A stretch of DNA of 64,000 nt from Glandiceps talaboti. Lineage: Eukaryota; Hemichordata; Enteropneusta; Spengelidae. The position numbers and the translations under genes are program-made. The notes beneath the pieces are model-generated. The model made no database searches. It was not told where the DNA came from and was given only the letters and a program-made list of their open reading frames with translations. Positions 1-64,000 of this stretch are shown here, in pieces (position 1 is the first letter of the stretch; each line of letters opens with the position of its first letter). The stretch covers positions 8,395,994 to 8,459,993 of the forward strand of contig NC_135552.1 of the NCBI RefSeq assembly GCF_964340395.1, written 5' to 3'.

Positions 1-311
1 CTGTTACACTGATGTCCATTGCATGCAAGTACACTATATGGATGATAGAATCGGCAACATGTAAAGTATCACCGGGTACTTGTAATATGCAAATGTTTTC
101 TCACCATGAACCAATCATTGCTTATCAAATACATTGCATCTATATTCCAGGTGTTAGTTTAAGTCTGTAGAATGATGGACGAGCTTTTTCTTGTATCACC
201 TGGTTGTTGCATCAATTCAAATTAATACAGGTAAACCAATCAGAACACTTCTTTTTTTGGGTTGGGTTCAAAGGCCACAATCCATTTTGCATCCAAGGAA
301 ACAAACTAAGT
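1..311. other. Upstream sequence of first C1GALT1-like gene
   Basis: No coding exon or clear repeat is seen. The reading frame of the first exon stays open upstream to about 204 but has no ATG there, so the ATG at 312 is the first credible start. The stretch should hold 5' UTR and perhaps promoter, but no definite promoter motif was found. Confidence 0.4.
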
Positions 312-3300
312 ATGACGGAGACGGAAAAATCGCTATCCATTCATTTTAAAGTGACACGAAGAACACTGTTTTTCTGCTTTTTGACTGCTGTTGTTTGCGT
401 GTTTACATATCAAATGTACATGGAGAAAACATGGTACTTGAACAACAGTGTGTTGAAGAGAATTTCACATGAAACGTCTGTAGAAGACATAGGAATGCAC
501 AGGACGTCATCAAGACCACTGTTGGCTTACAATGACGTGATTGAAACTAACAAAACTGAATATGGTTTGTATAATCATAAATATATGTGAAGTAGTTTTA
601 TTGCTTGGAACACGTAGTGTTTCTTAGCACGTCGTTTTCCATGTCTACAGGCTCAAAATATAACAATGTCGTTACTTGACTGTATTCCTCTACCTGTATC
701 TGACAAAAAATGTCTCACAGAGTGTATTGATGCATTTGTAGTAGCAGGATTCGTGTGTTATTTTCCCACGGAAAGCAACAATCAAAGCAATAATACGTGT
801 CCGTGTGGTTTTATTAAACATTTCGTCAGTGACGATCTAAAGTAGTTTATTTTATTGTCACCAATACTTTAGGACTGGTTTGAATGTATAGTAACTTAAC
901 TATGTGATGGTTTCCGTAGAATTTCGACTGCATCCATTTGTGGGTGAGAAAACTCAAATCATTGCGCCAATGGCGTTATAGCATAGCTGTATTTGGCTGT
1001 TGCTATTGGCATGGTCTTGCTGCTAGGCATATTTGCTTACATTATTTACTTACATACCCATGTCACGTTTCATCTTTGCAATATACTAAGACATCATCAT
1101 TTTGACTGTTGCTATGGGCGTGGTCTTGTTGCTAGTTATATTTGCATACATATTTTGAATCTTTATTCATTTACCCAGCCATCCCTGTTGTTATCTTTGT
1201 AATATGCACAATCATTTCACTGTTGGCAAGGGAGTGGTCATAGTTGCCAGGGCTAGTTGTGCCAAAATGTTTTGAACAATAACTTCAGAATAACACCTCC
1301 AGAAATATTCCACTTATGCTCCAACCAAATTTCAGCCTCATCTGTTAAGTAGTTATGGAATTATAGATTTTTAACCAAAAAGACACATTCTTAGCCCTAA
1401 TTTGCATATCACTGATTGGATCACCATGTCATGAACAAATCTTAATTTAAACACCTTTAAGAATGTTCCCACAAACAGATGGATGAACAGACAGATGGAT
1501 GAACAGACAGATGGATGAAGAGACACCACACCATGCATATAGCACTTGAACTTCATGTGCTAACTTAACTTGAGACAGAAATCAACATCCTTACAAAAAT
1601 ACAAATATTCTTCCCAGTGGTTTTTGACTTTTAAGTTTCATTAAGTTTCATTAAGTTTAAGTCAACCACAGATAGGCACACAGACAGATATATAGATCGA
1701 TAGATAGATAGATAGATAGATAGACAAGACTCTTTATCATGTCTATAGCATGAATGAACCTGTTTTAATCATAGACAGTGTCTATGATTTAATTCAGCTG
1801 TGCAAAAACAGTGTTTCCAAGCAACCTCAACAGATGTCAATCTTGATGCTTAACATGATGTGAAGTAGCCCATAAAAGATTGAATGATTTCATCAATAAA
1901 ACAATACAATTTCATTTCTAGGCTGAGTCAAAGCATTTTCTCACACCAAGAATCACGTTTTTTTACCCAAAACACACACCTGTGATGCGATCATTTTGCT
2001 TTGAACAATTTCCCAACTAGACTCCAAAATTAATGTCCCCTCCAAATACCAAGGCAATCGGTCCAGCGGTTTTTGAGTTTAAGTTGTTTACACGCACACA
2101 TCCACAGAGTACAGACAGGCAGACACTTAGCAATGCCTATGGTAATAAATCACAAATAACATTTATTATTGGGCCTGCAGTCTAAAATCAGCAACCCAAT
2201 GCAATCATGATTTCAACTGTTAGAGTACTTATGGACAGTATGAACCTCTGATCAACATGTAGATTTGAAAGATGTATAACTGGTATGCCAACATCAATGT
2301 AACATGGATGTTAAAAATAGCAATGCAGTATAGGTTTTCATGATATGCCAGTACACAAGCTTTTTCCCACAGCCACGTACCAGCTATATGACACCCCCCA
2401 CCCCACCCCATCCCACCATTTCTGTTGATCTCGGGACTGTAGCATCTGATGGTGACAGCATCCCTTATCTTTCATGGGGATGTATCAATAATGGAAAGAG
2501 CCCTTGGACAGTGATCATGAATTAGCCAAAAACAGTTCACTTTCAATTGTTATAGTAGGTAACAATTACTTTGCCCCATCCCAACCCACACATGGTACTG
2601 CTAAGTACTATCTGATACTACTACCAAACCAGAGTGACTATCGAGTTTTCAATTAATAGGCAAAGCCGATAAGCTCGCACAGGGTAGATTCATTTGCCTG
2701 GGCTGCCTCACAATGATATTGTAGATAGCGCCCCCCCCCCCGCGCATGCGTAGTCATTGCGCCGCAATGCATCCTTGGGTAAAACCACATCAAAAAAAGT
2801 CACATAGTTCATAGGAACGCATGCGTACTAGTCATTGAGCCGCTATGCGACCTATTATACAAATTAGGCGACACAAGGTCTGTATTACAGATTAGTACAT
2901 AAAATAAAATATAGACACTGACAGTGAGCAAATAAAACGGGTACATTTTATGTCACTGTAAACACAAAGCAATATCTCAGTGTAGGTTGAAACAAAGAAG
3001 ATTCAAACACAGACCTGTTAAATTTTTTTGAATGTGTTGACAGTGAGATAAATGTAATATTCACGTGCGTGCGCCCTATCAGTGCCTGTATTTTGTTTGT
3101 GCATTTCATAATAAAAAAATGTTAGATGTAGAAAACATTGTACCACCTAATAGAGAACTTGCAATCCAGACTGGTCATGCTCAAATGCAAAGGACTATGG
3201 GATTATCTGTGGTTATCGTAATACCTATTCTGGAGCTACTGATAAATTAAACCTCCCACAATGGTCTGGGTAACTATTGAATTGATTATTTGTGGTTACA

Positions 3301-4157
3301 AACAATGTATTATTGAAACTCTATAGTCATTCTGGTTTGGTAGTAACTATCTTCTGAATGAAACTACATTTTCCACCTATTAAATTTGTATTTTAACCTT
3401 ATCAACAAATTGTTCCTCATCCTATAGTATCCACGCTTAGTGATGAAGTAAACATGGTAACAGTGTTATGTTGGGTAATGACGTCACCATCAACAGGTTG
3501 GAGGTTGAAAGCTGTTCAAGACACGTGGACTCGTCGCTGTGATAAAGTATTGTACATGAGTAGCTCGAGCGATACATCAGAGTCTGTGATTGGTCTAAAT
3601 GTTTCCGAAGGTCATAGAAATCTATGGGGTAAAACAAAGGCTGCCTTCAGATACATCTACAAGTATCATTTCGGTGACGCTGATTGGTTCCTCAAAACTG
3701 ATGACGACACATACGTCCTCGTAGAAAATCTACGCGACATGTTACGTCATTATAATCCCAACCAACCCCTCCTTTTGGGTCACCGGTTCCATCACCCGAC
3801 CAAGGGAAATCAAAGTTATATGAGTGGCGGAGCCGGTTACGTTCTCAGTAAGGCTGCACTGCAAAAGTTGGTTGAACTTGGTCTACCCGATGAAAAGAAG
3901 TGTCCATTTGGTGACAAGGGAGCTGAAGATAGATTAATAGGGAAGTGTTTGGAGAGTGTTGGAGTCGTTCACGGAGACACGAGAGATGGAAATGGTAGAC
4001 AAAGGTTCCTGCCGTTGTATTTGACGAGTTACTTCAGTAAACATTTACCGAAGTGGCTCTACAAGTTTGATTTTTATCCATTGATCAAGGTATGTATCAG
4101 TTGTTCTTTAAAAATCTCATCCTTCGATATCCAAAGATTATGACAGACAAATGAATG

Positions 4158-4228
<71 letters not shown>

Positions 4229-4757
4229 AGTAGAGTGGTTGATATATTAATTGGTTTCCATTATTGGGAATAGATATAGACGAACAATATAGATGATATG
4301 GGGGGGGGGCGAAAGCGTCATAGATAGACCCCATGTCGTAGCGTATGGATTGTAAATTCAGAGCTAGCATTCCTCATTCTCGCAAACCTATTTTTCTGGA
4401 GACGCAACGAAAAATGATAGCCTCTCGGAGGGTGCCGTAAAGAGGCCTCTGTGTGGTTTACGGCGATGGCATTTCTCCTTCATGGTGAATTTGAATTGGT
4501 ATTACTAGTTACTCCTTGTTCCATACTCAACATACATGAACTTCACCGATTTTGAAGAATGCTTTAACATTTGGTTCTATTCCCAGGGTTATCGGTGTTG
4601 TTCTGATGACCTCATTACGATTCATTACGTTACACCAGTCAATATGTATATATTGGACTATCTTGTATATCACGTGACTCCGTATCGGGATCGGTTTCCA
4701 GTGCTAGTGGAAAGCAACTCGAGGAATAACAGGTCAAAGAAAAATGTAACTTCTTAG
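312..4757 (+). CDS. C1GALT1: C1GALT1-like core 1 beta-1,3-galactosyltransferase (copy 1)
   Basis: Three coding exons: 312-564, 3428-4089 and 4587-4757. Splice sites are gtttgt, tag, gtatgt and cag, and phases join (1+2, then 0), giving 361 residues, close to the usual length of about 363. The enzyme transfers galactose from UDP-Gal to GalNAc-Ser/Thr in the Golgi, making core 1 (T antigen) O-glycans. It is a type II membrane protein with a hydrophobic anchor near residues 18-37. Family marks are WGKTKAAF, the metal-binding DDDTY at about 176-180, SGGAGYVLS and the C-terminal CCSD at 309-312, which opens the last exon just as in the second copy. The family is clear by recognition. Whether it makes core 1 or a related linkage cannot be read from sequence. 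Confidence 0.9.
1262..2130. repeat. Dispersed repeat fragments ending in CAGACAGA-type microsatellite
   Basis: Intron 1 holds three related pieces (about 1262-1520, 1600-1735 and 1925-2130). Each resembles a block in which a phrase like accaaatttca or ccaaggcaatcg leads to ccagcggtttttgag, then (ACAG/GATA)n. A fourth copy lies near 62690-62860. The pattern fits a dispersed non-autonomous element whose tail seeds microsatellites. Its class is not resolved. Confidence 0.5.
2616..3350. repeat. MITE-like element with inverted ends (TACTACCAAACCAG)
   Basis: Near 2616-2660 the sequence actaccaaaccagagtga is matched in reverse complement near 3315-3350 (tcattctggtttggtagt), with further similarity over about 40 bases. 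The roughly 735-bp interior has no credible gene. It includes a C-tract and two similar segments with gcatgcgta. It sits in intron 1 of the first C1GALT1-like gene. No clean target-site duplication was identified. Confidence 0.6.
4154..4208. repeat. (GATT)n microsatellite
   Basis: About 14 units of the tetranucleotide lie in intron 2 of the first C1GALT1-like gene, just after the donor at 4090. Confidence 0.95.
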
Positions 4758-4892
4758 CGTATTTATATTATTTGATATTTTTAGGAAATATTCTGTTGCA
4801 AAATACAGTTATCGACCCACCAAAATCTTTTATCTTATAACTCGCGCATATTATCGCCATCTAATTCAAATTATGTCAAGAAGATAAAACAA

Positions 4893-4972
4893 AATCCTAC
4901 ATTTGCAGTTACTAAGTTCGATGGCCATCTGCAATCCTACATTTGCAGTTACTAAGTTCGATGGCCATCTGC
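4893..4972. repeat. Perfect 40-bp tandem duplication
   Basis: The 40-bp unit at 4893-4932, beginning aatcctacatttgcagtt, is repeated exactly at 4933-4972. It lies just downstream of the first C1GALT1-like gene. Perfect identity implies a recent event. Confidence 0.95.
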
Positions 4973-6464
4973 AATCTGGATTAAGTTTCTCAGTTTTATA
5001 AATTTGTATCCGCTTTGTAATTGCTGTACGTGTCTATTTTCAGCTTTGAAAGCGGTTATATTTCCATTTTCCGTAATTAATGCCAAGAAGCTCTTTGATC
5101 TTACATCTTTGAGATACATCTGAACGTACGTTGCATTGAAACATATTCAGAATATAATGACGTGCTAATCCGTGACAAATTGCTGCGTTTGTTTTTCATA
5201 CTTAACTAGAGAGGGTACCCCTTTTTTACATATTGAATGTTGAAAAGATCTAGAAACAAAGCAAAAAGCAAGAAGAGTGTTACTGCTTATGTCTCATGCA
5301 GTGTTCGGGGGTTGAAAAGAGGATGGACGCAGTTTGTCACGGATTCTTTGCTGCAAGATGTCGCGCTCGATTTTAAAGTGACACAAGCTTAGTTTATAAG
5401 CGACTTGACTCAAGTGACAATACTTAGATAAAACCACTAGTATCAGATTAATGGCATGCTTTTCTATGGCACTGAAACCGTATTCTGTGGTTGTTAGCAC
5501 ACTTGGCAGCGTTACATACAGTGGTTTCCTCTACAGTTCTGAGTATATAAGTATAAAAATATACTGTTGAGTCGATTATTGTATTATTACATATGTACCA
5601 AAGATTATTATTATTTCCTAACTGTAGAATCGATGGTAAGAAATCGTTTGCCATACAGAAAATTGCAAAAGGATATAATTGAAATGACTGAATAAAAGTA
5701 CTATGTAAACTCAATTTAAAACGTTTTATCATCATTAAATACGGGCTCCTTTTTACATTCTCATCCAATAACTTTTTACAACCACGTACAAAATTAATAA
5801 AAAGGGAAGTTGAAAAAATAGGCAAGAGTGTGCTGAGGATTGTGGGATATATAATTAATTTCTGTCACGTACTCCAACTTCCGTCAAGCAGAAAATGTTT
5901 TGTCCGCGAATGTTGATGTTTTGTTCCCGGACATTAATGTTGCCCCGTGTTAAGTAAATCTCCACGATAAGAAAAGGAGGTCATAAGGTGACTAATAGTG
6001 TTTCTGTAATCAAAGTACAAGATATTAATGGGACATTTAATCACTTCTCGCGCCAATTCACAGTTTTTTCACACAACAATGGTGTTCTACTCTAAGGATG
6101 GATTTTTAAGTCTTGTAACAACACTTTAGAAGTTGGTTCTAATGTTTCATAATATTCTATCAACTATTAAACATTTTATCCTGCAACTTAAGTGTTAGCA
6201 CTCGAAAATAAAGTTTGGTCCTCAAGAATTAAGAATCTCGTTTTGCAAATTAATTTTCTGCTCTGTAAAAAAAAAGAAATCTTAGAAATTTTAACTTTTT
6301 TCTTTGATATTTTTATTTTTAATGTTATCCTTATATTAGATATTTTGCTCAATATTTATTCCCCAAATTTATTGTTCGTCTGTCACATAAAGGTGCGGTA
6401 CCACTTTATCCTAGTAGGTGAAGTGAAACAAGAATGCATACATTGGTTTAATACTTTGTTTCAG
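4973..6464. other. Intergenic, no gene recognised
   Basis: This AT-rich stretch lies between the first C1GALT1-like gene and the sialyltransferase. No conserved exon was recognised. The missing 5' exon of the sialyltransferase, which should encode a membrane anchor, may be in it, but no candidate had a fitting donor and phase. Confidence 0.4.
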
Positions 6465-6541
6465 ATTCATAAGTGTTTCGCCGTTCATGCTGGTAATAAA
6501 ACTCCAGTCAAACAACTTAATCAGTCCATATCTCTATCAAG
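6465..6541 (+). pseudogene. Decayed copy of sialyltransferase exon (sialylmotif L part)
   Basis: This 77-base segment still has exon-like borders (tttcag before, gtaaaa after). Its 3' half closely matches the real exon at 11028-11117, sharing atgctggtaataa, a run resembling aacttaatcagtcc, and tatcaag. It is 13 bases shorter than the real 90-base exon, so it could not keep frame between the same neighbours. It lies upstream of the first recognised sialyltransferase exon, so it looks like the relic of an older duplication. Use as an alternative exon is possible but unlikely. Confidence 0.6.
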
Positions 6542-6597
6542 GTAAAAGACAGCATCCCAAACGTTGTCGTTGGCGACTCAGCAGAGCACATGCAACC

Positions 6598-6636
6598 ACT
6601 ACTACCACCACCACCACCACCACCACCACCACCACC
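6598..6636. repeat. (ACC)n microsatellite
   Basis: About 12 ACC units. They give false open frames of Thr or Val on the two strands. Confidence 0.9.
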
Positions 6637-7149
6637 GTTGAGCAGGTTTCGATTCTCAAGGTGAAAAGAAAAACCACTAACACTTGCAACATTTTAGTTA
6701 ACATTATAATATGATATAAACAAAACATTGTTTGGCTCAACAAAAATCTTATCAACATTGCTACATTTTATCATCTGGTTCAACAAAAATCTACCAACAG
6801 TGCTACATTTTATAGCCAGGCTCAACCGAATGTTATCAACAGAAATATTTGTTGAGCTTGCCAAGATGATAAAATGTAGCAATATATATGTCATTAAGAT
6901 TCCTTTTTAATCAGATGATAAAGTGTAGCAGCGTTTTTGTCAGATTTTTGTCGAGCTGAACGTTTTGTTTCAGATTTAAAGTGATTTTCATTGTAGTTCA
7001 GTGTGTTTACATTTATCTGATTTTAACAAAAGTAAATGTTTTCTGAAAAAGAAGGAAAGGGATTATTAGGTTTCTAAGGTTCAACTGGGAATATTTCTGT
7101 AAATTTAACTTCGATAATATCATTGGCAGTGATTTTGAATTGATCAAAG

Positions 7150-10100
7150 ACATATACCTTAAATGATAAAACCTATTTGTACTTGCACACAAACAGTATC
7201 AATGCACATACAGATGAAAAGGATATCTATATCAATGTGACACTAAAATACCAACCTATGATGAAAGACGAAAATATCAACAAATTAGCAAATAGTATTG
7301 TAGAAAGGTTACATCTCCCATGGAAACAACATGATTCCAACAGAGATAAAATACGGTAAGTCTATGAGAACTAATCCAAACGAGAACACAATATTAAAGT
7401 AACAAACATGGATTTCGACTTTGTTGTTTCACATTGTTTTTTCAAGTGGAAAAACGTAGTAAAGGTGTTGACTTAAAATCTAAAATAAATACCTGTTCTC
7501 ATCCATCATGGCCATTTTTAACAAATATACACCCATACCCTAGAATACCTCCATCATGCTTGTTGCTAATAAAACAGTTACAACGAGAACAACATGGAAA
7601 ATTAATAGTAACTTCTCATGTCTTCACCCTGCAGTATTCAACCATTCTTGCCTCAATTCCATGACTTCCAGTCCACAAACGACTTTGTGAACAGGACGTA
7701 TCTCTAGTGTTAAACCATACAATATTTTATCTTTCTAATAGTGGTATATTGTCAGTTGCTTATTTTACAAACCAGTACAACACAAATAAACAAACGTCAG
7801 TGCTGAAATGAAGAATAGAATTAAATAAAATATTAACAGCAAAGTTGACAATGCATTTTCTCTTAAGTTGCTCTTGGTATTGTTACAAACTCCTTGATTA
7901 CTATTTGCAGAGTATGTGAAGAATGTTGGTAAGTTGCTGTCTTTAATTATATGCAAAGCAAATAAGTAATCTGTTTTGCATATAAGTAATAGCATAGCAA
8001 CTACACTATTTACAAATTAAAATTTCTACTTGTATTAATAAACTGGTTTTTTTTGTGGAAGTGAAACTTATATAAAGGCTCTGTTCCGATTGTAAGTATA
8101 AACTCAGAGTCCATGAATATTCATTATCAGATTACTTATTAACACTATTGTGTTTATATCTATTTATACTTTATCACAGAAAACAACTAGCTAAGGTGTC
8201 CACTATCCAGAAGCAATTCAGCTTAACTCAACAAAATGTCAAAGTGGGAACACGGATAAAAACATCTATTAGTAACCATTCATTACCAATGACAAAAGCC
8301 ATTTACACATATCTATCCAAGGTAAATTGGTCTTTGATTATGTCCTAACTTTTAAGTCACTGTGGCACAATCTGTTATTTTCTTGACAGTATTTTCATTC
8401 CAGTAAATTACTGGAGTGAAAATACTTTCATACAAGAATAACTTAAAAGAGAACTCCACTCCCTGAAATAAAGGTATTTTCATTAACATTGGGTTCTTGA
8501 GAGTCATTTCATGATTTTATATCATATAACTTTTGCGTAATTGCCAAGAAACACCTAATTGAAAGTCTACTTTACAGCTATTATTCTCACACTGATCCAT
8601 CATTGCCTTGTGGTACTTAACAGATGACCTACCTAATGTATTCTAGATCTGATGCATACTGAATATTCATGACTCCTAAGTGCTTATTATCGCTAGATAA
8701 ATAATCACAATTTGCGTTATAAGAAATCAATAAACGATTCTTCAGGACCTAAAGTTTATGAAAATGCATCTTTTTCCTGGAGTGCTATTCCCCTTTAACC
8801 ATACAAGCATGATGTGATTGTCAACGCATGCCTTCGATGCCATTCCTAACTACCAGGTTTATGTTCTGCCGATCGAAATTGGTGGTTAAGTGTTCATCAG
8901 TATGTAGAATACAATAGGTATATCTTTTTAAAAACTATAAACTCACCTTGGGTCCCCTTTAACGTAGAATGTATCCCAGGGACCAATTTCCATGAAAATC
9001 AAAAGTTCTTAAAATCTCATCAAAGTTTGCCATATGAAAGTTTGTTCTTGGCCTTTTTAAAATAATAAAACACATTTGGAGTTTTACAATCTTGTTTTCA
9101 ATGTAAATTGACAGTCTTTTGTGGGTCCGCACCCAAAAATCAATTACCCAATACATCCCGATTTCGACCGGTTTCTGTACTACTTTTCGATAATTACGTT
9201 TAATTATTTGAAATTTAATAATAATTTCAGTGAAAATACTGTTGGGTGTCTGATCGAAAAAATAACACTCCAGTTACGGCTAGTGCAGCTTTAATATAAA
9301 TATAAAATTAATATAAAATTAAGGTAAACTAAGCAAACAAAAGTAATTTCTTTCACACAAAAACTGAGACAATTTAGATTTTGATCAATAGAATTTTATT
9401 AATCGTTGACAATATTTCCTTAGTACATAGGATTTAACATTAACTTTTCTATCAATAAACAGAACGAATTGTTTGGCAGGAAGAAATTTAATTCATGCAG
9501 TATTGTTGGCAGTAGTGGAATTCTACAAGGTAGTGGATGTGGGCGACAAATTGACATGGCAGATGCTGTTTTCAGGTAGGTTTATTTTGTAGTATATCAT
9601 CAGAGGGTGGTGAATATCTGAACAAGCCTCTCGGCAATATCTTTGGATAGAGGGATTGGGAGAGATGAGAGAACCACATTCAGCAAAAGTGAGATGGCAA
9701 AAAAATTGTAAGCACCTCCATCCATATATGTGATTGGTAGACATAAGGAAGCCTTCAATAATTACAAAGGGGAGGGGAGAGGGTCGAGGAAATTACGAAT
9801 CGGTCCTCAGAGGAGGACCATATTTAGAAAATGTATTTTGGGGAGGGTCACTTTTTACTTTGACTCATATTTTTATCTAAATTTGCATTATTTTGTGGTT
9901 TTGGCATGATCCCACCGCTGCCACTGGGCTTAATCATACTGATACCCTATCCCACCACTGCCACCATTGTACAGTAATATCATAACATATCAGTGAAATG
10001 CAGTGAATTAACTGTTACTTGTAATGTGAGGAGAGGAGTGGGTTTTACAGTAGTAAAGGGGTAATAGTGTGGCAAGATATTAGGGATAATGTGGTGGAGT

Positions 10101-12447
10101 GGAGATGTTGACCTCGGTCCTAGTCTTTGGGAGTTGTGGCCTTCAGCTCAGCCAATTAGATCCAAACATGCATTAATTCAATACAAACACAAACTGGTGG
10201 TAATAGTGGGAAACAACAAATACCTATAAAAACTATCAATGTGGTGGGATCTTACTACAGAAAAATTCCCTGTCTCTAGTGGGATTCGAACTCAGGACCT
10301 TCTGACTACTAATCTTGAGCTCAAAAAATTACACTACAGGGAGACAGTATTGGAAATGTCTTTCATTAAATATTTGAACAGGGATAGGGCCATATTTTAG
10401 CGAAAGGAAATTCGGGGAGGGTCACTTTTTGGCACAACGGACAAGGGGGGAATCAAGCCCGGTCTTGGTATAAAATGTGGAAACCCCCCCCCCCCCCTTG
10501 CAATTACTGAAGGCTCCCTAACATGATCGACATTACACAATGTTATTGCCATTGATTTATTACAAATGGGACTTTTTTGCATTACTTTCACAGGGTTCTT
10601 GAATCTATTTTATGTGTCAGTTTGATTTGTGAAAGCCCAAATTCCATACTCTTGAATCAGATCACAAAATTCTATCACTACTGAGATGAAGTAAAATCCT
10701 GAAGAAAAAGGTAGAAATGAATGAAAATATTGAATCTACAATAGAATTAAAAGCTGAAATTTTCTGTTTCTGTTCAAAATAAAACCTACGCAATTATGCA
10801 TAACATAGCTAAAATAAAAAATTGTTGGAGAAATATACCATTTAAATTTTGCGGTTCAAATTCCACCAAAAGTATTCTAGATGCTAGAAATAAGCTTAAG
10901 ACCACAATCAATACACTCAGTTATTCAGTATATATAAATTATGGTAGGGTATAATTATAGCATGCGGTACATTTAATCAAATTTTCAATATTATTATGAA
11001 TAAAGTTTAATCTTCTTCTTTTTTCAGATTCAATGTTCCCCCAATAGAACCTTTCACTAAAGATGCTGGTAATAAGACCACAATCAATACACTCAATCAA
11101 TCAATATATGCATCAAGGTAAAATATACAAAACACTTATTGCCCGGCTATGAGGGCAGTAATAGACGTCTATTACCACGTGGTCAGCTAGCTGTTATGTA
11201 ACTACTATTTCCAGAGGCTGAAAGTCTGAAATACTTGTTACATAACACATGGGGTAATATGACATCTACTAGTGCCCAAATAGGGCCAGGTAATAAGTGT
11301 TTTATAACACATCACATTCTAAGGCATATATTCTTTCCATATAGTCGAAGCAAATCCATGATAAGACTTCCATGCTGCTAAATGAATATTGCATAATGGA
11401 ACAGTGTCCTAATATGCAAACTTAGGTCACTATACGTCAATAGTCCATACCACGTGGTATGATCTAAGCCAATGACTGAAGGTTGTGACCATAATGACTG
11501 TATTAAATAGACGGATTATTCCAATACTGAAGGGGAGTGTAATATTCACCGGGATACCTAACAAGCGACAGAATTCTTTTGGGACTGCAAAATCAGATTG
11601 TTTTCCTCCTGATATACCCTTTAGGCAGATATATGTGACAAGGGTTGATATGCAACGCAAAATGAGGTGGTTTGGGTCTGACTTGTGTATTCCATTAGTG
11701 ATGTACGTATGGTGAAGTGTGAGAGTGTGTGTGTGTGTGTGTGCGCGTGCGTGCGTGCGTGCGTGCGTCCGTCCGTCCGTGCGTGCGTGCGTGCGTTTGC
11801 ATTTGTCAGGTTGTGTATACATGTTTGTAGCGGTGTGTGATTACTTATTGGGTATGTTACTTTTGGTGTCTCCCTTTGGAGAAATGTTCAAAGCAAAATG
11901 ATTGTACCATAAGTTTGCCTACATGGTCAAAATGTGAATTTGTGTCAACATGTTTAAATATATTGCGAGTTTGTGCTATAACTTTATTTGCAACATTGCT
12001 GGGTAGATCATAGTATGTACCCCAGGGTTATAGAGTTTGTGAATAGATTTATGTCTTGATATTTCAAGGTAACTTCCCCCAGCGGTATCTAATATCTAAG
12101 TAATACTAGAACGTGAAGTAATATAATATGTGTAAAAAGTCAGAACATGTGAATATTGACAACCATTACGACCAAGACCATGATGACGCTAAATAGTAGA
12201 ACTAGAACACATTGGTATGTGACGTAACCTAGAGAAATATGCACTGACAAATATAACCTATAGTTGGGTAAGGAATGTAGTACATGCAACATGCACTATC
12301 TGTAAACTGGAATAATATTTATTTATGACAACCAATAATATTGTTCAATGAAAATTGTGAAAATACCAAAATAATGAACTTTTATTTGATATAACAACTC
12401 TATCTGTTATGTATTTCGTCTTGAAAAAATAATGTGATACATGTACA

Positions 12448-12497
<50 letters not shown>

Positions 12498-13499
12498 CTA
12501 AATAAATCACAACAATCAAAATAAGTGTAAAAACTTTATTATTGTGCGTACAATAACAACCCTTCTGCTTCATGTTTTGTAGCGTTTTGAAATCTATTCA
12601 GTCAGAAACACGAAATTGGTTTATGTTGTTTCTTTACTCCTTTTGCAGGTATAGCTCACTGAAAACACCTGAAAACAAAACCCAATTTGTAGAAGACATG
12701 AAAGAAGCTATTCAAGATGGGTTCATTTGGATGCCTAATTTCTCCTTACCTTGGATAACACCTGCAAGTAAAACAGCCTTCTCTTTGCTGAGAAATAATG
12801 GTTTCAAAATGGTCTTTATGCACCCTGATCATTTCCGAGCAATCGGCAATGTTTGGAAACCTTGGGGAGTTAACGGACGTATATCAACTGGTAAGTTGTA
12901 GTTTATGTTATAATTTATACATGGACACCACTGCTACCACCAAACTAGAAGGAGTAAACAGTTTCAATTCGGCAGTTCTTTACGCCTCGCACATTTTTTG
13001 CCAGGAATTACAAAGACAAAATACAAACATTGATAGCGTGCCTGCTTATTACTCATTAGTAGGATATTAGATCAATATCACTATCGCAGGAATCAAGGAA
13101 GGAAATTAAAACTCTGTTTTACCTTCATTGTTTAGCAGTGATCTGTGGACTTGTCATGCATGCATACACATCAATGAATACTCATGAATTCTAACTGCTT
13201 ATTGCCGTCAGGTAGATGAATATCATTTAATGTACATTCAGTATTTTAATTCTTTTCCCATTTTGTTTTCAGGATTTTACTTCATATCTGTGGCGATAGA
13301 ACTTTGTGATAAAATTCAAGTGTATGGATTTTGGCCTTTCAAACATGGACCTGACAATACGATAGTTCATTATCATTACTACAATGACATTATAAGTACA
13401 TCTAATGCCCATGACCTTTCGTATGAGTTCTTAATGATATTTGAACTTCATCAACTTGGAGTGCTAAAGTTGACAGTTGACCCTTGTAATTATCAATAG
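7150..13499 (+). CDS. ST8SIA-type alpha-2,8-sialyltransferase (5' exon missing)
   Basis: Six exons are seen: 7150-7355, 8180-8321, 9463-9575, 11028-11117, 12649-12890 and 13273-13499, in continuous phase and giving 339 residues. The family (GT29) transfers sialic acid from CMP-sialic acid in the Golgi lumen. Sialylmotif L spans about residues 127-172 (SCSIVGSSGILQGSGCG, then FNVPP and KDAGNKTT). Motif S includes ISTGFYFIS and ends VYGFWPF, a form typical of ST8Sia. Motif III is HYHYYN, motif VS carries H311 and E316, and a Cys lies four residues from the end. The first recognised exon has no initiator ATG at its start and a weak acceptor (tcaaag), so an anchor-encoding exon should lie upstream. 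The first in-frame ATG is near 7258 and would give a protein without an anchor. The exact ST8 subtype and linkage are unknown. Confidence 0.87.
9228..9297. repeat. Dispersed repeat end, copy in sialyltransferase intron
   Basis: The phrase gtgtctgatcgaaaaaat followed by a gctagtgcagc-like end recurs near 37360-37430 and 42150-42225. A reverse-oriented form (gctgcactagctgcaactgg) is at about 41842, and a looser match (gctgcactagtcac) at about 48005. These look like ends of one non-autonomous element family. Class and full length are not resolved. Confidence 0.5.
9747..10518. mobile_element. TWA-flanked MITE, copy A (PIF/Harbinger-like)
   Basis: The left end ggaagccttcaataatta and the right end, whose reverse complement is gggagccttcagtaatt, form inverted repeats of about 28 bases followed by G-rich tracts. 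A TAA lies directly outside both ends (9744-9746 and 10519-10521). The interior of about 0.77 kb has no transposase and carries subterminal words such as gggagggtcactttt. A three-base TWA duplication is known for PIF/Harbinger elements, so a non-autonomous member is the best guess. It lies between sialyltransferase exons 3 and 4. Confidence 0.75.
10267..10342 (-). ncRNA. tRNA-like relic (SINE head?)
   Basis: On the minus strand this 76-base segment starts tccctgt and ends acaggga, a perfect 7-bp end pairing. It contains a good B-box (gagttcgaatccc) and a poor A-box-like stretch. The T-stem is only partly paired and the spacing to the acceptor end is too long, so it is not a functional tRNA. 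It is absent from the matching part of copy B of the same MITE family, which suggests an insertion. Confidence 0.35.
10880..10936 (+). pseudogene. Second decayed copy of the sialylmotif-L exon
   Basis: Only about 90 bases upstream of the real exon at 11028-11117, the segment gatgctagaaataag and accacaatcaatacactca closely matches the exon's gatgctggtaataag and following bases. It has a 6-base insertion and no splice sites. It is a local duplication remnant inside the intron. Confidence 0.6.
11719..11795. repeat. (GT)n / (GCGT)n microsatellite
   Basis: An alternating purine-pyrimidine tract in the intron before sialyltransferase exon 5, with GT, GCGT and CCGT units. Open frames here are artefacts. 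Confidence 0.9.
12452..12495. repeat. (GT)n microsatellite
   Basis: About 22 GT units, roughly 150 bases upstream of the exon at 12649. Confidence 0.95.
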
Positions 13500-13715
13500 A
13501 AAAAAAGCGGATACTATTACCAAATGTATTGAATATATGTTACTATAGACTGTTATATTTCTCCTCTATGTTTTGTTGCATCTACTGCACATTGTTTTGA
13601 ATCAGGATTTTGAATATACATTGATATATCATGTAGGTATGCAAAGGACCTTAGTTTCATACTTTACGAAATCATGTCATGTGAGACTACATTTGATTTC
13701 AATTGAATTTTCATT

Positions 13716-13895
13716 ATGTATGTATGTATGTACGTATGTATGTATGTATTTACGTATGTACGTATGTACGTATGTATGTATGTATGTATGTATGTATGTA
13801 TGTATGGATGGATGGATTGATGGGTGGATATGTGTATGTGTGTATGTATGTATGTATGTATGTATGTATGTATGCATGCATGCATGCATGCATGT

Positions 13896-13935
<40 letters not shown>

Positions 13936-14015
13936 ATGTATGGATGGATGGATGGGTGGATGGATGTATGTATGTATGTATGTATGTATGTATGTATGTA
14001 TGCATGCATGCATGC

Positions 14016-14047
<32 letters not shown>

Positions 14048-14056
14048 GTATGTATT
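13716..14056. repeat. Compound (TATG)n microsatellite
   Basis: About 340 bases of TATG, TGGA, TGCA and TG units lie between the sialyltransferase stop and the left end of the transposon. All frames on both strands stay open because of the tetranucleotide period, so the long ORFs here are not genes. Confidence 0.95.
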
Positions 14057-14196
14057 GAATAACTGACGAAATACGAAATAATGGTGAAACACTAAATAAT
14101 GGTGGAATGGTAATTAATGGTCACATAATTGATGAAAAAATAAATGTTAAATTAAGGTAAACTATTAAATAATGACAATGAAATAATGATGTAATA

Positions 14197-14306
14197 CAGC
14201 GAAGGGCAGCTCGGCGTTGCGATCTCTACGTAGCAGTAGACAAGTTTTATGTCTACACAAACAAAGAAACCCCAGTTATCTCAGGGCTCATTGTTGATTG
14301 TAGCTG
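14197..14306 (+). repeat. Left terminal inverted repeat
   Basis: It begins CAGCGAAGGGCAGCTC and matches the reverse complement of 19524-19633. The first 74 bases have three mismatches (offsets 6, 43 and 64). Similarity is looser to about offset 110, including the shared ttgttgattgtag. Confidence 0.92.
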
Positions 14307-14424
14307 ACACCCCATGGCTTGTAAATCACTATGCAAAAGTTGGCGCTCAGTTTGAATGTCTTGAGTTACAGTGACAGTTACATGTATCACTTCACGTGTA
14401 ACCATTCTCCTACCATCAGTGACC

Positions 14425-15504
14425 ATGTCGATTAATGCGGAAGGAAGACAATATGTATCTGGTAAAGCCTTGAGTGTTGACCTCAGAAACATCATTGTCG
14501 AAGCCATTAATATAGAGGCTGGAGGCAACAAAGTAACGGGTATAGTACCAAGAGGTGTCTACACTAGGATGGGTAAGCGATTCAAAGTAAGTAGGCAGGG
14601 TATTACGAAGATATGGATGCACTATGTCAGCACTGGATCAACAAAGCCAAAAGATAATCATGGCAATCAAGTTAAGAAATTATTGGAAGGGGATATAGTT
14701 TATCTGGAGAGTTTAAAAACTCAGAGACCAGGAATTACTGCCAAGGAAATGAGAACAAAGTTATCTCTTGTGTCACAAACCAGTGTCAGCGAAAGTACAA
14801 TCAAGCGTGCTGTTAGACAACGCTTTACTGGCGGAATATGGACATATAAACGGAACAGAACAGTAGCCAGAGAACGATATACGCTACCAAATCTGCGCTA
14901 CACTCAGGCCTATATAGATTTGCTTTATACAATTGATCCAAGACGACTCAAATTCATGGACGAGTCTGGTTTTAAGACTCCTGGATTGAGCCGCCCGAAC
15001 TACGGACACTCCCTCATCGGAACGAGATCGATTGAAATGATCCGCTATCACCAGAGTCCGAATACGACACTAAATTTGTTGGTTGGTCTTGATGGCATTA
15101 TGCATGCACAGACTATTGCCGGTGCCTCGGATTCTGTCAAGTACTTAGATTTTATTACAGAAAGCGTTGATTCTGTAACAGAGATTGGACAACAAGCACT
15201 ACAACCCGGCGATGTGCTTGTTGTCGACAATTGTCCAACCCACCACAGTGAAGTAGCTCAGGTACTGAATACATGGCTAGCAGCACAAGGTATCGAAGTA
15301 ATTTATACTCCCAAATATTCTCCAGAGTTTAATCCAGCAGAGAACTGCTTCAGTAAAGTAAAACACTGTATCCAGAACGACCCAGTCTTAGCAGAACTGA
15401 CCTATGAAAATATGCCTTTAGCTATATTTTCGGCACTCGACCTCGTGACACCAGGAGACTTGCGTGGGTTTTACCGTCACACGGGTTATTTGAATGTAAA
15501 TTAA
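14425..15504 (+). CDS. DD37E transposase, IS630/Tc1-mariner superfamily
   Basis: A single-exon gene of 359 residues from the ATG at 14425. The frame is open 18 codons further up to a non-ATG codon, but no upstream start is needed. It cuts the element at its ends and joins it to new DNA. The N-terminal third looks like a paired-type helix-turn-helix region (around LSVDLRNIIVEA and VSRQGITKIW). The DDE domain shows the first Asp in KFMDESGF, the second in VVDNCPTHH and the Glu in SPEFNPAEN. There are 37 residues between the second Asp and the Glu, hence DD37E. An AATAAA lies at 15937-15942, about 430 bases after the stop. No frameshift is seen, so it may be active. Confidence 0.92.
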   Translation: MSINAEGRQYVSGKALSVDLRNIIVEAINIEAGGNKVTGIVPRGVYTRMGKRFKVSRQGITKIWMHYVSTGSTKPKDNHGNQVKKLLEGDIVYLESLKTQRPGITAKEMRTKLSLVSQTSVSESTIKRAVRQRFTGGIWTYKRNRTVARERYTLPNLRYTQAYIDLLYTIDPRRLKFMDESGFKTPGLSRPNYGHSLIGTRSIEMIRYHQSPNTTLNLLVGLDGIMHAQTIAGASDSVKYLDFITESVDSVTEIGQQALQPGDVLVVDNCPTHHSEVAQVLNTWLAAQGIEVIYTPKYSPEFNPAENCFSKVKHCIQNDPVLAELTYENMPLAIFSALDLVTPGDLRGFYRHTGYLNVN

Positions 15505-17596
15505 TTCTGTCCTGACTGTTGACTGTCTCTCTTTACGTGTAGATGGATATGTATGAATGATACCACGTTGACATCCAAACTAATTGGAATTTTCATATCG
15601 TTTAGTCTGACTTGCGTTTGTTTTCATCAGTGATTTAACTTTACAAACTTTCCTGTATATTATTTGACAATTTGACAAAATGTTCAACTGCTGTCGTTTA
15701 TAACCTGTTAAATTTATTGAGTATCAAACAAGTTTTTGAATGAAACGAGAACTTAGTGTCAAGTCACTTCCATCTAACGCAATTTTCATGTTGAATATGT
15801 TCTTGCATGTTATAATTGGCGTCAAAATATGCTGATCTACTTCTGACTACTATGGTTTGAGCGATACATCTCTGTATTTTGTACCCCTGCTTGTATCACG
15901 AACACATTCGCCAGATCGCTGTAGGCGTACAGTTCCAATAAAGTTTTACATAATGCAACCATTATTACAAGTAGGCTAGACTCATGATTGTAGTTGAAAC
16001 TGCAGTACAAGTTTAATAAGAGTAAAAGTCTAGGCTACTAGCTATTGTACATGCAGACATTACCTTAATGGTATGTCATTGTAAATGCACAAGTAATCAC
16101 CAGTCATAAATCTTATACCGTTATGATCATTTGATTCCTTCGAAACTTAGTTATTAGGGGTCACTATATTTTTGCATTTACACTGTTACAGCCAGCAATT
16201 CATTGCTACTTGATTGCGTAATAGTGAAACACAAGATACTTCCGATTTTTCCGTATTTCGTCAATAGTCCACCACTGACATTTTGTTATTCACGTGTATC
16301 GTCGTGGACTTACTGAGATCAAATAACTGTAGCTACATGTTTTCAACCAGCACATGACCTCATAATACACTTGATGATGTGGCCTGACAAAAGTAAAGTA
16401 CCGTAGTCATGGTAGTTGCCAGAATTGACACAGCTGGTTTTTAACAGTGAGTAGTTAGTCTTATGTAATTATTCCAAATATTATGCCTGAGGGTAGACTC
16501 TGGAGACATTTTTTATCATAGCTACAACCGTGTGGTCTGAGAAAATCCAACGTCAGAAACAGTGAATTGGATGTGGAACAGTCCTGTTGGCATTCAGGTA
16601 TAATTTGCAATGAAATAAATGCAATGTAACACGATATATAGTACACAGTACATATTTTTTATTTCTGTGAAAAATACACATTGTATTCACAAAACTTGAA
16701 AACTTAAACACACATAACCATGTAAGTATTTGGTGAACATATAGAAAAGAAGGATATATGTATACAAATAAACACACTATTTTACTGTCAAGTACTTTTG
16801 ATTTGCAACATCCTTTTACTCAAGTCAATGGACTAGTAAGAGGTTCTCTCCCTATTCCATTGCAGTATACATGTTTATCAATACTAAAAGACATCAGTTC
16901 ATCAATTAGTAGTAAACAGATATGCATCAGTATTCAGTCAAGAAAAGAATCCACAAGTTTCCTATACACAATATCATCGACTTTGATTTAATATTTGAAC
17001 CCGTCCAATTTATATTAAATTCAAACAATATACCTGCAGTATAGTTTTTGTTGTGAAAACATTGTTTCGATGTTGCACTCGAATTTGTGACTCTTGTAAT
17101 CTATGGGGAAAAAACCTACTAAACAACAGCCAGTAGTTGGCTTTCTAACCCTGTGATGACGTAGGCATGTAGGATCGCTGGATTAGAAAGACTACAAGCT
17201 TCTGGGCAACTAAGCAACAACAAACAAAACCAAATTGAACAGCGAAACAATGGAACTAATTTTCCTGTTACTTCTAGTAATCAACATGGTAAACATGCTT
17301 TCAAAAAAAAACAAGAAACGTAAACCAAAATACAAAAAAGTAACAACACACAACTTATAGCCTTGAAAATATGCGCTCCGATGACTACGAAACATCTCCG
17401 TTAAACTCTCATAGTTCTAGCGGAAATGTGTTGAAGTTATCGAATAGCATATTTCCACAGTGTCAGTGACACATACATGTAACTACATGTATATAACAAA
17501 TTCGTAACTTGTAGGTTTTGCAATGATTGAACAATAATGACATGGGTAACAAGCGTCACTAGATTACATGCATTACAAGCGAATCTTGTGTAAACT
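15505..17596. other. Transposon interior between the two convergent genes
   Basis: About 2.1 kb, AT-rich, with no convincing ORF or repeat. It should contain the 3' UTRs of both transposon genes; AATAAA at 15937 would serve the transposase. Nothing else could be supported. Confidence 0.5.
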
Positions 17597-19162
17597 TCAC
17601 TTGGCATTTGGTGGGGGTGGTGGTAGTGGTATTCTGGGCGGTGACTCAGTTGGTAATGGCGGGGTTTCAGTTACGCTAGTTTCGGTGGAGACGGACGATG
17701 TGAGGGGAGAGGATGGGTCGTTTTGATTGGTAACATATCCACTCCAACTCGAACTCGTTGGTTGCATGACAGTGTGCGTACCCATTTGTGGAAAATAACC
17801 ATAGCTGCTATACATGGACGAGTATGGATGAATAGCGTAAGCATAAGGTGTTCCTGCTCCATAGTAGATTGGTGGTTGATATGTAGACATGACAGACGCT
17901 TGATCGAGACACGCATTTGCTGGTGATGGGACAGTCTTTTCATATGTTGTTGATTCGATGGACTCTTCTGTCATGTCTGTCTCGGTGTTCGATTTGGTAG
18001 CTCGTTGTGATGTTGACGCGTCAGAGGGAAATGTCACTTTATACTTATCATTTGTCTCCAGTAACTCGCGGACTCGATCTTTTGGTTTTACCAGTCCTCG
18101 TCGCTGTTTATACGTTGATATAACCTGTTGAAACTTCGCGCTCTCCCTTTCTAAGTTGTATGGCACTTTGTCATGGTAATGTTTCTTTAGGACGGAGATA
18201 TCGTGGTTCAGCAAATATCGTCTTGGCTGACGCCCTGTTGGAGTGTCGACGAGATACTTGTCTCTATCACTATTAATGAGAGCAGTTTCAATTTTTCTCT
18301 CAAAAGATGATAGAAGAGACGCTGCTAATTCACGTTTGTGAGCTAACTCACTCTCTACTTTCTTCATGTCTTTCTCTATTTCACATCTTCGTTTAGCAAG
18401 CGAACTCAACTGTACTTTCTCTTCTGCATGGGACGGATGGTTTATGTCGCCACATATCTGCGCTGACTGACAAATTGAGTATGGACATTGAGTCTTATTA
18501 TGACCTTCACGAAGGTGGCAGCGGCCACATCTTTTCTTTGTGGTGTCCTGTGTGACATTTGAACTATACTTCTCATTCAGTGCAGCTATGTCCTTCTGTA
18601 CAGCTTTGTATTCACTTTTCAGGTCAGACAGCTCACGCTCCTTATACTCGATATCCAACTGTAACGGTGCCTTATATTCATATTCATCTTCAGTTTTTTT
18701 CACTCGTGCGGGAGTACATGCACTGTGTAGTTCTGACTGGGACGATTCACTATCTTCCTGTGGACGTCCATCCAAAAGTTCAATTTGGCAGTGACTGAAG
18801 TTTAACTTTTTAGGATAGGTTCCAGTTGTTTGGTCTCCTTTACGTTTTCTCACTTCTTGCACTTGTAATGTTGTTGTTGCAGGTGAGCATCCCTCAACCA
18901 CTCCGATGCGTACTCGACGATACTCTGCATTATTGACAGTAACTGCGCACCTAAACAAATCACAGATATCAACACCATTGTCCGAAAGAGTGACAACAAC
19001 TCCATCTTCGTTCTCGTATGTTATCTGAAATTCGGTGAATCCTATGGACGGAATCTGTTCTGTTATCATACGACAAAGTTCTTGATAAGAAACAGAGCTT
19101 TTCAGATATATTTGCCGCGTTTTGTCACGATATGAAACCTGTACTTGGAAAGCGTATACCAT
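17597..19162 (-). CDS. Transposon-borne PB1 / zinc-knuckle / coiled-coil protein
   Basis: A single-exon ORF of 521 residues inside the transposon ends, convergent with the transposase. Residues about 4-89 look like a PB1 domain: a basic patch near YRDKTRQ and an acidic OPCA-like loop at 50-65 (ENEDGVVVTLSDNGVD). A coiled coil at about 172-198 precedes a zinc knuckle C212-x2-C215-x5-H221-x4-C226, followed by C231, C237, H242 and H245. A second coiled coil (about 247-290) leads to KIETALINSDRDKYL. The tail is Ser/Thr/Pro-rich and ends in a proline run. PB1 domains pair with other PB1 domains and zinc knuckles often bind nucleic acid, so it could assemble on transposon DNA or RNA. That role is inferred. 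It could instead be captured cargo. Confidence 0.88.
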   Translation of the reverse strand: MVYAFQVQVSYRDKTRQIYLKSSVSYQELCRMITEQIPSIGFTEFQITYENEDGVVVTLSDNGVDICDLFRCAVTVNNAEYRRVRIGVVEGCSPATTTLQVQEVRKRKGDQTTGTYPKKLNFSHCQIELLDGRPQEDSESSQSELHSACTPARVKKTEDEYEYKAPLQLDIEYKERELSDLKSEYKAVQKDIAALNEKYSSNVTQDTTKKRCGRCHLREGHNKTQCPYSICQSAQICGDINHPSHAEEKVQLSSLAKRRCEIEKDMKKVESELAHKRELAASLLSSFERKIETALINSDRDKYLVDTPTGRQPRRYLLNHDISVLKKHYHDKVPYNLERESAKFQQVISTYKQRRGLVKPKDRVRELLETNDKYKVTFPSDASTSQRATKSNTETDMTEESIESTTYEKTVPSPANACLDQASVMSTYQPPIYYGAGTPYAYAIHPYSSMYSSYGYFPQMGTHTVMQPTSSSWSGYVTNQNDPSSPLTSSVSTETSVTETPPLPTESPPRIPLPPPPPNAK

Positions 19163-19523
19163 TTTGGCAGCCTAAACATAACTCAACACAAGTTGTATTG
19201 TCGTCATGTGCGTGTGCCATGTGAGTGAGATTCCATGGATTTGTCAACGGGGAGTGATGAACTACAAGCTTTTACATGTATTTAATTTGTAATTTGAAGA
19301 TTTCATTCATCTTCAAAAAGATGTCTAAATGCTTGTACTTATTGAGATTAAAGTTAATCCTTGTATTCTGATTAATTGATATGTTTTTATCGTATGTAAG
19401 CATCAATCCCACCTAAATGAATGGTATCAACCGTTGGTGATAAAGTTCATTCCTCGTTGTAAACTGACATGACAGTGTGTGGTTGCAAACCTCATCAGAG
19501 CCAAGATAAACACAGGGGGGTGC

Positions 19524-19633
19524 CAACTACAATCAACAGTGGCCACTGAGAAAACCAATGTTTCTTTGTCTGTGTAGACATAAAACTTGTTTACTGCTAC
19601 GTAGAGATCGCAACGCCGAGCTGCCCTCCGCTG
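19524..19633 (-). repeat. Right terminal inverted repeat
   Basis: The reverse complement begins CAGCGGAGGGCAGCTC and mirrors 14197-14306. The outer 74 bases are nearly identical to the left end and the inner part is more diverged. Confidence 0.92.
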
Positions 19634-20812
19634 AACAGGAATAGAAAAGGTGAGATATATTGAAATGATTTATTTTTTTCGGGATCTCACCCCATATGAC
19701 AGCTGCTACACGATATTGTTTTCATGGCAACAAGTGAGTAGTTACTTGTCTGTGATGGCATAAGACTTTTCATTAAAGTATTGTTGTGCCGACATAATCC
19801 TATTTGTTGTGCCGACATAATCCTATTTGTGTCTCCAGGGATATATATCAGTGTATATCAGGGATGAAAGAATTGCCATCATTCTATATATGAAAACAAT
19901 TCACGGCGATTTCAAGTTTTGTGTTATATTTGTGTCCAGAATCCGTGCCTCATCATAGGCTAAATAGCTTTGACCAAATATAAGAAACTGAGAACGGACG
20001 CATGGTCTGGATGCCAACTGTGGTTTCTAACCACAGTCTGGTCAAAGTCCCTCAATCAGCACAGAAGTTGTTCGTCCAATCAGTGAACCCCAGCTCAGTG
20101 CTATAGTGGCGTAAACAATGTACAAGTAGCATCCTGAGCTGACATGACAACCATATTCGGACATTACAGAACTGTCCAAATAAACACTAACCTTTTGGGG
20201 GACTGTGTTATTGGTTAGAATTTCAGACCACTAAAAATCGTTAGTGGGCTGAGGATTGATTAACAAAGACACTATGTTAATGATTGTGTGGATGGCTGTG
20301 GATGAATTTTAAATTACTAGATGTAGTAGATGTAATGTGTAACATTTCTCGCGGATAGTACGGTCTAAATTGCTTCCGCCGTAGTGTTGAAATGTAGGCA
20401 TACAATGTACTAACATCTCCGTGAACAATGATGGGTATTTCTATTGTCGAAATAAATGTGCACACCAGCGTATTGTAGTAGTCTGTCTACTATCAAACAC
20501 TAACACAGGAGACAAAGTGCCAAATTCAATCCCTTGCAAGAAGTCTATCAGATAAGTCAAACAACATTGCAACGCGTACGTGAAACCGTTCGTGTGACTG
20601 AGTGACTGAGGGCGCTCGGTCGCATAGCAACGAATCGAACTCTAAAATCCGCGATTAGTAGTCGTAAAACTGGTGTCTACTAATCGGGTAACAGGCTCGT
20701 GATAAAATAGAAATATTATCGCTATGTGGCCCTCATATCATCCATTTTAGTATTAAATTCAAAATAAAGACGAACCACTGCAATATAAGGTTGACAAATA
20801 ATGTTTCCATAA
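19634..20812. other. Intergenic, with a 23-bp tandem duplication
   Basis: No exon recognised. The unit starting gttgtgccgacataatcc is present twice back to back (19783-19805 and 19806-19828). A short 8-bp hairpin (ctgtggtt/aaccacag) is near 20022-20040. Confidence 0.6.
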
Positions 20813-21634
20813 GGGAGTCTCCAGTAATTACACGGGGGGGGGGGGTTATGAGTGGTCATTTTTCACATCGGTTCTTGGGGGAGGGTCATATTTTAGAAAA
20901 TAGGAGAGAAGAGAATCACATTTTACTTTGCCTCATTGTATTGTCTAACTTTCCAATAGCAGCATCCCATCGCTGCCACCAGATCTACACCCCGTTACTG
21001 CCACAGTGGTTAGGATTAAGATTGTTGTTATAGGGGTATGAGTAGGGGTAGGAGTAAGAGTAAGGGGAGGGGTACACCAAATCAGTCAAATATCGCCGCT
21101 GACAATCGCATGCAGTGAATCAAATGTCAGTTGTGATGTGGGATGAGTAATGGGTATTACAGGAGCAAAACGGGAACAGTTGGGTAGTATTAGGGAGTAT
21201 ATATGTTGTGGAGATATTGATCTCGGTCCTGACCATGTCATCAGTGATAGCTAGTGTATTCATCTGGTCTTTAGGACTTGTGATCTTAAAGCTCAGCCAT
21301 TGAGATCCAAACACAGATATTGCAGTGCCTTCACACAAATTCACTCTGGTGGTGGTAGTTGAAAATAACCAATGCCTTTAAAACTGTTAGTTTGATGACA
21401 GTAGTGAGATTAAGTCCTTACCACTGATTCTGGGACTCATTTAATATTTCCATTGTCATGGCTGACAACATTTAACTCATGTTTCTGAAATAATCAACCA
21501 GGAGAAGGGTCATGTTTTAGAGAAATGAAATTGAGGGAGAGACATTTTTTAGCACGGTGGAATCGGGGACAAACATATTTTACGAAACAGCCAGGGCCTG
21601 CATTCCCCGCCCCCTTTAATTACTGAAGCCTCCC
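20813..21634. mobile_element. TWA-flanked MITE, copy B
   Basis: It starts gggagtctccagtaatta with a following G-run and ends in the inverted form (taattactgaagcctccc). TAA stands to the left and TTA to the right, compatible with a TWA target with one change. The interior shares gggagggtcatattttaga-like words with copy A. It ends 34 bases before the start codon of the second C1GALT1-like gene, so it may be part of that gene's promoter or 5' UTR. Confidence 0.72.
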
Positions 21635-21668
21635 TTATATTTGATTAGTCCTTACCAGCATATTTACT

Positions 21669-22347
21669 ATGATGCAAACATCGTGTACGGTTGTTCACTT
21701 TTTCCTCAAAAGGACATCAAAGACATTAGTATTTCTATTCGTCTTGTGTGTGACACTAACTATGTATATAGTATTGTTCAATCGCGGGATATCGAATTTT
21801 CTACCACCACGTTTGGTGACATCGGTGGGAATTAATACAACGGTATATTCTCGCAATATTTCCGATCCATCATGGCAGGAACCCGAACTAGAAGATGACA
21901 GTAATGGTCGAAGTGTAGTTAGCATGTCTATATCAAACATAGGTAAGTAACCGTCGGACGTTGGGAATTTTTTAGCATTTCTTCAATTTTTTTTTTTAAT
22001 TTTTTTTTTTTTTTTGGGGGGGGGTGGACAACACATTAAATGTAATGACATTAGCAAGGAGGGGGTATCTGAATTGGTGTTTACATAAAATAACAACAGA
22101 GACTTGCATATGAAAATAAAGAGACAAACATGTAATCACGCCAATACAACTCCTCACCATCTCACAACACATCACCTCTGTAAAAAATTGATGTAAAAGA
22201 ATTACTATGGGGATCCGAATGGGAGGTGTAACGGAATAACTATTCGTACATAAGATCAGAATAATGTATCTCAATAAACGTTTGTACAATACTACATTGT
22301 TTATGTTTGTTTGTTTCTGGGGTTTCATATGCAATTCTTTGTTGTAG

Positions 22348-22415
<68 letters not shown>

Positions 22416-22724
22416 GGGGACGTGTTTATTTGTTGTAAACAGAATCACTAACCAAGCCTTATACTCTGCGTTCCAATACGTGACTCGTACAGTCCTCGGG
22501 TTTCATTCATGTACTATTATAACTAAACGTCGTCGTAATCCTCTAGCCTCTTTACGACAGCGCTTAACAGACGCACCCCCCCCCCACCCCAATCAATCAC
22601 AGTAACTGGTATAAAGCTACTTTTCTATTCAAAGTCATGATACAAAGTCATTGCATTATTAGGTATTTATGTAGTAGCAGCAGTAGTAGTAGTAGTAGTA
22701 GTGGTAGTGGTAGTAGTGGTAGTG

Positions 22725-22800
<76 letters not shown>

Positions 22801-22817
22801 AAGTAGTGGTGGTGGTG

Positions 22818-22851
<34 letters not shown>

Positions 22852-25800
22852 CAGCAGCAGTAGCAGTAGTAGTAGTAGTAGTAGTAGTTTATTTATCATA
22901 TTATTACCGTGATTGCTACTGATTGGAAGGATACATCCTCAAAAATGTAAACTTTTTTGAAAATAAGACAATATAGGAGGCCATTTAGAGGCATAAAATA
23001 TCAAACAAAAAACATAATTATAAAGTCTTACAAAGCTTGAATGTGGTTTTAAAATACCAGAATTGAGAGACAATTATGACATGCAGTACATTTTATCTGG
23101 CTATGAAGTGTATTTTGTTGTGGCAAAGCTGAAAGATATCTTGCAGATGTAGTAAATGACTTCTCCTGAACTTTAATTTGATTCCAAAAAATCATGAATA
23201 AAGAAAGAGTAAAACATTTGAAGACTTTCAGACTATCAGACTTTTGATGGCCCAATGACTGCCCTTCCCATGGTCATAAAGTTTTGCTCATTTCGTTTAG
23301 TGAATATTGGATATGCAACAGTTTAATTTTATCTCAATTCATGCTTGTATGCATCATCAGAGCCAAGTAAACCACTGGTAGTACATAATTTGGAATTGAC
23401 TCAAATGTATATTGTTACATGTACTATTCAGAAAATATAAAGAAATTCCCTTAATTTTGAAACAAAGTGTGCATTTCACTGACATGCAAAGCCAGCATGA
23501 GGATATTTTGCCCATCACTAACAAAAAAAATTGAAATGCCAAAAAATATGGGTAGGTAGGGCCCGTTGAACAGCTTTTTTTCTCTGGCCTAACGCCCATT
23601 TTTTGTATGATGACCGTCCATGCATGTAATATTTGCTCGCAAGTTACTATGGTACAGATGTACTCATACATATTATGCTAAAGCTTATTTTTTTGTTGCC
23701 CCAGCTTGCGAGAATGAGCACATGAGGACAGCGAATATGCCAGTGATGATTTGATTTGACTTGATTTTGATTTTGATTTTGATTTGACTTGATTTTGGTG
23801 GTTTATAACACTGACTTTTCTATCGTTTTTCTTTCCCTGACTAGACTTTTCGTAGACAGCTGAATATTCACTCTCCCTATTGACTAAATAAAAACACCAC
23901 ATTCTTTTTCCTCTGGGAGATTATCACATCAAAAATATGTTTCCGCATACTGATTAGGTATAATGTGGATGTATGTATATTTGGTATGTTAATATCCCAA
24001 AAGATAAGCTGGTAGGTAAACTGTGGGGGTAACTGTTACCATGGTAATTAGAAGGTGTCAATAATAGTGTTTCATTAATAGTTATATAGTTTTATAATAA
24101 TAGTTTTCATTTATTCAGTCAATTAAGAGAGTGAATTTGGATTATATGCAGTTGAGGAAAAGGCGATTCAGGTAAAGAAAAACAATAGAAAGATCGGTGG
24201 TATTCAACCACCAGTCTCACATCAAATCAAATCATTTTCACTGCCCCTTGTGGAATGAGACTAAATTTGTCATTTGTTTCGCACAGATACAACCAAATCT
24301 CCAGTGTCTTCAATGAATCCAGCAGCTAGTGTCAGAATACTGTGTTTTGTGACGACATCGCCGACGACTGCACCAATCAGACTACAAGCTGTGAAAGATA
24401 CCTGGAGTAAACGATGCGATAAAATGTTGTACTTCAGTAGCGTAGATGATCGTAATCAATCAATCATTGGTCTAAATGTTACTGAAGGCTACGAAAAACT
24501 TTGGGGCAAAACTAAAGCAGCGTTCAAATACATCTACCGATACCACTTGGACGATGCTGATTGGTTCCTGAAAGCTGATGACGACACATACGTTGTGGTT
24601 GATAACCTACGACTAATGCTGGAACAGTATAAGTCGCCAGAACCTGTTTATTTTGGGCATAGATTGCTTTTGCCGAGAACAAACCAAAGTTTCATGCATG
24701 GAGGGGCCGGATATGTCTTAAATAAGCCAGCCCTTATGATGTTAGCGGAAAAGGGTTTACGTAATCACAAATTATGTGTACCTGGTGAACACGGAGAAGA
24801 AGACGTTCTTATGGGGGAGTGTTTAGAGAGGATGGGAGTTATTCACGGTGATTCTAGGGATGAGTTTGGAAAACAACGATTCGTAATCTTGTCACTTGAC
24901 AATCATTTCAAAGCGACTTTACAGAAGTGGATACAAAAATATGAGTACTTTCCATATGTTGTGGTGAGTGAATCTTTTAAAAGAAAATGTTACATCCCAC
25001 CCTCACCCCCCCCCCAATCTAATAGTATCAACCTAATATTACAATCAGATGTAGGCATACGATTCGATTCCTTTATTTCCTTTTATTACCTTGCCGATCC
25101 TTTGTCCTTGATTTTGTCTTTTTGGGAGTGATCATCTCATCCTTGGGAGCAGTCACACCCAAAGAGAAATTTTAAGACAGTCAAAAACAACCGACAATAT
25201 ACGAAGGAAGGAATTTAAATAAATCGAACCGTACTCAATCGGGTTTTTAAAAAAAAATGTCTGAGAAGAAAGTTCACAAATGACGTATACACGATGCAGC
25301 ATAATGTTATAATTGCCGAAGTCGCGATCAGAGCGAGCTTGCTGGAAGTTTTGGACATCGTCAAGTGGTGGCTGTCACCACTTGACGATGTCCATAAGCA
25401 GTACAGCAGTGCTTATAACTGATGTTCCTGTCAAACATGTTCCACACATCCCCGGCCCTAGAGTCAAGTCTTGTGGAGGAATTTGGCTATCGCATCTTAT
25501 CATCATGCCTAGCAAGCCATAACCCTGATGGGAGAAGGCGATAGCCGACATCCCCACACGATTTGACTAGTATCATATTATAGGCTATTGCATGCAATGA
25601 GGGCTCGTGACGGGAAACTCTATCCCTGCTACATGTTATTATTTTACTGGCGCGGCAGGGTATTTACTACTAACTGACTGCCGTCGCGTGACTAAACGTT
25701 CGAACAATTAATTGGATGTTGGTATAACATGTGCCGCTAAATACAGTCTCCTGGGGGTATTTTGATTCTAGAGCAATTATGAACGCACTAGGGAGATAAC

Positions 25801-27207
25801 AAAATATACGGCAGGGTGACCAAGAATGGGGGTGCGATGGGATTGAAAATTCTAATGGTCTGAGGGGGGGGGGGGGCTATGAAATATTTTGCTCATGATC
25901 TGGACCAAATTAATTCCTCAGGAACAGTGGTTTACTATACCTGGTACATTTTTACCACAATATTTTCTCGTCAGATCGCCCCCCCCCCCCGCCGTAAGTT
26001 TTGATTGTTCCCTTAAACGGGCAAAATTAGAGTGTCTATTACTAGAAAAGAAGTCAACTGCCAATCCATGCATGTACACAAATGCAGATAAGATAAAAGA
26101 CAACTGAATTTGAATTGAGTCCGTGATAAGTTATATCAGTTCCCTCACATCAAATATTGCACAAGTGTCGCAAAAATGATGATCCAGTCAGCTTCAGTGA
26201 TATCTTTCTCTCTCTTTTTGGAGTATAGGCAAATTTCACCTTCAGGGTATTATGTCTAACTGTATATCACGAAGTATGTCTTTATAATATGCTAAATTAA
26301 AACAAAATTGGGACGGAAATTGAAAAAAACACAAACTATTATATTGACATAGTATGACATTGACGTCCACTTGCGTTCAAATGTTGTCATCCTCACGTTA
26401 AAATAAATACATGTATGTGCTATATCTATATTTCTGTATGAAGAGTACCACGCGTTCCTTTTCTCCATGTGCTGCAGCGTGGCTACCTATTCATGTTCAG
26501 GGACGTCAAACATAATTTGTAAGTCATTATACAAGAATCTATCCGGCTAGTCACTATTACTAATAATTGTTGTCCTAAACATACTGTAGTTTAAAATGTT
26601 GAGACGTTTCTCTTTGAAGAGTAACTGCGACAGAGAGCTGTAGCTTCAGGTTTGCCACATTACAGGGTCTAACGTCAGGAGTATGTGGCATTATGTTATA
26701 AATTATTAACAAATCAAATCGCACATAGCACAGCAAGCATGTTAGATATTTTATATGCCCGAGGGAATAGGCCCATGGGGACTATTCTACAGTGTGGGTT
26801 CCATCCGTTTGTCAGTCCGTCCATTCTTCCGTACACATCCCATATGTCTAAAATACAACTTCCGAGTTCGTTCAAACCTGGCACAAAGGTGAAATATTGT
26901 ACACGCCATATACACGTCGCTTTGTTGCATGACAAGGCAAATTTGATTGAAATCAAATTTAAATGTCAATATTACTGTATAACTCAAAATCTTCAATACT
27001 TAAAGATTCCATTCTACAAGGGCAAGGCTTGCTAATTGTCAAACCTTATAATAGGTTTGTTATCAATAGAATTTTATTTTGCAGGGTAAAGACTGCTGTT
27101 CGGATTCACTCATATCTACTCACAAACTCCAACCGATCGAGCTGTATCTTTTTGAATATCTCATTTACAAAGTTAGCGGATTGGAAAGAGTGCATCATGA
27201 GCCATGA
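21669..27207 (+). CDS. C1GALT1: C1GALT1-like core 1 beta-1,3-galactosyltransferase (copy 2)
   Basis: Three exons, 21669-21942, 24287-24963 and 27085-27207, give 357 residues. Donors are gtaagt and gtgagt, acceptors cacag and gcag, with phases 1+2 then 0, exactly as in the copy at 312-4757. A type II anchor lies at about residues 19-39. Family marks are WGKTKAAF, the DDDTY metal site at about 189-193, HGGAGYVLN and CCSD at 321-324. The last exon is short and ends soon after the LFEYLIYKV segment, so the tail lacks the extension seen in copy 1. It is a Golgi enzyme adding galactose to GalNAc-Ser/Thr by family. The two genes are tandem paralogues. A second ATG follows directly at 21672, so the exact first Met is open. 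Confidence 0.9.
22340..22417. repeat. (TTG)n microsatellite
   Basis: About 25 TTG units in intron 1 of the second C1GALT1-like gene. They read as poly-Leu or poly-Asn and are not coding. Confidence 0.95.
22672..22890. repeat. (GTA)n / (GTG)n / (GCA)n microsatellite
   Basis: About 220 bases of trinucleotide repeat in the same intron. Every frame is open as Ser, Val or Leu runs, an artefact. Confidence 0.95.
25353..25393. repeat. Perfect 18-bp hairpin, 5-base loop
   Basis: The arm ggacatcgtcaagtggtg (25353-25370) is followed by gctgt and its exact reverse complement (25376-25393). About 90 bases further, ggctatcgc and gcgatagcc (near 25485 and 25537) form another inverted pair. The block is GC-richer than its surroundings and lies in intron 2 of the second C1GALT1-like gene. 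It could be the end structure of a mobile element. Confidence 0.8.
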
Positions 27208-28261
27208 TCACACAGAAGCAGTTTATGCAACGCAACGGATATGTCTGACGGTAACCATGGAATGAAGAAAGGTGTATTCTGCTTCAAGTTCTTGATATAG
27301 TTTTGTTTTTTTGTCTCTTTAGGGTGACACTAAAGAGAAATTTTGGATGTGGGAAATAAACTTTTTATATTGAATGGAATGGAATTTAATTTAATTAGGT
27401 ACAAGACCATTATTTATGAAATGCATTTACAAGAAAAGTAATTTGTAGAAATACTACAAATAGACAAACATTACAGTTCTTCCAATCAAAGTATGAACGA
27501 TAAACTACAGCAACATACTGATATATTACCGAAGTAGGTCTTTTGTCGCAACAGTGTGTGCATCTTAATGACGCACATTACTGATAATTTCAGTTATAAC
27601 AATTTTCAAATTTGGCCCCTCTTACAGTTACCGAGGTTTGTTGTCTAATACATCACTCTGTACATCTAGCTGTGATGACATCTACCAATAGACGGAGTTT
27701 ATTTGCAACAAATGAATATCACATACCGTTCGGTGGTATTATCAAAGTAAACTGTTATTCAACTTTGCCGCCGAGTAGGCAATGTTGTGACTACTATAGC
27801 TAAAATCTATATCAATACATCAGTGCAAGTTCAGTAATGCATCAATACTTCATCTTTCATACATCGATTGAAACACTGTAATGTAAACCATCCAACAGAG
27901 GACACAAACATGTTCAAAACATCATTTCTTTAATTTCTCTAATTGTGTGAATGAAGTAACAACTACACAGGGCAGTTTAATGTCACTCTTTGAGAAAAGA
28001 AAGGCAGTGATAAAGAAGTGTCAGTGGCAGAAAAAAAGAAGTCAAAATGTAAATTGATATATTTCATCAATATTGTCTATATACAAATAATTTACAAATC
28101 TGGTCATAGCAAATTTCACACAAAAATATAGAATGAACTACATGTATTTCAGAGTATGCGATATACGGCAGTTTGATTAGTAGCGCATATTTATCTAATG
28201 CTACCACAGACACTTGTAGGCTAAGATCTTAAGAACGTATTCAAAATAATACTAACATATA
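27208..28261. other. Intergenic, no gene recognised
   Basis: This is the 3' flank of the second C1GALT1-like gene. A stretch near 27630-27800 looks exon-like but lacks the expected residues. Nothing firm is seen. Confidence 0.4.
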
Positions 28262-28742
28262 TGAAACAATACTACTACTATGGAAGTCAAGCTATCAAGA
28301 GACACAAACTAAAACTATAGGTGCAACATGTTGATATAATCACAGTAGGGTGGCATCTCTGATAGCAAGTTTTTCCTCAAGTGGCAGCACATTCAACCTT
28401 ATTCAGGGTTTACACTACACACTATGATTACAGAGTGATTATATCCACATTAAACCAAGGCACCACTATCACCCACTTGTGTAATCTACCACATCAACAG
28501 TTTTAGTTTGTGTCGATCTTAGTTTGCCTATAGCTTGATTTCCAAAGTAGTATATCAACAATAGTTTGTTTGTGTCTATCTTAGTTTGCCTATAGCTTGA
28601 TTTCCACAGTAGTATATCAACAATAGTTTGTTTGTGTCTATCTTAGTTTGCCTATAGCTTGATTTCCACAGTAGTATATCAACAATAGTTTTAGTTTGTG
28701 TCTCTTAATTTGCTGATAACTTGATTTCCATAGTAGTACATG
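28262..28742. repeat. Inverted and 62-bp tandem repeat block
   Basis: From about 28505 a 62-bp unit (cctatagcttgatttcca...) is repeated about 3.5 times. An inverted copy of the same sequence lies at about 28270-28325. The block could fold into a long hairpin. Confidence 0.75.
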
Positions 28743-29333
28743 AAAGGGATAGAATAACAGATTTCTACTCTACGCCATGTTGACACAGAAAAAAAACATG
28801 CATTATTCTATCTCTTTTCACAAATTATTACCTATATGCATCAATATTATTGACAATTCATTACATTCTGAACTAAATCATATTCACATGTCAGTTAATT
28901 CTTGTCCCCTTGTGATGAACACAAATATACAAATATGTAAAATTTCAAAATACAAGAATCTGAGTATTTTCTAAACAACAACAACAACAACAACATTCAT
29001 AAACTATTTGTGCTAAATAAAATACAGTGACTCACTGTCAAAATACAAATGGTTGACACAACTCAAGCAGGCATCATTACCAGTAAATCTCAACATTTCA
29101 TTTTACTAGTAGTAAGTCTAATTTTTTATCACAGAACACCACCAAGTCACTTTCTCTGGGTTGCTCTACATCACAACACATTATGGTACACAACAGAACA
29201 ATATATGAACATAGCATCACATTTGATTCCACAGTACATTGTACTATACTATAAAATTATACATATTGTACATTACATTACAAGACAATGCCATATCGCC
29301 ATGGAATTATACTATATCATCACAGTACAGTAC

Positions 29334-29790
29334 ATTATCATATTACTATAGAATGACACTGTGCCGCTAAAGAGCGATACCATATCACCACAATAAATTA
29401 TCATATCATCATAGAATGACACTGTTCCACTAAAGAGCAATGCCATATCAACACAGTACATTATCATATCACCATAGAATGACACTGTACCACTAAAGAG
29501 CAATGCCATATCAACACAGTACATTATCATATCAGTGCCATAGAATGACACTGTACCACTAAACAGCAATGCCATATCAACACAGTACATTATCATATCA
29601 CCATAGAATGACACTGTACTACTAAAGAACAATACCATATCAACACAGTAAATTATCATATCACCATAGAATGACACTGTACCACTAAAGAACAATACCA
29701 TATCAACACAGTAAATTATCATATCACCATAGAATGACACTTTACTACTAAAGAACAATACCATATCAACAGAGTACATTGTCATGATTA
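29334..29790. repeat. 63-bp minisatellite, about 7 copies
   Basis: The unit begins ccatatcaacacagtaca. One unit has 3 extra bases. Since 63 and 3 are multiples of three, a 168-codon frame stays open on the minus strand, but it has no other sign of coding. Confidence 0.9.
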
Positions 29791-30640
29791 ATAAGCACAA
29801 TTTGTTGAGTCTATCCAAGTCACGCTTTGAACAAATTGCTTGCAGTATTTACAATATTATATGCACATACATTTGTAATTCATATCTTTCCATGCTATCA
29901 GGTATTAGAGTTATTTATGAAAATTGAGAATATTATTCATATCCTTATTTCCCATCTGACAAACCATATTTGATGTAGAAAATGTAGAAATTATGTACTC
30001 AATAACCACCTCCCAGAATGAGAAATACATTTTCAGAGTTTTGTTATTCATAATATTATCTTTATGTTTACATTTTCCTTTTCAAGTACAAGGTGTATAT
30101 TGAATTATGTACATGCCCATGAAAGTGTTCCATCATTTCATCACTCAGATGTACATGTTTTTCTATTTCTCATACATTTCACCAGCTGTCACTACAAATT
30201 GTTATTCGGGTATAAAGCTGAAATCTGATTACATATTGAAATTATAATAAAGTGTAGCTATTTAATAGCCAATCAACAGCTTAGATACAAACTGTGAATT
30301 ATTTCATTTTGGCTAAAAAAAATTCAATAAAGAGTTCAGTAAAATTTGAATTTCATTTAATTGCTATACAATTTGAAACGATAAATATATACAAAATACA
30401 TATATAGTAGAGCAGTGGCTCAGGATTTTGAGGCACTTGTATTTCAGAAAATCAAGCCCAATACAGAACTGACAATAATAGTTTGATTTCATGGTAAGGT
30501 TTGACACCGTGATATGCTTAGGTATACTGTATGGTACTAGTACGTTGGGTTGCTCTGTCCTCACCAGCCTCTTCTATCTGTGGATGGGGGTTGACTGATG
30601 TGTGAGGGCGCCCCGTCATAGCTACATTACAGACAAATGC
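29791..30640. other. 3' flank of the TROAP-like gene
   Basis: AT-rich with no exon seen. It should hold the 3' UTR and polyadenylation site of the minus-strand gene. On the minus strand an ATTAAA near 30360-30354 is a possible signal. Confidence 0.4.
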
Positions 30641-33600
30641 TTATGATGAGTACATGTATGTAGAAAAGGCTGATCCTGATGGAGTGATGTTCTGACTGCT
30701 AACATCTTCTCTTATTGGAATGAAATGCTGTAAAAAGAAGAAAACCATGTGTTATTCTGTAAGTATGTTCCCTCAATTAAAACATAAAGTTTCAATCCCA
30801 AATTCTCGCATTAGAATCCCAAGTTTTCGCATTAGTTTTATTTTATCAGTGGAGCCATAAAGATGATGTGGGATTATTTTTTTGTTCTGGACTATCTTTT
30901 TCTATAGCCACACCTGTGGATCTTTGAGGCCACATTTTGGATCTTTGAAGCCACACGTGGATCTATGAGGCCACACGTGTTGATCTTTGAAGCCACACCT
31001 GTGGATCTTTGAGGCCACACGTGTGAATCTTTGAGGCCACATGTGTGAATCTTTGAGGCCACGTCACATGTGTGAATCTTTGAGGCCACACGTGTGGATC
31101 TTTGAAGCCACACCTGTGCCTAAAACTTGTATGTCATTTTGAATACAACTTTACACTATGATGACCAAACATGGCATGGTTCTCCTTGAGTTCATATGTT
31201 GGTGAGTACTGGTCTATACCAAAGAGAATTGAGAAAACCTGCATTGCAACCTAATATTTTACAACTACCAGTACTGTTCTATGCAGTGTAACTTTTTGTA
31301 AACCTAGAAATAAAGTAAACTTACAGTGTCATCTCCATCTAGTAACACTTTGGCGACCGGGTTGGTGAAGTTTCTCTCAACTGAAGGTGTGGCTGCAAAT
31401 TTACCCAGCAGTCTACAAGTGTACAGTGCCACTTCTTCATCCAGCAAGGCCTCATGGAACAATTGGTTGGCATTTCCTAAATATCAGAAAACATGCTAAT
31501 TAGCATAAAAGCTTTGCAAGCACAATAACCGCAGAGGTAATACTTCATGTTTGAAGTTCCATGCAACAATTTTCAGCATGTCTTAACATCAAGAAAGTTA
31601 CACACATTTACACTGCAGGAAAATATAGCAAAACACTGCTATTTCAGGCGTAACGGTTTACACTGAAATTGCAATCAATCAAACTTACCTATAGTTGGAC
31701 ATCTTGGTACTGTCAAGTTATATCTGTTGGGGCTTGTTTTCCTCTTCAAATTTGCACCAAGTGAAAGAGAGCCCTGAACTGGCATACCACTGTTTACAAC
31801 TGGACTTTTCTCTTTCTGTATTGTAGGACTGGTTTTGAAGCTCTTTTCAAAACTTTCTCCATTCTCTGGTTCTGTCAATTTAGTTTCATTACTAGCAGAT
31901 GTCCAGGCAGCTGGTGGGGTACAACTTTCATTCTTCTTTGCAGTATCAGAATTTCTTTGCTTCTGTAACACTTCATCTAATTGGTTGATAGTCGGCTGAG
32001 GCTGCGCATTGATTGGTTCTTTGTTTATAGCCAATGAGGAGGCTGGTTGCACAGTTGTCAAGGAAACTGATGGGTTAGCATGTGACGTGGTAGAGCCAGT
32101 CATGGGTCTTCTGACTTCTGGAGATACCATTCTGGCAAGAGGTGAGTCCAATGTTAAACTGAATGGGATTGGGCCGTTTGATGCAAAGGGAGTGACAGCA
32201 GCATTCTGCATTGCCAGGGGAGTCCTGATTGGTAAATCAATATCAGCATACACTTGTCTTGTTACTGATGGTGTCTTGGGTAGAAACTGTGACGTATCCA
32301 GTTTGCCTGGAACTATGGGTCTCGGGGTCTGGATTTTTCGGTAAACATTAGGGTCATTATAGTCTGATGAACTCAATGTCCTAGTAGTGGTAGGAGCATT
32401 ACCTGTTGAAATTGAAACTTTGTAAGAAGAGCCAACTGCAGAAGTTGATAGTGAATTGTTACACTGGGACAGCGCACAAGAGTCCTTGTGAGCTGTAGTT
32501 GCTGTGTGGAGAAATGATCGCTCACCAGCAGTGTTAGCTAATTTGACCCCGACATTCCCATCTCTAAATCTTGAAGCTGTGGATGGTGTCTGGGGAATTG
32601 AGAAGTTGTGTTGTTTTATGCCTACATGGTCCACACTCTCAGATGTGTAATTGTTTACTTTCAATACTCCAGGAATGTGAGACAGTATTGACGATGATGG
32701 CATAAGACCAACTGGATCTCTGTTTTGTTGTACGCCCACAACAGGTTGCACTGGTCCTGATGCTGGCAAGGAGGATGGTACACATCCTGTCACACTATAC
32801 GTGGTCTGAGATGTTGGTTTTGATGTAACTGTATCTGTTGGCATTTGAAGGTGGCTAGGTAGATATGTAGACATTCTGGGAGTATTGGTATTGATAGTTT
32901 TTGTAGCCCTGTCATCCAAGCCACAGGAAGACTGACTAGTATAGACTGCATAGCTCCTCTCACTGGACAAGTTTGGTTCTTTTGACCCCAAATCACTATG
33001 TGATATCATATTGACGTGTTGATTTTGGTTTGTAGGCACAAAAGATGTAGACAAGGGATGGCTTTCATATCTATGTGAAGTAGTCGCCACATTTTTGGCT
33101 CTGGAACTTGTTGAAATATCTTGTTTTTCAAAAGCAGATTTTGTTTGTAACATGTCACATTGTACAGAGGGCAACCCTACGTTTCCTCTCATTGATTGGA
33201 ACATACTGTGAGATGGGGTTCGGGTAATACTGGATGGAATACCACCCTGTTGAAACATGCTGTGAACCTGAAACTGTCCATACTTTTGATTATGATTTTC
33301 AGGCTGATGATGGTGGGGTGCTGATGATTGTTGTAACTGCATCTGTGGTGGCAAAATACTGGGTGAAGGCATAGCTGTTGCTATTCCATGTACTGATTCT
33401 ACCAGCTGACTGTAAGACTCCTGGTACTGATGATGTTTCAATTGCTTAGCTCTGGGTGCCTCAAAGCTGCCACAACTGTGTGTTGGTAAAGTTGAACGAT
33501 CTCCTACAGGCAGTGTAGTTTGCTGATTATTACAATGGTTCATATTCCCTAATCTAGTGACTTGACTGTCAGTATTCGGCATTTCCGGTGATCTGAATGC

Positions 33601-36600
33601 ACTAGCAGCAAGTTGCTGTGTTGGATGACTATAACACTGCGACTGTGACTGCAGACTCTGCTGTCCTGGCTGTTCTTGCATTTGTTTGTTCTGTATCAGT
33701 GCTTGCTGGTACAAATGTAAACTATGGCTATCCAGGTTTAGTCTCTCATAATGCTGACTGTTTGATGTCGGTCCAAATACAGAAGACTGCGTCAACTGTG
33801 ACTGAGTCCTTCCTTTTAGTACAGGAGTGCACACACTATTTATGGCATTTGGCAGTGAACTCACAACACTTGGCACAGCAGAGGTGACAAAGGAACATGA
33901 CTTTGGTGTCTGACTTCTCACATCGGTAGGCAGTGAACTAGCCACCTGGCTTTCCAATGGTGGGACATCGTTTTTCTCCAGCCACTGAATTTCTAACTCT
34001 AACAATCTTTCAACTTCTTCCATTTCCTGACAGTAAAGGAAACATTTGTGAGTTTCAAGTTCATGATAATTTGATGACAAATTCACAGCAAATCAGGTAT
34101 ATTTTGATGTCATCAGAATTCATGGTCATTAAAAAGTGAATCAGAAAGTCTGCATGTACAAAACTAGACATTTCCTGGTACAATACCTCTCTGTTACACA
34201 ATTTTGACACAAGAGCTATGTTACGGTGACCCTATTTTTTTATGTTTCTCATTACTTTTTCATGGCAACTATGGGTCGGACGGTTGGTCGATATAAAAAA
34301 AGTAAAAAAATAAAAAATAATCATGTTTCTCTGCCTCTCCCCTCATCCTCCTCTCTATCTTCATTTTATTATATTCCTGGTAACAAACCCTTTCCCAGCT
34401 TCTCTACACAACTGGCATGTTCTCAGCCCCACTCTTTGAATAATTTCCATCATGAAAGAAATGCTCTATTTGTGATCAAGTGTCACCGCCGCCACCAACA
34501 TGACTGTAGGCAATGTTGACAGTCATGACACTTGTTTTTCTTGCCAGATAAGGCACTATTCCGAAAAATATTAAGGGTGGGCAAAAATCAAAACATTTTT
34601 TTTTTGATGTCGGAGCTGAAAATTTGGGCAGGTAATGAGAAACAAAAGATAACAAATAGGGTTACCCTAACAAAAGATTTCATTTTGATATCCATTATTG
34701 TGGTTGCAAGTTAAAGGAACACAAGTTGAATTTATATGTTTTTGGGATGTAATTTTAGATGCATATTAATCAGTCTTCTACTCACTGATCTATACGTAAC
34801 CATCACTTGCAATTAACTGAACTCAAACCTGGTATATATTAGGACATAATACAATCCAACGACAATCTATTATACATATCAAACAATGTAACATGAACTC
34901 CCTACTATGTAATCAACAATTCTAACAATGCCAGAACACAAATTGTAATGTCATAGAAGGCGTGCATTGACTTTACACTAGAATTGTTTCATCAAAGTTG
35001 TTATTTTCACCAGCATAAAAAGCTTACAAACTCAGTTTGTGATACTTTAAACGTTGATGTTGTTTTGTTGCTGGAAACATTACTGGAATTTATCAAAAGG
35101 GGAAAGAATACCTTGTGAATTCATCATGTTTAATAAAAACTTGGATTTCAAACAAGATAAAATGTGTTGGATTCGTTCACCTGCACATATCAGTACACAG
35201 TTGGCATAGATCTGAACTTAGGAGGAAGTGATATGATGAGACTTGGTAGACAAAGTTCAAGGTACAGATCACATGAAATGTTTTATCTCTCTCTTCCTAA
35301 ATAAACAAAAAGAATTTTTGTATTTCATGTTCCTGGCAAGTACTGTGAGATGCATGGTTTCATTCAAGCCATACTTTTTTTTTTTAAAGTACACTTGTAG
35401 AGCCATATTATATAAATATACAGTATATGATACACTTCCATAATTATTTTGACAACCATGATGACAAATCTACAAGTGTACTTCAAATTTTCACCAGTTT
35501 ATTGGACATGCCAAAGATCAAGTATAAATGTTTCATTTTCTTATTAAAGGCCAGTGTTTCAATTCTAGGTTCTTGCACTAGTCGTTATCTTATCAGTGGC
35601 GCCATAAGGAATTACATAGGATTATTCTTTTGTCCACGATTAAATTTTTCTATAGCTTTGTCAGACATATGTTTTTCACATGTAAATTTCAATCCTCATG
35701 CAAAGTGAGTATTTTAACCATGGATAAAGAAAACACATCAAAGCTTAGACTTGCTACAGCGTGACTTTGATGAGTACAACACACACAATCCTCCACTACA
35801 GACTTACTTTCAGTTTCTGCAAGTCGTCTTGTCTCTGTCTGATGACATCTGCTTGTACATCCAGTGGTTTTTGTACACCATAAGGGGTGCTATGTTCTGT
35901 TATGGCAACCCTAGTCTTAGGCTGGTCAGTTTCCTGTAGGAGTCAAGAAGCAAAGACATGGATTTATCAGAAACTTCAATTGGCCATCTGGATGGGGATT
36001 GGGTATTTATTTTGGAGTTTTAATTCATAAAACAATTTTACCACGACTTTCTACTTGAAAAAATCAATGTGAAACAACATAGACCAAGTCTGTGTTTGTA
36101 ACTCAATACATTGCAAAAAGCTGAAATATGTGTAAAAAGTTTGTCATTGTAAGTACAATAACAAATATTTTACACATTCATCAATCTTTTGCAATGTATT
36201 GAGTTACAAACAAGGACTTGGAATACGTTGTTTCACATTGATTTTTCAAGTAGGAGGCCATGATACAATTGTTTTATAAATTAAAACTCCAAAATAAATA
36301 TTCAATCCTCATCCATATGGCCACTTCAACATAATCACATTAGCAGGCCATAGAAATATTTTCTTACAGTGCCCACAAGAGAAAACTAATCAATCTACAA
36401 AAAAAAAACCCTCAGTTGTGATAAATAAATACACTTGCCATATCTGTCTGTCTGTACCAAGTGTGATTCAGTGTCTTTAATATTAGAACTGATAATGTGA
36501 TGACTCATCTTGTGTCGTCACCATCAAAGCATAGTTCAACAGTGTGGCATTAGTAAAGAAACGGATGTCCAGACTAAAATACATGGCAACTAAGAGCCGC

Positions 36601-39600
36601 AAGAGTTGTAAATGTGTGACAATTTTATGGTTATTTTTTTTAACGATGTCAATGTACATTAATGTCACCACAAGCAAGTGGATGACTGACATTAATATTA
36701 CTGAGAAGACACATTGTGCTATCAACAATGTATGATATTCCAGCTACTTCAAACACTACACACCTAGTACTGAAATCTAGGATACCAGTATTATAAACAT
36801 GTCACAAACACTGCGTGATATATATGAGCATTTCAAGGGGTTGCTGAGTATGTCAGAAATCACTTTAGTTCAGTGTGTGTAGTATGTGTGTGTGTGTGTG
36901 GGGGGGGGGGGGGAGAGAAGATGTTCATTTCAGAAGAATCCCACAAGATCGTTACAGTATCACATATTCACACCTTTAATGTTCTCTAAATACATGTAGT
37001 TTCTTGTGGCTTGGTGCAATGGTCTACAAACATTTCAAGGGGTTGATCAGAAATCAACGCAGTTCAGTGTGTATGTGTGTGGTGGGGTGGGGGGGGGGGG
37101 GCATTTCAAAAGAAACCCACAAGATCGTTACAGTATCACACATTCCCACCTTCAACATTCTCTAAATATATGTAGTTTCCTGTGGCTTGATCTACAAGCA
37201 TGACATGGGATGAAATACTAGGTAGGCCAGAAATCACAATTGTTATCTTTCATTCATCCAAATATCAGTACCCCTATGCAATAACCTGATGCTGTACTAC
37301 TTGTAGGTACAATCACCCCTAATTAATATGTATGTCGTCTGGTATTTAAAATCAATTTCAGTGAATATATTATATTGTTCATTGTCTGATTGAAAAAATA
37401 ATGCTCTAGATACAGCTATCAAAGCTGGTTATCTGTACCTGTTAATATTTTCAACAACACAACATCCAGGTATTAAATTTGCCAACAACAACGTCCCCCA
37501 TAGTCTTGGTTACCCAGCCCCTCACCATTGTGGGCTCTGCCTACGAGACCACCCCAAACACGAGTCTGGGGAAACCACGTTTCAACTATCCCCGCCCGGG
37601 AGTCACACAGTACATTTCTTCCAAGTCATCAAAATGGGCTTACGAGGTCTGTTTTTTGTGTAATTTAGATGTATCACTCACTTGAAAAGTGAAAACTTGT
37701 CGTGAAAATACCTAAATCGTTAAGCCTACACTGTTGGTTGTGAAGTATTCCCCAGCATGCACTGCTCTAGAAGCTACTTCCTGCGTGGGTGAGTTGGAAT
37801 CTTGTTTCCCCAAACTCTCGTTTTGGGTGGTTTCATAGGCAGACCCCCAGCAGCAAGAGGACTGGGTAACCGAGACTATGTCCCCCCACAGTACATTTTA
37901 CAATCCAGTACTGCGCATACACTGAGTGATTCATCATAAGGACAATCCTTCAAATAGTCACACAAACCCTCCACTAGCTGTGATTGGACTTTTACTTTTT
38001 TCCAATCAGACAATCAACAATACATGTATATTCACTGAAAATTGTTCAAATACCAATAAATTAGATATTGTACATAAACAACAAGAGATCGATTTGTCCA
38101 TAAGTGGTAAAGTATTAGCTAAGCTGGAATTGTGGTCTTGTTGGGGACACTGATTTCCATGTGTGGACTAAAAAAGCAATTTGATTGGATTCTTTGTACC
38201 ACATCAGCTGTATAGCAAAATACAAATATGTTTACCCACAGATGATTCAAAAACTGTGCAGGGTGTACAAATAGTATAAATAAGTCATTCTATCTAACAC
38301 AACAGTTTCAGTAAACATTCCAGTAACAGCTAGTTCGGCTCTTAAAGTAGTGCCCACAACAACCAATCTTTCAGTTTACTCAACACGAAATACTTACTTC
38401 AGCTGGTTTGTCTTCTCCATCATCTTCTGGACTTGATAACACATCGGCCCACCTCACACTTCCTTTACTTGAAGGCTGAAATCAATATTTTTTTTTTTTT
38501 TAAATCATGTATAGTAACTTCTTTTTTTTCTCTGAAATCTATCGGTATGCCATTGGAATTAACACATACATGTCACAAGAAGACATATTAACTCTGATAT
38601 ATAGAGATATGATACTTATTAGTGATGCCAATTGATAGTTAATAACTTCCTGATTTCCCCAGATAGTATAAACCTTGGTAATTATGTAAGAAAATATAGT
38701 ATGGTACAATTTACACTGCAGTAAGGGGTGAGATCAATAGTTCAATGTAGGAAAAAAATAAAATAAATTATTTTAGTTTCAGGGTGGGGGTTTCAGCCAT
38801 TTTAGTTCTCATCCTACAAAAACGATTTTATATTTAACGGATCTGTTTGTACTCCTAGATACAAATGTTTTGGTATTTTTTAAAAGGCATCAAATTGAGA
38901 AGAATACTTGCTATAGTAAATGCATGGCATTAAAATAAAGTGTCAACAAAAGAACTATTTTGTATTCACTTGATACTGGCATTGTATTCATAGCACTACA
39001 TACAACTACATACTGGCATTGTATTCATAGCACTACATACTACTATATACTGGCATTGTATTCATAGCACTACATACTACTACATATTGGCATTGTATTT
39101 ATAGCACTACATACTACTACATACTGGCATTGTATTTATAGCACTACATACTACTACATACTCATTTGAAATTGTTTGTGCAGTATGAAACACTTTAATT
39201 TTGGCCAATTTAGTTGGGGGGGGGGGGGGGGGGGGTTCTGAGGCCGAACTAAAAGAATTTAGTGTTTACAATTACATGTACCCCACCTATTCTAAAAGTG
39301 AGCGTAATTGGAACCACACAATTTTTTTAGGCCTAGGAAGTGACGGTTACATATGCTGGTGGTAAGTGTTTTCAGGTGCCTCTTACCAGTATTATGTGAC
39401 AACCTCCCTCCTCCCCACCCACCCACCCACCAAATAGTCAACTCCCACATATATACTTTTACTGTAGGCTTAGATTAAACTTGTTACTGCTGTAAATATT
39501 TCTAAGAGTCAAGCTGAACACTTTGGTTCCAACTACTAAATTTGTGATTAACTAAATCTTTCACATACATGTACATTTATACCTACTTTGTGATGCTTTG

Positions 39601-42600
39601 GACTAATGCGAGTTGAGTTCAACAAATTATCCAGTCACATAAACATGTTGTTGAAACTGCCTGCATGTATAGGCATGCAAATATGCAGCAATGCCCAGAC
39701 ACACACTACACACATTGATATCATGGAGATATTAATGCTACATACATATACGGGAGGAGACAAGATGGACAGACAGTTGCAACTTACCGTACAACCAGAC
39801 TTGTCTTTGGTTACCCTGATTGCAGGTGAGCATGGCACTTGTACTTTAGCAACTCTTTTGGGTAGGACAGGTGAAGCCGATGACATGGTCTCGGCTAGCA
39901 TACTTGCCACTTTAGGATTGAGGACTCTTAAAGCCTGCAATGAAGAATACCGAGCAAATAATTATTATGAGAGTGGGTGGTTACACCTCAGTGAACTTCT
40001 CATGTACCCTCAGAGTGTGACATGCAGTGATTTATACAACAGGGAGTGCCTTATATACATAATGTACAAATGTATGTATGAATGACTACTGTACTGCAAT
40101 ACACTGTAATCAATAGGGCTAACGTTTTCTACTTTCGTTTTAGAAACAGGTCTCCCAAGTATACATTCACATGCAAAAACAAGACTTCCAATCACAGTTA
40201 TTAAACTTCTATACAAATATCAACCTGTCTACTTGTTGGATATGTGAGTCACAGTGACCCCACTACAATCATTCTGGATAGTTCACAAATAGTGGAGTCA
40301 CAGACTCAGCATGTAGAGAAAGGCTACACAATTATTGACATTGACAAGATGACCATGTACATGTACAGTATATTACATTTGCACTGTTCCAAGACAAAAG
40401 GGTTTCCATTGACTGTGATTCGTACGACACTTTCATTCTGATCAACAGTACAATACAATATGATAATTTTTAGTCTAAGCGTTGGCGATGTTTTGAATTA
40501 GAAAATAATTCACATTAAAAAAAAAAGTATGATCACAAGTAGAATTGTGTGTGTATGTAGCTGCTGTATCATTTTTGTTAAGTTCAATGTGTGAAAACTT
40601 AATATATGTTATATGCCAAAATCAGCTATAAGCTACTTATGTCTCTACCATGCTGGTGTTATATAGTACGGTACTAATCTCAACAGCCCAGATATGAGTT
40701 TGCAGATGTGGGTTCTATGGTGGAAGGGCCCGACTAGGCAGGCCCCTAAGCTGTTCTATCAAAGCCAAATCACCAAGCAAATGGATATCAATGAGTGAGC
40801 CACTTGCCATATTTGGGCAAAGTGTGTCGGAGCATGATACGTAAAATTACTGCATGGGTTCAAAGCATGTGCTCTCCATTGAATTGTATTGGAAGTGATA
40901 CTGGGTGTATGATAACACAGATTATAAAACTCATGCATGTATCTATCAAACACAGCGGTAGATGACTTCAGCCATTTTTCATTGATTTTTTCCTAGTTGA
41001 AAAATATACCAAACCTTTACATCAAGAACAGTTCACACATTCTGATTAGCTGAATTATATTTCTACTAGTCGTTGATGTTCTTGTGTACACTACTAGCTT
41101 GGTGTCCATATGTAAACAGCCAATTACCACTAGTATGTACTGGTGCAAATACCACTAGTATGTACTGACCGTGCAAGTACCACTAGTATGTACTGACCGT
41201 GCAAGTACCACTAGTATGTACTGACCGTGCAAGTACCACTAGTATGTACTGACCGTGCAAGTACTACTAGTATGTACTGGTGCAAGTACTACTAGTATGT
41301 ACTGGTGCAAGTACCACTAGTATGTACTGGTGCAAGTACTACTAGTATGTACTGGTGCAAGTACTACTAGTATGTACTGGTGCAAGTACCACTAGTATGT
41401 ACTGGTGCAAGTACCACTAGTATGTACTGACCGTGCAAGTACCACTAGTATGTACTGACCGTGCAAGTACCACTAGTATGTACTGACCGTGCAAGTACCA
41501 CTAGTATGTACTGACCGTGCAAGTACCACTAGTATGTACTGACCGTGCAAGTACCACTAGTATGTACTGGTACAAGTAACCACTGGAACATACTATACAA
41601 TAATAAATTTTAAACTGAAAAAAATATTGTTTGTTCAAAAGAAAATATCAGCTATATGTCAGCCTGCTGTACCATAACACCCACCAAATCATACACCCTC
41701 CACTGGAGGGTCTATGACCAAATCAATCATTTTTACATTCATACAAGTCTTGACAAGTGATGCAATAGGAAACCTGTACACTGTAAATAACAGATTTACA
41801 CATACACATGTATTATACAACATCTACTGTAAGTTTTAAGGCTGCACTAGCTGCAACTGGAACATCTTTTGAAACTGTTTTTGTTAGACTTACAATGTAA
41901 TGACTTAATCATCAATAGCATTCACCTAACCTTGAACAGTATTGAATCATCTGTGGGTAAACAGATTTGTGTAGCAGTACAAATAGTATAGTACAATGTA
42001 TACACATGTATAACCAATCAAATTGATATTTTGGGGTCTGCACCCAAAACTCAGCACAGTCCCCACCCAAATACAACTTACAGATCAAAGTAAACCTTTA
42101 CATTTGTAATTGACAAGTACATTGTCTAATTATTTGTATTTCAACAATTTTCAGTGAATATATTGTTGGTTGTCTGATTGAAAAAAGTAAATGTACCCTA
42201 GTCACAGATAGTACTGGTTTTAAACCATGGTTTTGATTTGTCTGTTTAAATAGCAAAATATACAATGTAATAAAAATCCACTTCACATATGGTCTGCAAT
42301 GTGCAGGGTGACTTGCAAACTTGTCATTAACTTCTGAAAGCCCCCCCCCCCCCCCCCCCCCCCCAACACAGTACTTAAGCTTTCAATGCTGTACATCCTT
42401 GAATTTTTTTAATACTCGGCTGAAGGCGACTCTATCCAAGGAAGTGCCATGAGTGGATTATCCTTATAATGCCATTGATCAGAACAATGTTTTGATGTAC
42501 AGTACTTCCTCAATTGTTTGATCGATCCATTGATTAAACTAAGTTTGACTGAATGTAGCTGAAAAGATAACATCTTGTTATTCCTAATTGTTTGCCCTAA

Positions 42601-45600
42601 TTTGTAGCTTTTTGCATACAAACAATTTAGACCCCAGTGGTCATTTTCTTGTCATACACAATATCAATGGTTAACAAAGTGAAAGTAATTTCTACAAGTC
42701 ATCTTCCAACGTGTTGACATACATAAACACTGTTCATTGACAGCAGACCGTTTGCCACCAAAGCCACACTATCAGTGTTATAAAGAAGTTACTCACAGAT
42801 CCACAAGATCCTGGTGTTTTCAATTTGAGTGGTATTCTCCTTCCTGGTGAGCTGAGATCCGCTGCAAAGTTAGCCCGATCTTTCAAGTTGCTTTGCACAT
42901 GTGCACTGCTAGAGTAGTGAGAGAACCTCCCAGGTCTACCAAATACACTCTGACCCACAACCCTCTGCTGACCTACAAAAGTCAGAAAAAGACAATTCAG
43001 AGATGAGATTTTGGCTGCCAAATCTAACATATTTAGTCATTTTAATTCTTGTCATCTTTCAGAGTCACAGATAATATTGACGCATCAAAGTGAAAGAAAA
43101 AATTCTGCCCTTTATTTTGTAATTCATGGATATTGGTTCGAACTTTCAACTTTGACCCCAACACATGTTGGGCCTCAGTGCTTGGAAATAGTTTAAATGA
43201 GATGCTCTTTTGTTTGTAGGCTTGTTCTTATCACATTTTTTCCCAAAACACTGTTAGGTAATCATTTACCACGAGGAACTAAATTATCTATGGCTGACAG
43301 ATTTATAGATTGTGTGATAAATCCTCCAGCTTTGAAATACGGTGTACATACATATATAAAAATTTCAACAAAAAGGCTCACAACACAGATATGTCTTGTT
43401 GCTCTAAATAACTGAATATTGTACGTTTACAATTTTGCTAACTTAGAAATGCCTACATCCCAAGAGATCACATACCAAAATCCATTTCCCCTCAAATGTT
43501 AAAGAGGCATAATCCAAGTACTGGGAGAGGGGGAGGGGGGGGGGGGGGGATTTTTAAGTGCATATTAAAATGCACATGTACGTGTATACTTTAACCATCA
43601 AGTGACACTGGCAGATTAAACCTGGTATCACTATAAAAAACACTTTGATGACATCATTTTACACTACTGAAATGTCATGGCAGAAATGTCACCCCTCATA
43701 TTACTAGTATATACCATCAACTACACAACACCAGAAGATGGGGTTTTACATGTAATGCCTTTGAAGGCAAGCAACATCTAACATGTAATTACTAGAATAT
43801 AAATTGTAGTTATAAATCAAGATTTTATTAAATGCACATAAAAGCTTAAATAAACCTGAAATTACACCTCTTTTATAACATTTCTACTTCATCACCTGAA
43901 AATCTAACACAGAGACGCCATTTCTACTAGAATGAATGATGTCGTCCATTTTTTTTTGCCCGACAATCATATTACTGAAACTACATTGTAAAGAGGTTAT
44001 TTTGTCTTTGGTTTTGTTGATTGTGCCATCTCAGCCAGACTGCATGGTGGTAAGGTAGGCATATATAGTAGCTCGGCATTGTTGCACGTAAAATCTCACA
44101 AGTACTGCCAGGGCAGTGTAAATAAACTGCACCCAACAAGTCTTACAAATAAATTTTGTACTAACAAAGCGCTTATCTCTCTTGAAATTTCCTGACCTTT
44201 CTGGTAACTTTAACAAAATACAAATATTGCAGTACCCTGGCAACAGTAAATCACATCGTGTATGAGCAATGTTAATGTATACAGTAATATCTACTTAAAA
44301 CTGACATACTCTGACCAGGCAAAATTAGCTACCAGTTCCTTCTTTTATTATGGCAAGCCATACAGGCTAAAAGTATTCTGTTTCTGGCTGTAGTTTTTTT
44401 TTTTTTATTTGTAGTATTTTGAAGATAATCCACTCTTTAAAACATAACTTTATTTCAACAAAATTATATTATTTTTTTTTGAGATTTTTGTTGATTTATG
44501 ATTTACGTGAATATTTATGGGGTTTTTTCATCTAACCAGGATTGTTTCAAGGGAAAATATCAAACTGATAATAAAAAATTATTTTCAAAAATCTATTTTA
44601 TTAAAATCGATTTTGAAATTAGTTTTTTGTCCAAAATGTTGTAAATGGTGCATTGATTTGAATTGAAAAATGCATGGAGCAAGCAGTTACTATCTCTGTA
44701 AATGTTAAACAGGATATAATTAATTTAGTGTTATAATCTCATATATCATCAGAATCATGCACACATGTGACACACATAAACACGAACATATCCTCACACA
44801 CCAATAAAAATCATTTTCAATGTACATTGTATACTACAGTATTTATCATGTCCTTTTTAATTCAAAGACAACTGAAGTTGAGTGGACAGTGTATCTGCAC
44901 TGATGTACAAATTGACAGATCATTCGTTGTCATGCAACATGGCACTTCTAATATGGGATGTTAAACATCATGACATTCACATTAAATGTCATGAGAAAGC
45001 AGCTTTCTGATTGGACAAGATATGATGATTCCAAACATAAACAAACAAAATGGTGGCCGATCTTCAACGTTGATGTTAATGCCGAGGACCACAAAACTGA
45101 GAGCTCTTTCAAAACAGAGAATTTTTCACGAAAATATTTATACCCAAATGATACTATTTACATTAAATTACAAAGGTATTTGCATTTTGCAATGGGGTAT
45201 CGCCAACACCACTGTAGACTACCCTCTATGTGTTCATACACCAAAGCTACAGTCGCAGACAACCACCCAGTTTTATTTACCTATTACTGTATTTTCTGCA
45301 ACTTTTAAAGAATATACTCTGCTACCAAAGTTGTATTTCGAAATATTTATAAAAAGTTGCACCAAAAACTAATAAAAGTTAATGATCGAACATTTCATCA
45401 AAGCAAGTTGACACAGTGAGCAGACTATGTGCATGTGAATGTCATCGGATAATAGATTTACACAATGCACAAATCACATAGTGAGCTGTGTACTCTTGTT
45501 ATTTTTTCTGTGTTTTCTTTAAAGTCATGGACATAGGCATACAATAAATCAATTATTTCTTGATATCACCTCTTTGTCCGCCATATCATTATTTGTGTCA

Positions 45601-48600
45601 TTTTCACAACGTGCCGCCAGTCTTATATGTACGACTCATGCCATATGTGGAAACAGCACTCATGGCGATACGACAAACAAAGGGGTGATCTCAAGCAACA
45701 ACCTCACAATGTCATAGTCTCTCTATTTTCTATGAGTTGAGGTTAGCAAACACAAATAAACAATTTGAAAATTTGAAATGAGGGACACATGTTCTTCCAT
45801 GCATTCCTCATTCAATATAGTTGTAACAGTAGTAATGGGGAGTCAGGTAGAATAAACTGCAATGGGTATTAAACATATATTGTGTCCTACACTTTCTTGA
45901 AATTGGAATCAAATAAAAGGTAAATTTTGGACACATTATTACACATGTTTTGTTTTGATGATGTGAAAAATGTAAAAAAAACTTGTTCAGGTCATGTGAT
46001 TCTGTCTGTCTGTAATTGACACAATCCGTTCCAAACAGTCGCAATGTGATACAGCCAAAAGTGTACTCGAACTTCACATTAAATTTGAATCATCTGAAAC
46101 GGGACTTTATGGTTTTACAGAATGGAAAAAATATACAGGTCTCTATACATTCAATCCTTCATCCACTTTTGCCTTTATCAACTTTATAATTAAAGGAAAG
46201 TATCTAAGAAAAGTACAATTTTACCTGTTTGTAAAATAGCTGTTGGTCTATCACCAGTTATTGTCATTCGTTTCATAGCCCAACTCTGGAAATCTCTATG
46301 TACTTTGTTAGGACTCCTACGTCTAGGTTTTCTGAAATACATTGATGGTCGTTCCTGAAAAAGGTGGAGAAACGTAGATAAATGAGTGACTACATGCATA
46401 TCTCTACTTCATGATAGTGTGCAAATCCGGAACACTCTAACTTTGACACTGATAGTCATCACAAATTTATGCACGCATGCACAAACGCACACACACAAAT
46501 GCAAACACACAGACGCACACACACACACACACACACACACATCTGATCAACTCATAATGTAACTAAAATAAGCAAAGTTGTGGAATGAAATAAACACACA
46601 TGATACACAATTCAAGTTGTGTGCATTTGAACAGAAAATACAGGACTTCTTTCTGGTCATTCTACATCACGACAACACGTGCCTGTTTTCTGTTTTGTAG
46701 TTTTTAAAATACAAGTCAAAGCACTCAACAGGATTTACAACGTAATCAACTTCCTAAACACTTAATAAATCAAATTTGTGCAGGTATAATTACTATTCAT
46801 ATTATTATTACCACATATTTCTCATCATCAACCTGGACAATTACTCATGTAACATACAAGTTTTGTCACTACTCATCTGCAAAATTATCTTGTAAAAGAC
46901 AAAGACAACTTTTTACTTGCATTTTCATCTGAATGACGAACGACTATTGAGGAATGATATATGGAGATGCATCAATGCTATTCTTGAAAAAACAATGCAG
47001 ATAAACAATTGTTTGTATATATTAAAATTCTCTTGAACAGCAACTTACATAATGTATAAAATTCTCATTTGTTGGTCTGTTTTCCATGTCGTCTTTGCCA
47101 TTCTTGGCTTCTCGGTTGAACAACGATGCTCGTCCCTTCATGAAATAATAAAAATGAACACAAGACAAGAATTATAAATTAATCTCATTGATATCTGCTC
47201 AACAAACTATTAAACCTGCTGAAATAACCATGAAATGTAATACAAGTCTCTCTAGTTCTAACTTGCCAGTGCAAATTCATTTAGTTACTTTCCCTGTTTG
47301 TAAAAAATTCCACTTGTAAGTGCTTGCTTGTCACTGGTTGTAAGTCTCAGAAGCTGTACCAGAAAAAGACAAAACAATGTGAGAAAAAAAATCATATTCA
47401 AATTCCTCTTCGGGTCAAGTCCATATAAAAGACAGTGGCCACAGCAGGATTAGGGGTACCCGAAATTTCCCTTTTACTGAATTCCAAAACACCCAGTAGA
47501 ACACAGTAGAATCACAAATCACCTACCAATGTGTACAGGCAAAACAAGTAACGTTGAACAGGACAATGCAAATTCCAGGCTAAATTCTGACTTGCTCAAA
47601 TCACTAACCTTGAATACTGTTTCTATGTTCCTATGACAACCAGTGGTTGCTATGGTTTGTCTAGCTGCTGTTATTGGCTGCTGGGTGTCAAACTCAACAC
47701 CTCTGTTGTTAAGGATACTGGCCAAAGCCGAACCATCACTCTCAAACTCTAGACCTGCCTCTGTGTATGGAGGGGAAATGCATGTATATAATGTATCATC
47801 ACGTCAGTGCAGTAAGGTCCTTTCGACCTATACAATTGTATAGCAGATACGACCTTACTGCACTGATGCGACGATATATATAATGTATATAAAGTCAAAA
47901 GTATTGGAGGTCCAAATAAAATTCCACATAATGGAGAAAAAAAGGAGAGTCATTTGAACAAATACTGGTTTTTTAAGAAATCATATTCAAAACATAAACT
48001 TTGAAGCTGCACTAGTCACACAAAAGGAACCCTGTTTTTTTCTTCAAACAGTGTTGTTAGATATGAGTTACTCATAATATCGTACACCTTGAACAGTATT
48101 GCATCACCTGTGGATAACACATGGTCAAAATCATCTAGCATAATGAGCGTCATCTTTAATCCAGTCCCTATTTACATTGTATATGCAGAGTAGGCCGTTA
48201 AAGAATCTCACCTTTTTGTTGATCTGCCAATGATTTGACGATCGTTGTCTTGGTTACATTAGTTGATACAGTACCACCAGACACTATTTCTTTGCTGACC
48301 AATGATAAATCTTCATTGTGTGTCTTATTTTCCATATTATTAGTAACATCAGTTGATAGAACACCGAGCACTTGGCGTGGTTTGTCATTAAATGTCGCTG
48401 AAGGAGTCTTTGTTGTTGATAATGATGGTCCAGATTTGATCCTCTGTCGATCTCTCATCCTAAGAAATGAATAAATAAATAATGAAGAAACAACCATGAC
48501 TCCTAATGTTCATCATTATATACAATTCAATTTCAACTTAGTACTGCATCAAATGCTTGGATAATCTCAATCTGATTAAAATCCAATAAAGTGTACACAG

Positions 48601-51600
48601 CGTTATTTCTTTTTGGCTGTCACAATTACTGTCGTTTGTTCTTTTTGTGAGCACCCATTACATACATAGGACACAATACCATAGGTTTTCCCGAACGAAA
48701 CCCATACTCGTATTTACAAGTAGCCAATCAGAATCCATCTTACAATATAAAACTCTATGTTCAAAATTGAAAGAAAGAGAACCACCAAACAATAACGACA
48801 ACATCGTAGATGGTGCTCTGTGCTCGAGCTCTTTTCGAACAGAGCACTCTGAAGTACAAATGTAGTACTGTACCCATGTGTTTTGCCACATTACGCATTC
48901 TCATTAATTAATTAATTAAGTGAATTCACTCAGCTCTCTTGTGTGGCTCTAGAAAACCTATGGTATTGTGTCAGATGTATAATTGTTGGCCATCAGCCTC
49001 TACCATTGTTGTTTAGGCATCACTTTCATTACATTTCAAATTGTTGAACGCAATGTACAATGTACTCTATTTTTCAGAAGTCATATGGATAGAAAGGAGA
49101 ATGATGACAAGGTGATATAACTTGTCCTTCGCCTACCTGTAGACTTCAAGGACTATCGTTATAAACTACACTATTCCGCTATCCTAACTGACATTTTAAT
49201 TTTTTGAATTTTCGCTGTCCTCTCGTCTACGCTGGCATTGACATAGACCGTGATTGGTCGATTACATAATTAGACATATTGAAATCGCACAATCAGTATA
49301 AGTAAATATCGACCCTTGTACATCAGATTATATGTAAATTTACACTAATATTTTGCACATGTTATGTGCATGGTGGGGTGCGGTTTTATACCAGTAGACT
49401 TGGGAGGGTGAAAATTCAAAAAATCAAACTGTCAGTCAGGATAGAGGAATAGTATAGTAGTAGTACAATGCAGCGATAGTCCCAAGTCTACAGGTAGGCT
49501 GTAATGTTCTGTGCGTTGGACTTTGAACACTATTGTGGAAAAGGGCATACTTTTTCCCATACTCTGACTATGCTTGTTGGTAGGAAATCAATAGGTGATG
49601 TGAATATGTGAATGGTACAACTAACCTATCAGTAGCTATCGTCATTCTAGTGTTATGTTGATGTCCATGCTCTAATCCTCTATTATCAATTATACAATCA
49701 AGTGCATTTTGGTCTATTTCAAACATGATGTCATCTTCTTGCGGCAAGACATCAACGTCTTCATACTCCTCAGAATCTGACGATCTCTGTGTAGTTGTGA
49801 CTGTACTCGCCCCTGCTGTCAAGTGGAAGGCTTCAACCTACAAACATGGTAACAAGAAACTTATTACTTTTGTTATCATTATCAAAAATGTAGCAGGTGT
49901 CAGAAGAAATGCTACAATTTACAAACCAATTATGGTCTGTAAGATACAACATTTGTGCCACGCTATCAGCCAGCACTCACGAAGCCTGCTGGGCTGAACA
50001 ACACAACAAATATTAGCCTAGTTCTACACTGTCACATGACATTGCCATATAATTGCCTATTTACAGTGCTAGCAGTAATCCACTTAATCTCTCATACCAT
50101 GGCACGAGATTAAACAGAATACCACCAAGTGTTGTAAACTGACTACCCAAATAAAGGAGCTGTGTATAAATTATTTCATCTGTTTTCCTACTTGTGTATA
50201 TCCAAAATATATTTTATGGATTTCGTAAATGGGCATTTCATGCCCATTGGACCTGAACAAATTTAATGATGCTACTGGAGGCATTAATTGTTTCCTATTC
50301 TGTATTATCTATCGGTAATATAGAAAATAGTATAAGATGTGTGCATTTGGAAAATTAATTATGAAACCAGATATGTGTCATCACGGCATAAGTACTGTAC
50401 AAGTGTTTTCTTGACATTTAGTATTACTTTTTTAAAAGCCAGAAATGACAATTTGTTATTACACAGATGAGGAGGATCATGATGACACAGAATGGCAACA
50501 GTGACACATCATGATAGATGGCATACTCACCTTTGTACATGCCTTCTTTGTACAAGCTTTTCCCTGTTTGAAAAAATGGTAAATGAAGAAGACATTACTA
50601 TTTTGTGTTCTAGACTAAGACTGGTGAGAGGATGAACAATTCAAGTTGAAGTGATAGAATTATTTCAAATAAATGCCAAGTGGACTCAAATGGAATCATG
50701 CATTTATTTTCAAGGAATCATTTCTTTCCGGTGTATACACCATTTCAACAATCGCTACACTGTAATTTTATGTAATGTACCAGTGAATTACTTGCATTGT
50801 ACACATGTATACAAACTGATATTTGAAATACCAACACTCTGGGTATTTTCCATTGTACTTGCTGTGTCTTCTATACTTAATGTCACTCACTATACTCGTA
50901 TAGCTACTACAAGAAAGACTGCATACACTCTTGCAAATAATATAACACACCCATGATGTGCGAGTGAAATTGTGTCATACTAAGGTATCTGCATGAGTGC
51001 TTGCAGTGTTCTCTGTGACTGTACTTTCATGAGTGCTTGCAGTGTTCTCTGTGGCTGTACTTTCATGAGTGCTTGCAGTGTTCTCTGTGACTGTACTTTC
51101 ATGAGTGCTTGCAGTGTTCTCTGTGGCTGTACTTTTATGAGTGCTTGCAGTGTTCTCTGTGACTGTACTTTCATGAGTGCTTGCAGTGTTCTCTGTGGCT
51201 GTACTTTCATGAGTGCTTGCAGTGTTCTCTGTGGCTGTACTAAATTCATGAGCGTAGTAAGCAGAAAACACTGCAAACATGAGTGCTATTACCGTTGAGT
51301 ACCCACATTGTCACTCACACAACATGGGGTTCAGTTATTATTTTTACACATGTTTTTTCTGAAACAGTAAATGTCTGTAAAAATCATACCGGTACTGTGT
51401 GGTCACATGATTTCTTGTGCAATGAATGTGCCATCATGTGCATAAAGGTATGAAATAATGTTTTCAGTACTGAGCTGCCAGTTGAAAGTAATACCCAAAG
51501 GGCACTACAATGGCTTTTGAGTGTCACAGGGTTCTGTTATGTTCTTCCTCTTAACAAGTTAATAACTTGTATACTGTATTTGGATTAATGTCTACATACA

Positions 51601-52771
51601 TGTACATTTTCAAAACAGTGTTGTTTTACAAAGAATGTTAATCTACTCACTGTTTCAAATTTTGTTTTCCAATTATTATGAAGTTTATTGAAGTCTGGTA
51701 CTTTTCTAACTTTACTTTTCACCTTCCCATTAGAACTAGATAAAGGAATTCTACTGTAAAATGAAACAAAAAAAACACATATTATGTTAAATGGTGAAAT
51801 AATGATACTGTAATTGCTTTATTTTACCACAAGAAGATTTGGTGGATATAGGGCAAATGTAACATGTCAGACACACTCTGTAATTTGGCAGACAGTGCAA
51901 AGGGCAGTAGGGAAAGCAGACAATATTTGTAAATAACTTATCCGGTTGGCCCATCATATTCAGTGCAAACATTACTGATGCCTTCCCACAACAACAGAAT
52001 ACAGAAATATAACAATTTTAAGTATGATGTAATACACACAGTATGATAGCTGGACTTATTTACACAGAAAAAAACATTTGTGTATATTCAGCTACAATAA
52101 ACCAAGTGCTAAAAAACAAAACAACTAACTTGTGATGAATGTAGTTTTCATGTCAACTATTAACTTAAACAGTACCGTAGTGGGTGGCAATGTCCGATTC
52201 ACCAATACGAAAGACATCAGAGAGTCACCTGTGACTGTACATTTTTTACCGACCTACTGATGACTTTCTACTGGTGCAGGTAATATCTTTTTTCTTAATC
52301 TCTATAAATTATATGGTTACTTTCAAAGAGAATAGAACTATTTCTAGCATTACTAGTACAAATATAAGAAGAAAAAAATATGTTTGTATTACTGTATATG
52401 TTTACCTCTTTTTAGCACTGTCACTCTTTTTACTCACACCATTCTTAGCATTGGTAGTGGTTACAGATGAATATTGTTGTTTACTCAATGCCCTCTGTGC
52501 ACGTGTGACTGGTCTGTAATTGTAATAATAGAACAGAGAAAACATGATAACAAAGTGATACAGAAGTCACTGTAGTAGCCCTTTGGCATAAGTCCTGCAT
52601 GCAAATGGAGTATGGGACTCGATTCTGACAATGTCCTTAAACACTGACTAGAGTCCCAACTTACTCCATCTACAAACAGGACTATTCGGCATTAGGCCTT
52701 TCAAGTTTCATAATATAATTTCATGTAGGTGCACTACTGCAGTTTTCACATTCTGGTTCAAAGAATATGGA

Positions 52772-52816
<45 letters not shown>

Positions 52817-54279
52817 ATAATGCTTGCATCAATTTCTTTTAGCCTTGACTGCTCTCTGTGTTGTTCCCTGGGTTCACAGTCAAAACGTAAATCGATTGGT
52901 CATCAATTGTAACAGGTGTTTTATAATAGCTAGTACCATATGGTATACCCTAGTCTATCAGCTAGCCCTCGCATGTTCTTCCGATAAAATATGACACACA
53001 GCCGAACAACGCTATCGAGGATGGAACATCCGAGGTCTAGCGAATGTTATCAGGATATAAATAACTGCCAATCAGAGAACCGTATTAGCGACAAGCACAA
53101 ACAGAGGACAATAGCTAAATTTTCATGCATATTCATCTTAAGGAGGGGCATGTAAAAATAACCACCAATGCGTTAACTAAAATGTGTGAATGACAACGTC
53201 TACACACTCATCAAACACAATTACCATAAACTGATAAGACATAGTAATGACATAAATGTGTTTGTCAACACCTACATGCAGAGATTGAATATATTAAAGT
53301 ATACATATGCATATATGGCCCAACCCACTGCTTATCGTAATCTCAATGGAATGTCCGGTCTGAAAATGACATTCGCTAGACTGTTCGGGCAGGCCCTCAC
53401 ATGCGAACTTCGTTCGCTTATAGTTATAGCATTGAAAGAAAGTCCGAACGTCTAGCAGCAAGACTAGGTATACCCCTACCAGGATTCAAGTAATGGGATT
53501 CAAATAAAAGTAGAAGTTTTAACCAGACTTAGATTTGTCCTTTTATTCCAACTCAAGTTATGCCATACTCAAGTCCACCTGTGCTGAAAAGTTTGTTTTA
53601 CCATATCACTGTAGTTGGACTGATACTTTCTTTGTACTACGAACTAAACCATATCACATGTATCATCGTTGTTGTATGGAGGCAGAAGGGCCTAGGGATC
53701 TCATACACGTGACATGTACACAGTGTTCAAAACATTCTGCATATGGCAAGTTCAAGTTGCTTATACGAGGAGGCTCTCACTTGAGTACTGAGTCAAATGT
53801 GTTTGGTCGGTTAGGGTTCTGAGAACAGAGTCGTATCGACCAAATATACATTGTATCTGACTCCGTACTCATGTCAGGGCCTCGTTGGACTACTCCTACA
53901 CTGCAGACGAGACGTGCCGCACTGATGGAGTTTTAAATGACTACACAGTTTCGCTAAGCTATCCAATACTGTCAATTAATTTTCCTATCGTTTCAAGGAA
54001 CGAAGGGAGGACAGTGAAATTCAAAATCAAAATATCAGTTATAATAGCAAATTTAGTGGTACTGGTAGCGCTCGTCCTTCGAGTCTTGCTACGGGTGGGT
54101 TATATACTTCCATACAACTTACAAATAATACAAGGAGGCTACATGGCTACTCCGGTGCCGAGATACAGTGAGGTAATTTGTAAACAATTCCAGATAAAAC
54201 AGCTGTTTCTACGATTCTACCCTTACCTCAGGTTGTATGACGATGCCGTAGGATTTTTTGCCTCTGCTGAAGTCGGCAT
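30641..54279 (-). CDS. TROAP: TROAP (tastin) homologue, 16 exons
   Basis: Exons in transcript order: 54279-54227, 52513-52406, 51753-51651, 50563-50531, 49837-49626, 48459-48212, 47760-47609, 47135-47049, 46354-46225, 42972-42797, 39934-39788, 38475-38398, 35933-35808, 34026-31689, 31476-31325 and 30727-30641. All junctions keep phase and total 1409 residues (human tastin is about 780). The C-terminal exons give LFHEALLDEEVALYTC, FTNPVAKVLL and HFIPI, matching the end of tastin, and exon 7 has DGSALASILNNRGVEF, matching a tastin N-terminal motif. Exons 13-14 form a charged helix (DVIRQRQDDLQKLK, then MEEVERLLELEIQWLEKN). Exon 14 (779 codons) is Gln/Ser/Thr/Pro-rich and probably disordered. 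Exon 3 has VPDFNKLHNNWKTKFE. In vertebrates tastin acts in trophoblast adhesion and at spindle poles. Function here is inferred. Confidence 0.84.
30903..31115. repeat. Approximately 22-bp minisatellite (TTTGAGGCCACACGTGTGGATC)
   Basis: About ten imperfect units built on ttgaggccacacgtgtgg lie in the last intron of the TROAP homologue. The core cacacgtgtg is itself palindromic and contains the E-box CACGTG. Confidence 0.85.
34220..34671. repeat. MITE-like element with GTTA(C/G)GGTGACCC ends
   Basis: The left end gttacggtgaccctattt and the reverse complement of the right end (gttagggtaaccctattt) match, then share tgtttctcattac. Arms are about 40 bases and total length about 450, in TROAP intron 13. 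No ORF. Confidence 0.65.
35982..36322. repeat. Foldback element, about 340-bp palindrome
   Basis: Arms of about 135 bases (35982-36115 and 36190-36322) are reverse complements with scattered mismatches. Landmarks are ttggagttttaattcataa, cttgaaaaaatcaatgtg and gtaactcaatacattgca. The spacer is about 75 bases. It lies in TROAP intron 12, immediately 3' of the sequence upstream of exon 13. Confidence 0.85.
36829..37205. repeat. 202-bp tandem duplication with G-tracts
   Basis: Copy 1 (36829-37030) and copy 2 (from 37031) share catttcaaggggttg, a GT/G tract and cccacaagatcgttacag. Confidence 0.85.
37499..37880. repeat. MITE-like element with CATAGTCT(C/T)GGTTACCCAG ends
   Basis: Inverted ends of about 85 bases: catagtcttggttaccca on the left, with the reverse complement catagtctcggttaccca on the right, then shared tctgcctayga and accacccmaaac. 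The outside bases are tcccc on both sides, which could be a target duplication but is low complexity. Confidence 0.75.
38974..39165. repeat. 37-bp tandem repeat, 5 copies
   Basis: The unit begins tactggcattgtattcat. It lies between TROAP exons 11 and 12. Confidence 0.9.
41124..41575. repeat. 25/28-bp minisatellite, about 18 copies
   Basis: Units gtgcaagtaccactagta + tgtactg occur with or without a trailing acc. The two length classes are clustered: 28-bp at both ends and 25-bp in the middle, a pattern expected of unequal exchange. It lies in TROAP intron 10. Confidence 0.92.
41836..42225. repeat. Dispersed repeat copy with loosely inverted ends
   Basis: It starts ggctgcactagctgcaact and ends in the block with gtctgattgaaaaaag, both resembling the copy at 9228-9297 in opposite orientations. 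The interior shares ggtctgcacccaaaa with 9123-9140. Confidence 0.5.
43020..46190. other. TROAP intron 9, no nested gene seen
   Basis: This large intron has AT-rich stretches and short open frames, none with recognisable residues or splice context. Confidence 0.45.
47792..47876 (-). repeat. Precursor-like hairpin next to a TROAP splice acceptor
   Basis: Arms of about 27 bases share cagtgcagtaaggtc and its complement. The roughly 30-base loop holds a nested palindrome (ctatacaattgtatag). Read on the minus strand, two of the arm differences become G-U pairs. It lies in intron 6, beginning about 30 bases upstream of the acceptor of exon 7 (47760). It could be a small-RNA hairpin, a splice-modulating structure or a tiny foldback element. 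Confidence 0.7.
48658..48986. repeat. MITE-like element, 20-bp perfect inverted ends
   Basis: gacacaataccataggtt (48670 onward) is mirrored exactly at 48953-48972, and weaker pairing continues outward for about 10 bases. About 330 bases long, in TROAP intron 5, no ORF. Confidence 0.75.
49131..49499. repeat. MITE-like element with GCCTACCTGTAGACTT ends
   Basis: The left gcctacctgtagacttca pairs with a right end whose reverse complement is gcctacctgtagacttgg. Inner blocks (gactatcg; actattccgctatcctaa) also pair, so the arms are about 65 bases. It lies in TROAP intron 5, about 130 bases downstream of exon 5. Confidence 0.78.
50992..51245. repeat. 36-bp minisatellite, 7 copies, open on minus strand
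   Basis: The unit catgagtgcttgcagtgt + tctctgtgactgtacttt alternates gtgact and gtggct, giving a 72-bp higher order at places. Read on the minus strand it encodes a Thr/Ser/Glu-rich 12-residue repeat (STVTENTASTHE). It lies in TROAP intron 3, where flanking exons are both phase 0, but no acceptor in the right phase was found. Confidence 0.9.
52774..52815. repeat. (GT)n microsatellite
   Basis: About 20 GT units in TROAP intron 1. Confidence 0.95.
52816..54226. other. TROAP intron 1, no gene recognised
   Basis: A 13-base inverted match (gtctagcgaatgt at about 53036 and its complement near 53370) suggests a small element at about 52970-53420. A 136-codon plus-strand frame ending near 54295 has a hydrophobic stretch but no ATG at its start and overlaps TROAP exon 1, so it was not called. 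Confidence 0.4.
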
Positions 54280-54549
54280 GATTACGGACTTTTAACTAAG
54301 GTATACGATTGTTTTGACCTTGTTGCTTGCAGAGCGTTACGAGTCCAGCTGCCACGCTGACGACAGAATTGTAGCTTCGCCAACTTTGACGTCGACCAAA
54401 CGGTTTCTATTTTGATACACTGGGTTAAAACTTACTTCTTTACGGTTAGAAGTACCTATACGTGTAATCTTTGCGTACAAACCTACAGAAATCGTATAGT
54501 TCGACATCAAAACAAATTTGTCGCCCGGCCGAGTACTGTTCATTCATTT

Positions 54550-54700
54550 CACAACTGAATTTCCCGGACGGTTACCGTCAATAACGTCAGCCAATCAGCG
54601 ACCACGTAAACAAACATGGAGGATGTAACCCACGTAAAGTCTCGCGATAGCACAAGAAACGTTAGTTAAACTCCCATAGTGCATTGGGGCAAACACAACT
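54550..54700. promoter_or_regulatory. Probable bidirectional promoter of TROAP and the 55017 gene
   Basis: The two start codons (54279 on minus, 55017 on plus) are 738 bases apart and diverge. Between them are a CCAAT box (gccaatcagcg, near 54591), an acgtca half-site just before it, and the palindrome TCTCGCGA at 54640-54647. TCTCGCGA is a known motif of CpG-rich housekeeping promoters, bound by BANP in vertebrates. CpG density is visibly higher than in the flanking introns. Transcription start sites are not visible. Confidence 0.6.
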
Positions 54701-55016
54701 TTAAAAACTGTTGGTTTTAGCATTTTCAACAATAGAGATATTACGCGATGTGCATAATTATTGTATTAATGCAAAATTTTGAATGAAAAACAAAATGAAT
54801 TGTTGGTATTTGTGTTCAAAATATACCGGAGTGAAGAGAACGCACGTTCTACTCAATATCGCCAATTTTGCGTCCACGGCGGACGGTTCGAGAACGTTAT
54901 ATTCGGTGCTTTCGAATTCGTTCACATACTTTCCCGATATCCTCCAAAAGTATTACATCGGAGCTATTATAAGCGTATAACTTTTCGTGTGTGTTTTACT
55001 ATATAAAACTCCTAAA

Positions 55017-55791
55017 ATGGGATGTGGATCGAGTAAAGCCACTCAGATAAAAAGAGTGGAATCGGCACCATTGGACCGACTTGAAAAACAAGAACTACAA
55101 ATCCGTCTGCAAGGGGACCTAGACACGGCGACCCCTGCAGGTCTCCAAGTCAAATTGGCCGAGGTAAAACCATGATAAGTATGAATAGCCGATAACACGA
55201 CATGTCAATGGATTAAACAAATTTTTATTTGTTTACCAGCATTGTCTAACTTTAATTTTACAGAAGTAAATCGAATGTAGCATGTCGGGGTACTTTTCAA
55301 AATGATAAGATCTATCCGAAGTGGAATTTGGTTTACTTAGAATTGTTCAAAACTTAGGTTTGTCTACATCCATAGCCATGATCATGTATTGAATGACTAA
55401 TTATAATTTCTGTTTTAACACGGCTTTGTGTTTCATTCATTGCCTTTTTTACATGATTCAAAACATACAAATAAATAAATACTAGTACCAAACTCCATCC
55501 ATCATATGACTGGACAACGTCTTTAAATAGTTTATTGTAACTATTTTGCCATAGTTATCCGGAGAATCACCAACAAGGTTCGAAGTGAATCCGACAGCAC
55601 ACAAGACAACATACCGTGTTGTTGTCAAACCATTCGATGTCGGTGACAGTGATCAAGAGAGACTGGTAGAGAACAGGAAGGTCCGAAGTATATCCAAAGA
55701 TATCCAAAAGAAGGGCAAAAATAGAGAAATCACTGTCGGCGGAGCCGTAGTCATCCGAGCAGAACAGTTTTTGACAGCTGCTGATCTGTAG
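55017..55791 (+). CDS. Small protein with N-myristoylation start, unknown family
   Basis: Two exons, 55017-55163 and 55555-55791, join in phase 0 (donor gtaaaa, acceptor tag), giving 127 residues. The start MGCGSSKATQ fits an N-myristoylation signal: Gly2, Ser6 and a nearby Lys, with Cys3 as a possible palmitoylation site. This predicts attachment to the inner face of membranes. A charged stretch (DRLEKQELQIRLQGDL) looks helical. Exon 2 has the block TTYRVVVKPFDVGD, then a Lys/Arg-rich segment and a short hydrophobic end. There are no further membrane spans. AATAAA at 56012-56017 is a plausible polyadenylation signal. It shares a promoter region with TROAP. I do not recognise the family. Confidence 0.72.
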
Positions 55792-56698
55792 AGAGTAAAT
55801 TACAGACAACATGAGATGAACTCGTCGAGAATTAATAATTCATAGATAAAATGACTGTCGATGACTCGACCTACTTTTAAATGATCAAGTTTCAAGATTA
55901 TTTGTAGATGGATTTGAAATATCTATAAATCAAATGACAATCTATAGGAATGGTCCCAGCTTATCTGTTTATCTAGCTTTTTTACTTGATAATTAAAGCA
56001 TAAAATTTGTCAATAAAATCACTAGACCGAAAGCGTCATCATTGTTGACTCACGACAAACCATCATTAGCTAAACCTAGTGTACACAACCACGAATTTTT
56101 CAATCAAATTAACACTCAATTATGTAGTCGACCACTTCATCATGACACTTAGGCCAAATAAAAACCTGTTTGGTTCCGGTTACCCGACCCTGCCTAGTTT
56201 TTCACGCCGACCCTAAACCTTTTTTTTTACGTATTCGAGAAAAATAATAAAATCGCGAAAATCGTGAAGTCTCGCAAGAAATAGTGGGTGACGAAACTCA
56301 CTTGTGTTTATGGTTTATACGTTCTCATTTTGTTTCCTGATTTTAGCTTTCACTATAGAATAACTTTCAGGTTTGTCACGCAATGCATACTTATTAGCGT
56401 AAAATCGACTATCTGCAGACCTCGTATGACCATCGTCGTAAACCACAGCCTCTTTTACGGCACCGTCCAAGACGCGCAGTGTCGGGACAGAAATAACAGC
56501 TCAGCCTCTGGTTTGCGAGAATGCGTACGTATATGTAATGACCTACTTGCGTCTAGTTTACTCAGTGACTAGAGATCGCTCGATCGTTCGTGATAGTAAA
56601 TATCAATAGTCAATGTGTAACAATACATGTTACATGATTAACTTCATGTAACGTAAAACTACAGCTACGGCAGACCAGATACACATAATACTCAGGTG
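55792..56698. other. Intergenic, 3' UTR then SDR promoter
   Basis: It starts with the 3' UTR of the small gene (AATAAA at 56012-56017) and ends with the 5' flank of the dehydrogenase. A segment gttacccgaccctgcctag near 56178 resembles the ends of the element at 34220-34671. No other gene is seen. Confidence 0.45.
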
Positions 56699-60667
<3,969 letters not shown>

Positions 60668-62950
60668 TTATGTGTGTGATCTGTAGTCAAATCAGGGTGC
60701 ATGTATAAGAGTAGCCCTCACATCTTTTTTTCCTCATTACAATATAATGGATGTTTGGCTTGTTCATGTGAAAAGCAACTCAGAACTAAACTGTTTTAAA
60801 CTTTTGCTGTTACTTCATTCAAGAAAATGCCAACCCATTCTAATTTAAAATCAGGGGGGAATCAGGGGTCACCATACTAATTTTTGAAATAAAGGTCAAA
60901 ACATTATCAAAATTAAGCCATTTTACAATCCAATATGGCTGCCATCCAATATGGCTGCTGAATACTATGTTAACTGGGAATATAAAAGGTTATCAATTTC
61001 CTCAAAAACAAAATGGTGAACCCCTATATTTCTTTTATTATTTCAAAAGGACCAGAAGCTAATTTCTATATGACAAAGGTTAGAGAGATTTGAAGGGCTT
61101 TGATTTTCTGTGAAATTAGTCCCAAAGGCACAGTCTGCGGTTGATGAGTTATTAATGCAAATTTGATCTATGTTTCACATTTTTTATTTGTTTTGTTTTT
61201 GAATAGAACAGTATAGTAAAACTGTTTAATTGATTAAAACTCCTAATAAATACCTCTTCCTGTTATGTATTTTTTGGTTGTTCGATGTCAGTGTTATGTT
61301 CTATGTGGGTGATAACAATGGGCAAACTTTAAACCACACCACTCACATATGGGGATATTGTGTAATTAGGGGATAGGGCCAGGAGAATTCGTTGTCTTCG
61401 ATGAATATGTAGTAGCTGCCACCAAGTGATGACTGACTTCCGTTGATTTGTTGAGCTTCGGTCTGCAACAACCAAATTATAAATATAATATTTTGACGTC
61501 GTCTTCTCACGTAGCATTACCGCTGATCTTCTATCGTAGCGTTACCATTGATCTTTCGATGACGGTTCGATGTTTCGCTGAATTCGATGATTCAGGGAGG
61601 GGGGGGGGGGGTCTGTACAAATGGGTTGACGACCCAAAGATCGCCAGATAACACACTCGACATGAATATCTCCAATACAACACTCCATTGAAATAGTTAC
61701 AACATAGGGTTGCTGCACCACATGCCAAACAAATTATAGGGGATAAATCATTGAACTTCTTACGTAGACTGGGTTAAATGTCATTCTAACCGTTGACTAT
61801 ATTTAAGTTTATCCGATGAGCTGCACCTGGGACTGAGCTCCAAAATCTGCCCATGAAGCTCAGAAATCTAGCACTAGAAAGGTTAATTTGCATATGAATG
61901 GGTCTAACTGAAAACAACCATCAAAATACTAGAAATTGAGAACATTTCAATTTGTGGTCGAAACCACCTGTCAATCATAACTAAAGGTTGTCTGACCTGT
62001 AGAGTAAAGTAGCATGTACGCCAGGTCTGACCTGGAGGCTGGTCAAGTTCAAGGAACCTTATCTAATCAGATTACATAAAATTGTCCACGTCAAATCTAA
62101 GGGTCAAGAAACTTTACTGCTCTTAACTAAAAACTGGGGTTCAGAATCTTATACTGATACATGGACCGGAAAATGTACAAATTTCACAAAAAGATGAATT
62201 GTTATGTGCTTTAAATGACCATAATAAAAAAAATGGCTTGTGTAACGTGTTCAGAGTTTTTTGGAAGGGATTTGACCGGGAAGTTGAAGAAGGCCTTGTT
62301 TGACTGATGATCTTCTCATGCACGCTTTCAAACATGTATGGAACAAAGTACAAAAAAGATTTTCAGTTTTGAGAATGAAATAGTAAAGAGATCGTATCAA
62401 TTTATCTTGGCGATAAATTGCCTGCCGATGTGATCTTACGGCCAACACAACATGCAATGTGATTGTGAATACATTGTAGCATAGCTCTCATTTAGTAAGA
62501 GTTGTTATAGATCTAATTAATTCCAAAAAATATGCAAATAACTCATTAAAACTAAAAGATACGTCAGTGATATTTTCAGGACAGGTGCGCTTTGGTATCG
62601 CAAATGTATGCACCAAATGATATTGAATTTGTAGTGTGCATCCTTAAGATATATAGCCTAATTACCAAAAACCATTAATTATGTAAATAGCTCACTAATT
62701 TTAATGAAATATTTACCAAAATCTAATCAGTTCTAGCCATTACCCTAAAGGACACATGTACCAAATTTCATTTGAATTGAGCCAGCCGTTTTTGAGAACA
62801 TGATTACACAGACAGACACACGCACACACACACATACACATACAGACTTTTCATCCCTATATATAACATCCCTTATAGAATTTTAAAAGGGTCGAATCGG
62901 ACCGATAAAAATGCGCCTGGGTGTTCGTTGCGCTAAACCCAAGTGAATAA
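60668..62950. other. Intergenic; dispersed repeat near its end
   Basis: It holds the SDR 3' UTR, then AT-rich sequence without recognised exons. At about 62690-62860 is a copy of the repeat seen at 1262-2130 (accaaatttcatttgaattg, ccagccgtttttgag, then an ACAC/ACAG tail). G-runs near 61600 are low complexity. Confidence 0.5.
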
Positions 62951-63441
62951 GGGAGCCTTCAGTATTTACAAGGGGGGGGGCCGGAGGAAATCACACATGA
63001 TCTGTTAAGTAAAACCTACCCTCCCACCATTCTCCATTTGTAAAAAGTGACCCTCCCTTTTGTCCCATTTTGTAAAACATGACCCTCCCCATGACAATTG
63101 CATATACTGAACGTTAATCAATATTTCCATTATATGTATACATACAAATTAAATGATTTTGACTCTGTATTAGAAAGCGATATTTCTACATATAAAGTGA
63201 CAAACAGTAAAAGACTGGCAAGTTACCTTTCTCTTATAATCATACATAATCTAGTTAGTATATAAAACGTGCTTTCATGTTGTGCATACTGGTCACGTGT
63301 AAAAGTTCCCTGATATCATTGTCATCATCATCACGTTCACTTTCAGTATTGTCATTATCAGTGTCATTGTAATCTGACTCACTGCTACTACTTGAGTCAG
63401 TACATGTATCACTGTCCGTGTTCTCTATGACATTCAAAACT

Positions 63442-63507
<66 letters not shown>

Positions 63508-63872
63508 CTGCTACCATCACCATCATATTTTAACAACAACATTCTCGTGCAGTGTGAGTGATAAGGTGAGATGGGTACACTCAACAAAACGCATCATTTT
63601 ATTAAACAATTTTAAATTTCTTTCAATATATGTATTTCAATTTTTGTTTTGTTGCATGTAAAGTACTCGTAAAAATAAATGTTGAGTGCTCATCTCACTT
63701 TTACATCTAGAACTGACAATAATTGAATCTTGAATTTGGTCACAAAACTACGGATTATAAAATGTGACCCTCCCCCAAACATTGTAATGCAAAATATGAC
63801 ACCCCTCCCCCCAGAACAGGTTTGTAAAATGTGACCTAACCCCCCCCCCCCCCGTAAATACTGAAGGCTCCC
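62951..63872. mobile_element. TWA-flanked MITE, copy C
   Basis: It starts gggagccttcagtattta and ends in the inverted form (taaatactgaaggctccc), with a G-tract inside each end. TAA stands directly outside both ends (62948-62950 and 63873-63875). Subterminal words gtaaaa + tgaccctccc repeat several times. A (CAT)n tract at about 63441-63506 opens an Asp-rich frame of 110 codons that is not credible as a transposase. This is the best-preserved copy by its flanks. Confidence 0.8.
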
Positions 63873-64000
63873 TAAACTATGTCCTACTTATGCTACTAAC
63901 AGAAATACGTAGTAAAATACAGGACGTTTCGTTACAGTATTAAGAATTACTGTTGGAACACAGAAAAGTGTCTTTGGTTAAAATAACTACGTACTATATA
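63873..64000. other. Right edge of the window
   Basis: A short AT-rich stretch after the MITE. Nothing is recognised. Confidence 0.4.

Follow-up and report, generated by a model that had tools for sequence, protein, structure and literature searches.

A two-gene Tc1/mariner-type transposon of an acorn worm with a conserved PB1- or SAM-bearing accessory gene

Introduction

Tc1/mariner elements serve textbooks as the example of a transposon with one gene: they are usually shorter than 2 kb, and gene-transfer tools in wide use have been derived from them. The window analysed here, a stretch of 64,000 nucleotides from the genome of the acorn worm Glandiceps talaboti, holds an element of this type that spans 5,437 bases and carries two genes. 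Does the second gene belong to the transposon, or does it lie between the transposon ends by accident or capture, and, if it belongs, what might its product do? The first-pass annotation had described long inverted ends around two intact, convergent genes, one for a DD37E transposase and one for a protein of 521 residues, and had taken the latter for a conserved partner. We followed up this proposal with profile, structure and genome-wide comparisons.

Results

The element has mariner-type ends and a mariner-type transposase

Both open reading frames are, as the annotation had it, intact and convergent and enclosed by inverted ends; these are terminal inverted repeats of 117 nt. The left arm (14197–14313, forward strand) and the right arm (19517–19633, reverse strand, located by inverted-repeat detection) agree at 103 of 117 positions (88%), including 71 of the first 74; the left arm recurs at two further genome loci with 100% and 98% identity. 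Searching the window for a 17-base core of the ends, with up to three mismatches allowed, gives two hits, one at each end (0.01 expected). The left end is preceded by the dinucleotide TA (14195–14196), present at the same position in sister copies L130 and L131, and the right end is followed by AA (19634–19635) where TA is expected, so the target-site duplication of this copy is imperfect. TA flanks both ends in 8 of the 13 copies examined (L130, L134, C16, C22, C2, L143, L144 and C19b); the right end of L131 is truncated, and those of L132, L133 and C8 are ambiguous. Arrays of short repeats lie near the ends in the C16/C22 lineage (seven copies of a 12-mer) and in the SAM lineage described below (five); they are not general and are therefore left out of the argument.

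The transposase gene (14425–15504, forward strand) encodes 359 residues. Its N-terminus (residues 4–129; 14434–14811) matches the PAX family of paired-type DNA-binding domains (PF00292, 25.4 bits against a cutoff of 22, E 1.4e-5), and residues 175–318 (14947–15378) match the DDE_3 catalytic domain (PF13358, 72.8 bits, E 3.4e-20). The catalytic residues D179, D268 and E306 are invariant across the 25 sequences of alignment A1, with 37 residues separating the second D from the E; this DD37E spacing is shared by 10 of the 11 transposases examined, the C19b lineage being DD38E. The score with the NCBIfam model of the IS630 family is 99.8 bits, just short of the cutoff of 100. Structure comparison of the fold model finds Mos1 (E 4.5e-10), Sleeping Beauty (E 3.2e-7) and Pax structures. 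The element thus combines a DDE_3/IS630-type catalytic domain, a paired-type helix-turn-helix N-terminus, inverted terminal repeats (in the window and in other lineages) and, across the copies, TA target-site duplication, all of which define the Tc1/mariner superfamily; it departs from the usual, non-defining trait of a single gene in less than about 2 kb. Related transposases occur in Ptychodera, Saccoglossus, Oculina, Montipora and Mytilus, and a scan of viral contigs with the transposase returned 79 relatives, all at 42% identity or less.

The accessory protein joins a PB1 domain to an unusual zinc cluster

The accessory gene (17597–19162, reverse strand) encodes 521 residues comprising a PB1 domain, a zinc cluster with coiled coils, a conserved helical stretch and a tail rich in Pro, Tyr, Ser and Gln. 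AATAAA motifs lie 3' of the transposase gene (15937–15942, forward strand) and of the accessory gene (16658–16663, reverse strand), identified as motifs only. The annotation had called the product a PB1, zinc-knuckle and coiled-coil protein, a description that holds in part. The PB1 assignment stands: residues 5–62 (18977–19150, reverse strand) match PF00564 with 29.9 bits against a cutoff of 23.6 (E 5.4e-7), and the same family is found in L134 and L110. Pfam recovers PB1 in only three of the six members of alignment A2, the others being assigned by alignment, as is the C19b exon, in which Pfam finds no PB1; the C19b/L150 lineages have a predicted intron. A profile match of the domain to Cdc24 (E 0.033) is not significant.

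The zinc region (residues 212–245; 18428–18529, reverse strand) is not the plain retroviral-type CCHC knuckle, C-x2-C-x4-H-x4-C, from which it differs in spacing and in its extra Cys and His residues. It is a larger cluster, C-x2-C-H-x4-H-x4-C-x4-C-x5-C-x7-H, in which C212, C215, H216, C226, C231, C237 and H245 are invariant across the seven proteins of alignment A3. The cluster has no significant Pfam match, zf-CCHC being absent up to E 1, and a profile match to CDCA7 (E 0.063) is not significant; kinase, recombinase, gag and ORF1 families are likewise absent from the whole protein in Pfam up to E 1. The coiled coils appear only in a low-confidence single-sequence structure model (mean pLDDT 49), which predicts helices or coiled coils at residues 159–210 (18533–18688, reverse strand) and 243–302 (18257–18436, reverse strand), with block means of 83–94 at residues 171–200 and 251–280. 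A fold search with this model found nothing at E 0.001 or better, and with that mean pLDDT the overall fold was set aside as unusable. The low-complexity tail (approximately residues 405–521; 17600–17950, reverse strand) ends in poly-proline, and P, Q, S, T, Y and G make up 60% of the last 150 residues.

A protein-collection search, which depends on shared five-residue words, recovered no relative of the full protein at E 1e-3 among 7063 candidates and none of residues 170–350 at E 10 among 393. Intact relatives encoded elsewhere in the same genome are also missing from this search, which suggests that they lack annotation. No relative of the accessory protein turned up in scans of viral contigs.

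The two genes are paired throughout the genome

Had the PB1 gene been a single-copy host gene, with other copies of the ends carrying only the transposase, the two-component proposal would have failed. The genome shows the opposite. A transposase match lies no further than 5 kb from 36 of the 44 PB1-matching loci, against 0.07 expected; a single decayed repeat on C20/C21 accounts for 12 of these 36. The other eight, which have no transposase match, are all partial or broken copies. Seen from the transposase, an accessory gene or its remnant adjoins all 20 matches of at least 290 residues (17 by search, three by reading); by our own grouping these fall into sets of 3, 3, 4, 1, 1, 1, 3, 3 and 1, and are therefore not 20 independent cases. 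This count from the transposase side took in 45 of 91 transposase matches, namely those spanning at least about 129 residues, one per locus, plus two of 106; for 29 of the 45 an accessory match lies no more than 6 kb away. Among the accessory loci entered, second matches that overlapped a first were omitted, as were the majority of SAM-only and tail-repeat matches and some repeat pieces, and one remnant (L144) was added by hand. Four seemingly transposase-only candidates (L144, C19b, L150 and L151) were dismissed, accessory sequence being present in each; at L146, a decayed transposase locus, the 6 kb read holds none.

The paired elements sort into about nine lineages, whose transposases share as little as 28% identity with that of the window copy. 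Inverted ends enclose both genes in the window, L132, L133, L134, C16, C22, C8, C2, L143 and C19b, and enclosing arms were not found in the stretches read around C14 and L150. Two-gene elements of these lineages measure about 4.2–6.0 kb. Where copies of the same lineage were compared, the similarity runs to the element ends and stops there, the flanks being unrelated (on one side only for the C16 pair).

Gene order and the N-terminal domain change while the pairing persists

In C8 and C2 the two genes are divergent instead of convergent, and the pairing is retained. In the L143 lineage a SAM domain stands in place of PB1, and the zinc cluster is kept. The SAM call narrowly passes for PF07647 (21.1 bits, cutoff 20.5) and falls short for PF00536 (16.5 bits, cutoff 23); the best match among solved structures is a SHIP2/ephrin-receptor SAM chain (E 1.2e-4). 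SAM-only matches were considered as a possible host source of the domain, and the two that were read, L148 and L149, share end sequence with the SAM-type element and so are deleted derivatives of it.

Identity by codon position in the accessory gene is 51/62/33% between the window and L132 and 63/70/35% between C8 and C2, and the transposase gene has the same pattern. We used this measure since synonymous sites are mostly saturated, which renders pairwise dN/dS between lineages uninformative. Judged by codon positions, both genes are shown to be under protein-level constraint. Together with the alignments and the invariant zinc-cluster residues, this pattern bears out the conservation claimed for the partner. 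Divergence of the two proteins is correlated across six non-redundant elements (r 0.904, equalled in 6 of 720 relabellings).

Discussion

The window almost certainly holds one copy of a two-gene, cut-and-paste IS630-Tc1-mariner transposon, in which the pairing of a transposase with a PB1-or-SAM, zinc-cluster and coiled-coil protein recurs in about nine lineages of one genome, mostly (of those read) between inverted ends, and both genes are constrained. That a transposase and a host gene met between matching ends by chance, or through an assembly artefact, could draw on the missing TA on the right flank; this reading is of negligible probability, given that the pair recurs across the genome, that flanks differ from copy to copy and that other copies have TA at both ends, and the co-location count (36 of 44 against 0.07) rules out chance nesting and a host gene alike. 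DNA transposons commonly capture genes, and a captured host gene carried passively between the ends is a further alternative. For the plant MUGB genes, a capture of PB1 has been reported (PMC8616336). Such a hitchhiker is very improbable here, being contradicted by retention of the accessory gene across lineages down to 28% transposase identity and by the codon pattern of constraint; nor does the genome hold a separate intact accessory gene, the eight unpaired loci all being degraded.

On the most likely account, these two-gene Tc1/mariner-type transposons make up a clade, and the accessory protein that they encode would multimerise and serve transposition; for the accessory protein as a multimerising cofactor, taken together with the element anatomy, we would put the probability at roughly 45%. 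PB1 and SAM domains are capable of head-to-tail assembly, and the N-terminal domain, PB1 or in one lineage SAM, could link accessory monomers in this way. The coiled coils may strengthen the resulting chain, and the zinc cluster may touch nucleic acid or the transposase. Weak multivalent contacts may come from the low-complexity tail. Such a multimer would gather transposase at the long ends and promote or regulate synapsis or target capture, by analogy with the partner proteins of other two-gene transposons. Several observations temper this proposal. Ordinary single-gene Tc1/mariner transposases are active without an element-encoded partner, and two proteins that are inherited together can diverge in step even if they never touch. 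The SAM call barely clears its cutoff, Pfam finds PB1 in only part of the members, and the structure model is poor with an empty fold search; in the stretches read, no accessory sequence was seen at L146 and no enclosing arms around C14 and L150.

Other functions compete with a transposition cofactor. The accessory protein might be a ribonucleoprotein factor whose zinc cluster binds the element's mRNA while PB1 or SAM and the coiled coil self-assemble, so that translation or import of the transposase would stay linked to the element encoding it (cis preference) or RNA would be taken into germ cells. Gag and ORF1 proteins of retroelements appear to have a similar layout, and the order of oligomerisation domain, coiled coil, C/H cluster and low-complexity tail recalls it; cut-and-paste transposition, however, has no RNA intermediate, and Pfam finds no gag, ORF1 or zf-CCHC family up to E 1, so we hold this to be unlikely. 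Equally unlikely in our judgement is a host-directed factor, an anti-silencer or decoy set against small-RNA or chromatin repression of the element. Other DNA transposons do carry anti-silencers, and the tail and linkers are poorly conserved; on the other side, the zinc cluster is strictly conserved, and co-divergence with the transposase suits a partner internal to the element at least equally well. Finally, mariner-type elements show overproduction inhibition, and a negative regulator that curbs the transposase and spares the host damage would also be co-inherited and co-diverge with it. Elements would be expected to shed a gene that did nothing but repress, and to do so frequently, but all 20 transposase matches of at least 290 residues have an accessory gene or remnant beside them, and we regard this role as less probable still.

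A bolder version of the cofactor reading appears doubtful at present: a whole animal clade, in which the relatives of this transposase from other hemichordates, from molluscs and from corals would be counted, would be obligately two-component. Its second protein would use a head-to-tail domain that can be exchanged, PB1 or SAM, to polymerise on the ends or on the transposase, and would be needed for transposition or set its efficiency and target choice. In any case, a second gene that an ancient clade has retained despite deep divergence, a reversed gene order and the swap of one putative polymerisation domain for another points to a function that the transposase alone does not supply. An acorn worm thus carries mariner-type transposons with a long-conserved second gene and a scaffold-like product, a partner that may be needed or used, and the dependence of mariner-type transposition on an assembled partner becomes testable.

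Such genes may have been overlooked, in part since at least one survey took 2 kb either side of the transposase (available sections of PMC10379824), when the far end of the window element lies about 4.1 kb past the transposase stop, and in part since the accessory protein has no match in the protein collection. As that source describes them, the DD37E groups TRT, L18 and Mosquito/MS have in common with the window element a DDE_3 transposase of about 340–360 residues, a paired-type N-terminus, the 37-residue spacing, inverted ends and a TA target. MS elements are given there as mostly 1.3–1.8 kb with one transposase ORF, variants above 4 kb being mentioned, in contrast to the 4.2–6.0 kb and two genes in Glandiceps. 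Going by host range, L18 would be the likeliest clade for the window transposase. Titles and abstracts of the literature searched held no PB1- or SAM-bearing Tc1/mariner element, a weak negative in that the usual slashed spelling was partly missed. In the transposon-derived plant MUGB genes MUG7 and MUG8, PB1 is also tied to a DNA transposon lineage, but as described it forms an additional exon of a gene for a Mutator-like transposase (PMC8616336, in part), whereas in Glandiceps it sits on a separate protein. The ciliate TBE/Tec elements likewise join additional ORFs to a Tc1/mariner-type transposase; in the portions of PMC4724952 and PMC7325037 available, all three TBE genes are under purifying selection and a 57 kD ORF has zinc-finger and kinase domains. 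They differ in host and in having three ORFs, and those portions mention no PB1 or SAM, the accessory proteins being compared by description. RAG-like (RAGL) transposons also live in animals and likewise pair the gene for a DDE recombinase with a convergent partner gene (PMC7204232, in part), but the window transposase is IS630/mariner-type, not RAG1-like, and its partner is of PB1/SAM type, so that the likeness is one of architecture only. By analogy, then, the ciliate TBE/Tec and the two-gene RAG-like elements may serve as precedents for the two-gene layout found here.

A two-gene element and its close copies

The element at positions 14197–19633 of the window is enclosed by two terminal inverted repeats (arms) of 117 bases each, identical at 103/117 positions overall and at 71/74 in the outer part. 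Between the arms lie two convergent genes, a transposase of 359 amino acids on the plus strand and an accessory protein of 521 amino acids on the minus strand. The transposase combines a paired-type N-terminus with a DDE_3 catalytic domain in which 37 residues separate the second D from the E, and its predicted fold matches the Mos1 transpososome and Sleeping Beauty. The accessory protein begins with a PB1 domain, followed by two long predicted helices flanking a cysteine/histidine cluster exceeding a retroviral zinc knuckle in size, then a conserved stretch and a Pro/Tyr/Ser/Gln-rich tail with a poly-proline end. The flanking dinucleotides are TA on the left and AA on the right. The left inverted end contains a 21-base palindrome-like stretch (14236–14256; 7-base arms, 7-base centre). 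As for the surroundings, a long ATGT-type microsatellite (13660 to ~14066) stops ~130–140 bases left of the element, Fringe/galactosyltransferase-like coding stretches flank it on both sides (3397–4140 and 24265–25128), and an 805-codon open frame on the minus strand (31678–34092) has no Pfam match at E 0.01.

The element lies on contig C5 of the Glandiceps talaboti genome, and its lineage has two further copies, L130 and L131, whose similarity to it stops at the element boundaries, leaving the flanks unmatched. L130 (C5:13255049) matches the window copy at 99.1% over 4,688 aligned positions; its transposase, one residue shorter at 358 amino acids, is the best database match of ours. A deletion runs from within its accessory gene into the right end, sparing only the final 11 bases; a TA follows these, so that TA stands on both sides. 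L131 (C7:7826914) matches at 96.8% over 5,246 positions; a frameshift with a stop interrupts its accessory gene, and its right end, shortened and separated by other DNA, lies ~17.7 kb further on in locus L084. Because the accessory gene is disrupted in both, the window copy is the only one of this lineage with both genes open.

The accessory gene accompanies long transposase matches across the genome

We searched the genome with both window proteins, repeat counts being lower bounds. At least 77 accessory and at least 91 transposase matches group into 83 loci, 36 with both genes, 8 with the accessory gene only and 39 with the transposase only; chance would yield ~0.07 pairs. Since a single decayed repeat on C20 and C21 accounts for 12 of the 36 paired loci, the independent pairs are fewer than 36. 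These twelve copies (11 places at ~2.7–8.2 Mb of C20, spread across several megabases, and C21:70086–72549) hold both remnants on the same strand at nearly constant internal spacing and may belong to a larger repeated unit.

We also used divergent accessory proteins as queries and read apparent exceptions individually. Among transposase matches of at least 290 residues, the search placed accessory matches within 6 kb of 17/20, and reading recovered accessory sequence at the remaining three: a remnant in L144, a 62-residue remnant in L151 (97% to the C16 protein) and a 3' exon in L150 (in a frame of 758 codons, 50% identical to the exon of C19b). Some of the 20 are recent copies of others, and by our grouping they amount to about nine lineages. 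Of 45 transposase matches compared, 16 had no accessory hit inside the same 6 kb limit; two are L150 and L151, and the other 14 are all short, decayed or more distant. Reading one of these 14, L146, revealed no accessory sequence in the 6 kb covered. The first-pass annotation had named transposase-only copies, with PB1 as a single-copy host gene elsewhere, as the finding that would undo its two-gene reading. The genome presents a different picture: pairs recur, all 8 accessory-only loci are partial or broken, and every long transposase match is accompanied.

Diverse lineages share the two-gene layout

In L132, L133 and L134 (transposase 51–52%, accessory protein 41–42% identical to the window's), arms of 95–105 bases with 98–100% identity enclose both genes. 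Directly after the right end of L133 lies a second, partial accessory gene (L133:6407–7264), with matches of 953 bases to those of L132 (98.8%) and L134 (99.7%), as if copies had nested or rearranged. The pair is convergent in the C16 and C22 elements (arms of 186 bases, 89%, and 185 bases, 88%) and divergent, with 5' ends face to face, in the C8 and C2 elements (146 bases, 97%, and 103 bases, 76%). L143, with close copies on C16 and C2, has a convergent pair within arms of 84% identity; its 840-residue accessory protein retains the zinc cluster and starts instead with a SAM domain (PF07647, 21.1 bits vs cutoff 20.5; best solved structure a SHIP2/ephrin-receptor SAM chain, E 1.2e-4).

A distant transposase, C19b (only 29% identical to the window's, DD38E; arms of 59 bases, 93%), is accompanied by a PB1/zinc-cluster protein in two open stretches. 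The first terminates at a consensus donor, CAG|GTGAGT, and the second is preceded by a pyrimidine-rich acceptor ending in CAG; an acceptor of the same kind occupies the corresponding protein position in L150, which together point, by sequence, to an intron in this lineage. The stretches read for C14 and L150 showed no enclosing arms. TA stands on both sides in 8 of the 13 copies examined.

Seven copies of a 12-mer like CTTAGCATTTGG cluster near the ends of the C16 and C22 elements (L135/L107/L136 and L142/L114/L127), and five copies of a different short repeat near those of L143; both are candidate binding-site arrays. Non-autonomous copies probably exist, since L148 and L149 are deleted SAM-element derivatives keeping an end and the SAM region, and in L088 two ends resembling the window's face each other across a short stretch.

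Constraint, co-divergence and possible function

Because synonymous sites have mostly reached saturation between lineages, we compared identity by codon position. Positions 1/2/3 are 51/62/33% identical in the accessory gene between window and L132 (494 codons) and 63/70/35% between C8 and C2 (415 codons); the transposase gives 61/69/34% and 68/76/40%, respectively. Judged from these alignments, the pattern is the mark of protein-level constraint in both genes. Accessory and transposase identities correlate across six non-redundant elements (r 0.904, reached by 6/720 relabellings); a first estimate of 0.985 over 28 pairs was inflated by near-identical copies. Across seven aligned accessory proteins, seven cluster residues and Y11, R16, S93, P94, L120 and G238 are invariant. 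Residues 118–122 of the window protein and the matching place in L132, L133, L134, C16, C8 and C2 share a stretch of the form [K/R]-x-L-x-F or R-x-L-F (KKLNF, KRLRF, RELF or RRLF), kept within an otherwise variable linker; the SAM-type protein lacks it in its first 230 residues. We take it to resemble a cyclin-docking motif.

The zinc cluster and the coiled-coil/helical region stay constant among the accessory proteins, while the N-terminal domain is exchangeable between PB1 and SAM, both classes known for head-to-tail assembly. This combination suggests a self-assembling scaffold that would bind nucleic acid or transposase. The window PB1 has the invariant basic R16 in its first strands and an ENEDG stretch where, presumably, the acidic motif is expected; by analogy with known PB1 types, it would thus have both surfaces that self-assembly needs. 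Since the accessory protein co-diverges with the transposase and accompanies its every long match, we tentatively prefer to see in it a transposition cofactor or regulator rather than a protein acting on the host. A Gag-like RNA binder and an anti-silencing factor are less favoured alternatives.

Comparison with known systems

By the features tested the element is of Tc1/mariner type, yet usual members differ from it in length and in lacking a second gene. A limited literature search turned up no such element described with a PB1 or SAM partner. Multi-gene Tc1/mariner elements are described from ciliates (TBE and Tec; PMC4724952, PMC7325037), and the RAG-like group comprises convergent two-gene transposons of animals (PMC7204232). 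Database matches place relatives of the transposase, at 35–62% identity, in Ptychodera, Saccoglossus, Mytilus, Oculina and Montipora; because every long Glandiceps match in this identity range is accompanied, we predict by analogy that these elements carry the partner gene too.
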